Positions 1-64,000 of a stretch of 64,000 nt of DNA are shown one piece after another. The notes under the pieces were generated by a model, which did no database searches, had not been told where the DNA came from, and saw only the letters and a list, made by a program, of their open reading frames with translations. Made by a program: the position numbers and the translations under genes. Origin of the DNA: Sinohyriopsis cumingii (Eukaryota; Mollusca; Bivalvia; Unionida; Unionidae); the NCBI GenBank assembly GCA_028554795.2, contig JAPYKE020000276.1, positions 1 to 64,000 of the forward strand. Direction: 5' to 3'. Position 1 is the stretch's first letter. Each line of letters opens with the position of its first letter.

Positions 1-1308
1 TTGATTTACTTGTAACATAAAACAATTGTAAACTTTACCTAGGTTGATGTGTCAAGTCCTTTGAAGACTGCTTTGGGGGAGCCTACTGTGCTAATCTGCA
101 TAGGTAAAGTGGACAATTCATTTTATGATATAAGTAAATCAAAGAGATGTGTGTTAAGAACAAAAGTTATTGCACAGCAGTGTGCCTCAAATAATAATGT
201 TTAAGCCATCTTTGTTACATTCAAGTTTGTGAACAGCAAATATATTTCTATGATGTCAGATTTTACTTCTTATATAAAATGAAAAGCATGACTATTTCAG
301 TCATCAGGATTGTGTTCAAGTATGATTACTTTTTGAAGGCAAAGTGTCAAAACGCATTTCCTCAGATTCAGGAAACAATGAACTCAGCAAACCTAACTTT
401 CAGAGGTCCTGTTTCATGGAGTTTGACATGAAGAAGCAAAGCAGCAATGGGTAGCATTTCATTCTTTACAGTGTGATACTGCAAACAACATACTGAAGTA
501 AATCATTCTGGAGTATATGACAACCACTGAAATAGCAGTACCACCTGTATGCAACATCAGGGCAAACCAGAACATATTCAATATGCTGAGCTGAACATTC
601 AGATTAGTTCTCTTTATTATTCTTCTTTATCTTGATCTTTTTAAAATACCAGCCATAAATAATGCATGCTTTTCTGAATGATTTTAGCCATGAAATAGAC
701 TGACTGAAAGATAATAATAATCACACATTCTTGTTTATGCAGTTGATTTGTGTTGATAATCACATTAACATCCATACTAGAAAAAAATACTGCTGTATTA
801 CCAGTTCTAAAGGCCACATTAGGCTTGGAAATAGTATATCTCTTTTTCAAAGAAATAGTCAGTCCCAAGTGTGATGTTGGTTTTGTTTTATAGAGACAAG
901 CATAGCTGGCATGTTCAAATAGCATCAGATACAGTTCTGACAATGCTAAGTCTACAAACTATTTGTTTCTTTGTTAAGTGTATTAAATGCCTTAAAGAAA
1001 ATTGACAAGTTATTTTCTTTATTTCGATTCAAATTTCCAATCATTTTCTATAGGCTTATATGAAATGAGAGCTTATTCTCAGTTGGGTTACATTGCTTTA
1101 TATTGGTCATGCACACTGATCCTCCTTGGAATCTCAAAACACACTTACTGAGTCTCACTCCCCCCCAAAAATAAAACACTTTCAGGGACCTCAAAACCTC
1201 AAAACACACTGGGTTTCACTCCGCCTCCCCCCAACTCCAACCCCCACTTTCTGGGATTATGGCAGGTATGTGAAAGAGAGAAATAGAGAGAAAATATGCT
1301 GAAAATAC
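1..1308. other. Host intergenic DNA, no gene seen
   Basis: AT-rich sequence without a convincing reading frame. The only longer frame (minus strand, about 641-943) has no recognisable motif and biased, non-coding-like composition. Nothing else is supported here. Confidence 0.6.
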
Positions 1309-1551
1309 ATTGTCATTTTTCTGTGGAAGTATGTTTGTTCCTCTTGGATCCATGGGTAGATGTTCATATCCAAAAGACTGCTGCTGCATTGCTGGATTAT
1401 GTTGCCTTGGAGGTGTCCCAGTAGTGAAGGGATCTGAAGAGGTATTGATCTGCACAGATGGAAGGCCTAGTCTGAATTCAACTTTTTCATTGGAATCTGG
1501 CATGGTGGTTGCCTGTCCACCACCCAGGTAACCCAGTTTATCATCCTCACT
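1309..1551 (-). CDS. Possible internal exon of an unidentified host gene
   Basis: On the minus strand an open stretch of exactly 243 bases (81 codons) is bounded by an acceptor-like sequence (ttaaattgcag, just right of 1551) and a donor-like GT at 1308-1307. The peptide begins SEDDKLGYLGGGQATTMP and is rich in Pro, Gln, Asn and Gly, unlike the low-complexity frames around it. I do not recognise the family. No neighbouring exon was found in the window, so the gene may extend beyond it or the frame may be fortuitous. The exon call rests only on splice-like ends and composition. Confidence 0.35.
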
Positions 1552-4500
1552 CTGCAATTTAATACTGGGTTATTTAAGATTATGTTTATTGAATGTACAA
1601 TTCAAATTCTCTGTCATCAGACCGAAGCTATTTTAAGTACAGATATCATGCTTTTTATAACTTTTTTACTGAAATTTGTTGGGATGAAACAATATTCCCT
1701 GTGCCTAGTATTAATATGTATTGTGATACACAATTGACAATATAATATATATTGTCACACTTAAGATAAAAACAACTAATAAATCAGGGGCATATTACCA
1801 GGCAAAATGGGCACCTAAGACACAAATGTAAACTTGCCTTGAACTTCTGATTGGAAAGTGAGTATAAATTTACAATGTGAGTTTTAAGATGTTCGCTGAG
1901 TGACAGTAATTTGTAGCTTCTGAGATGCACCTGCAATCCAGCAAAGTAGTTACAGTGTTGTATTCACAGGCAAAATGTAATGAAGGCCTTTGCAGGTGTT
2001 GATATCATTTGTGCCAAGAAAACAACTCTTACACATTCACGAGCATATGTTTTAATTAGCTGATTGACCAATAAAACAGTGCTCATTAATGGAAGATACA
2101 TGTATCATCAATGGGAAATATGGGGACACAATTCAAAACATGACCACATTTCTTAGGGTTTATTTGCCTTCTAGGTCATGACACCATATATTTTGGCCAT
2201 ATGACTACACATGAGCATGGAAAAAACTATTAATTGTAATTTTAACTGACAGGAGTAACTAGACTGCATAACTGGAATTACATATAGGTATAAACAGTTA
2301 AACAACTGATACTAGAACAATTTTATTTTAGTTTTCAAAACTTCACCAAAAATTGACAAAGTCCAAATGATTCAGTTGGACTCAACCCCAAAAATCTAGT
2401 TGTAAAGTTGAGTTTGCTCATCTATAACATCAGTGATCACTGTGATCTGTATAGGTGAACCATGTACATGCTCATGTACATTTATGGTGGTTATTTAAAA
2501 TCAGTTTGGAAGTGTTTTCGACTTTGTCACTTATAGATGATGTTTTAGCAACAACTAAAAATGCTCATTAGAGGTGCATTTTATTCAGCATTTTTACATT
2601 TGCTTAGACTCTTTTGTAATCCCCCACCCTAAATGGATTTTAAAATGAAAAGGTATGAAGGATTGTTATGAGTCTAGGCTCTTACAAAAAGTAACTGGAA
2701 AAAAGTGAAGACAACAAGCTTTGTAAAATTTAACAGATAATTTATTTCCCAAGACTATCAAGTAAAAAATGAGAAAAAAGAACTTATGGTTATATGAATC
2801 AAGTCCAAAAATAATCCAAGAATTAAAAAATAGACTTCCTAGTAATAAAAAATCCTGAATGAAACTGAGTTTGAATCCCGGTGAAATCCAAAATGGAAGA
2901 CGATGATGTCTGTTGTAATCTGTGAAGTGTCAACAGTCTCTTGTTGAATTACAGAAAATATTATTCTAGTTTTTGAATTGTGAATAAATTTCAATAAATG
3001 TCCTTGTCCAAGAATTAATTTAGAGCACTAGTATTTCCAGGGAAAAGAATCACTCGAATTCAAAATAATTTGAAGAAAATAAAATAATTAGTCCAAACTG
3101 GACACAGCATAAACACCTTGATGTCTTGTTTAGGCACGACTGACTATTCTTTCTCAATACATCAGTAATAAGTCTAACTAAGATGCAAAACAGATTCTAG
3201 GATGGGTGTCAACCTTCTAGAAAATTTAGAAGTTTGTAACAATAAACACATGTTTAATAACATGTATGGCTTTGATATCACTTAATGAATCTTACTCTGA
3301 GAAAGACTTTTAAATTTTTTTTTTTAAAAGTTGTCTACTAAAACTATCACTGGTTCTGAATCAAGGGCAGAAACTTGATACAGTGTTTCGATTTTATTAG
3401 TTGTTTATGTCAGAAGTAAAACAATTAGTCAGAACTGAACTCTGTTCTAGACAATATCAAATCCAGTAAACAAAGTTACATTACAATAGCATGTAATAGG
3501 ATTTTTTTAAAATTAAAAAAAAGAAGAAAATAATTAAATTAAATATACATGATGATTTCTGAGACTTAAACTCCTCAAATACATATTATCTTCAAAACTT
3601 GCTATTTTATTATACTATGAAGAGAATAAATATTATGGCAAAATATGCCCTTGCTTTCAGTTCCCTTAAACAACATAAAATTTATGCTGACATAAAATCT
3701 AATGGTTTAGAAGCCAATCTACTGATCAAAATTTTTAAATTTACTGATTTGAGATCCTGGATCTGTCATATGTATGGTACTATGTATGCACTCATTACGT
3801 TTTTGTTGGAAACTGTTATAAAATATCTTGAAAATATTATAAAGATCATCCATTTGAAACTGTTCATGTTGTTAAAATCCCAATGAAGAAGCTGTAAAAA
3901 AAACCTGTGCCATAAAATAACCTGCTACATTACAAAATTCAAAGTGTGACCTTATGTCATGTGACTCTATGTCCTACATGTCTATCAAAACAGTGAAAAT
4001 TGATATTGTAACTTTCTGTCTGCAATTATTGTTCTGTGCATTTCTGTTGTACATTTAAAGTACTGTCACACACCCTATTTTGATGCAGTCATAAATTCTC
4101 AGTTCTATAGAGAAAGTTTCTCTCTACAATGTCACAAGTATAGCATTTATTAAACAATGAGTCACACTGACAGAAACATTTGTTCAAAATCCTATTATTA
4201 TTATTATTATTATAACAAATTAGATACCATGAAAAAACTGCATTTCACTAATTCTCTTTCTTCCAATCATTAAGTTCTCATGAAATTCCTTATCAGCTAT
4301 TCTGACAGGGCAAATAAACTTCTCAGCATAATCAGAATCCAGTCTGCTATTCAATATGTGTTAGAGACATGAATCACGCTAATAACTGCATTAGTAAAAA
4401 CAGTTACAATGGTGTACAACATTACAAAGTTTTATATGGATCTGTCATTACTGATATTCAATGGTGGATATGTGTTATTATTATTTGGTGAAATTTGCAT

Positions 4501-6060
4501 TAACATAATTTCATGCTACATTTCCTAATTAAATCAGCATCCTCTATATTTTTGCTTATTAAAAAGAAATAGTAAGATTTTCTGTCTGATAAATAAGATT
4601 TTCTCTCTGAGAAATGAGCAATTTTACTTTAACAGTAAATTTTCAATCAGTCTTTAAGGAAATTATTATACTTTTTTTATACTTATTTTGACTAATTTAT
4701 TTTTTATAAATTGGTTTGATAATGGTAAGAGCTATAAAAATGAAAATAAAACATTCTCCTGTAACATCTGGTTTTCTGTCTCTAATTAATTGCATTTTAA
4801 AAGACACAAGTTATGAAGGATGCAAAATAGTTCCCAAAAAGTACACTGAGTTACTGATGCTGTCTATATTCACAATTCCAATTAAGTATGGAAAAAATCA
4901 TATGTCAAAGTATTTTTCTTAATCATAAATCAACAAGTTTATCATGATATAAAAAAAATTTTTCAATTTGATTAATTTTGCTTTTGCAACAAAATCTATT
5001 CCAAAATGAAGATTATGAAATACATTTTTACAAAAAGTTTTTAAATGCTAAGTTAAATTTATGTATGTAATTTTTCATATGAACTTGAGTTTTGTATGTG
5101 CTATTGATGTTGCTCTGCAATACATAATTTTTCATAGGTCCATATGCATAACGGTGTACTGGAAGAAAGACTTCTGTGAGATGTAAAATTGGGTGATGGA
5201 ATACACCTCTTTACCACAAGGGGTCATCTGGTTGAAAGTACGTTGTTGAGAAGAGTACGAGGGAATACATCATTGTCATATGTTATCCATACTTTGCTAC
5301 AGTAACTAATGTTTCTGAAGTAATGAGAGATATCACTATGGACTATATTTCTGAAAAGTGTACTAAAGGTGAGTGCTTAAGTGCATCAAAAAAGGAGGAT
5401 TCTATGCAAGATAATATACCCATCCACCATGTGAAATTCTTTTATGTTCAGACATACCATTTTGCACAAAGGTTTATATATGCAATAGCTGAGCAGGTAG
5501 CATGCAATGTCATTGTCCGAAATTACCTCACTGATCTAAATTTAACGATTTTACCCGGGAACAATACTGCAAAGCAGAAGTAGAAACACAATGGTCCCTT
5601 CCACTTGTCTGTAAACAATACTTAACCAATTCAAAATCATATATACAAACCTTTAAAACATCAGTGTTTAGTTATTCTGACTCCAGATAAATGAAATGTT
5701 AGTATGAGTTACAGAAACATACTATCAGCCGATGACGCTACTGTATAGCATAGCAGACGACGATAGACGTGGAAATGCCTCCACAAATCGGCCATTATTT
5801 CCAAATATTGTAGGTAATTTCTGCACGGTCTATTCGGAAATAATTGACTACTTCTGCCATAGAAAGTTATAAAGGCCTAAGGTCACTCTGCGCCATAGTC
5901 ACTAAATAAGTGACTCCACTATCTGGCAATTTACTATCCATTTTTGGATATTATGCCTACTCCGACCAGCTCTGAGGTAGTGTCTGTATGGTAAAAGCAA
6001 CAAACTTAGTTCCAAACATAGGGCTTCATTACTTTGTTAAATTTTATGGCTTATTGAAGG
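1552..6060. other. Host intergenic DNA, no gene seen
   Basis: About 4.5 kb of AT-rich DNA. Open frames at 3599-3886, 4716-4922 and 5323-5583 look like chance frames with no motif. A short (TTA)n tract lies at about 4195-4213. Nothing else can be supported. Confidence 0.55.
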
Positions 6061-6095
6061 CAATTTAATAAATCTTGGAAGTAATTTTAAACTAT

Positions 6096-6400
6096 TATAT
6101 TCTGACTCTACATGCCAGTTTGTTTGTACCCCCCTACCGATTTCGAAAACGAGAACGTTTATTGTGATAAAAAGTGCATAGAACTAAGTCAACTGAATCA
6201 TTGATTTATAACTTGTAACCTGACTGTGACAGGATGGCACTAATGCTTAATCCCCTGACCATTTCATGCTTAATGGACTTTCCATACTAACACGGCACCA
6301 TATTGCGTACACTATGGGCTAGTTTATTTCCATCATACAACATAATGACGTAGTTCATCCTGTTCGGTAACTGCTGATTAATTGCATAAATTACATAACG
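6096..6400 (+). repeat. Left arm of a long imperfect inverted repeat
   Basis: The stretch beginning ctgactctacat, then gtttgtttgtacccccctaccgattt-like sequence, reappears in reverse complement at about 8056-8362. Shared landmarks include the C-rich block, gtgataaaaagtgca, and a segment on a pyrimidine-rich strand ending near taattgcataaattacata. The arms flank the LINE fragment and a third partial copy, so this is probably a non-autonomous DNA transposon or foldback element into which other DNA was inserted. Confidence 0.7.
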
Positions 6401-6890
6401 TTGAGAGTTTGGAATTATATCCCTTAGAAACTATAAATCAATGAATGAATTGACTAAGTTCCTTGCACTATAGTCTGATAATACAAACCCGTTTGTTTGT
6501 ACCCCCCCCCAACCGATTTAAATAATGGAAATCTTTAATGTGATAAAAAGTGCAAGGAACTTTGTCAATTAATTCATTGATTTATAGTTTCTAACCAGAC
6601 TCTGAGTAGAGTAGCCCTAACACCGTCATCTTATGCACGTTTCATGCTTAACAGAAGTTTTCAGTGTAATAGATGGACATGCTCGGATCCAATTCCAGTT
6701 TCTGGACAAGGGGTGTATCACGACTACAAATGTACATACATAAGTCGTCTGTGTCCGATATTTACAATGTCGAATCAAGCAAAGGAAAATAATGACAACT
6801 ACAAATTTGCTTTTCATGTGGATTTAACAAAAGGTTTAATTTCTGTGTTCATGTATGCAGAGGGATATAATTCCAAACTCTCAACTTGTA
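6401..6890. repeat. Nested partial copies of the same inverted-repeat family
   Basis: 6490-6600 repeats the start of the left arm in direct orientation (gtttgtttgta, then a C run and gtgataaaaagtgcaagga). 6425-6480 is an inverted copy of 6540-6600. The sequence ggatataattccaaactctc at about 6862 is the reverse complement of part of 6395-6425. This points to repeated insertion of one palindromic repeat family into itself. Confidence 0.6.
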
Positions 6891-6934
6891 TCTGTAAATG
6901 GAATACACTCCAGCCCAGCTGATCTATGTTATTC

Positions 6935-8056
6935 CACAGGGACTTGTTCTCTTCATTCTGTACACTCAGTCGCTCTCAAGCGTCATAGATCATCATCCAG
7001 TGTCGCACCAATTGTACGCTGTTGACACCCAAATATACAAATCTAACCACCCAACTGAAGTTGATGCTACCATCCAAGGTGTAGAGAGGTGCATTTCTGA
7101 TGTGAAATCATGGATGACATGTAACAAGCTGCAGATGAATGATGATAAAACTGAGGCCATTCTGATCAAAACACAAAGACTTTCTCATTCACATTCTTTA
7201 CCTCAGACAATAAATATCAGCAGCACCAACATTAAATTCGCACAATCAGTACGAAACCTAGGTGTTACTCTGGACAGTACTCTCACATTGCACCATCATG
7301 TCATGAACATATGCAAGGCTGCATATCTTGAGCTGAGACGCATCAGCTCAGTTAGCAAATATCTTTCAGTTGATGTCACTAAAACACTTGTGTGTTCATT
7401 AGTACTTTCAAGACTGGACTATTGTAACTCACTTCTGTCTGGTTCATCTCAATATCTGCTCCAGAAACTTCAACATGTTCAAAACACAGCTGCTCGGGTC
7501 ATACTTAGAGTACCACGATAAGAACACACCTCCCCGCTGCTCTGTACCCTACACTGGCTATCCATTCGATCCAGAATCAAACAAAAAATTTGTTCTCTGT
7601 GCTACGTTTCACTGTCGGACTCTATTCCAACATACCTATCCGACCTCACCCATGTGTACACACCAGCAAGATACTTACGCTCCTCTTCTGACAATCGTAT
7701 ACTCATTATTCCCACTATGAAAACAAAGTCATATGGATAGCATTCTTTTGCATACCAAGGCCCAGCAATGTGGAATGAATTGCCCACTTTACTTAGACAC
7801 AAAGACACAGTGATCACATTCAAGAGGGCTCTCAAAACTCACTTATTTCGACTGCACAAACAAACTTAAAGACCTAATAATGTTTCCATCCTTAAATATT
7901 CTCAGCATGTTTTTTAATGTTTTCTAATTTCATGGTGTTTGTTTTTGTAATATCATTATATGTTTTTTTTATCTTATAGGTGTTGTCTAATGTTGTAAAG
8001 CGCTTAGGGCTTCTTAAGATTAGGCGCTATACAATGTCCTCATTATTATTATTATG
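6935..8056 (+). mobile_element. Non-LTR retrotransposon (CR1/L2-like) 3' fragment
   Basis: The fragment encodes the C-terminal part of a LINE reverse transcriptase and its tail. Recognisable blocks are the DTQIYKS region, the KLQMNDDKTEAILI block, the NLGVTLDSTLTLHHHV block, and SRLDYCNSLLSG followed by QHVQNTAARVI. This order is typical of CR1/L2-type polymerases. A frame change near 7500 leads into the usual LHWLPI/SRIKQKI region and a WNELP block near 7770. The 3' end has the GTAAAGCGCTTAGGG...GGCGCTATACAA pattern and a (TTA)n tail at 8042-8055. The 5' part, including the YxDD catalytic block, is missing or unreadable, so it is 5'-truncated and inactive. Confidence 0.8.
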
Positions 8057-8362
8057 TAATTTACGCAATTATTCAGCAGTTGTCGAACATGATGAAGTAC
8101 GCCATTATGTCGTCTGATGGAAATAAACTAGCCTATAGTGTATGTAATATGGCGCCATGTTAGTATGGAAAGTCCGTTAAGCATGAAATGGTGCAGGGGA
8201 TGTCAGCATTAGTGCCATTGTGGTCACAGTCAGGTTAGAAATTATAAATAAATGATTCAATTGACTTAGTTCTGTGCACTTTTTATCACATTAAACGTTC
8301 TCGTTTTTTAAATCGGTAGGAGGGTACAAACAAACGGAGATGTAGAGTCAGACTATAAGTAA
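8056..8362 (-). repeat. Right arm of the inverted repeat
   Basis: Reverse complement of the 6096-6400 arm, including the C-rich block read here as ggtaggagggtacaaacaaac and the tagagtcagact end. Together with the left arm it encloses the LINE fragment. Confidence 0.7.
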
Positions 8363-8682
8363 CTTTCAAAGAAAAGTGTGTTAATATATGTTTTTGCAAG
8401 CATAATTTTGCCTATGCTTATTGGAGCACTTCCATTGTCAAATCTTAATTTTCGATGATGTGTAGTTTTGCACGTTGTAAAGCTCATCTATTTTGGATGT
8501 TGCTTGTACTTTGCAATTCCATAATGCCAACATAGAAGTGATCGGTTTTCAAAAACAAACCGGAACTTGTGTAGATTGCCCTGAGATATGGTATCTTTGG
8601 ATAAACAGAACATGGTTGCCTGAGCGCAAACAGCAAGGGTTATTGTTTTTGTTGCTGCTGTTGTGGGGTTTAACATCACTTT

Positions 8683-8890
8683 TCAGCACAAGATAGGCTA
8701 TACATGGCAGCCAGTATAAATGGTGGAAGAAGAACCCGGGAAAACCCCGGAAAGAACCACCGACCTACGAGAAGATACTGGCAAGCTTTCTAACACAACC
8801 ACATTGGTCGAATCCGGGACTTGAATCCATGCAGACAGATGTGAGATGGCAGTGAGCCCTTTAGATCACTTGGCCACTAGAAGCCCCTAA
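8683..8890 (-). mobile_element. tRNA-derived SINE
   Basis: Read on the minus strand, the sequence has an A-box-like element (TGGCCAAGTGATCTA) followed about 45 bases later by a B-box-like element (GGATTCAAGTCCC), the internal RNA polymerase III promoter of tRNA-derived SINEs. The distal part (ggctatacatggcagccagtat on the plus strand, about 8694) recurs at about 24530, which supports a dispersed repeat family. It lacks a full tRNA fold, so it is not a tRNA gene. Confidence 0.6.
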
Positions 8891-9490
8891 AGGGGTGGGG
8901 GGGGGACCAAAAAAAATGACGGCTGATTTTTCATCAAGGCCACGTTTTGCAAAATGGGGGCTAAAACAAAAACAAACTTGTGTTAGCCAAGTAGTGTTGA
9001 CTCATTAAACTATCCAAAGGCCAATCCAAGGCTTATATATTGACTAGGGTGGGGGGTCAGACTCCCAAAAATGGGTCGGCAAATTTATCTGACCTAAAAC
9101 AAAAAATAACAAAAGGAAGTTTCCCCGACAAGGCTGAAATGTGTTGGGTATCTCTTAAACCTTGGGTAATTGTTATATTTTTCTTTTTCTATTGCAATTG
9201 TCGGACTGTTTCAGAGTATTTTTCTTTTTCCATTGTGAATGAACGCCCCACCCCCACCCCCGTGAATCGCTTGCGAAATGAAATTTTAATTTATTGTCAA
9301 GCACGCCCTCCCCCCACCCCCACCCCAAGTGAATCACGTGCGCTTTAAAATGAACGCCCGTTGGGGTTCATGGAGGGGCCAGGTAAGTTGCACCTGGTTA
9401 ACTTTTTTACAAGTTTACAATGACCCATTTAAGTATATTTCGTCTTTTGCGAGGCATTGCAGGTTCTCTGCACTATAATAACATCTGTCG
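8891..9490. other. Host DNA with C-rich runs, no gene
   Basis: Contains G- and C-rich low-complexity runs (near 8893, 9245, 9310) in otherwise AT-rich DNA. The frame at 9040-9348 consists largely of translated C-rich runs and is not supported as a gene. Confidence 0.5.
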
Positions 9491-9496
9491 CAAATG

Positions 9497-9596
9497 CCGA
9501 TAATATGTCTACCGCGTTATGGACTCGAACCCATGAAGTCCAATCGAAAGTTTGTCTGAAAGTTCTTGCCACTTCAGCCATTGTCCCACATAAAAA
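9497..9596 (-). mobile_element. tRNA-like SINE head
   Basis: On the minus strand, ATGGCTGAAGTGG (A-box-like) is followed by GGGTTCGAGTCC (B-box-like). The spacing fits a tRNA-derived head. The 3' sequence diverges and no acceptor stem closes, so this is better read as a SINE head than a functional tRNA. It differs from the 8.7-kb SINE. Confidence 0.55.
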
Positions 9597-9693
9597 ATAT
9601 ACTATGAAATAATTCATATGAGCATACACTTACTGAACAGACAGACAGATAATAAACAACACACGTATTTAAATCATATAATTTATTTCTCAA

Positions 9694-10345
9694 GTGGCTA
9701 TATTTAATGCAAAAGGTATATTTCTCCAGCGAATGTACAATAATCAAATTTTACCTGTAAATTCTGGTGAGTTAGCTGATTGGAGTAGATACATATATCG
9801 CATTTATTCCGGTGTTAAGCAGATCAAAACTGATGTAGATTTTAAATTTTTTAACCAGATGGTAGATAAGCAGATTGAACTAGCTAAACAGTGGAGGGAA
9901 AAGTCACAAAAAGAAATAGTGTAACATTGAAAAATCGAGAGAAGAAAGAAAAAAACTGTCTAAAACAAAGAAGGAAAAGAGAAAGGCTGCATCAAAGGCA
10001 CTCGAGCAGCTTTCTCCTGAACCAGCTCCATATGATGAGCCACCTGAAGGAGCGACCGGAAGTGGCATTGCCACTCGCAATAGATGTCATAGGAAACAAG
10101 GCGGTAATATAATCTCTGAATCGCCAGTGATTCAGGATAAACTTTGTCCCAATAACATCCTCGCCGATGTTGATCGACTAGAAATTATTATTGGTGGAAG
10201 ACGAGCCAGCAACAATTCGCACAAAATCATCAATCAAGCAGCTGCTATTTGTCAGTGTTTTTTTTTTTTTACTGGTGGCATCATGGACAGCAGCATCTAT
10301 TGGGCGCTGTTCGATGAAATTACCGACAATTACTATAGTGAGTGA
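9694..10345 (+). pseudogene. Decayed coding region of unknown, possibly virus-like origin (part 1)
   Basis: Two frames join with a shift near 9910. The first begins MAIFNAKGIFLQRMYNNQ and ends in a Lys-rich helix. The second carries a Lys/Arg-rich stretch, a Pro/Glu-rich hinge (SPEPAPYDEPPEG) and a segment with DVDRLEIIIGGRRASNN. Codon use and composition look like real protein, unlike neighbouring frames. I do not recognise the protein. The next segment has a pVI-like helix, hinting that this was a virus-like element, but that link is inference. Confidence 0.4.
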
Positions 10346-10454
10346 TCAATTAGATCGGCAATAACAAAATAACATAATTATACACAATGCCCAATGTAGA
10401 CCTAAAAGTGTCAGGGTGATAAATTCATGATTACCGATTTATAAAATGATCTAA

Positions 10455-10545
10455 GGAGATGGACTCGGCGATATTGTTCAAGGTTTATTCAGAAGGATAG
10501 CCCCAATAGCTATTCCGATTGCAAAACAATTAGGTATGAGCCGCT
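10455..10545 (+). pseudogene. pVI-like amphipathic helix remnant
   Basis: Read in one frame from about 10455, the peptide GDGLGDIVQGLFRRIAPIAI resembles the N-terminal helix of the Polinton pVI-like proteins in this window (HGLGDILKSPFRSVAPVLK). Shared features are the GLGD turn, alternating hydrophobic/basic residues and the APxxxP ending. The match covers about 25 residues only, with no intact gene around it. It suggests a more distant Polinton-type element once lay here. Confidence 0.4.
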
Positions 10546-10740
10546 TAGCCGGTGACATACCAATCTGGTATTTAACATTACCAACCCAGACAACAAAGAT
10601 CCACCAATATGTGGTCCAGAAGTACTTGCGGTACTTAATGCTGTGTCAATGTCATCAGCGCTGCCTCATAAAGTCGTGCATGAGTATGCTACCAGATGGC
10701 ATCATTTTAAACAGGTTAATAATTTATAATTTTAGATATT

Positions 10741-11025
10741 TACAGAAGATCTGCCAAAGGCAAGGTCCTGGGTGACATTGATTTATCCAAATATGCAACA
10801 CGAGATAAAGTTGCTGATCTTTTGCGCCTCGTCGATGTTGACACAAATGAGGTTGTTGTTTTTCAGGGTCAGCAAGGACGGTTAAAGATGAGCAATATCC
10901 CGTTGACAGTTATTATTTTGCGAGTTCCAGGTGCGACCAAAGATAACTTAGTGGTGTTTGCTAAAACCGGTAAAATGAAAAACTCAGAGGAATCACTTCT
11001 AACAATCATGGGAGAGATTACTTGA
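10741..11025 (+). pseudogene. Decayed coding region of unknown origin (part 2)
   Basis: An open frame without an obvious start runs through KGKVLGDIDLSKYATRDK and LVDVDTNEVVVFQGQQGRL to a TGA at 11023. Composition is protein-like and acidic/basic balanced. No family recognised. It lies in the same strand and spacing as the preceding remnants and is probably part of the same dead element. Confidence 0.35.
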
Positions 11026-11099
11026 CATATCAGGAAACTAAAGATATTATGTATGGGAGCTCAGCATGAGCAGAAATACAATTAAAATGCCAGAGAACC

Positions 11100-11266
11100 A
11101 AAATCAGACGATGACGTGGCAACAAAAAAATACGTGGACAACAACAACACCACAATCACAACTGAGGTCAGTAAATGTGTTGCTAAAGCCGGTGATGCAA
11201 ATTTGGATAAAATACCTCAGTTTGTTTTAAAACTCCAGGAATTTCTTCTGGATGACATGTTCTGAT
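11100..11266 (+). pseudogene. Decayed coding region with ATKKYVD motif
   Basis: The frame contains DDVATKKYVDNNNTTITTEV and ends LQEFLLDDMF at a TGA. An A(T/S)KxYVD segment followed by a helical stretch is common in viral fibre-like and related virus/transposon proteins. This is weak, motif-level evidence only. Confidence 0.3.
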
Positions 11267-11270
11267 GAAG

Positions 11271-12289
11271 ACCATACACTCTTCATCCTCTTTGTTTAAG
11301 ACTGATATTCGTCTTGCATGAATTGCATTTTCTGCATCTGTAAAAGAGAAAATATGTAAATTAATCAATTGGGACCCTAATGTTAGTAATTTACAACAAA
11401 CTCTCCGAGTTCCTTCTGAACATGACCCTGGAAAATTATAAAGGATTCTCCAGTCTTAGAAACATGATATGATCAGTCTTTAAGGCGTGTTATCATCAAA
11501 TCAGATGCCCACACAACCTTATGTATTGATACTTAAACATCATTAACTTTTTTCATTTAGATACGTTACTCCGGATTCATCAAAATATCTTGTTATGAAA
11601 AACATCTTGTTAATTTTCACAAAGCCAGTGCATATGGTGTCAGTTATTGAAATTTTGTGAACATTGTTGTTATTCGGTAAAATTCTTTGCAAAAGACTGA
11701 TCCGTAACGTTCTTGATTTGGTTTCTGTTGTACTTTTAAACGGAACGAAATAAATTATTTACCACATAACAGTATAAATATTGCCTCAAATACGTGCTGA
11801 TCTGATTCAGGTTTCTGAAATTTGCCAGTGTTTCCTTCTGGAACTATTCATAAAAAAATGTTTTGTAATCTATACCTGGTCTAAAATTTAAATCTAATTA
11901 TTCAAAATATGGGTAGATAGGTCCTCCAATATTCCAATATCCATTGATGTACCATTGTGTTATATAGTCCATATTGTGTAATACACTCAGCACTGGATTT
12001 TTTTCTCTCAAAATGGCAACATATGAAAGATTTAAAAGTATAAATTATTATTAGTTCTTATGTGGTAGTTGTTCCAATATTTCAGAGTGAACCCCGTCTG
12101 TTGTATGATTCACATTGTTACACGCACGCCAGACTTTAATGATGTAACATTCTTATGAAAAGGATCTTTATTAGTGTAATTATGTCTTCATTCTTCTGTT
12201 CTTCTGTTTGTAAAAATAAAGAAAAGCATTCCCTCCTATACAATTTTTTTTTACCCCTCATAAAAATACTGTTTCATTTTGAGTTTAGT

Positions 12290-12370
<81 letters not shown>

Positions 12371-12678
12371 ATATATGTTTAAGGTAAATCTCAATCATTG
12401 AACCAACCCAATTATGTACACAGAGTAGAATGTTGAGCCTCTAATTTTGTTCCCGTAAATACGAATGTTTGAAAATGTATTGGTCAACTTCAGGCACAGA
12501 TAAATAGCATAAGGAGTGAAGAAAACTAAGTCATATATTTAATCAAATTTCTTAATAAATTTGAACCAGAGAATTGTGAAAAAGCCTTGCGTTGTAGCTG
12601 CAATTGTCTACATCGCTTTTTAAAAAATGCTTATCAGAAACCACATTGGAAAAAAAAGACTTGATAAGTTACGTCAAC
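11271..12678. repeat. Host intergenic DNA with (AT)n microsatellite
   Basis: AT-rich DNA with a pure (TA)n tract at about 12294-12369. The frame at 12155-12382 is mainly translation of that tract. No gene is seen. The last six bases before Polinton A are gtcaac (12673-12678). Confidence 0.7.
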
Positions 12679-13040
12679 AGTAATATGGGATACTCTAGGG
12701 ACAATGGAAATCCCAATCAAAAAGGTCGTGGGAACATCTAGGGACAATGTGAATTTAACATGGGGAATTTTAACATGGGTGGGACTATAGAGGGACAAAA
12801 AAGCATTGGGACTGTCTACAGACAATAGGAATGGAACAGTGGAGGTGACTTCATGGTACTGACGATTAACAACAATGTAGCAAGAGGCTAACCTCAATCG
12901 GACCAAAGACCGGGAAAAAACCCTAGAACGTTTGGCGGGATAGAGACATAGATAACACATACAACAGACAACATACAAACACAAATAACTATACAACCGA
13001 CTAAAAATTTATTAGGCAAGAAAGCAAATCTTTTCGAGGC
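12679..13040. repeat. Polinton A terminal repeat
   Basis: Contains degenerate tandem units of the type ctagggacaatg(n)gaatttaacatgg, equivalent to the gtctatg...aatttaacatgg units of B and gcgacaatggg units of C. It starts with AGT like the other termini. The opposite terminus of this copy is missing. Confidence 0.7.
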
Positions 13041-13048
13041 ATATGAGT

Positions 13049-13063
13049 GGCCTGAAAAGGGCC
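13049..13063 (-). terminator. Histone-type 3' stem-loop, decayed (gene A-x3)
   Basis: Minus-strand GGCCCTTTTCAGGCC with one base missing from the 3' arm, preceded by CCCAAA. It lies 12 bases past the end of the cassette gene. An AAAAGAT remnant of the downstream box follows. Confidence 0.65.
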
Positions 13064-13074
13064 TTTGGGTTCTT

Positions 13075-13664
13075 CTATTTTCTCCAGTTCTTCCACCATA
13101 TCCTCACTTTCTCAATAATTCCTTTCTTCTTCTTCTTTATCTTCTCTGGAATCCAGTCAGGATGTCCCATGGATCTAAATTTCTCATGTACCTTCATACA
13201 GTTTTGATTTAGTCTGTCAAAGTCCTATTTTTCTTTCTATTTTCTTCGTCCTTTCTTTCTTTAGCCCACCTGTCTTATATCTTCTTCACTTCTTCTTCCA
13301 GCACTTTTCTCATTATTTCTTCTCCTATATTTAGTTGGTCCAGTCCCCACTTCACTAAAGACCACTCTGTCCAATGCAGTATGTCTTCTAAAAAACAACT
13401 AACTTTCATCACATTATCAAGGGCCTCTTTCAAGGTTCCCACTCTCACATACGGATGTTGAATGAAACCTCTTAACTTTTCTACTTCCCCTTCTATCATA
13501 CCTCATACCAGGTCACTGGCTACTTTCAGGCTGGTCGCTTGACTTGCCATGAAGTCTTTGGTAACTGGATACCTCCATTCATGTTCTAGCCTTTCCACCA
13601 CATAAGAGGCATCCACCATCCAATACCAACAGTCCTTCAATTTGTTGAATAGATCTATTGTCAT
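13075..13664 (-). pseudogene. Cassette gene x3 (long coiled-coil protein), broken copy A
   Basis: Homologue of B 46159-46739 and C 52424-53125. From the ATG at 13664 the peptide starts MTIDLFNKLKDCWYWMVDA, keeps the PYVRVGTLKEALD block and the EEVKKI helix, and has the GHPDWIP block near the end. In-frame stops occur near 13504 (TGA) and 13275 (TAA). The family is about 190-235 residues, highly charged, mostly helical, with no recognised domain. It ends against the histone-type stem-loop and starts downstream of the shared promoter block at 13711-13750. Confidence 0.7.
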
Positions 13665-13710
13665 CTTCGTTTATTCAATGTTGAATGGCGCGAACGACAA
13701 ACGCTTTGAC

Positions 13711-13750
13711 TTTATATTTGTCAAGCACGGACATGGAGGAAAACATCCAT
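13711..13750 (-). promoter_or_regulatory. Shared cassette promoter block (A-x3)
   Basis: Minus strand shows ATGGATGTTTTCCTCC, a divergent CATGTCCGTGCTTGA core and then a TATA-like ATATAAA, about 50 bases before the ATG at 13664. It matches the block found before the other cassette genes. Confidence 0.6.
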
Positions 13751-13785
13751 TACACTCACTTCACATATTATCTAATATCCACACA

Positions 13786-14420
13786 TGGAAAGGAGAAAAG
13801 AAAAACCTTACTATACTATCCACAAACCACAAATATACTATCAACACAAAGGTGAGGAGCAAAAAACAAATCAAAATTTACTATCCACACATGGAACGGA
13901 GAAAAACAAACCTTTACTATGCTATCCACAAACCACAAATATACTAACAACACAAAGGTGAGGGGCAAAAACCAAACCAAAATATACTATCTACACACGG
14001 AAAGGAGAAAAACAAACCTTTACTATACTATCCACAAACCACAAATATACTATCAACACAAAGGTGAGGAGCAAAAACAAACTAAAATATACTATCCTTT
14101 CAAGGGAAGGAGAAAAAAAAAACCCTTACTATACTATCCACAAACCACAAATATACTATGAACACAAAGGTGAGGAGCCAAAACCAAACCAAAATATACT
14201 ATCCACACACGGGAAGGAGAAAAACAAACCCTTACTATACTATCCACAAACCACAAATATACTATCAACACAAAGGTGAGGAGCAAAACCCAAACCAAAA
14301 TATACTATTCACACACGGGAAGGAGAAAAAACAAACCCAAAATGTACTATCAAAAACCACAATATCTACTATCCACAAAAACGTATGTGATCGCTTTCAA
14401 ACTTCCAAAAATCTACTATC
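13786..14420. repeat. Tandem repeat array, about 100-120-bp units
   Basis: Five or more direct copies built from phrases such as actatccacaaaccacaaa, tatactatcaacacaaagg, tgaggagcaaaaacc and cacacggaaaggagaaaaac. The frames spanning it are repeat translations. It lies in the spacer upstream of cassette x3 and downstream of x2, and similar ctatccacacaaacg phrases occur in the C spacers. Confidence 0.85.
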
Positions 14421-14532
14421 CACATAAGCGTATGCTCACTTATTCAAACACACACTCTACTATCCACACAAACGTTTGTGCACTTATGCAAACACACATT
14501 CTACTATTCACACAAACGTACGTGAGCTCAAA

Positions 14533-14534
<2 letters not shown>

Positions 14535-14567
<33 letters not shown>
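14535..14567. repeat. (CA)n microsatellite
   Basis: About 15 perfect CA units in the spacer between cassettes x3 and x2 of Polinton A. Confidence 0.9.
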
Positions 14568-14569
<2 letters not shown>

Positions 14570-14660
14570 ATCTGTAAAAGAATCAGTGTTTATAATCACA
14601 CTACTCCACATTCACACAAATTGGCAACCTGAATAGTGTCTCTTTTCTAGAGCTTTGGGT

Positions 14661-14676
14661 AGCCCTGAAGAGGGCT
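14661..14676 (-). terminator. Histone-type 3' stem-loop (gene A-x2)
   Basis: Minus strand AGCCCTCTTCAGGGCT: perfect 6-bp stem, CTTC loop, followed by ACCCA and then CTAGAAAAGAGA about 14 bases later. It starts only four bases after the stop codon region of the gene ending at 14681. Confidence 0.8.
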
Positions 14677-14680
14677 GTTA

Positions 14681-15202
14681 TTAGAACTCCAGATGCACCT
14701 GCTTAATGGTGACATCTACCACGCCTGGCACCACAGATAGAACGACCACTCCAATCGTTCTCCCAACTCGCCATTGTGGTTGGGAACGCAGAGGAGGGTT
14801 GATTGGCTTCACTCTCCCAGTCTTCACTTTCAGGGATTGTGAAGACTTCCCTCTGTCTTCTCCTATTCCACATTCTTGTTGTGGCCTACTTATATCCTGT
14901 ACATGCAGCTGTACTGATACTGTCTGTGGTGCTGGTAGAGGCTGTGGTGTTGGTAGTGGCTGCGGTGTTTGTCTCTGTGGTGGCATCCTCGCCTCAGGCT
15001 TCACTTCACACACAGGTCTCCGCATTACATGAGGTAGAATAGGTTTTTTCTTTTCCTCCTCTTCTTTCTTTCTTCTTTTCTCCTCCTCCTTCTCTATCCT
15101 GGCCTCTTCGGCTACGGCCTCCATAGCCAGTTCATCCAGGATGCGCTTGGCATACTCCAGGTGCATTTGGAGTTCAAGCAATTTAGTAATTCTGTTGCTC
15201 AT
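14681..15202 (-). CDS. Cassette gene x2, coiled-coil plus Pro-rich protein, intact copy A
   Basis: The ATG at 15202 opens a 173-aa frame starting MSNRITKLLELQMHLEYAKR; an upstream in-frame TTG is ignored. Residues about 1-55 form a charged coiled coil (EEARIEKEEEKRRKKEEEEKK). A central Pro/Gln-rich section (about 75-100) has repeated TPQPLP/APQ phrases, and the C-terminus ends VVPGVVDVTIKQVHLEF. Copies in B and C share the helix but lack the Pro-rich part and have other C-terminal frames. Function unknown. It is flanked by the shared promoter block upstream and the histone-type stem-loop downstream. Confidence 0.75.
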   Translation of the reverse strand: MSNRITKLLELQMHLEYAKRILDELAMEAVAEEARIEKEEEKRRKKEEEEKKKPILPHVMRRPVCEVKPEARMPPQRQTPQPLPTPQPLPAPQTVSVQLHVQDISRPQQECGIGEDRGKSSQSLKVKTGRVKPINPPLRSQPQWRVGRTIGVVVLSVVPGVVDVTIKQVHLEF

Positions 15203-15253
15203 CTTCTTCAGTTGATGCGTCAACGATGAGTAGCCAGACTGATGAGCGTTTCC

Positions 15254-15295
15254 CTTTATATTTGTGAAGCACAGACATGAAGGAAAACATTCCCG
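15254..15295 (-). promoter_or_regulatory. Shared cassette promoter block (A-x2)
   Basis: Minus strand GGAATGTTTTCCTTCATGTC, then TGTGCTTCAC and TATAAAGGG, ending about 50 bases before the ATG at 15202. The core is diverged from the CACGTCCGCGCTTT consensus. Confidence 0.65.
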
Positions 15296-15558
15296 TCACC
15301 AAAACATTGACATATCATTACCCCAAGAAACATGGATTGCGCTGAATTAAAAGAAGCACTCACTCACCTTTTTACTTACAAACCCTAAATACTATAAAAA
15401 CTCACTGACTATTTGACAAGCTACGGAAACGAAGTGCTTATAGACACACTTCTAACAAAGTCAAACAAACGAAGTACTTATAGACACACTTCTGTCTTTT
15501 TAACTTACTAACATAACATTGGCAATTGAAGTAGTATCTTTTTTCTAGAGTATTGGGT

Positions 15559-15574
15559 AGTATTGAAAAGCGCT
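15559..15574 (-). terminator. Histone-type 3' stem-loop, decayed (gene A-x1a)
   Basis: Minus strand AGCGCTTTTCAATACT keeps the loop and flanks (followed by ACCCA and TCTAGAAAA) but has two mispairs in the stem. Position relative to the gene end is as in intact copies. Confidence 0.6.
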
Positions 15575-15606
15575 GTTTTTTGTAGACAGGGAGTTAAGGC
15601 AATCTT

Positions 15607-15950
15607 TTATTGTCTAAGATTGCGTCCCCGTCTGGTGACAGACTTTCCCACAGGATAGGGTCTGCTTCTTCGGAAAGAGAAGGAGGACTCTTTCGTGTCT
15701 ACAAGGCAGTAAACAAAATCTGTCTTGTTTCTGCTGTTGTTGCTGCTCTCTCTGCTTCTGAAGTCTATACTTCTACGTCCATTCTTCCTTTTCTTTTTTT
15801 GATTTCATCTCTGAAGAGTTCTTCTATCGGGTCTTCGGTCACTTTCAACATTGTGACATTCTCTATCTCTTCAAGTTTGGGTATCAGGCTTTGCCTGACA
15901 CGATGTAAATTCACGTAAGTTTCGTTCAGCTTGGCTAGTCTTGAGCACAT
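15607..15950 (-). pseudogene. Cassette gene x1 (coiled-coil, basic tail), broken copy A-a
   Basis: Starts MCSRLAKLNETYVNLHRVRQ at 15950 and keeps the helix to about 15770, where a frameshift and stop occur. The basic tail (FSFRRSRP region) continues in another frame to a TAA at 15607. Homologous to B 44504-44866 and C 54404-54763. A second copy lies 600 bases away, a duplication seen only in element A. Confidence 0.7.
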
Positions 15951-15995
15951 CTTCATAGCAGGATGAGTCAACAATGGTTAGACTGGAGACCTCCC

Positions 15996-16035
15996 CGTTT
16001 TATATGGTTCAAGCGCGGACGCGATAGAAAACATA
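15996..16035 (-). promoter_or_regulatory. Shared cassette promoter block (A-x1a)
   Basis: Minus strand ATGTTTTCTATCGCGTCCGC, GCTTGAACC, then a TATA-like CATATAAAAC, about 45 bases upstream of the ATG at 15950. Confidence 0.7.
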
Positions 16036-16169
16036 CCTACATTGTTCAAAGTCGGAACGCTTCAAACAAAGTTAAACAAACGAAGTGCTTATAGGCACAC
16101 TTCTATTTTTTTAACTTACTAACATACATTTGGCAACTGAATTAGTATCTCTTTTCTAGAGTATTGGGT

Positions 16170-16185
16170 AGCCCTGAAAAGGGCT
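16170..16185 (-). terminator. Histone-type 3' stem-loop (gene A-x1b)
   Basis: Minus strand AGCCCTTTTCAGGGCT, a perfect 6-bp stem with TTTC loop, then ACCCA and, 14 bases after the stem, AAAAGAGATA. The last matches the CUCUUUU pairing segment of metazoan U7 snRNA. Best-preserved copy in element A. Confidence 0.85.
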
Positions 16186-16217
16186 GTTTTTTGTGAACAG
16201 GGATTTATGGCAATCTT

Positions 16218-16566
16218 TTATTGTCTAAGATTGCGTCCCCATCTGGTGACAGGCTTTCCCACAGGATAGGGTCTGCTTCTTCGGAAAGAGAAGGAGAACT
16301 CTTTCGTGTCCACACGGTAGTCAACAAAACCTCTGTCTGGTTTCTGCTGATGCTGCTATTGCTGCTGCTCTCTTTGCTTCTGAAGCCTATACTTCTCCGT
16401 CCATTCTTCCTTTTCTTTCTTGACTTCCTCTCTGAAGGGTTTTTCTATCAGGTCTTCAGTCACTTTCAACATTCTGACATTCTCTATCTCTTCAGGGTAT
16501 CAAGCTTTGCCTGACACGATGTAAATTCACGTAAGCTTCATTCAGCTTGGCTAGTCTTGAGCACAT
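16218..16566 (-). pseudogene. Cassette gene x1, broken copy A-b
   Basis: Starts MCSRLAKLNEAYVNLHRVRQ at 16566, then hits a TGA after about 25 codons because five bases present in its sister are missing. The rest, including the basic tail, is recognisable down to the TAA at 16218. Duplicate of 15607-15950 with its own promoter block and stem-loop, so the whole cassette was duplicated. Confidence 0.7.
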
Positions 16567-16615
16567 CTTCATAGGCGGATGAGTCAGCAATGAATGGTTA
16601 GACTGGACACTACCC

Positions 16616-16655
16616 CGTTTTATATGGTTCAAGCGCGGACGCGATAGAAAACATC
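16616..16655 (-). promoter_or_regulatory. Shared cassette promoter block (A-x1b)
   Basis: Minus strand GGATGTTTTCTATCGCGTCC, GCGCTTGAACC, then CATATAAAAC. Nearly identical to the block at 15996-16035. Confidence 0.7.
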
Positions 16656-16784
16656 CCTACACTGTTTAGAGTCGGAACGCTAGGATAGTTTGATTTGATG
16701 GTGAGGGATAGAGAGAAGTCAAAGAGCATATATCATGATAAAAATGGAAAACAAACGACAGATGCATTTTTTCAAAACAACATT

Positions 16785-16790
16785 TTTATT
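16785..16790 (-). terminator. Poly(A) signal AATAAA after protease gene A
   Basis: Minus-strand AATAAA about 140 bases past the protease stop, at the same place as in B (44288) and C (54982). The capsid-gene block thus ends with a normal polyadenylation signal, unlike the adjacent cassettes. Confidence 0.7.
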
Positions 16791-16930
16791 CAAAAAACTA
16801 ACATCAACAATTAACAATTTTTAAAATAAACAATCAAACAATTTTCAAACATCAACCTATTTTGGACAAGGTTGACAACGTTGTGAAGTCAAGCTAGACT
16901 TCCAGGAATGGAAGTAAATTGGCCATTGAT

Positions 16931-17413
16931 TTACATTACGTTTCCTAGCTCAAGGCAAAAGATAACCATAATGGCCACAAACCATCGATCTACTTTGTCA
17001 TCGTTTGTAGAAGAGTGACGATCAAAATAAGTCACTAAATGTTCAAAAGAATATCCAAGACTGCGTTGATGAAGACAATACTCACAATATTGTCCACACA
17101 CCATGGAATATGTGCCTTGTAAGTTCACACTATTGAATCGTGTCGTCTGGGCATTTATTCTCTTAAAGTCAATGATGTCGTCTTCCAAAGGTAGCAATCC
17201 ATACGAATCAAAATACTCTGCACAACCTTCTTTAGGAAAGTAAACGCCTACCCAGTGGCTTTCTAGGAGATGACTGTCGTCCATGTTGATGACATAAGCT
17301 TGATGGTCTTGAGGTTTGCGATGAGGCAGTTCACCTTTACCACACAAGACAGGATTCCAAGAAGCAGTGTACAAACTGTGGTTCAAAAGGTAATAAAGTT
17401 CACAAGTATCCAT
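16931..17413 (-). pseudogene. Adenain-like cysteine protease, C-terminus shifted (copy A)
   Basis: Maturation protease of the adenovirus/Polinton C5 type, which cleaves capsid precursor proteins. The ATG at 17413 opens a 160-aa frame. The triad is visible: His in ESHWVGV, Asp in EYFDSYG and Cys in VCGQYC, in that order and with spacing like adenain (His54, Glu71, Cys122). After VDRWF the frame differs from B and C because a base is missing near 16995, so the last 30 or so residues are lost. Catalytic core residues are otherwise intact. It follows the 160-aa protein gene in the capsid block. Confidence 0.8.
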
Positions 17414-17440
17414 TTTTGTGTTGTTTTTTCTTGTTTTATT

Positions 17441-17935
17441 CTACACAGGTAATGATAAGTTATCAATCAATCGAACTTTTTGTCTGAAAATCTCTGACAA
17501 GTAACCGTTTCTTCGCTTCGTCTCCGAACTCTGGGCCAAGAGAGCTTCGATGTGGTGGATCTCTAGAGTCATCAATAGAGGAGAGGAATGATCACGCAAG
17601 TCTTTATACCACTGATGCAACAACTTCTTCCGAGATGAGACTCCAAGCTTCGTCCAGATACTTGTCAATTTTTCTTCTTGACTCAGCATCAGTCATTTGT
17701 CGTGTTGAATTTGAATGCGATGGTCGTTGTGACATCCACAGCAATCTTTCTTGATCAATTCTGTAATTTTTTAGGCCAGGTGTTTGGCAAAACAGGAGAC
17801 TAAATATTGTTCTTGTTCTGGCCATTTGGACTTCATCATTATGTCCCTTTCGTCTTTGTCTTGGGGTTCTACTTTCACGGTATCCTTCCATTCCACAGAT
17901 TCTCCAACATTCAAAGAGGGATTGCATGCTTCCAT
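17441..17935 (-). pseudogene. Conserved 160-aa Polinton protein, broken copy A
   Basis: Homologue of B 43099-43581. The C-terminal parts with QKVRLIDNLSLPV and the SQEEK(L) helix are present in different frames, and the start at 17935 leads into a shifted frame. Position between major capsid protein and protease is the same in all three copies. Function unknown. Confidence 0.7.
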
Positions 17936-18000
17936 AGTTTCTAACAGTCTAGAATGACTTCTCTCAAACTGTTGATTTCTATCATATTGTCGAATTCGGC

Positions 18001-19147
18001 TTACAGGATGACATTCACTGTGTTATCTGGGGGTAGAGGATTTGCAAACTGAAGTTCCACACGAATCTGGCCGGATTTTATAGGGTGGAAATGTCCCTCG
18101 TCGCTGCCTTGGTCTGGAGTGAAATCTAAAGCCCACAAAGCATAACATCCTGCATAACCGTCGTATGTAATGCCATGACTGGCGTTGGTCCCTAACTGTC
18201 CGGTGGCTTCGTACAGGGACAAATACGATCTCAAGTAATTCTTCTCGTTGCTAAACTTAGGTTCGAAGGGTCTGGTACACAGTATCTTGCCATCGCGACT
18301 GACTTCTATCTTGGTCACGTTGTATTGTTGAAACTGGAAATGATTTTCATTGTGAAGTCCGTTGAAGGCTGAATTCTTGACGATGCCAATGATCAGACGT
18401 CGTATTGGATACTTGGCGGTCGTTCTGCTCAAAGTGTGATTGATGTCGTTTCCTACTTTAGGTAACACTTCCACACGACGCACGTAGAGCCTGGCTTCTT
18501 CGATGATGATTTTGTATTCGATGGCATGGGCCGTCAAATGGAAAGCGGCACTGCTACGATTCAGTCTAGGGTGTATATCCACCTCGTTCAGCAAATACTT
18601 TTCTTGCAACCACATGTCCAAATGCAAACGATCCAACAGTTCTAAACTACGTCGTTGTAGGATTTTCATTGGACGATCATTAAACCCCACATTGTGAGGA
18701 TCGTCATCTGCTGTCAGGTTTCCATACCACGCAAGCATCCAGATGAGTGTTCTTGGTCACTTTTCCGTACGTCAAGAGATTTTCCAGGTACGCTCGGTAA
18801 GGGTAAGTATCCATGCCACTGCTGACTAGTTTGTTATTCAAGTACAAATCCACTTCACTGAACAAAGAATGCAGGAAATTTTTGACGGGAGCTACTCTAG
18901 CATCGGCTCCCGGAGTAGTATTGTCCGTTTTTTTCACTTGGACATTGAAGTACAAGTGACTGCTATTCAGATCGATGTAATCTTCGGGCTGTCCTTTGAT
19001 TTTAAACTCAGTGGCAGCTGAATCCGTCAAAGAGGAGACGGGATGAAATTCGACCTATTGGGATTCTTGCATCATCATCATAGTGGGTGGCATGGCAAAC
19101 AGATCCAGCTCCGACTTGGAACAGGCGCAAGACTCTCGGTGCATCAT
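18001..19147 (-). pseudogene. Major capsid protein (double jelly-roll), broken copy A
   Basis: Hexon-like capsid subunit of the Polinton/adintovirus type. Recognised from the N-terminal MPPTMM and HPVSSLTDSA blocks, the EDYIDLNSSHLYFNVQVKK strand, the LFSEVDLYLNNKLVSSGMDT block and the tail DFTPDQGSDEGHFHPIKSGQ. An in-frame TAG follows MMMQESQ near 19055. A deletion near 18715 shifts the frame, and an internal stretch seen in B and C is missing around 18395. The two jelly-roll halves are otherwise present. The assignment rests on family resemblance and on gene order. Confidence 0.85.
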
Positions 19148-19163
19148 ATTTTGTCTCTATGAT

Positions 19164-19607
19164 TTAATAATCAAAAACGTCTAAGTCCCGGACGGTTCTT
19201 CTTTTCTTAGTCTTTGTAGTTTTATGAGTATGAAGGTTTCTGAAGGGGTGTTTTCTTTGTCGGGTCTTTCTGCCTTGTCCTTGCTGTGGTGTCAGGGAAG
19301 CAGGAATGCCTGACTGGACATTGTCCAGGGCATTTATAGGCGTTTCTCGTCGACCCAAAATGTCTTTGCTCGTTCTAAGCAAGACATTTTTGCCTTTTTT
19401 CAAGAAAGCTTCTTTAGGGGTTTGTTTGTCGATGATGACATTTTGGAGAAATTCTTTACCGTGCGTCAAAGCGGCATCTTTTAAGGCATGCAATCCTCGT
19501 GACACCATCGGTTTCAACACCGGGGCCACCGAACGAAAGGCCGATTTCAGCACATCTCCTAAACCATGTCCTCTCTGTCGAGCGACGCCTCGGTACACTA
19601 GATACAT
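19164..19607 (-). CDS. pVI-like minor capsid protein, intact copy A
   Basis: 147-aa protein from the ATG at 19607. The N-terminal helix RGHGLGDVLKSAFRSVAPVL is amphipathic, as in adenovirus pVI-type membrane-lytic helices. The middle carries the GKEFLQNVIIDKQ and LGRRETPINAL blocks, and the C-terminus is strongly basic (KTTKTKKRRTV) with a final VFDY. It starts three bases past the penton stop, as in B and C. This is the only copy of the three with no stop or shift. In adenoviruses pVI links capsid and core and frees virions from endosomes; that role here is inferred. Confidence 0.75.
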   Translation of the reverse strand: MYLVYRGVARQRGHGLGDVLKSAFRSVAPVLKPMVSRGLHALKDAALTHGKEFLQNVIIDKQTPKEAFLKKGKNVLLRTSKDILGRRETPINALDNVQSGIPASLTPQQGQGRKTRQRKHPFRNLHTHKTTKTKKRRTVRDLDVFDY

Positions 19608-19610
19608 AAC

Positions 19611-20538
19611 TTACGAGTCGTTAGAGAATCGTTTTCGAAAATGGAGTTTCACCGTGACTTTCCCTTTGGTGAATGGAATATTTTGTCCGAGATCTCCTTT
19701 TATAGCAATGTTGACAGTGTCAAAATACGACTTGCTGAGGGGTAAATTGTAAGGATGTACAAATTTGCGGTGAACATGATAGGTATTTCCACCTTCCTTG
19801 TCAGCGTTCGTGGCAAAATCCATTTTGAAAGAAACGACACGCAATAACTGCAGGAGGTGTGTCCCACTATGTTGTACTCCACCACATCGGAGTACACAAA
19901 GATCATATTCAGTCCTTAGTTCATTTATACTGGGGAACGAAACAACTTGGTAAAAGAATCAATGTCGGAAATGACTGGAAATTCGTTTTTCTTGATCATT
20001 GCCATCCTCATCTCCATGTCCCCGCGCAAAATGTCAAACAATTCAGGACAAAATAAATAGACAAAACATTACCCTCCAGAAATGTCATTAGTAGGCGATG
20101 AGCTACTTTATGGTACTCGATGGTGACACTGTTTCTAACACTCTCCAAAGCTTTCAGAAACACGGCATTAAACCTAGTAGCAATTGTGCTGAACAAATGT
20201 TGACCACTAAAATACTAGCCTGGGGGAATTATCAAGTTATAGGTCCACTTCTGAGTTTGTAAGTTATGTGTTTTCATTTTATAATCTGCATGGGTATTCA
20301 AGTACTTTTGCATTTGCTCGTCAAGAACTTCAACCGCAAGCAAATTTTGATTTGGAAGGACATTTAGGACTTATGTCGGGTGAATGATTTCCACCAAAAC
20401 CACTTCCCAAAGGGCTTCATGATCCAATTGGAAGGCCTGTGGTAATTTGGCCGTGTAACAACACAAAGTGTTATTAGGAAACACGTCCATGGAACTGTAA
20501 CTGGGTAGCGTCAAGTAAAATTGGTTGTTGTTGTTCAT
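19611..20538 (-). pseudogene. Penton-type minor capsid protein, broken copy A
   Basis: Single jelly-roll vertex protein of Polintons. Starts MNNNNQFYLTLPSYSSMDV at 20538; the start overlaps the stop of the upstream membrane-protein gene (ATGA). Blocks QLDHEALWEVVLVEI, FSGQHLFSTIATRFN and DLGQNIPFTKGKVTVKLHF are present. In-frame TAG stops occur near 20375 and 20220, and a deletion near 20060 shifts the frame. Confidence 0.8.
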
Positions 20539-20936
20539 AATTCCAGAGTTTTGCTGTCCGAGGGGTCACTGGAAGTGAGAGGAGTGTCTCCGCCCAAAAT
20601 GTTGTTGTTGTTGTTGGGGTGGTGACTGACGTTGGGCACAAGACTCCCGTTGTTCCCGTTCGAGGAGTATTTCAGGGAAGGATTGGGAAGAAGGTAACCG
20701 ATGTACCTGCTCAGTAAAATAGTCCACAATTGTTTGTCTCCTTGTTGCAAACTCAGATTGGCAATGGCCGCATCGATAACACAATACACCACAAAGATTA
20801 GGCAGAAAAAGACGATTTACGTTTTAGGCTCACGTTCTCCGCACCACACCCACAAGGGTAGCTTTTGTAGATCTTGCAGAGAAGAACTCAGTGAAGAAGT
20901 GGTCACTGTGGTAGCTGAGGTTGTGTGGAAGGGCAT
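20535..20936 (-). pseudogene. Conserved Polinton single-pass membrane protein, broken copy A
   Basis: Homologue of B 40044-40451. The conserved core, a hydrophobic IVFFCLIFVVYCVIDAAIA segment followed by LWTILLSRYIGYLLPNPSLK, is clear. The C-terminal Asn-rich tail ends SKTLEL at TGA 20535-20537, overlapping the penton ATG. An in-frame stop near 20818 separates the N-terminal part. Similar short membrane proteins with a GYLLPNP motif are common in metazoan Polintons. Function unknown. Confidence 0.7.
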
Positions 20937-20941
20937 GATGG

Positions 20942-22047
20942 TCACTTCTTTTTATAGTCAATGACTTGCGAAGCACGATCCAAGAATCAAAACTGTGAGG
21001 ATATCCTTTCCAACGTACTTTGACTTCTTTGATACGTCGTTTTCCCACTTTACGGGTTCTTCGTTTGAGAATGCTTTCGATGTCGTACATGTCTTCTTTT
21101 TTGGTCACACGTTGTAACTCGGGCAAGTAAAACGTTCCTTGTAACACTTCTCCGTTCATGTCTTCCAATTTATAGACGTCAGGATGACGACCAGGCACTC
21201 GTCCAGTGACATGAAACAATTCGGTGGTCAAGTTGGGTAAGTAACCTTTGTTGAAAGTGCGTTTGGTTTTGTCAATGTGCACCCAATCTCCTACTGTCAA
21301 CACTCCACCTTTCTTGGGGACAGCCACCGTCGGGGACGTACCAAACAGGTACTCAAAAACAGTCACTTCGTTGTCGGGAGTCACTTCTTCGGGGGCACGT
21401 CCGACGCTCCGATCGTAAGATTGGTTGTACGCTTGAACCAAGTGCAGTAAAACGTCGATGTACATGAGAGTTTGTTGATGCGTAAAATATTTCCACATGC
21501 GTTCTTTCAAAGTGGGTTGAAAACGTTCCACGATGCTGGCTTTGGTTTCGGGATTCTCGGTGGTGAAAAAATGAATGTACGTTCTTTAATTCTTTTTGGA
21601 AAGCTTGGTTCAGAAATGCGATGCCTTTGTCAGTTTGCCATCGAAGAGGGTGATGACCGCTTTGTTTCAACACCAGTTAGAGGGCTTGCACTAACTCACT
21701 GCCCGATTTGGAAGTCAATGGCACGACCCAGGCAAATTTAGAAAAGACGTCGATGACACAAAACAAATATTTGTAGCCACGATTGTAGGTGGCCAAATGA
21801 GAGACACTGGCTAAATCGGTTTCCCACTGATGATTGATGCCCTCCACTCGGGTGTGAAGTCTGGAAAATTTTCGTCGAATGGGTTTGTGTAATGTGTACG
21901 TGGCTTGTTCTTGTAACCATCGATGTACTTGAGGTAAACGGAGACTTTTCAGACGCATTTGGCAGCACGATACAATTTCTGAACTCCTCCGTGACCTGCA
22001 GGATGGGATAGATCGTAGTAAATGATGGATGACACTTTCTCCAATTT
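20942..22047 (-). pseudogene. Polinton retroviral-type integrase with chromodomain, broken copy A
   Basis: Integrase of the rve/DDE family that inserts the element. Blocks seen: a YDLSHPAGHGG region, HRWLQEQATYTLHKPIRR, the first catalytic Asp in WETDLASV, the second in WQTDKG, an SH3-like region (LTVGDWVHI) and a chromodomain (DIESILKRRTRKVGKRRIKE ... RWKGYPHSFDSW). The third acidic residue lies in a shifted stretch near 21540. In-frame stops occur near 21677, and frameshifts near 21580 and 20990. The start codon position carries TTG instead of ATG. Confidence 0.8.
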
Positions 22048-22562
22048 TTAATAAGTCAGCCACTCTTCGCTGATGATACTTTGGATGGAGCGAAATGGTG
22101 GTTTGGAAACGGTGTTACGTGTCCGATGTGCCACGGGAGTAGAAGTCGAAGGTAGTGGTGGTGGTAATGGGATGGCTTGGGTCTTGACTGTGTTTGAAAG
22201 ACTTATCGTACCTCTTCTTCCTCAGGCATTCGTGGGGCTGCGTCTGTCTTGACCCCTGGGGGTGGTGGGGGTGATAGTAATGGACTTTTCATCAAGGCCT
22301 TAAAATCTTTCAGAGTGGTTAGAGGTGTTTCGTCTAAAGCTTTCTGGTGAAAGAGTTTCAGTCGTTGCAAGAGTTGACCGTACGTTTGCGATTTTTCTGT
22401 TTCGGACAAATCGTTGCGATCCATCAGCGATTGCAATTCGTGTTGTATCTGGGACATCTCGGTCAAATTCGGATTTGGAGGCAAATGTGGGGTCCGTTTA
22501 TCTTGCCAACGATGGTACTCCATCTTTCTTTGTAAGGCACTAGAGCCAGTTTTCGTCCTTCT
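22048..22562 (-). pseudogene. Pre-integrase linker protein, 5'-truncated copy A
   Basis: Homologue of B 38301-38924. The conserved helix region MEYHRWQDKRTPHLPPNPNL and LQHELQSLMDRNDLSETEK is present. Homology to B and C ends a few codons upstream at about 22562, which is the truncation point of element A. The C-terminal part is out of frame. Function unknown. Confidence 0.7.
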
Positions 22563-23672
22563 GTTCACGTACCAGGAAAAATAGGACGTATGAGAACCCT
22601 AATATTAGTAATAAAAAGTAGTTTCACACAATAACAGGGTACATTTTCCCCACAGCAATATTCAGATTGGTCTGGTATATTAAGTTTCAAACGTTTAGTG
22701 AAATAAATAACTTGACCAGATACTGCCCCCAACATAGAAACAGATGGATAAAAACAATTATATTAAATGAAAACAACAGGCTAATGTGATCTGCCTTCTT
22801 ATCGACGTTAAGTATTAAATACGAAAAAATTATTTTGGTTTTTCTTTAAATTATTTTTTGCATAATATATGTTTCTAACACATTAGCAATATTGTCTTCC
22901 TTTGATACGATGTTAGTTTATACTCTAATCAAATGTAAACGAAGCCAATAGTTTGAATTTATCAATGTGAAACAACTAGAATGTAGGCTTTATTGAAGAA
23001 GTTAACTCTGCCTAGTTAGGAATAACGCGCACGAGTCGACTGGACGCTAAGAAGTGAACACGCAGGATCGATTTGTAATGAAGCAAGGAAGAAAACTATC
23101 TTTCACTGTTTGATTATATTTTATTTTTTTGTTGTTGTTGAAATTTTGAGAGGCTCCTTCAGAGTGTGATGCCCTAAGCTGTAGCTTTTTAGCTTATGCC
23201 TAAATTCGGCCCTGCATTTAATATTCTCAGCCACCAGTCATCATCATCTGGAATTTGCAAGCACTACATGAACATTTTTGCACACTACACCAGCGGTGGT
23301 TACTGATGAAGTCCTCCTGATTCGATTACAGACTGTTACAAGGGTCTACTGTTCGTACTTTATGTGTCATAACCTGGCACACATCTCTTTCTGATGATCT
23401 GGGGACAATGACTGTAAACTGGTCTCGAGTTTCACAATCAACTAGTATCCGACCATCTGCTGCGCTCGCTCACTTGCTAGACGGAAGTGGACGCGCTTTC
23501 TGCATTGACTGACACGTGAAACAAGGTCAAAGATGCTCAGACTGGACATTGTTAAATGGGGTCCATTGTTCATACTTTATGAGATATAATTACCCAGATG
23601 GAAATCGCATTGAAATTAATTGATATGTTAGATAAGATAGTCGATAAGATTGAGAATCCCATAAACATGAGT

Positions 23673-23836
23673 ATTGCACAGCTCATTAAACTCTGTGACG
23701 TAATGAGTTACACTGAAAACAAGGTTACAACAGCTCATTACACTCTGTGACGCAATAAGTTACACTGAAAACAAGGTTACAACAGCTCATTACACTCTGT
23801 GACGCAATAAGTTACACTGAAAACAAGGTTACAACA
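23673..23836. repeat. Minisatellite, about 50-bp unit, three copies
   Basis: Tandem copies of a unit containing cagctcattacactctgtga, then cgcaataagttacactgaaa and acaaggtta. The second and third copies are almost identical; the first is diverged. Confidence 0.85.
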
Positions 23837-24504
23837 ACTAAATTTAATGCAACAACAAAATGGGATAACGGATGGGTTCAGAGCATTCAAGGAAAAACTC
23901 TTTAAATGACTGGATACCTTGGCACCTGCACATAGGGGTGGGAGGGGCACTTGCCACCCCCATCCCTACCACCCCCCCATTTCACGCCTAAACATGTTTT
24001 GTCCTACATCCGTAAGACTTAATAGCTGACCACTACATGTTACATGTTTGTAAACCCCCCCCCCAAAAAAAAAAAAAATATATATAAAATATTCTTCGGG
24101 CGCCCCTGTTCCGAATGAACATTTTGTTTTGCTCAGTTTCTCTGTTGCGTTTCTATCATACTAAAATGCTCATCATAAATAGTCAGACAGCCCTCTTCTG
24201 AAAATGAGCGGGTCACAAAAGAACACGTGTACAACTGTATGCATACGAGTATTATATTATTTTTGAAACGCTCATGTACTTAAAACTGTATGTAACATAC
24301 GTAACTAAACAAACTCTCTCTCTCTCTCTCTCTATCACACAAACACACGCTGAAGACAGACTTGATAAAGCCCTCAAGGTGAAAGCAAACCATGAGCTTA
24401 TCTTTATGGGTCATGTAACTAGAACTTGACAGTACAATGTATATATAGCGATCGTCCCTAATACTAAGTTTAGAGCATTCATACCTATCATGCCCATGGG
24501 TTTA

Positions 24505-24552
24505 ACATTATTTTTTAGCACATGACAAGGCTATACATGGTGGCCAGTATAT
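24505..24552 (-). mobile_element. SINE 3' fragment
   Basis: Plus-strand aaggctatacatggtggcca and neighbouring ttagcacatgac match the distal part of the SINE near 8680-8710. No A or B box is present, so this is a fragment. Confidence 0.5.
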
Positions 24553-25211
24553 TTGCAAGTAAGAGTATTTTGTACCGTGGTCCATTTCGATTAATAATCG
24601 TATATGTAGTATAATATACAGCACTCAGAAACAATTTTTCGAACGAAAAAATCAATTATTTAGGTAAACTGCATGAAGATTTTAAAGTAATAACCTATCC
24701 AAGTGATCGTACACCTCTTAATTGTTAAGTAATTCGTTTAACCAATCCAACATTTCAAGGTTGTGTCATATTTGTCCAGGCGAGTCTCTTAAAACAGTGG
24801 GCGGACCTAGCAATGGGGGAAGGATTAAACAGGGGATACCCGTTGTCTATGGGATGGGGCCGGAATCTCATGTGTGTTAAGCTTTTCCAGGGCATAATTC
24901 TAACCATCTAACTGTAAAGAAACCTTACTCTTGGAGACGCACCACTTGTTTCACGCTTATTTTTAGAGTGGAGAGTGTCTGCTCAGCCCCATCACCCCTC
25001 AGGATCAGCGCCTGTAAAATAGGTCACATCACTAGTAGCATTAGTAGTAGTAGTTGTTGTTGTTACTGTTGTAGTGGTGTTGCTTATACTAATGCTGTTG
25101 GTAATATTCCTGGTGGTAAAAGTGTTCACTGTCACAGAAGCAGTAGTGATAGTGTATTAACTCTTGTTCCTAATGAAGAACAAACTAGTTTCATTTTGAA
25201 GGTTCACTTAC

Positions 25212-25377
25212 CTGTTCTGGTTTTCAGCGACACTATCCACTTATTATCCGTAACTGCAACAGCAGATTGGGGGTTAAATTCCTTCACACTCTCCAGTATA
25301 TCATGTGTGGCTAAATATGGGGGTGTATCCTCAAGGGCCACGCAAAAAGGGCCCCGGTCGGAAAGGTTATAGCTCAT
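25212..25377 (-). CDS. Possible first coding exon of an unidentified gene
   Basis: From an ATG at 25377 the frame reads MSYNLSDRGPFCVALEDTPP and ends LKTRTG directly at a strong donor, CAG|GTAAGT (intron start 25211). The peptide looks globular, ending with an AVTDNKWIVSLKTRTG stretch reminiscent of RNA-binding ORF1/gag-like proteins of retroelements. That resemblance is weak. No downstream exon was recognised. Confidence 0.4.
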
Positions 25378-25786
25378 TTTCAGAACAATCCCTTGATGAT
25401 TTAAAGCAGACTGCGTCACATTGATTGTATGTGACTGGTATCTCTATCGAACTAAGATTGGGTGAGGAAATATATTATCTTTTCTTCGAAGTAAAATCGA
25501 AAGTTGAATTTTTCCTTTAATATAAGATTTATTTTTATTTTTATTATTTATTTAGGATTTGCGTACAATTTCATGGTACACAGCAACGATATCTTAGTTC
25601 ACGATAGAGAGCCATTTCTTTCTAATTAACTTCCGTGTAATTCAAAGGTCTTTGTAGTACTTGTTTCAACATGTGACTTTAACTTATTATCTTCCTCATT
25701 GGTAACTTATTGTCGGAGAGCTTGTTTGCAAAAGCGGAGTGGTTTTTATAGTTGTTATTATTGCACGTCAAATCGTTCAAGATGAA

Positions 25787-26070
25787 TGAGTTGGAGTAAT
25801 CGTATTGTGAGCTTGGAGAATCGTAGGGTGAGTTTGGAAAGATTGTAGGGTGAGCTAAGTAATCGTAGGGTGGACTGGAGCAGTCGTAAGGTGAGCTAGT
25901 GCAATCGTAAGGTGAGCTTGGAGAGTTAGTAGGAGAGAGTAATCGTAGGGTGGATTGGAGCAGTCGTAAGGTGAGCTGGTGCAATCGTAAGGTGAGCTTG
26001 GAGAGTTTATAGGATGAACTGTAGTAATCGTAGGGTGAGCTGGAGTAATCGTAGGGTGAGCAGTAGAAAA
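25787..26070 (-). repeat. Minisatellite with CACCCTACGATT unit (minus orientation)
   Basis: About a dozen degenerate units of 23-25 bases read here as gtagggtgagctggagtaatc variants. The reverse complement matches the array at 49575-49885, and the homology continues into flanking DNA (tcattcatcttgaacgattt versus tcatccattttgaacgaatt). The frame across it is repeat translation. Confidence 0.85.
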
Positions 26071-26454
26071 CGTTCACAATGGAAACAATACCGTTTGGAG
26101 TTTAAATTAATCTCTCTTTGTGACTTCCGGTCCTGCATTAATCGTGCTTTGTGATTGAGTTGAAAGAACATGTTTCCTTCAATGAATAATTATGGAGATG
26201 AAACTGACGACTTCTTAATAGACCTCGATTATTGTCTGTAAAATATTAATAGATTTTTTTGACGCAAGATTTGTTAAGAATCAAATACCAGATTAGAAAA
26301 CTGGAAGACTACATTATGTTATTAACTGTCATCTAGTTGCAAGAAGTGTTACACATTTTACAGGAACTTGACTATTCCATACCCGGAATAATTTCAGGTC
26401 TGTAAAATCTGCTAAATATTTCACAGAGGCAATCGTTTTCGTATGAATGCCATT

Positions 26455-26827
26455 TGAGGAGAGAACTCGATATCGTCGACCCCACGTTATAGTGTTTCCT
26501 TCGATCAAATAGAATCATTAGGTGAAACTGGCATGACATGGGACAGAATTGCCTCATGTCTGTCAGTTAGTATCTCAACTTTATATAGGAGAAGGACAGA
26601 ACTGAATTAACCGGACATTGACGGACATAAATGACCGTAACCTTGACAGGCAAGTTTGTGATATATTGCATAGTACGCCTAACGTTGGCGAATCCTATAT
26701 GAAAGGAAGCCATCCGGGGCATGGCATACATATTCAGAGATGGCGTTTGCGAGAAAGTAATCAAAGAATTGATCCAGTGGGAAGAGCCATGAGAAGGAAG
26801 GACTGTATAAAAAGGAGAATATATAAT
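26455..26827 (+). pseudogene. Integrase-core (DDE) gene, 5' part, interrupted by Polinton B
   Basis: Two frames read as a helix-turn-helix (TWDRIASCLSVSISTLYRRR) and then NLDRQVCDILHSTPNVGESY, GIHIQRWRLRES and VDPVGRA-like IDPVGRAMRRK, ending RRIYN. This is the N-terminal part of a widespread metazoan single-copy-or-repeat integrase-core protein. The reading frame stops at codons TAT AAT, which are exactly the duplicated target site of Polinton B, and resumes at 47134. A shift near 26600 shows the gene was already decaying or has decayed since. Confidence 0.75.
26822..26827 (+). repeat. Target site duplication, left copy (TATAAT)
   Basis: TATAAT immediately left of the AGTAGTGAAG terminus; the identical hexamer follows the right terminus at 47134-47139. 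Six-base duplications are characteristic of Polinton insertion. Confidence 0.95.
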
Positions 26828-27207
26828 AGTAGTGAAGTGGGGCACTATAGGGTCTATGGAAATTAGTATTAAAAACACCCCTGGGTCAATATAGGGTCTA
26901 TGTAAATTTAACATGGAGAAAAACCCTGGGTCAATATAGGGTCTATGAGGAATTAGCATTACAGACTTCCCTGGGTCTGTATAGGGTCTATGTAAATTTA
27001 ACATGGAGAAAAACCCTGGGTCAATATAGGGTCTATGTAAATTTAACATGGGAATCTGGGAACTGTTGAGCGTCAAATGGAACAGGGTCGGGACCCTATT
27101 TTAATACGGTCCCGACCTAATGGGTCTATGGAAATGGAACAGGGGTAGGCAATTGAAAGTCTATCTCTTTTCGAGAGATTGGAGTGGCCCTGAAAAGGGC
27201 CTTTGGA
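26828..27207 (+). repeat. Left terminal inverted repeat of Polinton B
   Basis: Starts AGTAGTGAAGTGGGGCAC and is the near-perfect reverse complement of 46754-47133. The outer 230 bases are degenerate tandem units (gggtcaatatagggtctatg, aatttaacatgg). The inner part holds a histone-type stem-loop and its downstream box, pointing outward. Confidence 0.95.
27186..27201 (-). terminator. Histone-type 3' stem-loop inside left TIR
   Basis: Minus strand CCAAAGGCCCTTTTCAGGGCC followed by ACTCCA and then ATCTCTCGAAAAGAGATAG (27162-27180). The stem is perfect and the 5' flank CCAAA is the canonical histone one. It lies 45 bases past the stop of the outward-reading gene at 27246-27455. Confidence 0.85.
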
Positions 27208-27245
27208 TTTATGTTAATATGCCCTTAACATAAAGGGCATCTGCG

Positions 27246-27455
27246 TCATCTTCTTGTCCTCAAGCTGCGTCTTACTGCAGGGCCATAAATCAGAGTCCTC
27301 TTGAGGCATCCTTGTCTCTCCGCATACACTCTTCGTATCCACAGACTGGTGACTGACCTGTGGACAACTGTCCACTTGGATCGGACATACATTAGTATGT
27401 CCGTCCTGAACATCATCGAAAAAACAAGGGTGGAAGATTCGACTGTGGTCCACAT
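27246..27455 (-). CDS. Small outward-facing terminal gene of Polinton B
   Basis: First ATG downstream of a TATA-like TATAAAT (27501-27507, minus) opens a 69-aa frame starting MWTTVESSTLVFSMMFRTDI, with a basic C-terminus (RRSLRTRR). An overlapping frame (27214-27483) with Cys, His and acidic residues lacks an ATG near the cap site and is the alternative reading. Gene reality is supported by a TATA on one side and the histone-type stem-loop just after the stop. No family recognised. Confidence 0.5.
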   Translation of the reverse strand: MWTTVESSTLVFSMMFRTDILMYVRSKWTVVHRSVTSLWIRRVYAERQGCLKRTLIYGPAVRRSLRTRR

Positions 27456-27500
27456 CTTGAGGCGCCGAGAACAGGTGAATCAATGCAGTGAACTGCGCTT

Positions 27501-27507
27501 ATTTATA
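27501..27507 (-). promoter_or_regulatory. TATA-like box of the terminal gene
   Basis: Minus strand CCCCTATAAATAAGCGC, about 45 bases before the ATG at 27455. It is one half of a divergent promoter shared with the gene at 27676. Confidence 0.6.
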
Positions 27508-27605
27508 GGGGGAGGAAGGATTGAAACGGATTGAGTTCATTGACCAATCCAAACACGCGTTACAAAATTCAGTCAGACCGCATCCAATCCGAAGAGAGCA
27601 GTCTG

Positions 27606-27627
27606 TGACGTCACGTGGTCTATATAG
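27606..27627 (+). promoter_or_regulatory. CRE palindrome, E-box and TATA of ORF at 27676
   Basis: TGACGTCA (27606-27613), the full CREB/ATF site, overlaps CACGTG (27612-27617), an E-box, and is followed by TCTATATAG (27619-27627) about 50 bases before the ATG. The motif match is exact; use by host factors is inferred. Confidence 0.6.
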
Positions 27628-27675
27628 ATTCGCTAGCGCCTGTGCGCTGTCAATCCATGTGACAGTTATTTCAAC

Positions 27676-28167
27676 ATGACGGAAACTCAGAAAACGACCA
27701 ATTGGGGTGCACCAGCAGTGGAGACCGCCCAAGGGAACCCGGACTTACTTTCAGAAGAGGTGAATTGGGATTTTGTGGATTTTTTTACCTCGCAAGAATT
27801 TGTTCCGGAACCTTCGTCACCTTCTTCATTAACACACGTGGAGAATTTTAGACAGAGACAGAAAGAAGAAATGGAGAAATTTATACAACAGCAAAAGGAA
27901 GCGGAACAAGCTTTTCTTCTACAGCAACAGCAGCAAGAAGAAGAGGTAAGAAAAAAAAAACAAGAAGAAGAAGAAGCATCAGCAGCAAAGAAACAAGGGT
28001 GTGAAAATCAAACGGTCACGGTACTGTTAGACATTTTAGCGGAGTTAAGAAGTGTAAAACAAATGTATCAGACTTCTTTATCACGACCGAAGAGAATACG
28101 ACCTTCCCGAGCTAAACACTCCAGCCCTGTGACTAAGCCTACCGTACCACCCTTAGTGATTTCAACC

Positions 28168-28215
<48 letters not shown>

Positions 28216-28284
28216 ACAGTACGCAGTCCAGAAGTAGGCCTTGGCCGTGGCAAAGGCTTAAGACAGTTAAAGTTGATTGCTTAA
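27676..28284 (+). CDS. Coiled-coil protein with poly-Ser tract
   Basis: Open 202-aa frame from a good ATG. The N-terminus is acidic (NWDFVDFF, EPSSPSS). Residues about 55-110 form a Gln/Glu/Lys coiled coil, a short hydrophobic helix (VTVLLDILAELRSVKQMY) follows, then a basic stretch (RPKRIRPSRAK), a poly-Ser run coded by (ATC/TCA)n repeats and a Gly/Arg tail. No homologue in the visible parts of A or C. It is the first plus-strand gene of the element and ends 21 bases before a histone-type stem-loop. An acidic-plus-basic layout could suit a regulatory protein, but this is speculation. Confidence 0.7.
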
Positions 28285-28305
28285 ACTCACCCCTACACCA
28301 AAAAA

Positions 28306-28321
28306 GGCCCTTTTCAGGGCC
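28306..28321 (+). terminator. Histone-type 3' stem-loop (gene 27676-28284)
   Basis: AAAGGCCCTTTTCAGGGCC followed by exact ACCCA and, about 14 bases after the stem, GAAAAGAGATAG. This is the closest match in the window to the histone mRNA 3' consensus and is outside the terminal repeat. Confidence 0.9.
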
Positions 28322-28481
28322 ACCCACGTCTCTCGAAAAGAGATAGACTTTCAATTGCCAACATCGATTAAAACTCAAAAAAAAAAAACATTGTACCCCT
28401 ATAGTACATGTGTATGAGTGTGTGAGTGTACGTTCTTATTTTAAAATCAAAACCCAAAGACACTTACCTTTTTATACCTAA

Positions 28482-28487
28482 TTTATT
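28482..28487 (-). terminator. Poly(A) signal of zinc-knuckle gene
   Basis: Minus-strand AATAAA about 26 bases past the stop at 28513. The zinc-knuckle gene therefore uses ordinary polyadenylation, in contrast to its neighbour with the stem-loop. Confidence 0.65.
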
Positions 28488-28512
28488 CTTTTATAAATAT
28501 TTACAATCCAAT

Positions 28513-29016
28513 TCACAATTCACAACAGAGCACTTTAAAAAGTTCACAGACTTCTTTTGTCTCATTGTTTAGTCTCTGTTTTTTGAATTTCTTCACCGTC
28601 ACAGTCTTTTCCTCCTCTTCCTCCTCACTTTCTTCCCTTCTTCTTTTCTTCTCCTGTTTCTTTTTCTTCACCTGTCTGCTTTCTTCCTCCTTTTCTTCTT
28701 CCTCTTCTTCCTCTGAAGAATCCCTCTCTTCTTCTGACTCCTCTTGTTTCTTTTTTGGGCAATCTGGAGACCAATGTCCTTTTTCTTGACAATAATAACA
28801 GGTATCTTGACTTTTGTCTTTTCTAACCCCTTTTTTTCTTTTTTGACGGTCTGGACACTCTGAAGACCAATGCCCTTTCTTCTGACAGATATAGCAAGTA
28901 TCTTCACTTTTATCTCGCAAGGAAGGAGAGTAGTCTGTCGGCTGGTCTGAAGAGAATTTTCTAATGACCCCTCGCAAAGCTCTGATGAAACGTTCGATTT
29001 GTGTAGTCTCTTCCAT
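28513..29016 (-). CDS. CCHC zinc-knuckle, acidic-tailed protein
   Basis: From the ATG at 29016 (an upstream in-frame GTG is ignored) a 167-aa open frame starts MEETTQIERFIRALRGVIRK. Two perfect CX2CX4HX4C knuckles follow, CYICQKKGHWSSEC and CYYCQEKGHWSPDC, typical of nucleic-acid binding in retroviral nucleocapsid and cellular RNA-binding proteins. The second half is a Glu/Lys-rich low-complexity tail. A TATATAAAAG box lies about 60 bases upstream and an AATAAA downstream. It is transcribed away from the polymerase gene. Likely single-strand nucleic-acid binding; possibly captured from a retroelement. Confidence 0.75.
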   Translation of the reverse strand: MEETTQIERFIRALRGVIRKFSSDQPTDYSPSLRDKSEDTCYICQKKGHWSSECPDRQKRKKGVRKDKSQDTCYYCQEKGHWSPDCPKKKQEESEEERDSSEEEEEEEKEEESRQVKKKKQEKKRRREESEEEEEEKTVTVKKFKKQRLNNETKEVCELFKVLCCEL

Positions 29017-29070
29017 CGTTGTGCTCGGTTTGAGAGTGAAATGAATAGTGAAAGGACAAGACACACACCC

Positions 29071-29080
29071 TTTTATATAC
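29071..29080 (-). promoter_or_regulatory. TATA box of zinc-knuckle gene
   Basis: Minus-strand GTATATAAAA about 55-65 bases before the ATG at 29016, in the 134-base divergent gap shared with the polymerase gene. Confidence 0.65.
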
Positions 29081-29150
29081 GCTGGTCTGCCATGACTATA
29101 AATTAGTCCATGGTGTTTAAATTTTAGTCATTTGACTTTTTGCAGTCAAG

Positions 29151-32100
29151 ATGAAACGATCCAATTCATTTAAGAAGAAAGAAGAAAGTGAGAGGCAGAA
29201 ACGTGATCTATCCTCTCGTACCAGAGCTGAAGTATTGGCACAAATTCATGCCAGTGATTTTGAAGAGGACATGAGTGAACCTGAATTCAAACCCAGAGAG
29301 TCTGCCTCTAAACAAAGTTCACCACCCTTAGTCAACCCTGAAAAGTACTATCACATTCGAGAGACAGAAAAGCGCTCCTCTAGAAAATTTAGAACCACGG
29401 CTTACACCTTCACGGTGAAGTTTACAAATTTCAAGTCCGACGTACCGTTAGAGAAAGCAGAAGGGTTCATCACCAAGATGTGGGATTCTTTGCTTACCAT
29501 ACTCAAGCGACAATCTCAAGCCAAAGAAGACGATCGCTTGAGACTTTCCATACAACACGACGGCTTGAAATCCCCTGTTTGGATCGAGTTTAGTAGCCCT
29601 GCAGAATTGACCGCTTCCAAAGTCATGGACAAAATTCAACACGTACAACAATCCAATGACCAGTTTGACATCACCGACGGAAAAGCCACACTGTTTATGA
29701 CCCACGTGTCTCCTCCTCAAGGGACTGGACGCAAAAAGATGTTATTGGTGAACGACCTTCGCAGCATTAAGCGTAGCCTCGTCCAAACTCACAACCCTCA
29801 AGACCAGATGTGTTTAGCCAGGGCTATCATGGTGGGACGAACCTATGCCAACAAGAACGACACGGTAGAATGGAAAAGAGACTGGGAGAACATTCGACAA
29901 TCGGACCGAGCCAATCAACGAAGTGAAGCAGAACTCCTGTTACAACAAGCTGGCCTGTCCACAGACACACCCTGTGGCATTCCTGAGATGCAAACATTGC
30001 AAGATATTTTAGCTCCACGCTATACCTTGAAAGTGCACCCTCAAGAAATGCGTGGGCCTCTGTTGTTTCGAGGGAAAGACTTCAAGGATGGAAAATACAT
30101 TCATGTCTATCATCACGATGACCATTTCGATACCATTACCACTATCACCGGATTCCTAGGATATGTTTATTATTGCGAGAAATGTGACTATGGCTATAAC
30201 AATCGAGAGCAACACAAGCATTGTGGATCGAAATGCTCAGCATGTTTGGCCTCTCCACCCTGTCTGAGCGAAGGGCAAGAATCAGTGCATTGTTCAACTT
30301 GTCAGCGCACGTTTGTCAGCCCTGCCTGTTACCAACAACATTTGAAGACGCAAGGTTCACAGAAGAAATGTGCTTGTCAGCTCCTGAGATTGTGCCCTAT
30401 GTGTGGCCAAGGCATACGTACCAATAATGCCAAGGCACACGTATGTTCAGGAAAGAAAAAATAACACATTTGTCACCACATCGTGGACTTGGAACATCAA
30501 TGCTACGTGCAAAAATACCAATCCCAACCAGAGAAAGAGGATGGACACAATAAGAAAGGCAATTTCATCTTTTTCGATTTCGAATGCATGCAAGAGACCG
30601 GTATTTACATTCCTAATTTCTGCGTTGCTCATCAAGCGTGCGAAAAGTGCATTCAAGAACCTATCTTGAGTCATTGCCCTCACTGCAGCAAGATTCCTGG
30701 AGGACGTGAAAAAATCTTTCGGGGACCGAACACGCTAGCCGATTTCGCCCGATGGGTCTTAGACCCCATCGACAAGACGTGGAGCCAAGAGGACATCGAA
30801 CGTTACGAGATTGTCATCGTCATGCCACGGTGATGGCTCTAACAATTTCTCCGGATACGATGGACAGTTTCTTTTGAGATACTATACGGAACAAAGCACC
30901 GAGCGTCCTAAAGTCACTTTGAACGGAGCCAAAGTCATTTTCATGCAAGTGGGACAAGTACAGTTTAAAGATTCGATGAGTTACTTGGCCATGCCTTTGA
31001 GTCGAATGCCTAAAACGTTTGGAATGACAGAAATGGCTAAAGGGTACTTTCCACACTTTTTCAATACGGAAGCCAATCAACACACAGTTCTACCCCATTT
31101 GCCTGAGGCTCACTATTACGACCACGACAACATGCGTACCGAACAACGAGAAGATTTCTACGCTTGGTACCAGGCTCACGCCTCCGATCCTTTCGACTTT
31201 CAGGAAGAAATGTTAAAGTATTGTCGTTCCGACGTGGACATTTTACGGCGTTGCTGTGGAAAATTTCGAGAACTGTTCATGGAACACGGAGGGGTCGATC
31301 CTTTAAAAGAAGCTTGCACCATTGCCAAAGCGTGTTCCTTAGTGTACAGACAACGATTCATGCCTGAAAACACTGTGGCTGTCATCAGTCCTCAAACGAC
31401 CAACTATGTCAAACGTCAATACTCGGTCAAAGCCCTACGCTGGTTACATTACTTGTGCGACAAGGAAGACAAGTGGATTCAGCATGCCCGCAACGGAAGG
31501 GGCGAAAAGACAATCGGAACGCATTCGGTCGATGGGTGGGACTTAGAAAACCCCAAGATCGTGTACGAGTTTAACGGTTGCTTATTTCACGGATGTCCCG
31601 TCTGTTACCCTGACCGCGGCACTAAAAATCAGTTTTTACAACGAACCATGGAAGATTTGTACCAGGCCACTTGTCAGCGACGCCTAAAGTTAGAACAGGA
31701 AGGATACCAAGTGGTGGAAATGTGGGAACACGAATACGATCACCGTATGAAAACCGATCCCGAGTTTAAACGCCTCGTGGAAAGCTACCAGTTCATGGAC
31801 CCCCTGAACCCGAGGGATAGTTTGTACGGAGGAAGGACCAATGCCACCTGTTTGCTGTACCAAGCCGACGAAGAGAAAGGAGAAGAAATCAAATACTTGG
31901 ACGTGTGTTCGCTGTATCCCTACGTGTGCAAATATTGTCGCTTTCCTGTAGGGCACCCGCAATTGTTCACGGAACACATCGACCTGAAAAACATTCGACA
32001 ATACGAAGGCTTGATCAGTGCAAAGTTTTGCCTCCCACGGACTTGTAACATCCCGTCTTACCTCACCATTGTCAAGGAAAACTGATGTTTCCTTTGTGCC

Positions 32101-33225
32101 GTACTTGTGCCGAAACGTGCAACCAAGATCAACCTTGTCATCACACCCAGGAAGAACGGGCCTTGACGGGGACGTGGGTCAGCGTAGAATTGTTCAAAGC
32201 TCTGGACATGGGATACCAAGTGTTAGAAGTGTACGAAATTTGCCACTTTCCCAAGGCACAACAATACCACAAGGGTGACCCCACGCAGAAAGGCATTTTC
32301 GCAGACTACGTGGATGCCTTTTTGAAACTGAAGCAAGAAGCCAGTGGCTATCCATCCTGGTGTCACACTCCCGAAGACCAAATAAAAATTCAAAGAGAAA
32401 TACCGGGAACAAGAAGGCATCACTTTAGACCACATCGAGAAAAACGAAGGCAGGCGATCGTTTGCCAAAGTGATGTTAAATTGCTTGTGGGGTAAAATGG
32501 CACAACGACCGTGTTTACCCAAGACGGAATATTTGACCGAACCTTCCCGCTATATCCAGATGATTCACGACAAAACCAAATTCATGAAACATGTGGACGT
32601 CGTTCGCGTGAATTTGATCTTGGTCAATTACGAAGAATATCTGGACTTTGTACAAGACGACCCCTTTGGAAATGTCATCATTGCGGCTTACGTGACAGCT
32701 CATGCTCGCTTAAAATTGTACGAAGCTTTAGAACTGTTAGGGGAACGTGTTCTGTACTTTGACACGGACAGTTGCATTTACATCCATCACCCGAGTCAAC
32801 ATCACCCTGACATCGAAGGAGACCGTTTAGGAGCCTGGACAGACGAGCATCCCGACGACAAGATTCTAAGTTTCGTCAGTGGCGGTCCAAAAAATTACGG
32901 CTACGAATACCGGGACAAACAAGGAGAAGTGAACACGAAGTGTAAAGTGAAAGGATTGACTCTGAATTATCGTACCAGTCGTGTGGTCAACTTTGGGGTA
33001 TTGAAAGAAGCCTTGCAGTCTAGAGAAGATGAACACTTTAAAGTAATCACTTATCAACCCAACAAGATTGTACTTTTACCCACTCACCACATCGTCAGTC
33101 GACCCTTGGAAAAAGTCTATCAAATCGTGTACCAGAAGCGAATGCGACTTCCCAATGATTTCACCTTACCTTATGGACACGTCGGTATTGGTCTGTATAT
33201 AAAAAGGAACCCTAGGCAAGATTGA
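29151..33225 (+). pseudogene. Protein-primed DNA polymerase B (pPolB), broken
   Basis: Replicative polymerase of the Polinton, normally primed by a terminal protein at the element ends. The N-terminal 437 codons are basic, then Cys/His-rich (YCEKCDYGYNNREQHKHC and following CxxC pairs). Exonuclease motif I is seen as FDFECMQETG, polymerase motif A as YLDVCSLYPYV, motif B as KVMLNCLWGKM and motif C as YFDTDSCIY. Breaks: in-frame TAA at 30462, frameshifts near 30825, 32016 and 32385, and a further TAA near 32043. Total length fits a Polinton pPolB of about 1,350 residues. A gene-specific TATA for the next gene lies inside its 3' end. Confidence 0.92.
33196..33205 (+). promoter_or_regulatory. 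TATA box of the BIR gene
   Basis: TATATAAAAA within the last codons of the polymerase gene, about 60 bases before the ATG at 33261. Confidence 0.6.
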
Positions 33226-33260
33226 TAGTTCATTGTGACTACCAAGACCAAGCGAACAAG

Positions 33261-33896
33261 ATGAATACTTTAAGAGAAACACAAAACAAGTTTAGACGGG
33301 CACAATTCAAGTTTGGGGCTTCTGAAGTGGAATGCGATTGTGAGCCTTGCGATGGGAACGATGCTGTACGCTGTGACCTTAGCGATGCCGTAAAGCATCA
33401 TGGGAACTTTGTTCTCATTACCCCTATCATGGAAAGTGATGCTGTGCGTGTCAAACCTGAGGGATGCGAAAGCGATGCCGCTCGTCCTCTTGGACACTTT
33501 ACTGGGTTTCGTTTTAAAGGTGAATGTCCACCTTCACGTCTACCCCCCTACGGATGTCATCCAGCCCTAAGCAAACTCCTGTCCATGTCACCCTGCCCTC
33601 ATCGAAACCAACCTGTGAAAGACGAATATTCGTTCCCTGTACGTTTGTCGGAATAATGCGACTTTGAAAATCGTCTTCAATCGTTCAAAGGAAAATGGCC
33701 TAAGTATCTGGGAGGACCGACCCCCGAAGAATTAGCCAGAGCCGGATTTTTCTACTTGGGCGAAGGGGATAAAGTCAAGTGCTTTAGTTGCGGTGTGTCA
33801 CTTCACCACTTGGAACCGCAAGATTCGGCCTACGTAGAACATGCTGGATGGTCACCGAATTGTCATTACTTACCCTTAGTGGGACCGAGACATTGA
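33261..33896 (+). pseudogene. BIR-domain (IAP-like) protein with in-frame stop
   Basis: From the ATG at 33261 (MNTLRETQNKFRRAQFKFGA) about 130 residues include Cys-rich and SDAV/DAVR repeat phrases. After an in-frame TAA at 33654 the same frame continues into a BIR domain: NRLQSFKGKWP, LARAGFFYLGEGDKVKCFSC and EHAGWSPNCHYL. Zinc ligands are CX2C-X16-H-X6-C, exactly as in inhibitor-of-apoptosis proteins. No RING finger follows. BIR proteins block caspases in hosts and in baculoviruses and iridoviruses; an anti-death role here is inferred. The stop makes this copy a pseudogene unless the BIR is made separately. Confidence 0.85.
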
Positions 33897-33907
33897 AGTA
33901 ACCTACC

Positions 33908-34243
33908 ATGTCGTTGAAGAAGAAGAAACCAGATTGGTTAGGAATCAAATGTTGGACATCATCGAGACCAGTATTTAAACTTCATTTCAGAAACGATATT
34001 GAATCATTACCTAAAGAACTGCAAGAGAAGATTTACAAGGAAGTTTGGCAGGGACTTGCCAGAGTGAAATCTCAATGGGTAACTGTAGAACTTTTGTGCC
34101 GAGAAATTCACAAGAGGAAAGTGAAAAAAGTCAATCAGTGTGTTAGATTTCTCTGGGTCAAGTGTGCATTCGTCCTATTATATCACTCTAGACCGTTTAC
34201 ATCAAAAGAGCTCAATGAGATTCTTGGACGTTACCCTGAATAG
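33908..34243 (+). CDS. F-box-like family protein 1
   Basis: Open 111-aa frame starting MSLKKKKPDWLGIKCW. It contains NDIESLPKELQEKIYKEVWQ, the same LPxELxxxIYxE pattern as the two genes that follow. LPxELxxxI...L is the signature of the F-box, which docks substrates to SCF ubiquitin ligases. The gene starts 11 bases after the BIR gene. The C-terminal half is basic and lacks recognisable repeats. The F-box reading is motif-level only. Confidence 0.55.
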   Translation: MSLKKKKPDWLGIKCWTSSRPVFKLHFRNDIESLPKELQEKIYKEVWQGLARVKSQWVTVELLCREIHKRKVKKVNQCVRFLWVKCAFVLLYHSRPFTSKELNEILGRYPE

Positions 34244-34321
34244 CAGTGGCCAGAAATTACTCACTATGTGGATTACTTTTGCTCTAGGAGAAGATAGTGA
34301 ATTGTACGGACTGACCTATTC

Positions 34322-34779
34322 ATGCATACTTTACAAGAGAACATTCGTGCTTTGCCTGTGGAGTTGAGAAAACGCATTTACCGAGAGCTGGTCAAAATAC
34401 AAGTCAAACGTAAAGAACAATTGCATCCGTTACGTCACCGGTGTTTGAACCACTGGTACCCGAATGCTATACAAGGACTGATTCAGTTGAAAGTGTTCCA
34501 TTGGACAGACATTGATCAACGACCCCCTGGTTTTAAAAAGGATTGGTTTGCTATTGATGATTCTATTTACTACATTGTAAACTTTTACTGCATCGAATTC
34601 CAGAGGAAGAGTTAACGAATTACCAACAACTTTTACACAATGTCAACTTAGTGAAAGAGGAAACTTCTGAACGAATTGTAATGTGTAAATTAGTGACTAA
34701 ACGATTTAAATTCGACACTGAAGTAAAACCATGTCTGTGCAAAGAGTACATTTCTTGTGTCAGACCAAAGAGGATTTAG
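34322..34779 (+). pseudogene. F-box-like family protein 2, frameshifted
   Basis: Starts MHTLQENIRALPVELRKRIY and runs open to 34615. The part homologous to the C-terminal half of the next gene (PEEELTNYQQLL, then Cys-rich CKEYISCVRPKR) continues in another frame to a TAG at 34777-34779, with the shift near 34590. Clear tandem paralogue of 34792-35310; even the upstream tgacctattcatg context is duplicated. Confidence 0.65.
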
Positions 34780-34791
34780 TATGACCTATTC

Positions 34792-35310
34792 ATGGGTACT
34801 TTGCTAGAGAACATTCGTGCCTTGCCTGTGGAGTTGAGAGAACGCATTTACCGAGAACTGATCAAAATACAAGTCAAACGTAAAGAACAGTTGCATCCGT
34901 TACGCCACCAGATCTTTAACCACTGGTACCTGAATGGTATAAAAGAACTGATTCGTCAGAAATTGTTTCAGTGGTCAGACCTTGTTCAACACTTTCAGTT
35001 AGTGAATGACCTAAATGTTCGTAATTTTGGTTACTTCGAGATTCACCTAGAGCAACGGATTGAGGAAGACGAGTTAAAGGATTACCAACATATTTTACGT
35101 GGAATCTGCTTAGCGGAAGACGAAACATCTAAACAAACTCTGAAGTGTAGGTTACAGTATGCAAGATTTAGATTCCCTACTGGAGAACAAAGATGTCTAG
35201 TTAGAAAGTACCTTTATTGCTTCCGAAATAAAGAGACTATAAAATCAGGAATCCATGCCACGGCTTATGTCACAAGTGATTGGACAGATTCCGTGGAAGG
35301 AACTCAATGA
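34792..35310 (+). CDS. F-box-like family protein 3, intact
   Basis: Open 172-aa frame, MGTLLENIRALPVELRERIY at the N-terminus. An F-box-like segment spans residues about 5-45 and is followed by an HPLRHQIFNHWYLNG block and an acidic helix (IEEDELKDYQHILRG). The C-terminal third has several Arg/Phe/Cys residues (RLQYARFRFPTGEQR). It is the full-length member of the trio. The 3' end overlaps the short frame starting at 35255. The substrate-binding part is unlike any family I know. Confidence 0.65.
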   Translation: MGTLLENIRALPVELRERIYRELIKIQVKRKEQLHPLRHQIFNHWYLNGIKELIRQKLFQWSDLVQHFQLVNDLNVRNFGYFEIHLEQRIEEDELKDYQHILRGICLAEDETSKQTLKCRLQYARFRFPTGEQRCLVRKYLYCFRNKETIKSGIHATAYVTSDWTDSVEGTQ

Positions 35311-35446
35311 CCATATTCAAACCGTGGATCATTACCATCAATTATTACAAGAACTGTATCCATTCAATTTGGGTCGACAAGTGGTGTGTGTCTTAGTGAC
35401 TTGTTTTCTGGGATTTCGTTTACCAGGCGATTCTTTGTGGCCTTAA
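35255..35446 (+). CDS. Small ORF overlapping the F-box-like gene
   Basis: 63-aa frame from an ATG, MPRLMSQVIGQIPWKELNDH, with a hydrophobic patch (VVCVLVTCFLGF) near the C-terminus. It overlaps the end of the previous gene and the start of the membrane-protein remnant. Coding nature is uncertain; it may be the displaced 5' part of a larger gene. Confidence 0.35.
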   Translation: MPRLMSQVIGQIPWKELNDHIQTVDHYHQLLQELYPFNLGRQVVCVLVTCFLGFRLPGDSLWP

Positions 35447-35944
35447 ATTGTCACGAAAGACTCATTTTGCTCAAAGCCTTGCGTTTTGATCTGGATACTT
35501 CTCGACCTCAACAGGAAAAAAAGATTCGTGAACTTTTAACTACCGAAGACGTGTATGACGATGTGTGTGTAGCTTGTGACTTACACCCCCACTGGACAGA
35601 TGTCCGTGCCTGGAAAAAAGGGGGTTTTGAGGCTTGGACCCAAGAAGTGGCCCAGTATGCACGAGAGTTGTTCAAGGAAAAAAGTCGCTTTTCAACCAGT
35701 GTTAGTGACAGTGCCAGAAGAAGAACCCGTCACCCAGGACAGGACTGTCGTGGACATGCCTGAAAGACCCTTTCGGGAGGACACTTGTGTGACCTTACCC
35801 AACATAGAACTGGTCAGAACATTACCCAAAACATGTTGTACAGACACTTGTGTATATTCCACGTTAATGGTTTTCATGTGCCTTTTATCGTTGTACTTAA
35901 GCCTTTTACTTTTATGTATTTTTGTCTTTCGTATTCATGTTTAA
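35440..35944 (+). pseudogene. C-terminally anchored membrane protein, broken copy B
   Basis: Homologue of C 63471-63979. The conserved part has HERLILLKALRFDLDTSRP, VCVACDLHPHWTDVR and KGGFEAWTQEVAQYA. After a shift in an A run near 35685 the frame continues with PEEEPVTQDRTVVDMPERP and a C-terminal hydrophobic span (LMVFMCLLSLYLSLLLLCIF) fit for one membrane crossing. The start codon seen in C is absent here. It is followed by AATAAA at 35952. Function unknown. Confidence 0.65.
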
Positions 35945-35951
35945 AACATTC

Positions 35952-35957
35952 AATAAA
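35952..35957 (+). terminator. Poly(A) signal of membrane-protein gene
   Basis: AATAAA eight bases past the stop at 35944. The equivalent signal in C is at 63458-63463 on the minus strand. Confidence 0.65.
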
Positions 35958-35973
35958 CGTGTCCTGAAAAAAG

Positions 35974-35980
35974 TATATAA
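35974..35980 (+). promoter_or_regulatory. TATA box of ATPase gene
   Basis: TATATAA about 50 bases before the ATG at 36028. The same element is present in C near 63435-63442. Confidence 0.65.
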
Positions 35981-36027
35981 ACTCTCGTCTTGTTTGTTTT
36001 CGTGTCACAAGTGACATTCCTGACACT

Positions 36028-36757
36028 ATGGCTACCTCTGCTGTCTCTACTCCCTCTTCCTCCACTGTCAAAGTCATCGACGAACACTTAGATCGTGCCA
36101 GTTGGGAGGCTTTGTTATCTTCGCCATCCCTTTAACATGCTCATTGCTGGACCTAGCGGTTCAGGCAAAACCGAATTCGTCAAACGTTTGATCAAACATA
36201 AACATCATTTGATCGATCGACCACCTCAACGCATCGTGTGGTGTTACAAAGAGTGGCAATCGGCGCACAGCCTCTTGCGAGAAAGTCAAGGCGATTCCAT
36301 CGTGTTTGCGGAAGGCATTCCTAAAGAAGACGACGGCATCGTCTCTGACTCCCGTCAAACCCATTTGGTCATTTTCGACGACATGTTAGGAGAAGACGAA
36401 GAAGAAATTAAACTGTGGTTCACGCGCAAAGGGCATCACCGTAATGCCAGTGTCGTTTACATCACCCAAAATTTGTTTCAACAAAGTAAAGCCCATCGCA
36501 CCATCAGTCTCAATGCACATTACGTGGTCTTGTTTAAAAGCCCTCGAGATAAATCGCAAGTCCAAGTCTTAGCCGAACAGTTAGGAACGCCTTGGCTGAC
36601 TCAGGCGTACGACGATGCCACTCAAACTCCACACGCTTATTTACTCGTCGATTTGAAACCTACGACCCCGGATGATTTGCGATTCCGTACCCAATTGTTT
36701 CACCACTGGGGCCAAGACGGAGGGCCTGTCCTGTACACGTCTCCGTCCTCGACTTAA
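36028..36757 (+). pseudogene. FtsK/HerA-type packaging ATPase, N-terminal frameshift (copy B)
   Basis: Genome-packaging ATPase of the A32/FtsK-HerA clade. The ATG at 36028 starts MATSAVSTPSSSTVKVIDEH; a one-base insertion near 36114 shifts the frame. From there the downstream frame is open to 36757: Walker A GPSGSGKT, Walker B LVIFDD, a sensor-like VVYITQN segment, and the C-terminal FHHWGQDGG. Copy C has the opposite defect, an intact N-terminus and a stop near the end. The gene follows its own TATA and precedes the core-protein gene by 66 bases. Confidence 0.88.
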
Positions 36758-36778
36758 TTTCACTCAAGAAAAAAAATC

Positions 36779-36786
36779 TATAAAAA
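36779..36786 (+). promoter_or_regulatory. TATA box of core-protein gene
   Basis: TATAAAAA about 40 bases before the ATG at 36824. In copy C the corresponding site reads TGTAAAAA and is probably weakened. Confidence 0.6.
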
Positions 36787-36823
36787 TCTCAGACACTTTT
36801 CGTCTGTCTCACACAGCGTCAAC

Positions 36824-37795
36824 ATGACGTCCCATCAATCACATCTCCCCGTCAAATTGATTCGTGCCTTGTATGGCATCAGTCGAGAAAAGAATCCACA
36901 AACACGAGCTCGTGTCTTAGAAGCTAGTCTCAAAGAAGTCTTACGATGGTTCACGGTGACGGCACGTCAATTACTGCAAGGGATCATTCAGATTCCTCAT
37001 CAAACCAAACGCTTTTTTGATCGAAACAACGTCGCTTTGAAACTGGCCGATCCCCGCATCGACACTCAAACCAAAAAACAAATCATTTTGAAACCTGGAG
37101 GGAGCGGTACTCTAGGAGGGGTCATCATTCGCTCTCTCTTAAGATGGGATCCTAATGCCCCCAAAGTTTTCCCCAAGAAAAAAGTCAAACGAAGCTCCAA
37201 GAAGAAGAAAAAGAGCCACGGTGTCAAGACCAGGTCCCCAAGGAGACCCGTGTCTCCAAGAACTTCTCCAGTGGCGGGACCCTCCTCTTACCAGACACCA
37301 CCCCGGAAAAAGGAAAGAAGCCCCCAGAAAAAGAAGCAGAGAAAAAGTGCCCAGAAAAAGAAAAGTCCACAGAAAACTAGTCGTAAGAGAGGCACTTCGG
37401 CCAGGATGCAACCTTACACTCGCAAACCACGACCTGCAAAGGCAGTGACCGCGTCTCCGGTAGCCTCAGGTTCATTCACTTCCCCGTTGATGTCACCAAG
37501 AACTGAAGAGTACTTGGAGACGTTGATCACACCAAGAACTTCTCCGTTGATGACCCCCAAAAGAACTTCCCCAGTGGCAGGACCCTCCAATTTAGTGGCA
37601 GTGGCTGCTGCTCACAAAGTACCTTCTCCCAAAATCAAAGTTCAAGAGAGATCGGGCATGTTACAAAGTTTACTGGATTTGTCCAAGCAAGAACTGGCTC
37701 GATTTAGTCCGTTACGTAACCCTGCACGACGTGTCATGCCTGTCCTGAAGTTGATACGACGTAAAGACAACCAGTGGCGACGCGTTCCAGTATAA
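36824..37795 (+). CDS. Basic Lys/Ser/Pro-rich core protein, intact copy B
   Basis: Open 323-aa frame, MTSHQSHLPVKLIRALYGIS. The first 110 residues look globular and helical (RQLLQGIIQIPHQTKR). Residues about 120-250 are a histone H1- or protamine-like tail with repeated SPxK, SPQKKK and SPRT/SPLM phrases. A conserved C-terminal block follows (MLQSLLDLSKQELARFSPL, then VLKLIRRKDNQW). The layout suits a virion DNA-condensing protein comparable with adenovirus core proteins; that role is inferred. Copy C has exactly the same length, 323 aa, although the two differ by several in-frame indels. Confidence 0.75.
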   Translation: MTSHQSHLPVKLIRALYGISREKNPQTRARVLEASLKEVLRWFTVTARQLLQGIIQIPHQTKRFFDRNNVALKLADPRIDTQTKKQIILKPGGSGTLGGVIIRSLLRWDPNAPKVFPKKKVKRSSKKKKKSHGVKTRSPRRPVSPRTSPVAGPSSYQTPPRKKERSPQKKKQRKSAQKKKSPQKTSRKRGTSARMQPYTRKPRPAKAVTASPVASGSFTSPLMSPRTEEYLETLITPRTSPLMTPKRTSPVAGPSNLVAVAAAHKVPSPKIKVQERSGMLQSLLDLSKQELARFSPLRNPARRVMPVLKLIRRKDNQWRRVPV

Positions 37796-37798
37796 AAT
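37791..37798 (+). promoter_or_regulatory. TATA box overlapping core-protein stop
   Basis: TATAAAAT at the end of the core gene, about 55 bases before the ATG at 37851; conserved in C near 61643-61650. Confidence 0.6.
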
Positions 37799-37850
37799 AG
37801 GCCTGTGACTAAGTAGGGGTATCAGTGTTTTTGGTGCTGAAGACTCAAAG

Positions 37851-38252
37851 ATGTCATCCTCCAGAAAACATCCCTCTTCTAAAACCCAAGGAAAGAAAAG
37901 GAAAGGACTGCCTCCTCGTTTAGCCAAACATGGGAACATGCTATCTGTCCTGTCCAAAGCTTCTCCACCCCTACAAAAAAAACTTATTCAATCAGCCTCC
38001 AAAGAGGTCATCGATACCGTGTGCGAATGTTGTTTGAACGTGTTGAAAGGCACGATCCCTTTGTCCAAACACCAGAAACAATGCTTAGGCAAACATCGTC
38101 ACGTTCTTCGCCAAATGGTTCAAAAGAAAATACCCATCAGATAAAAGAAGAAGATGTTGGTCCAACGTGGAGGAATTTTACCCCTCTTGTTAGGCCCATT
38201 ACTGAAAGGAGTCTTGGGAACCATGTTGGGAGGACTGGTGGGAGCAAGATAA
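37851..38252 (+). pseudogene. Small basic protein with Gly/Leu-rich tail, stop-interrupted copy B
   Basis: From MSSSRKHPSSKTQGKKRKGL the protein has a basic N-terminus and a conserved helix block (VIDTVCECCLNVLKGTIPLS, KHRHVLRQMV). After an in-frame TAA at 38142 it continues KKKMLVQRGG and a hydrophobic LLLGPLLKGVLG tail. This block order, ending in a glycine-rich hydrophobic tail, recurs in metazoan Polintons and recalls adenovirus pX-like membrane-active peptides. In copy C the TAA position is a sense codon. Confidence 0.7.
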
Positions 38253-38300
38253 AAGGGTCTCTGAAGTCCCTAGATCTCAGCATCGACCCCTGACAACCCC

Positions 38301-38924
38301 ATGGAAGGACGAAAACTAGCTTTAGTGCCTTACAAACGATGGATGGAATACTATCGTTGGCAAGAACAACGCACCCCGCATTTACCTCCCAATCCCAATT
38401 TGAGCGAGATGTCCCAGTTACAACACGAATTGCAGTCCTTGGTGGATCGCCAAGATTTGTCCGAAACAGAAAAATCGCAAAAGTACGGTCAACTCTTGCA
38501 ACGACTGCAACTCTTTCACCAGAAAGCCTCAGACGAAACAGCTCTTCCCACTTTGAAAGATTTGAAGGCCTTGATGAAAAGTACAGCACCATCACCTCTA
38601 CAACTACCACCAGTGACCAAGACAGAAAAAGGAGAAGAAGAAGAAGGGTTTCAAACTCCACCAGAAAAAGTACGCAAGTTAACAACACCACCTACCTCCA
38701 GAATTGGATGGATTAAAAAGATGATGACCACCCCTTCTTCATCACAAGAGAAAAAGAAAGTGAAGACAGAAGTGAAGACAGAAGTGAAACAAGAACCGAT
38801 ATCCCCTGTTCAGACATCCTCCTCTTCGACACCTATTGCTGGTCGCACACGCAAATCATTGCAATCCAAGAAAATACCCCAAGAGAAAAAGAGTAGCATC
38901 TTCCAAGAGTGGGTGCCTTATTAA
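38301..38924 (+). CDS. Pre-integrase linker protein, intact copy B
   Basis: Open 207-aa frame from MEGRKLALVPYKRWMEYYRW. The N-terminal 90 residues contain HLPPNPNL and a helical SQLQHELQSLVDRQDLSETE region. The C-terminal part is Lys/Ser/Thr/Pro-rich and ends FQEWVPY. It stops seven bases before the conserved integrase start, and all three copies keep this arrangement. No catalytic motif seen; perhaps a structural or DNA-binding protein. This is the first gene of the tightly packed late block. Confidence 0.7.
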   Translation: MEGRKLALVPYKRWMEYYRWQEQRTPHLPPNPNLSEMSQLQHELQSLVDRQDLSETEKSQKYGQLLQRLQLFHQKASDETALPTLKDLKALMKSTAPSPLQLPPVTKTEKGEEEEGFQTPPEKVRKLTTPPTSRIGWIKKMMTTPSSSQEKKKVKTEVKTEVKQEPISPVQTSSSSTPIAGRTRKSLQSKKIPQEKKSSIFQEWVPY

Positions 38925-38931
38925 CACACAA

Positions 38932-40038
38932 ACACAAAAAGTGTTAGCCAGCATTTACTACGATCCCTCGCATCCTGCAGGTTACGCAGGAGTTCAAAAA
39001 TTGTATCGTGCTGCCGAAACGCGACTGAAAAGTCTCCGTTTACCTCAAGTGCAACGATGGTTACAAGAACAAGCTACCTACACTTTACACAAACCCATTC
39101 GACGCAACTTTTCCAGAAGTCGCACCCTAGTGGAAGGCATCGATCATCAATGGCAAGCCGATTTAGCCGACGTCTCTCATTTGGCAAGCTACAATCGAGG
39201 CTACAAATATTTGTTTTGTGTCATCGAGGTCTTTTCCAAATTTGCCTGGGTCGTACCCTTGACTTCCAAATCGAGCAGCGAGTTAGTGCGAGCCCTGCAA
39301 CGAGTGATGAAACAAAGCGGTCGTCACCCTCTTTGATGGCAAACGGATAAAGGCACCGAATTTCTGAACCAAGCGTTCCAAAAAGAATTAAAGAAACGTG
39401 ACATTCATTTTTTTACCACCGAGAATCCCGAAACCAAAGCCAGCATCGTGGAGCGTTTTCAACGCACTTTGAAAGAACGCATGTGGAAATATTTTACGCA
39501 TCACCACACTCTGAAGTACATCGACATCTTACCGCACCTGGTGCAAGCGTACAACCAATTTTACAATCGAAGGATTGGACGTGCCCCGCAAGAAGTGACT
39601 CCAGAGAACGAAGTGCTGGTGTTTGAGCGTCTGTTTGGTACGTCCCCGACGAGGGCTGTCCTCAAGAAAAGTGGAGTGTTGACCATAGGAGATTGGGTGC
39701 GCATTGGCAAAACCAAACGTACTTTCGACAAAGGTTACTTACCTAACTGGACTACCGAATTGTTTCGTGTCACTGGACGAGTGCATGGCCGTCATCCTGC
39801 CGTCTATAAATTAGAAGACATGAACGGAGAAGTGCTCAAAGGAACGTTTTATTTGCCCGAGTTACAACATGTCACCAAAAAAGAAGACGTGTACGACATC
39901 GAAAGCATTCTCGAACGCAGAACCCGTAAAGTGGGCAAACGACGTGTCAAAGAAGTCAAAGTACGTTGGAAAGGATATCCACCCAGTTTTGATTCTTGGA
40001 TCGACGCTTCGCAAGTCATCGACTATAAAAAGAAGTGA
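38932..40038 (+). pseudogene. Polinton integrase with chromodomain, broken copy B
   Basis: rve/DDE integrase that would cut and join the element ends and make 6-bp target duplications. The catalytic acidic residues are Asp in WQADLADV, Asp in WQTDKGTEF and Glu in KASIVERF, with about 61 and 34 residues between. An SH3-like segment (LTIGDWVRIGKTKR) and a C-terminal chromodomain (YDIESILERRTRK ... VRWKGYPPSFDSW) follow. An in-frame TGA lies at 39334, just before the second Asp, and the conserved ATG position (38932) reads ACA. It ends five bases before the next ATG. Confidence 0.9.
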
Positions 40039-40043
40039 CCATC

Positions 40044-40451
40044 ATGCCCTTTCACACAGACGCAGCTACGTCGACCACTTTCACCCAGTTCTTCTCTGCA
40101 AGATTTACAGAAATAACTCTTGTGGGTGTGGTGTGGAGAACGTGTGCCTAAAACGCAAATCGTCTTTTTCTGCCAAATCTTCGTGGTGTATTGTGTCATC
40201 GGGGCAGCCATTGCCAATTTGAGTTTGCAACAAGGAGACAAACAATTGTGGACCATTTTATTAAGCAGTTTCATCGGTTACCTGCTATCAATCCCTCCCT
40301 GAAATTCTCCTCGAACGGGAACAACGGGAACCTTGTGTCCAGTGCCAGTGTGAGTCACCACTCCAAGAACAACAACAACCCTCTTTTAGGCGGATACACT
40401 CCTCTGACGACCAGTAACCCCTCGGACAGCCACAGAACTCTGCAATTATGA
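40044..40451 (+). pseudogene. Conserved Polinton membrane protein, frameshifted copy B
   Basis: Starts MPFHTDAATSTTFTQF; a two-base difference from C shifts the frame after about a dozen codons. The homologous frame then has WCGERVPKTQIVFFCQIFVV, a hydrophobic span, and LWTILLSSFIGYLL. Tail Asn-rich, ending at TGA 40449-40451, which overlaps the penton ATG (40448) as ATGA. Confidence 0.7.
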
Positions 40452-41324
40452 GTCATCAAAACCAATTTTACTTAACCTTACCCAGTGACAGTTCCATGGA
40501 GGTGTTTCCCAAGAACACGTTGTGCTGTTACACGGTCAAATTACCTCAGACCATCCAATTAGATCACGAAGCCCATTGGGAAGTGGCTTTAGTAGAAATC
40601 ATTCACCCGACCCAAGTCCTCAATGTCCTTCCCAATCAAAACTTTTTTGATGTGGAAGTTCATGACAAGCCAATGCAACAGTACTTGGATACCCATGGCA
40701 AATATAACATAAAAACCCCTGGCACTCAAACAATCAAAAGTACACCACCTATCACTTGTTCATTCCCCCCACGCTATTATTTTAGTGGTCAACATTTGGT
40801 GGGCACCATAGCCTCTAGGTTTAATGTCGTGTTTCTTAAAGCTTTGGAAAGTGTCAAAAAAAGTGTCGCTTCTTGATGAAATTTGTCCTGAATTGTTTGT
40901 CATGTTGGGCGGAGACATGGACATGAGAATGGCTATGATCAAGAAAAACGAATTACCAATCATTTACGACAACAAGTCTTTTAGCAAGTTATTTCGTGCC
41001 CCGGTAAAACTGAACCAAGGACTGAATTTGATGTTTGTGTACTCCGATGTGGTGGAGTACAACCTGGTGGGACACACCTCTGTGCCGTTACTGCGTGTCA
41101 TTCCTTTCAAAGTGGATTCTGCCACGAACGCTGACGAGGAAGGTGGAAACACTTACCACGTTCACCGCGAATTTGTACATCCTCACTATTTGCCTGTCAG
41201 TAAGTCGTATTTGGACACGGTCAACATTGCTATAAATGGAGATCTGGGACAAAATATTCGATTCACCAAAGGAAAAGTCACGGTGAAACTCCATTTTCGA
41301 AAACGGTTCTCTCACGACACGTAA
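40448..41324 (+). pseudogene. Penton-type minor capsid protein, broken copy B
   Basis: Single jelly-roll capsid vertex protein. MSHQNQFYLTLPSDSSMEVF opens the frame, with HEAHWEVALVEIIHPTQVLN and YFSGQHLVGTIASRFN. A deletion near 40870 removes about 60 bases present in C and ends the frame at 40876. The second half (VYSDVVEYNLVGHTSVPLLR, NIRFTKGKVTVKLHF) is open to the TAA at 41322. The typical HDxxWEVAL-like and LVGHT blocks identify it as Polinton penton. Confidence 0.85.
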
Positions 41325-41327
41325 GTC

Positions 41328-41754
41328 ATGTATCCAGTGTACCGAGGGGTTGCTCGACAGCGAGGACACGGTTTAGGAGATATATTAAAATCGCCCTTTC
41401 GTTCGGTGGCCCCGGTGTTGAAACCGATGGTGACACGAGGATTGCACGCCTTGAAAGATGCCGCACTGACACAAGGCAAAGAATTTCTCCAAAAATATCA
41501 TCATCGACAAACAAAACCCTAAAGAAGCCTTCATGAGGACAGGCAAAAATGTCTTGCTGCAAACGGGCAAAGACCTTTTGGGCCGACGAGAAACACCTAT
41601 AAATGCCCTGCACTCTACCGAGTCAGGCATTCAGCAAGGACAAGGCAGAAAGAGTCGACGAAGAAAACACCCTTTCACCAGACTTCACACGTCTAAAACT
41701 AGAAAGACAAAGAAAAGAAGAACCGTTTGAGACTTAGACGTTTTCTATTATTGA
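41328..41754 (+). pseudogene. pVI-like minor capsid protein, broken copy B
   Basis: Begins three bases after the penton stop, MYPVYRGVARQRGHGLGDIL. An extra base in an A run near 41493 shifts the frame. The remainder (GRRETPINALHSTESG, then the basic KTRKTKKRRTV) continues to an in-frame TGA at 41728 where C has an Arg codon, and the conserved end DLDVFYY follows to 41754. Copy A is the intact reference. Confidence 0.75.
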
Positions 41755-41767
41755 GACACAGAAAAAA

Positions 41768-43093
41768 ATGATGCACCGAGAGTCTTGCGCCTGTTCCAAG
41801 TCGGAACTGGATCTGTTTGCCATGCCCCCCACCATGATGACGATGCAAGAATCCCAGTGGGTGAAATTTCATCCCGTCTCCTCTTTGACGGATTCAGCTC
41901 CCATCGAGTTTGAAATCAAAGGACAGGCCGAAGATTACATCGATCTGAATAGCAGTAACCTGTACTTGAAAGTGAAAGTGATCAAAACGGACAACACCAA
42001 TCCAGGAGGCGATGTTAGAGTAGCTCTTGTCAACAATTTCATGCATTCCTTGTTCAGCGAAGTGGACTTGTACTTGAATAACAAACTGGTCAGCAGCAGC
42101 ATGGATACTTACCCATATCGTGCCTACCTGGAAAATCTCTTGACGTACGGAAAAGAAGCCAAGAATACTCATCTGGATGCTTGCGTGGTATGGAAACCTG
42201 ACACGGCAGGTGTAGCCACGTCTAGCGACACAGTCCTGACAGAAGATGACAATCCTCACAATGTGGGATTTAACGACCGTCGTAAGAAAATTCTGCAAGG
42301 GCGAAGTTTAGAACTGATGGATCGTTTGCATTTGGACATGTGGTGACAAGAAAAGTATTTGCTCAACGGGGTGGATATCCGTCTGAGACTGAATCGTAGC
42401 AGTGCCGCTTTCCATTTGATGGCCCATGCCAATGAATACAAAACTATCATTCAAGAAGCCCGACTTTACGTGCGTCGTGTGGAAGTGTTACCTAAAGTGG
42501 GAAACGACGTCAGTCAGACGTTGAGCAGAACGACCGCCAAGTATCCGATACGACGCGTAGAAGTGAAAACGTTCACCATTCCCGCTGGACAGCGATCTAT
42601 GATCGAAGATCATCTGTTCCAAGGACAGTTACCCAAGCGTTTGATTGTTGGTATCGTCAGGAATTCAGTCTTCAACGGAACACACGATCAAAATCCTTTT
42701 GAGTTTCAACATTACAATGTGTCCAAGATCGAAGTCAGTCGCGACGGCAAGACCTTGTGTACCCGACCCTTTGAGCCAAACTTGGGTGTCGCGAAGAATT
42801 ATTTGAGATCGTACTTGTCCCTGTACGAAGCCACGGGACAGTTAGGAACCAACACCAGTCACGGTATTTCGTATGACGATTATGCAGGAGGCTATGCTTT
42901 GTGGGGTTTTGATTTCACTCCAGACCAAGGCAGCGACGAGGGACATTTCCACCCTATAAAATCGGGTCAGATTCGTGTGGAACTTCAGGTTACAAATTCA
43001 CCTCCAGATCACACAGTGAACGTCCTCCTGTATGCAGAATTTGACAATACCATAGAAATCATCAGTTTGAAAGACGTCATTCTAGACTATTAG
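41768..43093 (+). pseudogene. Major capsid protein (double jelly-roll), one stop (copy B)
   Basis: 441-codon hexon-like capsid protein starting MMHRESCACSKSELDLFAMP. Recognisable Polinton capsid blocks: HPVSSLTDSAPIEFEIKGQ, EDYIDLNSSNLYLKV, LFSEVDLYLNNKLVSS with YPYRAYLENLLTYG, LDRLHLDMW-like block, KYPIRRVEVKTFTI and DQGSDEGHFHPIKSG. The only break is an in-frame TGA at 42344, where C has a Leu codon. It is the least damaged of the three capsid genes. The next ATG is five bases past its stop. Confidence 0.92.
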
Positions 43094-43098
43094 AAACC

Positions 43099-43581
43099 AT
43101 GGAAGACTGTTATCCCTCTTTACAAAGTGGAGAAACTTTAGAGGTGGAATGTGAGGAGACCGTGGAAGAAGAAGTTATCATGATGAAGTCGAGATGTCCA
43201 GAACAAGAAGTCCATTTAGTCTCCTGTTTTGCCAGACACTTGGTCGAAAAAATGACGGAATTGATCAAGAAAGATTTCAATGGATGTCAAAACGATCATC
43301 CCAGTCAAATTCAACACGGTAAATGCCTGATGCTGAGTCAAGAAGAAAAATTGGACGAGTATCTGGACGAAGCTTCGAGTCTCATCTCGGACGAAGTCGT
43401 GTTACATCAGTGGTATAAAGACTTGCGTGAACATTCTTGTCCACCATTAACCACCCAAGAGATTCATCGTATCGAAGCTGTCCTGAATCAGAGTGGTGAG
43501 ACGAAGCTAAACGCCTTTTACTTGTCAGACATTTTCAAGCAAAAAGTCAGGATCGAATTGATCACTTATTATTACCTGTGA
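43099..43581 (+). CDS. Conserved 160-aa Polinton protein, intact copy B
   Basis: Open frame MEDCYPSLQSGETLEVECEE. The first 30 residues are acidic. Then come a helix block (LVSCFARHLVEKMTELIKKD), SQEEKLDEYLDEASSLI, WYKDLREHSCPPLTTQEIHR and a C-terminal FKQKVRIELITYYYL. It sits between capsid and protease in all three copies, so probably a virion assembly factor or minor component. Function not known to me. Confidence 0.7.
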   Translation: MEDCYPSLQSGETLEVECEETVEEEVIMMKSRCPEQEVHLVSCFARHLVEKMTELIKKDFNGCQNDHPSQIQHGKCLMLSQEEKLDEYLDEASSLISDEVVLHQWYKDLREHSCPPLTTQEIHRIEAVLNQSGETKLNAFYLSDIFKQKVRIELITYYYL

Positions 43582-43615
43582 AGAAGAAGAAGAAGCAAAA
43601 AACCCACACAAATCA

Positions 43616-44204
43616 ATGGATACCTGGGAACGTTATTACCTTTTGAACCACAGCTCGTACACGGCTTCTTGGAATCCTGTCGTCTGTGCAAAAGATGAAC
43701 TCCCTCATCGTAAACCTCAAGACCATCAAGCTTATGTGATCAACACGGACGACAGTCATCTCCCAGGAACCCACTGGGTAGCCGTCTACTTTCCTCAAGA
43801 AGGATGTGTGGAATATTTCGATTCGTATGGATTGCCTCCTTTGGAAGACGATATCATTGACTTTATGAGACGAAATGCTCAGACCACCCGATTCAATAAT
43901 GTGAAATTACAAGGCACCGATTCCTTGGTGTGTGGACAATATTGTGTGTATTTTTCTGCATCATCGCAGTCTGGACTATTCTTTAGAACATTTAGTGACT
44001 CATTTTGATCCTCGTTCGTCTTCTAGAAACGATGTGAAAGTAATTCAATGGTTTTGTGACCATTATGCTTATCTTTTGTCTCAAGCTAGGAAACGTAGTG
44101 TCCATCAATGGTCTGATGACTTCCAAAGTGGAAATCACAATTTCATTCCCAACGTTGTCAGCCCTGTCCAAAATAATGTGTTAGTTGAGAAAAAATGTTT
44201 GTGA
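43616..44204 (+). pseudogene. Adenain-like cysteine protease, frameshifted copy B
   Basis: Capsid maturation protease (C5 type). MDTWERYYLLNHSSYTASWN starts the frame. Triad: His53 in GTHWVAV, Asp69 in EYFDSYG, Cys106 in LVCGQYC. One extra T near 43952 shifts the frame just after the catalytic Cys; the rest (HHRSLDYSLEHLVTHFDPRS, WFCDHYAYLLSQARKR) is open to 44204. It is the last gene of the packed late block, followed by AATAAA. Confidence 0.88.
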
Positions 44205-44287
44205 TTTGAAAAAAAATTGTTTGATGTTATATTGTTGGATTATTGTTAAAAATGTTAGAGTTGTTGTTTAGTGTTAAGTGATTTTTG

Positions 44288-44293
44288 AATAAA
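44288..44293 (+). terminator. Poly(A) signal of the late block
   Basis: AATAAA about 85 bases after the protease stop, conserved in position in A (16785) and C (54982). It separates the polyadenylated late genes from the stem-loop cassettes. Confidence 0.75.
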
Positions 44294-44410
44294 AAATGTT
44301 GTGTTTTGAAAAAAATGCCTTTGTGGTTTGTTTAGCAATAAGAATGTTTGATTGATGCTCTTTCATTTCTTACTATCCCTCTCATGAACGTTGCGGCTCG
44401 AAAACCGTGT

Positions 44411-44450
44411 GGGGGATGTTTTCTTTCACGTCCGCGCTTTGACTTTAAGA
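44411..44450 (+). promoter_or_regulatory. Shared cassette promoter block (B-x1)
   Basis: GGGGGATGTTTTCTTTCACG, TCCGCGCTTTGACTTTAAGA. The 3' end (CTTTAAGAACC) takes the place of the TATA box seen in sister blocks. The ATG follows about 55 bases later. Confidence 0.75.
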
Positions 44451-44503
44451 ACCGGGGTTGTTTCCAGTCTAACCATCCATTGTCGACTCATCCTCCTACG
44501 AAG

Positions 44504-44866
44504 ATGTGCTCCAAACTAGCTAAACTCAACGAAGCCTACGTGAATTTGCATAGGGTCAGACACAGTCTGATACCGAAGCCAGAAGAAATAGAGAATGTGA
44601 GAATGCTAAAAGTCACTGAAGACCTGATAGAAGAGCTCTTCAGAGAAGAAGTGAACAGGGAGAAAGAAGAATGGACAGAGAAGTACAGACTTCAGAGACA
44701 GCAGCAACAGCAGCAACAACAACAGCAGCAGCAGCAGCAACCTGAACCTGACAGAGGCTTTGTCGATTGTCGTATCGACACCAAAGAGTTCTTCTTCTCT
44801 TTCCGAAGAAGCAGACCTATCGTCAGAAAGTCTATCGTCAGAGGACGTCGCATTCTTAAAAACTAA
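44504..44866 (+). CDS. Cassette gene x1, coiled-coil with basic tail, intact copy B
   Basis: 120-aa frame MCSKLAKLNEAYVNLHRVRH; the ATG at 44504 fits the cap-site distance better than an upstream in-frame codon. A charged coiled coil (ENVRMLKVTEDLIEELFREE) leads to a poly-Gln run and a basic C-terminus (FSFRRSRPIVRKSIVRGRR). Same gene in C (119 aa) and twice in A. Its N-terminal RLAKL...L heptads resemble gene x2, so x1 and x2 may share ancestry. The stem-loop starts 25 bases after the stop. Function unknown. Confidence 0.75.
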   Translation: MCSKLAKLNEAYVNLHRVRHSLIPKPEEIENVRMLKVTEDLIEELFREEVNREKEEWTEKYRLQRQQQQQQQQQQQQQQPEPDRGFVDCRIDTKEFFFSFRRSRPIVRKSIVRGRRILKN

Positions 44867-44891
44867 AAGATTGCCATAGCAAACAAAAAAC

Positions 44892-44907
44892 AGCCCTTTT
44901 CAGGGCT
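44892..44907 (+). terminator. Histone-type 3' stem-loop (gene B-x1)
   Basis: AGCCCTTTTCAGGGCT, perfect stem, followed by ACCCCA and CTAGAAAAGAAATA. The outer A-T pair replaces the G-C pair of the terminal-repeat version, a compensatory change. Confidence 0.85.
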
Positions 44908-45269
44908 ACCCCAAATCTCTAGAAAAGAAATAAGAATCGATTTGCTAATGTGTGGATGTAGAGTAGTGTGAATATAAACACTCACTCTTTTCTGGTGTGA
45001 TTGTATATGTTTATGTGTGTGGGTGATTGTAAGCGCTCAAGTACGTTTGTGTGAATAGTAGATTATGATCATGTTTTTTTTTTTGCTGTTTGACGTGCCT
45101 GGAGAGTAGATTTGGGGTTTGATTTGACTGCTTTGTGTATGTGGATAGTATATTATTGGTTAAATGATTTATTTAGAATAGTGATGGGTAGTATGAAAAA
45201 GTCAGTGAGTGTTTCTTTTAAGTCCGCGCGTTGTTTGGTCTTGATCTAGGTAATATAAATTTTATTTTA
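44908..45269. repeat. Cassette spacer, repeated at 45710-46070
   Basis: About 360 bases without a gene, nearly identical to 45710-46070 (shared gtgattgtaagcgctcaagt, cagtgagtgtttcttttaag, gttgtttggtcttgatctag). It includes a partial upstream copy of the promoter core (aagtccgcgcgttg, about 45219-45233). The spacer, promoter and stem-loop together form the repeating unit. Confidence 0.85.
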
Positions 45270-45308
45270 GGGGATGTTTTCCTTCACGTCCGCGCTTTTA
45301 GTATAAAT
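45270..45308 (+). promoter_or_regulatory. Shared cassette promoter block (B-x2)
   Basis: GGGGATGTTTTCCTTCACGT, CCGCGCTTTTAGTATAAAT: best-conserved form, with a TATAAAT. ATG about 50 bases downstream (45356). Confidence 0.8.
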
Positions 45309-45355
45309 TGAAAATCGCTCGTTAGTCTAGCTACCCTTGTTGATTGATCAAGAGA

Positions 45356-45664
45356 ATGAACACCAGACTAGCAAAACTGCTTGAACTTCATGTACACCTG
45401 GAATATGCCAGGCGTATAGTGAATGAGCTGGCTGCAGAGGCCATAGTAGAAGAGGCAAGGATAAAGAAAGAAGAGGAGGAGAGAAGACAGAGGGAAGAGG
45501 AGGAAAAGAAAATAGGAGAGAGGATGACTTACAAGATACCAGAGACATAGGATTGGGGTGATGAAGCCAATCATCCCGCCTCTGCACTCCCAAGAAAAAA
45601 AGTAAAAGGAGACTGGGGAAGAAGATGTGTATGTGGTGCCAGGCCTGGAAGGTGCCATCATTAA
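45356..45664 (+). pseudogene. Cassette gene x2, one stop (copy B)
   Basis: MNTRLAKLLELHVHLEYARR followed by a Glu/Lys/Arg coiled coil (KKEEEERRQREEEEKK). An in-frame TAG at 45548 lies where C has Glu; beyond it the frame continues with a Cys-containing basic end (GRRCVCGARPGRCHH) to 45664. The equivalent C protein is 103 aa. Flanked by promoter block and stem-loop. Confidence 0.7.
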
Positions 45665-45693
45665 CCAGGTGTCACTGGAGTTCAAAAACAAAC

Positions 45694-45709
45694 AGCCCTT
45701 TTCAGGGCT
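45694..45709 (+). terminator. Histone-type 3' stem-loop (gene B-x2)
   Basis: AGCCCTTTTCAGGGCT then exact ACCCA and TTAGAAAAGAAATAG. Starts 30 bases after the conserved gene end. Confidence 0.85.
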
Positions 45710-46070
45710 ACCCAAACATTTAGAAAAGAAATAGTAATCGATTTGCCAATGTGTGTATGTAGAGTAGTGTGAATATAAACACTCACTCTTTTTCTGGTGT
45801 GATTGCATATGTTTATGTGTGTGGGTGATTGTAAGCGCTCAAGTACGTTTGTGTGAATAGTAGATTATGATCATGTTTTTTTTGCTGTTTGATGTGCCTG
45901 GAGAGTAGATTTGGGGTTTGATTTGACTGCTTTGCGTATGTGGATAGTATATTATTGGTTTAATGAAATTTATTTAGAATAGTGATGGGTAGTATGAAAA
46001 AGTCAGTGAGTGTTTCTTTTAAGTCCGCGCGTTGTTTGGTCTTGATCTAGGTAATACAAATTTTGTTTTA
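45710..46070. repeat. Cassette spacer, second copy
   Basis: Near-identical to 44908-45269, including the partial promoter core at about 46019-46033. No gene seen. Confidence 0.85.
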
Positions 46071-46110
46071 GGGGGATGTTTTCCTTCACGTCCGCACTTT
46101 AACTATAAGA
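46071..46110 (+). promoter_or_regulatory. Shared cassette promoter block (B-x3)
   Basis: GGGGGATGTTTTCCTTCACG, TCCGCACTTTAACTATAAGA, with TATAAGA as the TATA-like end; ATG at 46159 about 50 bases on. Confidence 0.8.
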
Positions 46111-46158
46111 ACCCACAAAGTTCGTCGTTCGCACCATTCTAAGGAATAAAAAACGAAG

Positions 46159-46739
46159 ATGGAAGTGTCCCAACTGTTTAATGATTTAAGGCATGTTTAT
46201 TTTTGGATGGTGGATGGTGAATATGGAGTTGAAAGGATGGAAGGAGATTGGAGGTTAAGAACAAGTCTGCAGTACGTGAGCGAACTAAAATTAGCCAGGG
46301 AGATGATAGAGGGATTAATTGAAGAAGAAGTGAAGCGATTGAGAGGGCTGATAAGTCCCCCTTATGTCAGAGTGGGGACAATAAAAGAGGCCATGGAGAA
46401 GGTAAAAGAAGTAAGAAGGTTCTTGGAAGAGATAGAAAAAGGTCAGAGTGGCCCTTTGTCAAAAGGAGTGTTGAACAAATGAAAAAAGGGGAAGAAAAGA
46501 TGAGAAAGGTGATAGATGAAGAAGTGGAGAAAATAAAGGACAGGTGGGCAAAAGATAGAAAAGAAGAAGAAAAAAGAAAGAAAAAGGAAGAACTAGAGAA
46601 ACTAAACGCTAACTGGATGAAAATCCAACAGAAGTTCCGAGCCATGGGTCACCCGGACTGGATACCGAAAACAGAAAAGAAGAAGAAGAAAGGAATGATG
46701 GAAAAAATAAGGGGATGGATAAAGAAGTTAAGGAGTTAG
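46159..46739 (+). pseudogene. Cassette gene x3, frameshifted copy B
   Basis: MEVSQLFNDLRHVYFWMVDG, then EEEVKRLRGL, PPYVRVGTIKEAMEKV. A one-base loss near 46438 ends the frame at 46482; the homologous second half (GEEKMRKVIDEEVEKIKDRW, RAMGHPDWIPKTEKKKKK) runs to a TAG at 46737. Charged, helical, no domain recognised. It is the outermost plus-strand gene and its stem-loop lies in the right terminal repeat. Confidence 0.7.
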
Positions 46740-46753
46740 AAGAAGAAGAAGAA

Positions 46754-47133
46754 ACCCAAAGGCCCTTTTCAGGGCCACTCCAATCTCTCGAAAAGAGATA
46801 GACTTTCAATTGCCTACCCCTGTTCCATTTCCATAGACCCATCAGGTCGGGACCTTATTAAAATAGGGTCCCGACCCTGTTCCATTTGACGCTCAACAGT
46901 TCCCAAATTCCCATGTTAAATTTACATAGACCCTATATTGACCCAGGGTTTTTCTCCATGTTAAATTTACATAGATCCTATACAGACCCAGGGAAGTCTG
47001 TAATGCTAATTCCTCATAGACCCTATATTGACCCAGGGTTTTTCTCCATGTTAAATTTACATAGACCCTATATTGACCCAGGGGTGTTTTTAATGCTAAT
47101 TCCCATAGACCTTATGTGCCCCACTTCACCACT
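46754..47133 (-). repeat. Right terminal inverted repeat of Polinton B
   Basis: Reverse complement of 26828-27207 with few differences, ending ...GTGCCCCACTTCACCACT. The inner end holds the stem-loop of gene x3. Confidence 0.95.
46761..46776 (+). terminator. Histone-type 3' stem-loop inside right TIR (gene B-x3)
   Basis: CCAAAGGCCCTTTTCAGGGCC, then ACTCCA and ATCTCTCGAAAAGAGATAG. Identical to the left-TIR copy, pointing outward. Confidence 0.85.
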
Positions 47134-47139
47134 TATAAT
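47134..47139 (+). repeat. Target site duplication, right copy (TATAAT)
   Basis: Identical to 26822-26827 and immediately outside the right terminal repeat. Confidence 0.95.
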
Positions 47140-47885
47140 GTCAAAGGGCCAAATCGTATACCAATCCCAAACTGATACACTGACGCATCATTTTTAACGG
47201 AATAGCGGATGGCTACAGCCGACTGGTTACATGTATTTATGTAGCTACAGACAACACGGCACAAACTGCATTTAATAATTTTGAGAAGGCAGTGAATATG
47301 TATGGTCTACCGTATCGCGTGAGAGGCGGCGGGGGAGAAAACATAGAAATTGCTAGATTTATGATAATGATACGTGGAGGCAACATAATAAGCTTTATTG
47401 CTGGTCGCATTGTTCACAATCAGGGTGTAGAAAGAATGTGGCGAGAACTTAACAAAGTCGTCTCTAGGTTTTACAGTGATCTGTTCAAATTCATAGAAGA
47501 GCAAGACGTGTAAGACTCAGATAACGAGAAACATATTTTTTGCGTTACAACTATGTCATTTTACCCCGAATTTGCACATCAGTTTGCGAGTTTATTGAAT
47601 AGTGGAACCACTATGGATTAAGAACGGCAGGAAATTGTGGCACAATGGATATTTGCAAGACACCAACGATATTTATGACCTTGGTAACTACGGCCTAGAC
47701 TTCGAGCACATACAAGAGACCTTATCAAATGGTTCTGATGAATTAGGACGAGGTCTGTTTTCTTAATGAACAGCAACTTCTGATAATTCAGACTCAGGTT
47801 GATCCCGTAGCGGACGACAATAATTTTGGCATCAACAGTTTTTGCAGGACACTGGACTATGTCATATCAAATTCTACTTACTAGA
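47134..47885 (+). pseudogene. Integrase-core (DDE) gene, 3' part, interrupted by Polinton B
   Basis: Continues the 26455-26827 gene at codons TAT AAT (YNVKGPNR). After a shift near 47170 the frame gives FNGIADGYSRLVTCIYVATD, VNMYGLPYRVRGGGG, SFIAGRIVHNQGVERMWREL and DLFKFIEEQ. These are the second Asp-containing and Glu-containing parts of the integrase core. Beyond a TAA at 47511 the tail is still visible in other frames (WNHYGLRTAGN, and a DDNNFGIN segment near 47815). A degenerate gene even without the insertion. Confidence 0.75.
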
Positions 47886-48249
47886 ACTATCTTCTTTAGA
47901 ATATTGCGAAAGCTTGTATGTGTATGTGTGAGTGTTTACATTTTTAACGCAGTTTTAACAAATTTAGTCATATCGTTACGATGTCTGCAGTGTGACAGTT
48001 TATATTGATGTCTAGCTCTGGAACATCATGCCGCATACATGTAACATCAATGTCCCACCCAATCATATTATCCTGACATAAGGCCGACCAGTCCCAACAC
48101 TAGCCTCTTAATGCTGAGTGCCAAACGAGGCAGCTGCTTCAACCATTTTTATATGTCTTTGGATGTATGTATGTATGTATGTATGTATGTATGTCATTGA
48201 TCATTGGGAGGAAGTGTATGTATGTGTGTATGTGTGTGCGTGCGTGTGT

Positions 48250-48288
<39 letters not shown>

Positions 48289-49574
48289 ATTGGGAGGAAG
48301 GCTATAGTTATTCACTTTAAAACAAGCGAATCCAAGGAGTTCGCTGGTTTTCTTAGACTGTTTCGAAAATTTACATCTACGTTTGGTCTACTTAAATCAT
48401 AATACAAGGTACATGTATGGTTACCATCAGAACATTAAAGTCCTAATATAACACCCTTTATCAAATGAAATTTAAGTTCATTTTTTTAAATAAGGTAATG
48501 TATGCAGTAAAACTGCATAAATTTTGAGTCAAACACCGAGGCTGTAACGTACTAAGTCAACTATGACGAACCATCCTTAAAATTAAACCAATCCTAGTCA
48601 TGTTAATTTTTAAAATGTACACCAAAATGTCCTAAATTCAACAGTGTCTTTTATGGAGACAAATTGGGAACATTGATCAGAATCCATAATTTCGCCTAAC
48701 ACTGACAGAACGCTGAAAGTCGAACGCACTTTCTAGCTCACCAATATTCATCTGCACGCCAAACTTAGATAAAATCTAGTACGAATAAATAATTATTGCG
48801 TGGAAACATCAGACAACCATTAGTTTAATAATGCCTCAAAATGATGATGCAAATTGTTTAAATTTGATCTTATGTGCGACCTCATCCAAGTAAAAGTGCA
48901 GTAGAAAACTGGTGATAATAATAAATATCGTTATCATGCAGAAATGAAATTGATTTATTGGAATTATCACAGGATACATTCCCACCAAAAAATGCAAAAT
49001 AAATCAACTTCTTCCAAATTCTTTAAATTCACAGCTGCGCACTGTTTTTGAAAATCCAGTTTTAATTAAGGAGAGTGTTTGTACAGAAGCGAAAGTGAGA
49101 CAAACGCATGGACAGAATGATGGATGATCGCACGGAATATGGAAAAGGGAAGGAGGGAATAAAAGTCTCAATTTATTATATTCCGCCCCCCCCCCCCCCG
49201 CATGAAATAAAAAGGCATGACATTGCCATTTTCAATGGAGCCATCAAAGCAGCTTTTTAATTTTGTAAAGGAATATACCGCTGAATTGACTGTGTAGTCA
49301 AAGAAAATCATGTTAATATTATATATGTTACATTTCCTACATCAAGTACTTGCCTTACAAACTTTAGCATTAATTATAATTATTTTTCGTTGTTTTTGAA
49401 CTTGGAATTAAAGTCTGCCATTGTTTAAAAAAAAAAAAACCCACAACAACAACAACACCTCCCTCATAAGAATACCCCCTGAAAGGCAAAACAATACAAG
49501 TAAACAACAGCATGAACCATTTCATTTGTATTAACAATAATACATATAAGGTAAAGTTCTTATATTTCAAAGTG
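47886..49574. repeat. Host intergenic DNA with microsatellites
   Basis: No gene seen. (GTAT)n at about 48160-48194, (GT)n at about 48256-48288, a C run near 49187-49199 and an A run near 49428. The frame at 48118-48402 is microsatellite translation. Confidence 0.7.
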
Positions 49575-49885
49575 ATTGATTCAGTTCACCTTATGATCTC
49601 TCCAGTTCACCCTACGATTGCTCCAGCTCACCCTACGATTACTTCAGTTCACCCAACGAGCTCTCCATGCTCACCCTACGATTGCTCCATCTCACCCTAC
49701 GATTGCTCCAGCTCACCCTACGATTACTTCAGTTCACACAACGATCTCTCCAAGCTCACCCTACGATTGCTCCAGCTCACCCTACGATTACTTCACTTCA
49801 CCCAACGATCTCTCCATGCTCACCCTACGATTGCTCCAGATCACCCAACGATCTCTCCAAGTTCACCCTACCATTACTCCAGCTC
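49575..49885 (+). repeat. Minisatellite with CACCCTACGATT unit (plus orientation)
   Basis: Twelve or more degenerate 23-25-base units (ctccagctcaccctacgatt). Inverted relative to 25787-26070. The frames across it are repeat translations. Confidence 0.85.
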
Positions 49886-51062
49886 ATCCATTTTGAACGA
49901 ATTGGCGTGCCATGTGTTTTGGCTTCATCTAAACGGAGGGGAGTGTAGTAAAATGTGCGTCAGGAGGCGGGCATGGTAACAGATGATGGGGTTATTCACA
50001 CTTCTAAACGAGGAAAAGAAATGAGGATCGAGTATATTAAATTTTATTGTATGAAATACGAATGTACACTACAATAATTCAGAAGAAGCAGAAGCGAACG
50101 TTTCATTATGATATTGTAAATGAACCAGAAGAATAAAAATCGGTTTCTATCATTTAATGCACAATGTCATATTCTCCCTAAAGATAAAATTTGTTTGAGC
50201 GAGTAATAATTTTTCATGGGTAAAGAAAAGCACGAGTTCAGTTGGTAAAACACGTTTACCGGCACTACAGAAACTATAAACTAAAAATGTCGAAGTCGAT
50301 AAAACATCAAAACTGTTGAAACATTTGAAAAATTTATATGAGGACATCAAAATCTAATAAAGTAATATATGTGTGTAGTCAATCATGCATACCAAATTTC
50401 ATTTGTATATATCCCTTGGTGGTTTTGCTGAATTATAACAAGTTTTGTCCAAAAAGAAAGCTGTGCAAAATGTGCATAAAAATACAAAATAGTTGTTATG
50501 GCATGACAATGTTACAATCTCATCTAAAATAAATAGGAAGAGATATATCAACTGTATTTACCTAACTTAGGTGGGTATTGCTTGATTGTGTAAAAAGGTT
50601 TTTATCTAAAGGTTTTTAAACAAATTAGCTTGTGACCGTGATAAAGTGTGTGAAATTTAGTCTTTCAAATTGGCTAGTAACTTGCACTTGACTTTGCCTT
50701 TCAACGTTGCATATGGACTAGTCACACGTCAGCATCATATCGTGTAATCTTTCTACCATGAATATAGATTACACCATCTGATACTAACTTATGAATATCT
50801 TAAAGAAGTTATGTATTGAGAGTGTGGGGCCACTTAAAAATGTAAAATTTCATATACAAACACTAGAGCATTTCTAGAAGTCTTATATTAAAAGTAAAAT
50901 AGTCTCGTAATTTCTTGATTGCGCATTGAACAGAGAACGAAAGACCAAACAACACGGTCGACCAGAAAGAAAATAAAAACATTCTGGAAATGTATGCTGT
51001 GTTCCAGGAGTCAGACTAAAATTAGTAAAGGATGTTTTAGAGTAGCAATGTTTACTTCCTTA
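49886..51062. other. Host intergenic DNA, no gene seen
   Basis: AT-rich; short frames only, none with motifs. Confidence 0.6.
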
Positions 51063-51240
51063 ATTATTGTCAGCATGTGTTTGTTTGGTAATTTCATGGT
51101 GTTCATTTTTGTAATCTTGTCGTTTTTATATGTTATCTAATATTGTAAATCTTTTAAAGTGTATGCACTGTGCTAAATCCACATTATTCTTATTCTTATT
51201 CTTATTCTTATTCTTATTATTATTATTATTAGCAGTAGTA
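51063..51240 (+). mobile_element. LINE 3' tail fragment
   Basis: atttcatggtgttcattttt, gttatctaatattgtaaatc and the ending before an (ATTCTT)n/(ATT)n tail match the 3' end of the LINE at 7920-8056. Only the last 100 bases or so are present. Confidence 0.6.
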
Positions 51241-51950
51241 GTAGCAGTAGTAACATGTTGCACTCTGGGAACGTACGGTAGGTTTGCATTGATGTGGCAC
51301 TAAGGTGACGTATTTGAAATCATGTGATAAAATTATCCTTTGGTTTAAGATGGGGGTACATTGTAACATTGTTAGAAGTGGCTTACCTCAGATGGGGCTA
51401 CCTGGTTACATTCGTAGAATTGACCTCAATATGAGTCATTTTGGGTATTACGGGAAGTCCCATGTTACCATTATTGATAAGTTTACTTGGAAATGACACT
51501 CTGAAGACGTACGAGAAATCCTATTTCAAAATGTAGTTTTATTCCGTTTCCATGCTGAAAAATTTCTGGGGACGTACGTAAAAATGTAACGTTAGCATTT
51601 TTTGATTACCATACAAACAAACACCCTACTATCCAGCACACGTTGTTTTTTATATAAATTACAAAATAGCACTCTATATATACTATCCAGCAACTGCTAT
51701 TTGATTACAATCCAAAAAAAAACACCCTACTATCCAGCACACACGTTTTTTAAAATGACACTCAGTTTTGAAGAAAGCGAAAATACGTGTAAACTATCAA
51801 AAGAACATGTTTGTGATTTGATAAAACTTGTGCTCGAAAATATTTTTTTTTAATTTGGTAATACAAACTATCCCCAAAAGTTTGGAGCAGCAATGTGTAG
51901 TTCTGTGGCACCTTCTTTATAGGGAAATTAGAAAATGACTTTCTAAATAA
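51241..51950. repeat. Host DNA with ccctactatccagcacac repeats
   Basis: Three diverged copies of a unit around acaccctactatccagcaca at about 51620, 51685 and 51725. No gene seen. Confidence 0.6.
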
Positions 51951-51957
51951 ATGCCTC

Positions 51958-52207
51958 TTAAAACCAGATGTTTGCTTAAGACTTTTAGACGATATCTTTA
52001 TGGTTTGGAGTTATTCACTAGAAGACCTTTATTATTTTATAGACTGTTTAAACAAATACATCCAACAATAAAATTTACATTCTATGTGTCTAAAAATAAA
52101 GTATCATTTTTTGACGTAGAAGTTGTGAAAAATGAAAATAATGACATAGCTACCATGGTTCATGTTAAAAACACGAATATTCATCAATATGTTGAATATT
52201 CTTCATG
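51958..52207 (+). mobile_element. Penelope-like reverse transcriptase fragment
   Basis: Two overlapping frames give CLRLLDDIFMVWSYSLEDLY, with the catalytic DD, and after a shift IHPTIKFTFYVSKNKVSFFD, VEVV, then NTNIHQYVEYSS. An RLDDIF-type palm followed by HPTIKFT and a FLDV-like block is characteristic of Penelope-like elements. It is cut precisely by the terminus of Polinton C. Confidence 0.7.
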
Positions 52208-52490
52208 AGTAGTGAATGGGGTCACTTTAGCGACAACGGGAATTAGCATTAAAAACCACCCTGGGTCACTTTGGCGACAATGGGAAATTTAACATTACGA
52301 AAACCCCTGGGTCACTTTAGCGACAATGGGAAATTAACATGGGAATATATTTTGGGTCTGTTGAGCGACAAAGTAAATTAACACGGGGAATAAATCGTGG
52401 GTCTGTTTAGCGAGAAGGGAAATTTAACATAGGCAAAAATAAAAAAATAAAAAAGGGTAGGCAATTGAAAGTCTATCTCTTTTCGAGAGA
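52208..52490. repeat. Polinton C terminal repeat
   Basis: Degenerate tandem units (gggtcactttagcgacaatg, ggaaatttaacat) followed by the outward stem-loop and downstream box. Unit sequence has drifted from B (gcgacaa versus gtctatg) while the layout is kept. Confidence 0.85.
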
Positions 52491-53125
52491 TGTGGGTGGC
52501 CCTGAAAAGGGCCTTTGGGTTTCTTCTTATAACTCTTCCACTTCTTCAACCATCTTCTAACTTTTGCCACTATTCCTGTCTTCTTCATCTTTATTTCTGA
52601 CTCAGGCATCCAGTCAGGATGACCTATCGCTCGCAATTTCTCCTGTATTCTTGTCCAGTTATTGTTGAGTTTCTCAAAGCTTTCTTTTCTCTTTCTATTT
52701 TCTTCTTCTTTTCTTTCCTTAAACCACTTTTCTTTCATGTTCTTTACCTCTTCCGTTAGCACTTTCCTCATTACTTCTTCCGTTTTTGTCAACTGGTCGA
52801 AACACCATTTTACGTATCGCCACTCCATCCAATACAATACTTTTTCTAGGAAGCACCTGACTTGGATGACATGGTCCAGTACTTCCTTCAAACTTCCCAC
52901 TCTGACATAAGGTGGGTCAGTAAATCCTCTTGACTTGTTGACTTCTTCTTCTATCATCCCTGCGATGAGATCTCTGTCTACCTTTAGTCCTTTGACTTGA
53001 ATAGTTAACAAGTCTTGCCTATTTCCATCACTCCATTCCTTTTCTATTCTTCCTACATTATATTCAGCATCCATTATCCAGAAATAGATATCTCTTAATA
53101 GATTGAATAATTTTGTCACCTCCAT
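52424..53125 (-). CDS. Cassette gene x3, open copy C with lost stop
   Basis: 233-aa open frame from the ATG at 53125, MEVTKLFNLLRDIYFWIMDA. Blocks: IEEEVNKSRGF, DPPYVRVGSLKEVLDHV, WMEWRYVKWCFDQL, RAIGHPDWMPESE. In A and B a TAG ends the gene after the KK(W/L)(R/K)S-like helix; here the codon is TAT, so translation would run through the stem-loop sequence (PKGPFQGH) into the terminal repeat to 52424. This loss of stop is the only visible defect. Confidence 0.75.
   Translation of the reverse strand: MEVTKLFNLLRDIYFWIMDAEYNVGRIEKEWSDGNRQDLLTIQVKGLKVDRDLIAGMIEEEVNKSRGFTDPPYVRVGSLKEVLDHVIQVRCFLEKVLYWMEWRYVKWCFDQLTKTEEVMRKVLTEEVKNMKEKWFKERKEEENRKRKESFEKLNNNWTRIQEKLRAIGHPDWMPESEIKMKKTGIVAKVRRWLKKWKSYKKKPKGPFQGHPHLSKRDRLSIAYPFLFFYFCLC
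52498..52513 (-). terminator. Histone-type 3' stem-loop in C terminal repeat (gene C-x3)
   Basis: CCAAAGGCCCTTTTCAGGGCC, exact ACCCA, then ATCTCTCGAAAAGAGATAG. Perfect stem. Confidence 0.88.
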
Positions 53126-53172
53126 CTTCTTTGTTTATTCCGTGGAATGGTCTGAACGACGAATACTGTGGG

Positions 53173-53213
53173 TTCTTATAGTTAAAGCGCGGACGTGAAG
53201 GAAAACATCCCCC
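53173..53213 (-). promoter_or_regulatory. Shared cassette promoter block (C-x3)
   Basis: Minus strand GGGGGATGTTTTCCTTCACG, TCCGCGCTTTAACTATAAGA. About 48 bases before the ATG at 53125. A second, partial copy lies at about 53247-53280. Confidence 0.8.
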
Positions 53214-53578
53214 AAGACTCAAATCTTATATTACCTAGATCATCACTTAAAACGCGCGGATGTGAAGGAAAACATCCCCTACTTTTCTCATCTCTTATTA
53301 TCTACTATTCACATACGTGAATCAGCAATAAACAAACCCAAAATCTACCATTCACACACGCAAAGCATTAAAATCAAACCCAAATCTACTATCTACACAA
53401 ACCAACTTAAGCTCTTACAAAACCCAATAATCTACTATCCACACAAACGTACGTGAGCGCTTACAAACACAAACACATACACTCACACATGGAAAAAAAG
53501 AGTCAGTGTTTATATTCACACTACTCTACATACACACATTGGCAAATAGATTACTATATCTTTTCTAAAGGTTTGGGT
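53214..53578. repeat. Cassette spacer in C
   Basis: No gene. Contains the partial promoter copy and ctactatccacacaaacgta / gtgagcgcttac phrases shared (in reverse) with the B spacers. Confidence 0.75.
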
Positions 53579-53594
53579 AGCCCTGAAAAGGGCT
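53579..53594 (-). terminator. Histone-type 3' stem-loop (gene C-x2)
   Basis: Minus strand AGCCCTTTTCAGGGCT, exact ACCCA, then TTTAGAAAAGATATAG. Starts 30 bases past the gene end. Confidence 0.85.
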
Positions 53595-53624
53595 GTTTTT
53601 TTTTAAGAACTCCAGGGCACCTGG

Positions 53625-53936
53625 TTAATGATGGCACCTTCCAGACCTCGCACCACACATACATCTCCGACTCCAATCTCCTTTCACTCTTCTTTTGACT
53701 GGGAGCGCAGAGGGAGGATGATTGGCGTCAGCACCCCAATCCTCTGTCTCTGGAATATTGTACGACATCCTCTCTCCTATTTTCTTTTCCTCCTCTTCCC
53801 TCTGTCTTCTCTCCTCCTCTTCCTTCTTTATTCTTCCCTCTTCTACTATGGCCTCCGCTGCCAGTTCATTTAACAGGCGCCTGGCGTATTCCAGATGCAT
53901 ATGGAGTTCAAGAAGTTTGCTTATTCTGGTATTCAT
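53625..53936 (-). CDS. Cassette gene x2, open copy C
   Basis: 103-aa frame MNTRISKLLELHMHLEYARR from the ATG at 53936. Charged coiled coil (EEGRIKKEEEERRQREEEEK), then DWGADANHPPSALP and a Cys/Arg-rich end. Compared with A, the last third is probably in a shifted frame, since an alternative frame here encodes a GAIINQV segment resembling A's DVTIKQV end. Function unknown. Confidence 0.7.
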   Translation of the reverse strand: MNTRISKLLELHMHLEYARRLLNELAAEAIVEEGRIKKEEEERRQREEEEKKIGERMSYNIPETEDWGADANHPPSALPVKRRVKGDWSRRCMCGARSGRCHH

Positions 53937-53985
53937 TGTCTTGTTAATGAATGAACAGGGTAGATAGACTGCCAAGCGATTTTCA

Positions 53986-54026
53986 ATTTATACTAAAAGC
54001 GCGGACGTGATGGAAAACATCCCCCT
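53986..54026 (-). promoter_or_regulatory. Shared cassette promoter block (C-x2)
   Basis: Minus strand GGGGGATGTTTTCCATCACG, TCCGCGCTTTTAGTATAAAT; 50 bases before the ATG at 53936. Partial copy at about 54062-54085. Confidence 0.8.
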
Positions 54027-54377
54027 AAAACAAAAGTTATATTACCTAGATCATGACCAAACAACGCGCGGACCTAAAAGAAACACTCACTAATTTTTTT
54101 ATACTATCCATCACTATTCCCAAAAAAAATTCATTTTAAAAAATAATATACTATCCACATACGCGGAGCAGCAATAAACAAACCCCAAAACTACTATTCC
54201 CACACGTCAAACATCAAAAAACATTATCATTATCTACTATCCACACAAACGTACGTGAGTGCTTACAAACACAAACACATACAATCACACCAGAAAAGAG
54301 TTAGTTTTTATATTCACACTACTCTACAGACATACATTGGCAAATCGATTGTCATTTTCTTTTCTAGAGATTGGGGT
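54027..54377. repeat. Cassette spacer in C, second copy
   Basis: No gene; same phrases as 53214-53578 (ctactatccacacaaacgta, cacaccagaaaagagttag). Confidence 0.75.
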
Positions 54378-54392
54378 AGCCCTGAAAAGGCG
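54378..54392 (-). terminator. Histone-type 3' stem-loop, decayed (gene C-x1)
   Basis: Loop and 3' arm (TTTTCAGGGCT) with ACCCCA and TCTAGAAAAGAAAA remain, but the 5' arm reads CGCC instead of AGCCC and the segment before it is deleted up to the gene end. Confidence 0.6.
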
Positions 54393-54403
54393 ATCTTTTA
54401 TAT

Positions 54404-54763
54404 TCAAAGAATGCGACGTCCTCTGACGATAGACTTTCTGACGATAGGTTTGCTTCTTCGGAAAGAGAAGAAGAACTCTTTGGTGTCGATACGACAATCG
54501 ACAAAGCTTCTGTCAGGTTCAGGTTCCTGCTGCTGCTGTTGTTGTTGCTGTTGCTGCTCTCTCTGTTGTTTCTGAAGTCTGTACTTCTCTGTCCATTCTT
54601 CTTTCTCCCTGTTCATTTCTTCTCTGAAGAGCTCTTCTATCAGGTCTTCAGTGACTTTTAACATTCTCACATTCTCTATCTCTTCAGCCTTCGGTATCAG
54701 ACTGTGTCTGACCCTATGCAAATTCACGTAGGCCTCGTTTAGCTTAACTAGTCTGGAGCACAT
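54404..54763 (-). CDS. Cassette gene x1, open copy C
   Basis: 119-aa frame from the ATG at 54763, MCSRLVKLNEAYVNLHRVRH, same helix (LKVTEDLIEELFREEMNREK), shorter poly-Gln run and basic tail (FSFRRSKPIVRKSIVRGRRI). Reading frame intact; only the 3' stem-loop is damaged by a deletion close to the stop. Confidence 0.75.
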   Translation of the reverse strand: MCSRLVKLNEAYVNLHRVRHSLIPKAEEIENVRMLKVTEDLIEELFREEMNREKEEWTEKYRLQKQQREQQQQQQQQQQEPEPDRSFVDCRIDTKEFFFSFRRSKPIVRKSIVRGRRIL

Positions 54764-54815
54764 CTTCGTAGGAGGATGAGTCGACAATGGATGGTTAGAC
54801 TGGAGGCTACCGCGG

Positions 54816-54855
54816 CTTTAAAGTCAAAGCGAGGACGTGAAGGAAAACATCCCTC
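54816..54855 (-). promoter_or_regulatory. Shared cassette promoter block (C-x1)
   Basis: Minus strand GGGATGTTTTCCTTCACGTC, CTCGCTTTGACTTTAAAG, matching B 44411-44450 including the weak TTTAAAG in place of TATA. Confidence 0.75.
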
Positions 54856-54981
54856 CACGGTTTTCGAGCCGCAACGTTCAATGAGTGTAATGAGAGGGAT
54901 AGTAAGAAGTCAAAGAGCATGAATCAAGATTCCTATAGCCAAACAAACCACAAAGGCATTTTTTTTCAAAACACAACATTT

Positions 54982-54987
54982 TTTATT
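54982..54987 (-). terminator. Poly(A) signal after protease gene C
   Basis: AATAAA on the minus strand about 85 bases past the protease end, as in A and B. Confidence 0.7.
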
Positions 54988-55069
54988 CAAAAATCACTTA
55001 ACACTGACAAACAACTCTAACATTTTTTAACAAAAACCCAACAATATAACATCAAACATTTTTTTCAAA

Positions 55070-55658
55070 TCACAAACATTTTTTCTCAACTAACACATTA
55101 TTTTGCACAAGGCTGACAACGTTGTGAATGAAATTGTGATTTCCACTTTGGAAGTCATTAGGCCATTGATGGACACCACGTTTCCTAGCTTGAGACAAAA
55201 GATAAGCATAATGGTCACAAAACCATTTATCTACTTTCACATCGTTTCTAGAAGAATGAACGAGGATCAAAATGAGTCACTAAATGTTCTAAGGAATAGC
55301 CCAGGCTGCGATGATGCAGAAAATACACACAATACTGTCCACACACCAAGGAATCTGTGCCTTGTAATTTCACATTATTGAATCGGGTGGTCTGAGCATT
55401 TCGTCTCATAAAGTCAATGATATCGTCTTCCAAAGGAGGCAATCCATACGAATCGAAATATTCCACACATCCTTCTTGAGGAAAGTGGACGGCTTTCCAG
55501 TGGATTCCTGGGAGATGACTGTCGTCCGTGTTGATCACATAAGCTTGATGGTCTTGAGGTTTGCGATGAGGGAGTTCATCTTTAGCACAGACGACAGGAT
55601 TCCAAGAAGCCGTATACGAACTGTGGTTCAAAAGGTAATAAAGTTCCCAGGTATCGAT
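55070..55658 (-). pseudogene. Adenain-like cysteine protease, broken copy C
   Basis: Same protein as B 43616-44204. The start codon position reads ATC at 55656-55658. His is in GIHWKAV, Asp in EYFDSYG and Cys in LVCGQYC. A frameshift near 55258 (after FDPRS) separates the C-terminal WFCDHYAYLLSQARKR part. Catalytic residues are present. Confidence 0.85.
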
Positions 55659-55670
55659 GTTTTTTCTTCT

Positions 55671-56171
55671 TCACAGGTAATAATAAGTGATCAATTCGAT
55701 CCTGACTTTTTGCTTGAAAATGTCTGACAAATAACCGTTTCTTCGCTTCGTCTCCCCACTCTGATTCAGGACAGCTTCGATACGATGGATCTCTTGTGTG
55801 GTTAATGATGGACAAGAATGTTCACGCAAGTCTTTATACCACTGATGCAACACGACTTCATCCTAGATGAGACTCCAAGCTTCGTCCAGATACTTGTCCA
55901 ATTTTTCTTCTTGACTCAGCATCAGGCATTTATCGTGTTGAATTTGACTGGGATGATCGTTTTGACATCCATAGGAATCTTTCTTGATCAATTCCGTAAT
56001 TTTTTCGACCAAATGTTTGGCAAAACAGGAGACTAAATGCGCTTCTTGTTCTGGCCATCTCGACTTCATCATAACTTCGTCGCCTTTGTCTTGAGATTCT
56101 TCTCCCACGGTCTCCTCACATTCCATGTCCAAAGTTTCTTCACTAGGTAAAGAGGGATAACAGTCTTCCAT
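55671..56171 (-). pseudogene. Conserved 160-aa Polinton protein, one stop (copy C)
   Basis: MEDCYPSLPSEETLDMECEE; one in-frame TAG at 55863 after DEAWSLI, beyond which the frame continues HQWYKDLREHSC to VRIELITYYYL at 55671. Slightly longer than B through an acidic insertion (ESQDKGDE). Confidence 0.75.
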
Positions 56172-56176
56172 GTCTT

Positions 56177-57501
56177 CTAATAATCTAGAATGACTTCTCT
56201 CAAACTGTTGATTTCTATGGTATTGTCGAATTCTGCATACAGGATGACGTTGACCGTTACATCAGGGTCTCGGTTTGTAAACTGAAGTTCCACACGAATC
56301 TGACCCGATTTTATAGGGTGGAAATGTCCCTCGTCGCTGCCTTGGTCTGGAGTGAAATCAAAACCCCACAAAGCATAGCCTCCTGCATAATCGTCGTATG
56401 TAATGCCATGACTGGTGTTGGTTCCTAACTGTCCCGTGGCTTCGTACAGGGACAAGTACGATCTCAAATAATTCTTCGCGGCACCAAAGTTAGGCTCAAA
56501 GGGTCGGGTACACAAGGCCTTGCCGTCGCGACTGACTTCGATCTTGGACACGCCAAAGTGTCGAAACTCAAAAGGATTTTCGTCGTGAAGTCCATTGATA
56601 GCTGAATTCCTGACGATACCAACGATCAAACGTTAGGGTAACTGTCCTTGGAACAGATGATCTTCGATCATGGATCGCTGTTCAGCGGGAATGGTGAACG
56701 TTTTCACTTCCACGCGTCGTATAGGATACTTGGCGGTCGTTCTGTTCAACGTGTGACTGACGTCATTTCCCACTTTGGGTAACACTTCCACACGTCGTAC
56801 GTACAGCCTGGCTTCTTGGATGACAGTTTTGTACTCGTTAGCATGAGCCATTAAATGGAAAGCAGCAGTGCAATGATTCAGTCTCAGGCGGATATTCACG
56901 CCGTTTAGCAAATATTTTTCTTGCAGCCACATGTCCAAATGCAAACGATCCGTCAGTTCTAAACTTCGCCCTTGCAGAATTTTATTTCTACGTGTGTTAA
57001 ACCCCACATTGTGAGCATTGTCACCTTCTGTCAGGGCTGTGTCGCTAAACGTGGCTACACCCGCTGTGTCAGGTTTCCATACCACGCAAGCATCCAGATG
57101 AATATTCTTGGCTTCTTTTCCGTACGTCAAGAGATTTTCCAGGTAGGCACGATATGGGTAAGTATCCATGCTGCTGCTGACCAGTTTGTTATTCAAGTAC
57201 AAGTCCAATTCACTGAACAACAATGCATGAAATTGTTGACGGGAGCTACTCTATCATTGGCTCCAGGATTGGTGTTGTCCGCCGCTTTGATCACTTTGAC
57301 TTTCAAGTACAGGTAACTGCTATTCAGATCAATGTAATCTTCGGGCTGACCTTTGATATCAAACTCGATGGGAGCTGAATCCGTCAAAGAGGAGACGGGA
57401 TGAAATTCCACCCATTGGGATTCTTGCATCGTCATCATGGTGGGTGGCATGGCAAACAGATTCAGTTCCGACTTGGAACAAGCGCAAGACTCTCGGTGCA
57501 T
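56177..57501 (-). pseudogene. Major capsid protein, broken copy C
   Basis: MHRESCACSKSELNLFAMPP start at 57501. A one-base change near 57220 shifts the frame, and an in-frame TAA lies at 56633. All jelly-roll blocks of B are present (LDLYLNNKLVSSSMDTYPYR, KYPIRRVEVKTFTI, DQGSDEGHFHPIKSG). Confidence 0.88.
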
Positions 57502-57519
57502 TATGTTTTTTTCTCTTTC

Positions 57520-57963
57520 TCAATAATCGAAAACGTCTAAGTCTCGAACGGTTCTTCTTTTCTTTGTCTTTCTAGCTTTAGACGTGTGAAATCTGGTGAA
57601 AGGGTGTTTTCTTCGTCGTCTCTTTCTGCCTTGTCCTTGCTGTGGCTACAAGGAAGTAGGAATGCCTGACTCGGTAGCGTGCAGGGCATTTATAGGTGTT
57701 TCTCGTCGGCCCAAAAGGTCTTTACCCGTTTGCAGCAAGACATTTTTGCCTGCCCTCAAGAAGGCTTCTCTGGGGTTTTGTTTGTCGATGATGATATTTT
57801 GGAGAAATTCTTTGCCTTGTGTCAGTGCGGCATCTTTCAAGGTGTGCAATCCTCGTGTCACCATCGGTTTCAACACCGGGGCCACCGAACGAAAGGCTGA
57901 TTTTAACATATCTCCTAAACCGTGTCCTCGCTGTCGAGCAACCCCTCGGTACACTGGATACAT
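57520..57963 (-). pseudogene. pVI-like minor capsid protein, one stop (copy C)
   Basis: MYPVYRGVARQRGHGLGDML; open to an in-frame TAG near 57649 after SGIPTSL, then the same frame continues with the basic end to DVFDY at 57520. Starts three bases past the penton stop. Confidence 0.78.
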
Positions 57964-57966
57964 GAC

Positions 57967-58895
57967 TTACGACTCGCGAGAGAACCGTTTTCGAAAATGG
58001 AGTTTCACCGTGACTTTTCCTTTGGTGAATCGAATATTTTGTCCCAGATCTCCTTTTATAGCAATGTTGACCGTGTCCAAATACGACTTGCTGACAGGCA
58101 AATAGTGAGGATGTACAAATTCGAGGTGGACGTGATAAGTGTTTCCACCTTCCTCGTCAGCGTCCGTGGCAGAATCCACTTTGAAAGGAACGACACGTAG
58201 TAACGGTACGGAGGTGTGTCCCACCACGTTGTACTCCACCACATCGGTGTACACAAATATCAAATTCAGTCCTTGGTTCATTTCTACCGGGGAACGAAAT
58301 AACTTGCTAAAAGACTCGTTGTCGTAAATGATTGGTAATTAATTTTTCTTGATCATGACCATTCTCATGTCCATGTCTCCGCCCAACATGTTAAACAATT
58401 CAGGACAAAATAAAATGGACATGATTTTACCCCCGTCAAATTTCATCAAGATGCGACGAGCTGCTTTGTGGTATCCCATGGTGACTCTTTTTTTGACACT
58501 TTCCAAAGCTTTGAGAAACACGACATTAAATCTGGGGGTAACGGTGCTGACCAAATGTTGACCACTAAAATAATAGCCTGGGGGAACGACAAGTGGTAGG
58601 ACCACTTTTGAGTTTTGTCATCATAGCTTTTGTGTTCATATTTGACATGGGTATTCAAGTACTTTTGCAATGATTCGTCATGAACTTCCACCGTAAAAAA
58701 AATTTTGATTGGGAAGGACATTGAGGACTTGGGTCGGGTGAATGATTTCCACTAAAGCCACTTCCGAATGGGCTTCGTGATCTAATTGGATGGCCTGAAG
58801 TAATTTGGCCGTGTAACAGCACAACATGTTGTTGGGAAACACCTCCATGGACCTGTCACTGGGTAGGGTTAAGTAAAATTGGTTTGGAGACTCAT
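57967..58895 (-). pseudogene. Penton-type minor capsid protein, broken copy C
   Basis: Start at 58895 overlaps the membrane-protein stop (ATGA). Shifts occur near 58700 and 58590 and a stop near 58340; blocks YFSGQHLVSTVTPRFNVV, VEYNVVGHTSVPLLR and NIRFTKGKVTVKLHF are clear. Confidence 0.82.
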
Positions 58896-59311
58896 AATTC
58901 CAGCGTTCTGTGGCTGTCCGAGGGGTTACTGGACGTCAGAGGCGTGTCTCCGCCTAAAATGGGGTTGTTGTTGTGGTTGTTATTGGAGTTGTTATTGACA
59001 CTGGCACGGGACACAAGGTTCCCGTTGTTTCCGTTCGAGGAGGATTTCAGGGAGGGATTGGGAAGAAGGTAACCGATGCAACTGCTTAATAAAATGGTCC
59101 ACAATTGTTTGTCTCCTTGTTGCAAACTCAAATTGGCAATGGCTGCCCCGATGACACAATACACCACGAAGATTTAACAGAAAAAGACGATTTGCGTTTT
59201 AGGCACACGTTCTCCACACCACACCCACAAAGGTTGTGTTTGTAAATCTTGCAAAGAAGAACTGGGTGAAGGAGTGGTAGCAGTAGTAGCTGCGTCTGTG
59301 TGAAAGGGCAT
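58892..59311 (-). pseudogene. Conserved Polinton membrane protein, one stop (copy C)
   Basis: From MPFHTDAATTATTPSPSSSL the frame is open through WVWCGERVPKTQIVFFC to an in-frame TAA at 59173; B has a sense codon there. It continues through the hydrophobic VVYCVIGAAIANLSLQ and CIGYLLPNPSLK to TGA at 58892. The best copy for reading this gene. Confidence 0.75.
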
Positions 59312-59316
59312 GATGG

Positions 59317-60425
59317 TCACTTCTTTTTATAGTCGATGACTTGCGAAGCGTCGATCCAAGAATCAAAACTGGGTGGATATCCTTTCCAACGTACTTTGAC
59401 TTCTTTGACACGTCGTTTTCCCACTTTACGGGTTCTGCGTTCGAGAATGCTTTCGATGTCGTACAATTCGTCTGCCTTTTTGGTGACACATTGTAACTCG
59501 GGCAAATAAAACGTTCCTTTGAGCACTTCTCCGTTCATGTCTTCCAATTTATAGACGGCAGGATGACGGCCATGCACTCGTCCAGTGACACGAAACAATT
59601 CGGTCGTCCAGTTAGGTAAGTAACCTTTGTCGAAAGTGCGTTTGGTTTTACCAATGTGTACCCAATCTCCTACGGCCAACACTCCACTTTTCTTGGGGAC
59701 AGCCCTCGTCGGGGACGTACCAGACAGGCGCTCAAACACCAGCACTTCGTTCTCTGGAGTCACTTCTTGCGGGGCACGTCCGATGCTTCGATGGTAAGAT
59801 TGGTTGTACGCTTGCACCAGGTGCGGTAAGATGTCGATGTACTTCAGAGTGTGATGATGAGTAAAATATTTCCACATGCGTTCTTTCAAAGTGCGTTGAA
59901 AACGCTCCACGATGCTCGCTTTGGTTTCGGGATTCTCGGTGGTAAAAAATGAATGTCACGTTTCTTTAATTCTTTTTGGAAAGCTTGGTTCAGAAATTCG
60001 GTACCTTTGTCCGTTTGCCATCGAAGAGGGTGACGACCGCTTTGTTTGAACACTCGTTGCAGGGCTCGCACCAATTCGCTGCTCGATTTGGAAGTCAAGG
60101 GTACGACCCAGGCAAATTTGGAAAAGACGTCGATGACACAAAACAAATATTTGTAGCCACGATTGTAGCTGGCCAAATGAGAGACATCGGTTAAATCGGC
60201 TTGCCATTGATGATCGATGCCTTCCACTCGGGTGCGACTTCTGGAAAAGTTGCGTCGAATGGGTTTGTGTAAAGTGTAGGTAGCTTGTTCTTGTAACCAT
60301 CGTTGCACTTGAGGTTAACGGAGACTTTTCAGTCGAGTTTTGGCAGCACGATACAATTTTTGAACTCCTGCGTAACCTGCAGGATGGGACGGATCGTAGT
60401 CAATGCTGGCTAACACCTTCTCCAT
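59317..60425 (-). pseudogene. Polinton integrase with chromodomain, broken copy C
   Basis: True ATG visible at 60425 (MEKVLASIDYDPSHPAGYAG). An in-frame TAA lies near 60315 and a base loss near 59947 shifts the frame after the second catalytic Asp. The chromodomain (YDIESILERRTRKVGKRRV) is open to 59317. Confidence 0.88.
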
Positions 60426-60437
60426 TGTTTTTGTTTC

Positions 60438-61139
60438 TTAATAAGGCACCCACTCTTCGAGGATGCTACTTTGGGTGGGACGAAAGGGTGGATTGGAAAC
60501 GGATTTACGTGTCCGACGGGCTACGGGAGTAGAAGTCGAAGGTAGTAGTGGTGGAGGTTTCAATGGAATGGCTTTGGTCTTCTTTTATTTTTTCACTTCT
60601 GGTTTCCCTTCTTTCTTTTTCACTTCTGTCGAAGGAGGAGTGGACATCATCTTTGAAACCCAAGCTTTCATTTCTTCTCGTTGGGGTGTGGGGGACGGGG
60701 TCAACAAGGATGCTGAAATCTTACTAGACATGGGAGCTGCTGACGGTGTTTGAAACACTTGTCGCATCTCTTCTTCTTCAGGTCTTCGTGGGGTAGCATC
60801 TCTGGTGACCCCTGGGGATGGTAGTAGTGGTGGTGGTGGTAGTGATGATGGTGCTGGACTTTTCATCAATGTCTTAAAATCTTTCAGAGTGGGTAGAGCT
60901 GTTTCGTCTAAAGCTTTCTGGTGAAAGAGTTGCAGTCGTTACAAGAGTTGACCGTACTTTTGCAATTTTTCTGTTTCGGACAAGTCTTGGCAATCCATCA
61001 AGGACTGCAATTCGTGTTGTAACTGGGACGTCTCGCTCAAATTGGGATTGGATGTTAAATGCGGGGTGCGTTGTTCTTGCCAACGATGGTATTCCATCCA
61101 TCGTTTGTAAGGTACTAAAGCTAGTTTTCGTCCTTCCAT
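60438..61139 (-). pseudogene. Pre-integrase linker protein, broken copy C
   Basis: MEGRKLALVPYKRWMEYHRW from 61139, in-frame TAA at about 60939 and another near 60585, ending EEWVPY at 60438. Contains Pro/Ser-rich insertions relative to B. Confidence 0.7.
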
Positions 61140-61187
61140 GGGATGTGAGGGGTTGATTCTGAGATCTTGGGACTCCAGAGTGCCTTT

Positions 61188-61591
61188 TTATCTTGCTCCC
61201 ACCAGTCCTTCCAACATGGTTCCCAAGACTCCTTTCAGCAATGGGCCTAGCAAGAGGGGTAACATTCCTCCACGTTGGACCAACATCTTCTTGTTTTGAC
61301 GAATGGGAATTTTCTTTTGAACCATTTGGCGAAGAACGTGACGATGTTTGCCTAAGCATTGTTTCTGGTGTTTGGACAAAGGGATCGTGCCTTTCAAGAC
61401 GTTCAAACAACATTCGCACACGGTATCGATGACCTCTTTGGAAGCTGATTGAATGAGTTTTTTTATAGGGGTGGAGAAGCTTTGGACAGGACAGATAACA
61501 TGTCCCCATGTTTGACTAAAGGAGGAGGCAGTCCTTTCCTTTTCTTTCCTTGGGGTTGTTTAGAAGAGGGATGTTTTATGGAGGGTGACAT
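61188..61591 (-). pseudogene. Small basic protein with Gly/Leu-rich tail, frameshifted copy C
   Basis: Start at 61591; a shorter A run near 61460 shifts the frame. From there CECCLNVLKGTIPLSKHQKQ through MLVQRGGMLPLLLGPLLKG is open to 61188. Confidence 0.72.
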
Positions 61592-61646
61592 CTTTGAGTC
61601 TTCAGCACCAAAACCACTGATACCCCTACTCGGTCACAGGCCCTTT

Positions 61647-62618
61647 TTATACTGGAACGCGTCGCCACTGATTGTCTTTGCGTCGTATCAACTTGAGGAC
61701 AGGCATGACACGTCGTGCAGGGGTACGTAACGGACTAAATCGAGCCAGTTCTTGCTTGGACAAATCCAGTAAACTTTGTAACATGCCCGATCTCTCTTGG
61801 ACTTTGATTTTGGGAGAAGGTACTTTGTGAGCATCGGCCACTGCCGCTAAATTGAAGGGTCCTGCCACTGGGGAAGTTCTTGCGGCCATCAACGGAGAAG
61901 TTCTTGGTGTAATCAACGTCTCCAAGTACTTTTCAGTTCTTGGTGTCATCAACGGAAAAGTGAATGAACCTGAGGCTACCGGAGACGCGGTCACCGCCGA
62001 TGCAGGTCGTGGTTTGCGAGTGTAAGGTTGCGTCCTGGCCGAAGTGCCTCTCTTGCGACTAGTTTTCTTCTGTGGACTTTTCTTTTTCTGGGGACTTTTT
62101 CTCTGTTTCTTTTTTTGGGGGCTTTTCTTTTTCCGGGGTGGTGACTGGTAAGAGGAGGGTCCCGCCACTGGAGAAGTTCTTGGAGACACGGGTCTCCTTG
62201 AGGACTTGGTCTTGACACAGTGGCTCTTTTTCTTCTTCTTGGAGCTTCGTTTGACTTTTTTCTGGGGGAGAACTTTGGGAGCATTAGGATCCCATCTTAA
62301 GAGAGAGGGAATGATGACCCCTCCTAGAGTACCGCTCCCTCCAGGTTTCAAAATGATTTGTTTTTTGGTTTGAGTGTCGATGCGGGGATCGGCCAGTTGG
62401 GTCAAAGCGACTTTGTTTCTATCAAAAAGGCGTTTGGTTTGATGAGGAATCTGAATGATCCCTTGTAGTAATTGACGTGCTGTCACCGTGAACCATCGTA
62501 AGACTTCTTTGAGACTAGCTTCTAAGACACGAGACGTATTTGTGGATTTTTTTTCTCGACTGATTCCATACAAGGCACGAATCAATTTGACGGGAAGATG
62601 CGACTGAAGGGACGTCAT
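61647..62618 (-). CDS. Basic Lys/Ser/Pro-rich core protein, intact copy C
   Basis: 323-aa open frame from MTSLQSHLPVKLIRALYGIS (62618). An upstream in-frame extension is ignored because B starts here. Same three-part layout as B: globular N-terminus, SPQKKK/SPRT-rich basic middle, conserved C-terminal block. Several in-frame indels relative to B balance to the same length. One of the few core genes open in more than one copy. Confidence 0.75.
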   Translation of the reverse strand: MTSLQSHLPVKLIRALYGISREKKSTNTSRVLEASLKEVLRWFTVTARQLLQGIIQIPHQTKRLFDRNKVALTQLADPRIDTQTKKQIILKPGGSGTLGGVIIPSLLRWDPNAPKVLPQKKVKRSSKKKKKSHCVKTKSSRRPVSPRTSPVAGPSSYQSPPRKKKSPQKKKQRKSPQKKKSPQKKTSRKRGTSARTQPYTRKPRPASAVTASPVASGSFTFPLMTPRTEKYLETLITPRTSPLMAARTSPVAGPFNLAAVADAHKVPSPKIKVQERSGMLQSLLDLSKQELARFSPLRTPARRVMPVLKLIRRKDNQWRRVPV

Positions 62619-62683
62619 GTTCAAACTGTGTGAGACAGACGAAAAGTGTCTGAGATTTTTACAGATTCTTTTGTTGAGTGAAG

Positions 62684-63388
62684 TTAAGTCGAGGACGGAG
62701 ACGTGTACAGGACAGGCCCTCCGTCTTGGCACCAGTGGTGAAACATGTGGGTACGGAATCGCAAATCATCGGGGGTCGTAGGTTGCAAATCGACGAATAA
62801 ATAAGCGTGCGCCTGAGTCAGTCAAGGCGTTCCTAACTGTTTGGCTAAGACTTGCACTTGCGATTTATCTCGAGGGCTTTTAAACAAGACCACGTAATGC
62901 GCATTGAGACTGATGGTGCGATGGGCTTTACTTTGTTGAAACAAATTTTGGGTGATGTAAACGACACTGGCATTACGATGATGCCCTTTGCGCGTGAACC
63001 ACAGTTTAATTTCTTCTTCGTCTTCTCCTAACATGTCGTCGAAAATTACCAAATGGGTTTGACGGGAGTCAGAGACGATGCCGTCGTCTTCTTTAGGAAT
63101 GCCTTCCACAAACACGATGGAATCGCCTTGACTTTCTCGCAAGAGGCTGTGCGCCGATTGCCACTCTTTGTAACACCACACGATACGTTGAGGTGGTCGA
63201 TCGATCAAATGATGTTTATGGTCGATCAAACGTTTGACGAATTCGGTTTTGCCTGAACCGCTAGGTCCAGCAATGAGCATGTTAAAGGGATGGCGAAGAT
63301 ACAAAGCCTCCAATCTGGCACGATCTAAGTGTTCGTCGATGACTTTGACAGTGGAGGAAGAGGGAGTAGAGACAGCAGAAGTAGTCAT
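62684..63388 (-). pseudogene. FtsK/HerA-type packaging ATPase, late stop (copy C)
   Basis: MTTSAVSTPSSSTVKVIDEH at 63388, Walker A GPSGSGKT, Walker B LVIFDD, VVYITQN. Open to a TGA at 62822, where B has Trp. The remaining 45 or so codons to 62684 also contain further damage. Confidence 0.88.
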
Positions 63389-63457
63389 AGTGTTAGGAAT
63401 GTCACTTGTGACACGAGAACAGACAAGACCAGAGTTTATATACTTTTTCAGGACACG

Positions 63458-63463
63458 TTTATT
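63458..63463 (-). terminator. Poly(A) signal of membrane-protein gene C
   Basis: Minus-strand AATAAA eight bases past the stop at 63471; conserved with B 35952. Confidence 0.65.
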
Positions 63464-63470
63464 GAATGTT

Positions 63471-63979
63471 TTAAACATGAACACGAAAGACAAAAATACA
63501 TAAAAGCCAAAGGCTTAAGTACAACGATAAAAGGCAGATGATAACCATCAACGTGGAATAAAAACAAGTGTCTGTACAACATGTTTTTGGTAATGTTCTG
63601 ACCAGTTCTATATTGGGTAAGGTCACACAAGTGTCCATCCCGAAAGGGTCTTTCAGGCATGTCCACGACAGTCCTGTCCTGGGTGACGGGTTCTTCTTCT
63701 GGCACTGTCACTAACACAGGTTGAAAAGTAACATTTTCCCTTGAACAACTCTCATGCATACTGGGCCACTTCTTGTGTCCAAGCCTCAAAACCCCCATTT
63801 TTCCAGTCACGGACATCTGTCCAGTGGGGGTGTAAGTCACAAGCTACACACACACCGTCATACACGTCTTCGGTAACTAAAAGTTGACGAATCTTTTTTT
63901 CCCGTAGAGGTCGAGAAGTATCCAGATGAAAACGCAAGGCTTTGAGCAAAAGGAGTTTTTCGTGATCATTTAAGGACAT
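63471..63979 (-). pseudogene. C-terminally anchored membrane protein, frameshifted copy C
   Basis: ATG at 63979, MSLNDHEKLLLLKALRFHLD, VCVACDLHPHWTDVR, EAWTQEVAQYA, then a stop at 63752 after a shift. The downstream frame has PEEEPVTQDRTVVDMPERP and a C-terminal hydrophobic span. Shows the real start that is missing in B. Confidence 0.7.
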
Positions 63980-64000
63980 TTGGGTGGTAAGTACTGTTCG

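Follow-up and report, generated by a model that had tools for sequence, protein, structure and literature searches.

Histone-type 3′ ends and promoter elements of small terminal Polinton genes in Sinohyriopsis cumingii suggest use of the host replication-dependent histone pathway

Why should small genes at the ends of a Polinton terminate in a hairpin of the kind that closes animal histone mRNAs? The question is raised by a stretch of 64,000 nt from Sinohyriopsis cumingii (contig JAPYKE020000276.1 of GCA_028554795.2, positions 1-64,000; hereafter the window), which holds three Polinton copies, elements A, B, and C. To our knowledge, metazoan mRNAs without a poly(A) tail are essentially only histone mRNAs. 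These are termed a unique class in the abstract of PMC12775136, and passages of PMC12774660 and PMC5636114 describe a stem-loop, a purine-rich HDE that pairs with U7, and cleavage without polyadenylation. A preliminary description of the window had named 12 such hairpins and proposed that the element expresses a set of proteins through this pathway. Here, we examine that proposal against curated models, the host's own histone genes, and further copies across the host genome.

Polinton copies and their small terminal genes

Element B is bounded by terminal inverted repeats of 383 bp with 97% identity (left, 26828..27210; right, 46752..47133, both given on the plus strand), the left one with a histone-type hairpin beginning its inner edge, and both sides are flanked by the 6-bp target duplication TATAAT (26822-26827 and 47134-47139), as is typical of Polintons. 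Pfam scans added two further Polinton marks, a viral type B DNA polymerase (PF03175, E 1.1e-22, 30943-32085) and an A32-type packaging ATPase (PF04665, E 5.6e-5); the ATPase copy in element C has 420 relatives at E<=0.001, 120 of them listed. At the integrase position, a chromodomain was detected (E 5.6e-8, 39481-40038), while the rve core gave no Pfam match and the frame is broken. Passages of PMC11071296 name PolB, together with an rve integrase whose C terminus carries a chromodomain, as marks of adintoviruses. An adenovirus-type protease was recognized by eye only. Many of the window copies have broken genes, and hairpin blocks have been duplicated as units.

Small genes, designated gL, g0, g1, g2, and g3, lie at both ends of the element; they are short, and their open copies can be read without an intron. 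Gene gL (27246..27455, minus strand, TATA box at 27507) encodes 69 aa in the window copy, whereas among 18 open genome copies 17 encode 76-78 aa; it is under purifying selection (median dN/dS 0.13; 141/153 pairs below 1). Gene g0 (27676..28284, plus strand) is open and encodes 202 aa. On the same strand, g1 (44384..44866) is a 160-aa open reading frame (ORF) whose first 40 codons, which overlap a promoter element, are doubtful because the start of most relatives falls on or close to its residue 41. In B, g2 (45356..45550, plus strand) is damaged, with 64 aa still open, and longer copies are found in C (53625-53936) and A (14681-15202); g3 (46159..46739 in B, plus strand) is split across two reading frames and forms a single open frame in a genome copy (L007).

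None of these genes appears to encode a histone, the defining product of replication-dependent histone genes. No histone family turned up when 30 ORFs, 28 of which lie within the elements or at their margins, were scanned with Pfam; no histone match was found in eight genome loci, and a histone was never the best upstream gene in 48 loci. A structural model of g1 (pLDDT 70, pTM 0.30) matched no fold in PDB or BFVD at E<=0.001, and the LxCxE motif was not seen in nine ORF pieces, a set in which B g2 was read in the wrong frame and gL was not included.

Histone-type hairpins and downstream elements in the window

The preliminary description had suggested scanning with RF00032, the Rfam histone 3′ stem-loop model (curated gathering cut-off, 34 bits), and the window scores obtained are not those of background. 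Four sites lie above the cut-off (35.9-40.3 bits) and six below it (24.6-33.7 bits, E 5.9e-6 to 0.015); at E<0.02, the model supports 10 of the 12 named positions, and none of the 10 matches falls within the 18.5 kb set as outside the elements. A strict 16-nt motif occurs eight times in the window versus zero times in 200 first-order Markov sequences. Positions 15559 and 54378, correctly called decayed, are without an RF00032 listing; a model constructed from the full set of 12 copies gave them 62 and 57 bits (next window site, 17.5), scores that are circular because those copies were in the model.

In element B, a hairpin with a downstream element follows gL (27161..27206, minus strand, 35.9 bits) and, on the plus strand, g0 (28301..28346, 37.1 bits, 21 nt past the stop), g1 (44887..44932, 30.4 bits, of the AGCCCT/AGGGCT type), g2 (45689..45734, 33.7 bits), and g3 (46756..46801, 35.9 bits, 21 nt past the stop). 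The hairpins of the other elements lie on the minus strand. Those of C follow g3 (52473..52518, 40.3 bits, the window's best), g2 (53554..53599, 31.5 bits), and g1 (54354..54403, decayed but with the downstream element retained); those of A follow g1 copy a (16144..16190, 31.3 bits), g1 copy b (15535..15584, decayed), g2 (14637..14681, 25.3 bits, altered loop), and g3 (13025..13068, 24.6 bits, minus one base). The g2 hairpin of A (14661) had been counted among the good copies, and RF00032 does match it, but with a differing loop (CTTC) and a score below the cut-off.

All 12 window hairpins are in sense to the preceding small gene, as had been claimed. Their reported nearness to gene ends holds for several genes (21-30 nt from the stop for g0, g1, and g3 of B and g2 of C; 4 nt for g2 of A), but not throughout: the frame of the damaged B g2 stops about 140 nt upstream of its hairpin, the g3 copy in C reads through its own hairpin, and several element A genes are broken. 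Past the stem, GAAAA begins after 13-14 nt in all 12 copies (extended to GAAAAGA in 11/12), and TTGCYWA follows at 29-34 nt, again in 12/12. The hairpin might instead act as DNA, as part of a terminal repeat or as a replication or packaging signal, and two of the five B copies do sit at the inner edge of the terminal repeats. We regard such a role as highly improbable, given that internal copies lie behind genes and always in sense (0/30 and 0/48 antisense in the genome samples described below) and that the downstream element keeps a fixed spacing.

The outer stem pair varies jointly among the window copies (A-U in six, G-C in five, other in one), the remaining five pairs hardly vary, and 93% of cells are paired, so the 6-bp stem and 4-nt loop expected of this hairpin class are kept by paired changes. 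The covariation score was 0.207 versus 0.083 in shuffles (0/500 shuffles), among rows that are related and with two of five covariation measures not clearly or not at all above shuffles (29/500 and 491/500). Between A and B, hairpin identity is 46/48 versus 387/570 upstream (Fisher p 9.5e-6), with borderline extra conservation of the downstream element (28/33 kept, p 0.05). In the B-C comparison of g1, the hairpin (13/16) is less conserved than the gene (167/190) because the C copy of the hairpin has decayed.

These comparisons bear on whether the blocks are relics of captured histone gene ends that persist unused, by descent or gene conversion. The broken genes and the duplication of blocks as units noted above would fit such an origin. 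Nevertheless, the hairpin has changed far less than the flanking sequence in the A-B comparison, its outer pair covaries, gL is under purifying selection, and the same end block closes two different g3 genes among the genome copies, all of which speak against disuse and make the relic reading improbable.

Genome copies and the host histone genes

The RF00032 scan was extended to the host genome (2.9 Gb), where 75 matches were listed, all above the cut-off, and 48 were fetched for inspection. In keeping with the preliminary description, all 48 are preceded by a small Polinton gene and share its orientation, none being antisense, although these loci were selected by hairpin score and the copies are related, so that the counts are not independent. 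A purine run is present 13 nt past the stem in 42/48 loci, and AATAAA occurs within 300 nt past the hairpin in 8/48. When g0 copies were chosen by protein alone, a hairpin (one stem mismatch permitted) was found in 28/30, invariably in sense and 18-28 nt past the stop, that is, shortly past the coding stop, as expected of this hairpin class. The protease gene of the same elements served as a control: its genome copies carry AATAAA in 12/12 cases and the hairpin in 0/12. In the window, too, the B protease gene is followed by AATAAA (44288..44293, plus strand) with GT-rich sequence behind it and no hairpin, and the arrangement recurs after the protease gene in A (AATAAA at 16790) and C (54987).

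The host's own histone repeat (8.4 kb) contains five hairpins, those of H4, H2B, H2A, H1, and H3, each with GAAAAG 13-14 nt past the stem, the very place at which GAAAA stands in the window. Hairpins also mark transcript ends, as polyadenylation signals, in giant viruses and virophages, and Polintons are related to virophages; a generic palindrome of this kind, merely resembling the histone type, would likewise be placed behind genes. It would hardly account for a sequence-specific RF00032 match that includes flanks and loop, for the identity with the host histone hairpin and downstream element, or for a protease gene in the same element without a hairpin, and we give this explanation very little credence.

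The likeness to host histone genes extends to the 5′ side of g1-g3. A promoter element common to the host H2B/H1 promoters lies before g1 (44413..44440); the g2 promoter (45212..45298) combines an H4-type element (45212-45232) with an H2B/H1-type element (45271-45298), followed by TATAAA; and the g3 promoter (46013..46100) repeats this arrangement (H4-type, 46013-46033; H2B/H1-type, 46073-46100), followed by TATAAG, all on the plus strand. In the host repeat, the elements shared with g1-g3 stand before H4, H2B, and H1 and, reversed, before H2A; the promoter element was not seen before H3. The match rests on a mismatch count with local background and on blastn: 10 proximal copies match the host H1 element in 20-25 of its 27 positions, where background reached 17 at best, and when the whole host repeat was compared with the window, 50 of 53 blastn rows were hairpin blocks or promoter elements, with 1/50 reversed. 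A longest-shared-substring test was set aside, as 21 nt were shared for one element and the random control once reached 31 (mean 11.0, 95% at 14). Across the genome, the promoter element is present in 18/18 g3-type loci (23-25/27); it also occurs in 12 protease loci, because the g1 promoter directly follows. The consulted passages of PMC1794435 on histone promoters do not contain 'HiNF-P', 'GGTCC', or 'CGTCCG'. Neither the promoter match nor the downstream element figured in the preliminary description.

The histone promoter element is missing from gL and g0, where it reaches at least 19/27 in 0/30 loci. Their hairpins without this element, and the position of the gL and g3 hairpins at the inner edge of the terminal repeats, would suit a narrower role in which hairpin and downstream element only form 3′ ends without poly(A) and any cell-cycle timing comes from elsewhere. 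We consider this narrower role unlikely, though the most plausible of the alternatives, since g1-g3 copy the promoter element as well and since, in animals, SLBP levels already couple this type of processing to S phase.

Searches for the host trans-acting factors carry little weight: neither U7 (RF00066) nor SLBP (PF15247) was matched in the genome, and the controls were empty too. A U7 should have a compact hairpin directly behind its Sm-type site. A guessed pattern (a pairing stretch plus an Sm-type site) had 24 genome matches versus 19 in a reversed control, and none of the 12 of these 24 that were examined has such a hairpin right behind the site (lowest energy, -10.4 over 45 nt). Pairing of the downstream elements with a vertebrate U7 5′ end, used in place of the host's own, which was not located, showed no gain over random window pieces (-6.1 to -11.2 versus a mean of -8.1).

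A terminal gene set under the host histone programme

At the level of sequence, the proposal that the element uses the histone pathway is borne out, with hairpin, downstream element, and g1-g3 promoters all matching host histone genes, and gL, g0, and g1-g3 very probably employ the host replication-dependent pathway. These small terminal genes are built like host histone genes: short, closed by a host-type stem-loop with a downstream element 13-14 nt later, and, in g1-g3, opened by elements that the host sets before H2B, H1, and H4. SLBP would bind the hairpin in the nascent RNA, U7 snRNP would pair with the downstream element, and the RNA would be cut between the two without receiving a poly(A) tail. 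The viral mRNAs would therefore follow the fate of histone mRNAs, being made, translated, and destroyed alongside them with a peak in S phase, when the DNA of the element could be copied. The core block, which at its protease end closes with AATAAA, should be polyadenylated. In its full form, this model would place the terminal gene set under the host histone programme with both ends copied, the promoter in g1-g3 and the SLBP/U7 3′ signal in all five genes, and would have regulatory genes expressed as non-polyadenylated S-phase mRNAs and core genes with poly(A); we consider this fuller scheme probable.

If true, such mimicry of histone genes at both ends would give a DNA virus or transposon a novel means of coordinating its gene expression with replication of the host's DNA, and it would account for such transcripts escaping poly(A)-selected RNA-seq. 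Competition for SLBP, U7, and histone transcription factors could then arise between the many candidate genome copies and the histone genes. The system opens to testing how a Polinton chooses its time of replication, and it serves as a natural experiment to learn which signals of histone genes are enough for a non-histone gene to be expressed in S phase.

No report of a histone stem-loop in Polintons was found in the open-access literature searched, and none of viral use of the histone 3′ signal in open-access titles and abstract beginnings; 'stem-loop' and 'polyadenylation' have no occurrences in the parts consulted of PMC11071296 and PMC11071308. Among viral contigs, searches with hairpin patterns, three protein families, and the ATPase motif returned no close relative or hairpin match, the ATPase having a weak relative at 24% identity (L001); genome contigs yielded one distant Polinton-like contig of 7.9 kb in a bacterial MAG (L002), without an RF00032 match, and a short match (L003).

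Compared with known systems, the elements resemble animal Polintons/adintoviruses in their terminal inverted repeats with a 6-bp duplication, PolB, chromodomain at the integrase position, A32-type ATPase, and by-eye adenovirus-type protease, and differ in their histone-type 3′ ends, which were not found for that group in the passages of the literature searched. With animal replication-dependent histone genes, they share the hairpin sequence and fold, the A-rich 5′ and AC-rich 3′ flanks, GAAAAG 13-14 nt past the stem, short genes, and the g1-g3 promoter elements, whereas they encode no Pfam-detected histone, and g1 and g2 use an A-U outer pair (AGCCCT/AGGGCT) that differs from the five host hairpins seen. 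DNA tumour viruses place early genes under host S-phase promoters, as adenovirus E1/E4 do with E2F. The likeness would be that a linear DNA virus carries, at its ends, regulatory genes tied to host S phase; the difference is that the elements here would draw on the signals of histone genes, including a 3′ end without poly(A).

Hairpin genes and element architecture

Of the three Polinton copies in the window, element B is complete at both ends, with 383-bp terminal inverted repeats (26828-27210 and 46752-47133, 97% identical) and a flanking TATAAT target duplication on both sides. It contains a piece of a type B DNA polymerase (PF03175, E 1.1e-22), encodes an A32-type ATPase, and has a chromodomain at the expected integrase position; several of its genes are broken. 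Elements A and C are further Polinton copies, partial or decayed, oriented opposite to B. The core block contains none of the five small hairpin genes; gL and g0 stand at the left end of the element, and g1, g2, and g3 at its right end. Each terminal repeat has one of the hairpins as its inner edge, that of gL or that of g3. Tandem units occur inside the terminal repeats (26846-27054 and 46908-47115 in B, 45 bp; 52208-52440), with a motif that differs by eye between B and C in a similar arrangement. Between its polymerase and ATPase genes, element B also carries a 209-nt direct duplication (34312-34520 and 34782-34990, 86-87% identical). A convergent CCHC zinc-knuckle gene (28513-29016, minus strand; PF00098, E 6.8e-14) adjoins g0 and ends with AATAAA, without a hairpin.

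The twelve 16-nt hairpins of replication-dependent histone type that the preliminary description placed after small genes of the three Polintons were recovered with graded quality: four match the Rfam histone 3' stem-loop model, RF00032, above its curated cut-off (27161-27206 and 52473-52518 on the minus strand, 28301-28346 and 46756-46801 on the plus strand; within 35.9 to 40.3 bits), six further sites score down to 24.6 bits (E 0.015), and the remaining two are decayed. None of the 10 RF00032 matches fell in the 18.5 kb of the window set outside the elements, and a strict hairpin motif occurred eight times in the window versus zero times in 200 first-order Markov sequences. With a covariance model trained on all 12 copies, these scored 50.8-74.2 bits; this is circular for the copies themselves and informative for the gap to the next window site, at 17.5. 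In the alignment of the 12 hairpins, bases pair in 93% of stem cells; the outermost position is A-U in six, G-C in five, and unpaired in one. Their covariation score exceeded all 500 shuffles, which two other covariation measures did not (29 and 491 of 500). Covariation supports the predicted hairpin structure, the aligned rows being related rather than independent events.

The hairpins also mostly differ less between elements than their surroundings do. Between A and B, they were identical at 46/48 sites versus 387/570 upstream (Fisher p 9.5e-6), and the downstream element was identical at 28/33 (a borderline p of 0.05). For B versus C, identity was 16/16 in the hairpin versus 165/190 upstream for g2, 16/16 versus 141/190 for g3, and 13/16 versus 167/190 for g1, the C copy of which is decayed.

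Copies across the genome

The genome that the window comes from (2.9 Gb in 1138 contigs) gave at least 75 RF00032 matches, all above the cut-off; the count is a lower bound, with the best candidates alone scored. Among 48 of these loci that were fetched (the best 28 plus 20 lower-ranked, including the lowest six), 39 had a known small Polinton gene directly upstream in sense by tblastn: gL in 22, g0 in 8, g3 in 8, and g1 in one weak match (L032). The stop-to-hairpin distance was 18-27 nt in 30 of the 39, and the other nine had shifted or broken frames. At L032 and the remaining nine loci, the gene before the hairpin is a second type of g3, about 130 aa long. Its full-length reading frame is open in L008, L023, L045, and L048; the other loci hold shortened or broken versions. 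No fetched hairpin was antisense to a small Polinton gene, and none stood behind a histone gene (0/48 each). A purine run of at least six started 13 nt past the stem in 42/48 loci and 10-14 nt past it in all 48, and AATAAA lay within 300 nt past the hairpin in 8/48.

The second-type g3 protein (MASN..., unrelated-looking; loci L004, L008, L009, L023, L025, L027, L028, L032, L045, and L048) occupies the slot before the same hairpin as the first, with the same promoter element in most loci. The g3 slot is a gene cassette in which the ends stay constant and the coding part can be exchanged.

Since the 48 loci were selected by hairpin score, g0 copies were also picked by protein alone (the best 30 of 150 listed matches, one being the window itself). 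A sense hairpin lay 18-28 nt past the stop in 28/30 with one stem mismatch allowed, and an antisense hairpin in 0/30; of the two exceptions, L084 has a hairpin with more mismatch and L089 has lost it. In contrast, all 12 protease gene ends (hand-picked on the plus strand from 150 listed) had AATAAA 90-120 nt past the stop and no hairpin. At first look, the genome held 29147 candidate g0 places and 38161 candidate protease places. For each gene, 150 were scored, all at E<1e-75, and many of the copies listed had no internal stop. The family seems to be very abundant in this genome.

Regulatory ends shared with host histone genes

Host H4 gave 114 matches, mostly in tandem repeats of ~8.3 kb. In one such repeat (L060), the H4, H2B, H2A, and H3 3' ends read GGCCCT-TTTN-AGGGCC, and H1, identified from its lysine-rich frame, has a GGTCCT/AGGACC variant. 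All five genes carry GAAAAG 13-14 nt past the stem, and the H2A downstream sequence runs on with TCAATTTTGCC, as in the Polinton copies. Within the window, GAAAA begins 13-14 nt past the stem in 12/12 copies (GAAAAGA in 11), and TTGCYWA follows at 29-34 nt in 12/12. In animal histone genes, according to passages of two sources, U7 snRNA pairs with a purine-rich downstream element, and the pre-mRNA is cut between this element and the stem-loop (PMC5636114, PMC12774660).

The promoters are shared as well. Host H2B and H1 carry GATGTTTTC(C/A)ATCACGTCCGCGCT, present reversed at H2A, and H4 carries TTTCTTTTAGGTCCGCGCGTT; no such element was seen upstream of H3 in L060. The H2B/H1-type element stands directly before the TATA box in all ten window copies of g1-g3, with 20-25 of 27 bases matching H1 and the best other window position reaching 17; the box of the B and C copies of g1 is a weak TTTAA(A/G). 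In B and C, a second copy lies farther upstream at g2 and g3; of these four, three are of H4 type, one sharing 21 identical bases. The core, ACGTCCGCG, resembles the target site of HINFP, a histone factor in vertebrates. At the fetched genome loci, the element was found at 23-25/27 upstream of the hairpin in 18/18 g3-type loci, the best match lying 490-766 nt from it, before g3, in 14 and 1240-1476 nt away, before g2, in four; at gL/g0 loci, it reached 19 bases in 0/30. When the whole 8.4-kb histone repeat was compared with the window by blastn, 49 of 53 rows at E<=0.1 were hairpin blocks or promoter elements, one was the reversed element before H2A, and three were a single 21-nt H3 gene stretch matching elsewhere in the elements; therefore, Polintons are like histone genes only at the two regulatory ends.

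Small proteins and the proposed expression pathway

Selection marks gL as a real gene: among 18 open genome copies and the window's own, the median dN/dS was 0.13, and 141/153 pairs fell below 1. These 153 remained of 171 after 18 with very small or undefined dS were left out; the median dS was 0.87, and the pairs are not independent. Four g0 copies passed the open-frame filter, with 6/6 pairs below 1 (median 0.47). For g1, public protein sets contained eight relatives at 43-75% query coverage, and its predicted model, two helices and a beta hairpin, had no fold match. The proteins are small, with basic C-terminal ends in gL, g1, and g3.

The earlier proposal that these genes use the S-phase histone mRNA pathway is supported at the sequence level: the signals, their sense orientation and position, their identity with the host signals, the protease contrast, and the selection on gL are observed, and we infer the SLBP, U7, and S-phase steps. 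SLBP, which binds the histone stem-loop, and U7 would act on the small-gene transcripts, these transcripts would receive no poly(A) tail, and their expression may follow S phase. Against these steps, host U7 and SLBP were not located in the host genome, where control searches were likewise empty, pairing of the downstream element with a vertebrate U7 sequence gave no signal, and AATAAA stands near 8/48 of the fetched hairpins.

A close relative of the ATPase (P0026) occurs in a metagenome-assembled genome named Candidatus Thiodiazotropha taylori, a symbiont of lucinid clams. It is probably host contamination and gives a weak hint of this Polinton family living in bivalves.

Listings and a few passages of the open-access literature contained no report of such use of histone signals. 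The 3' signal itself is a normal RF00032 member; what is new is its presence, together with host histone promoter elements, on genes without a recognisable histone in a virus-like element. In its set of polymerase, ATPase, and chromodomain, element B is like the adintoviruses as described in passages of PMC11071296.
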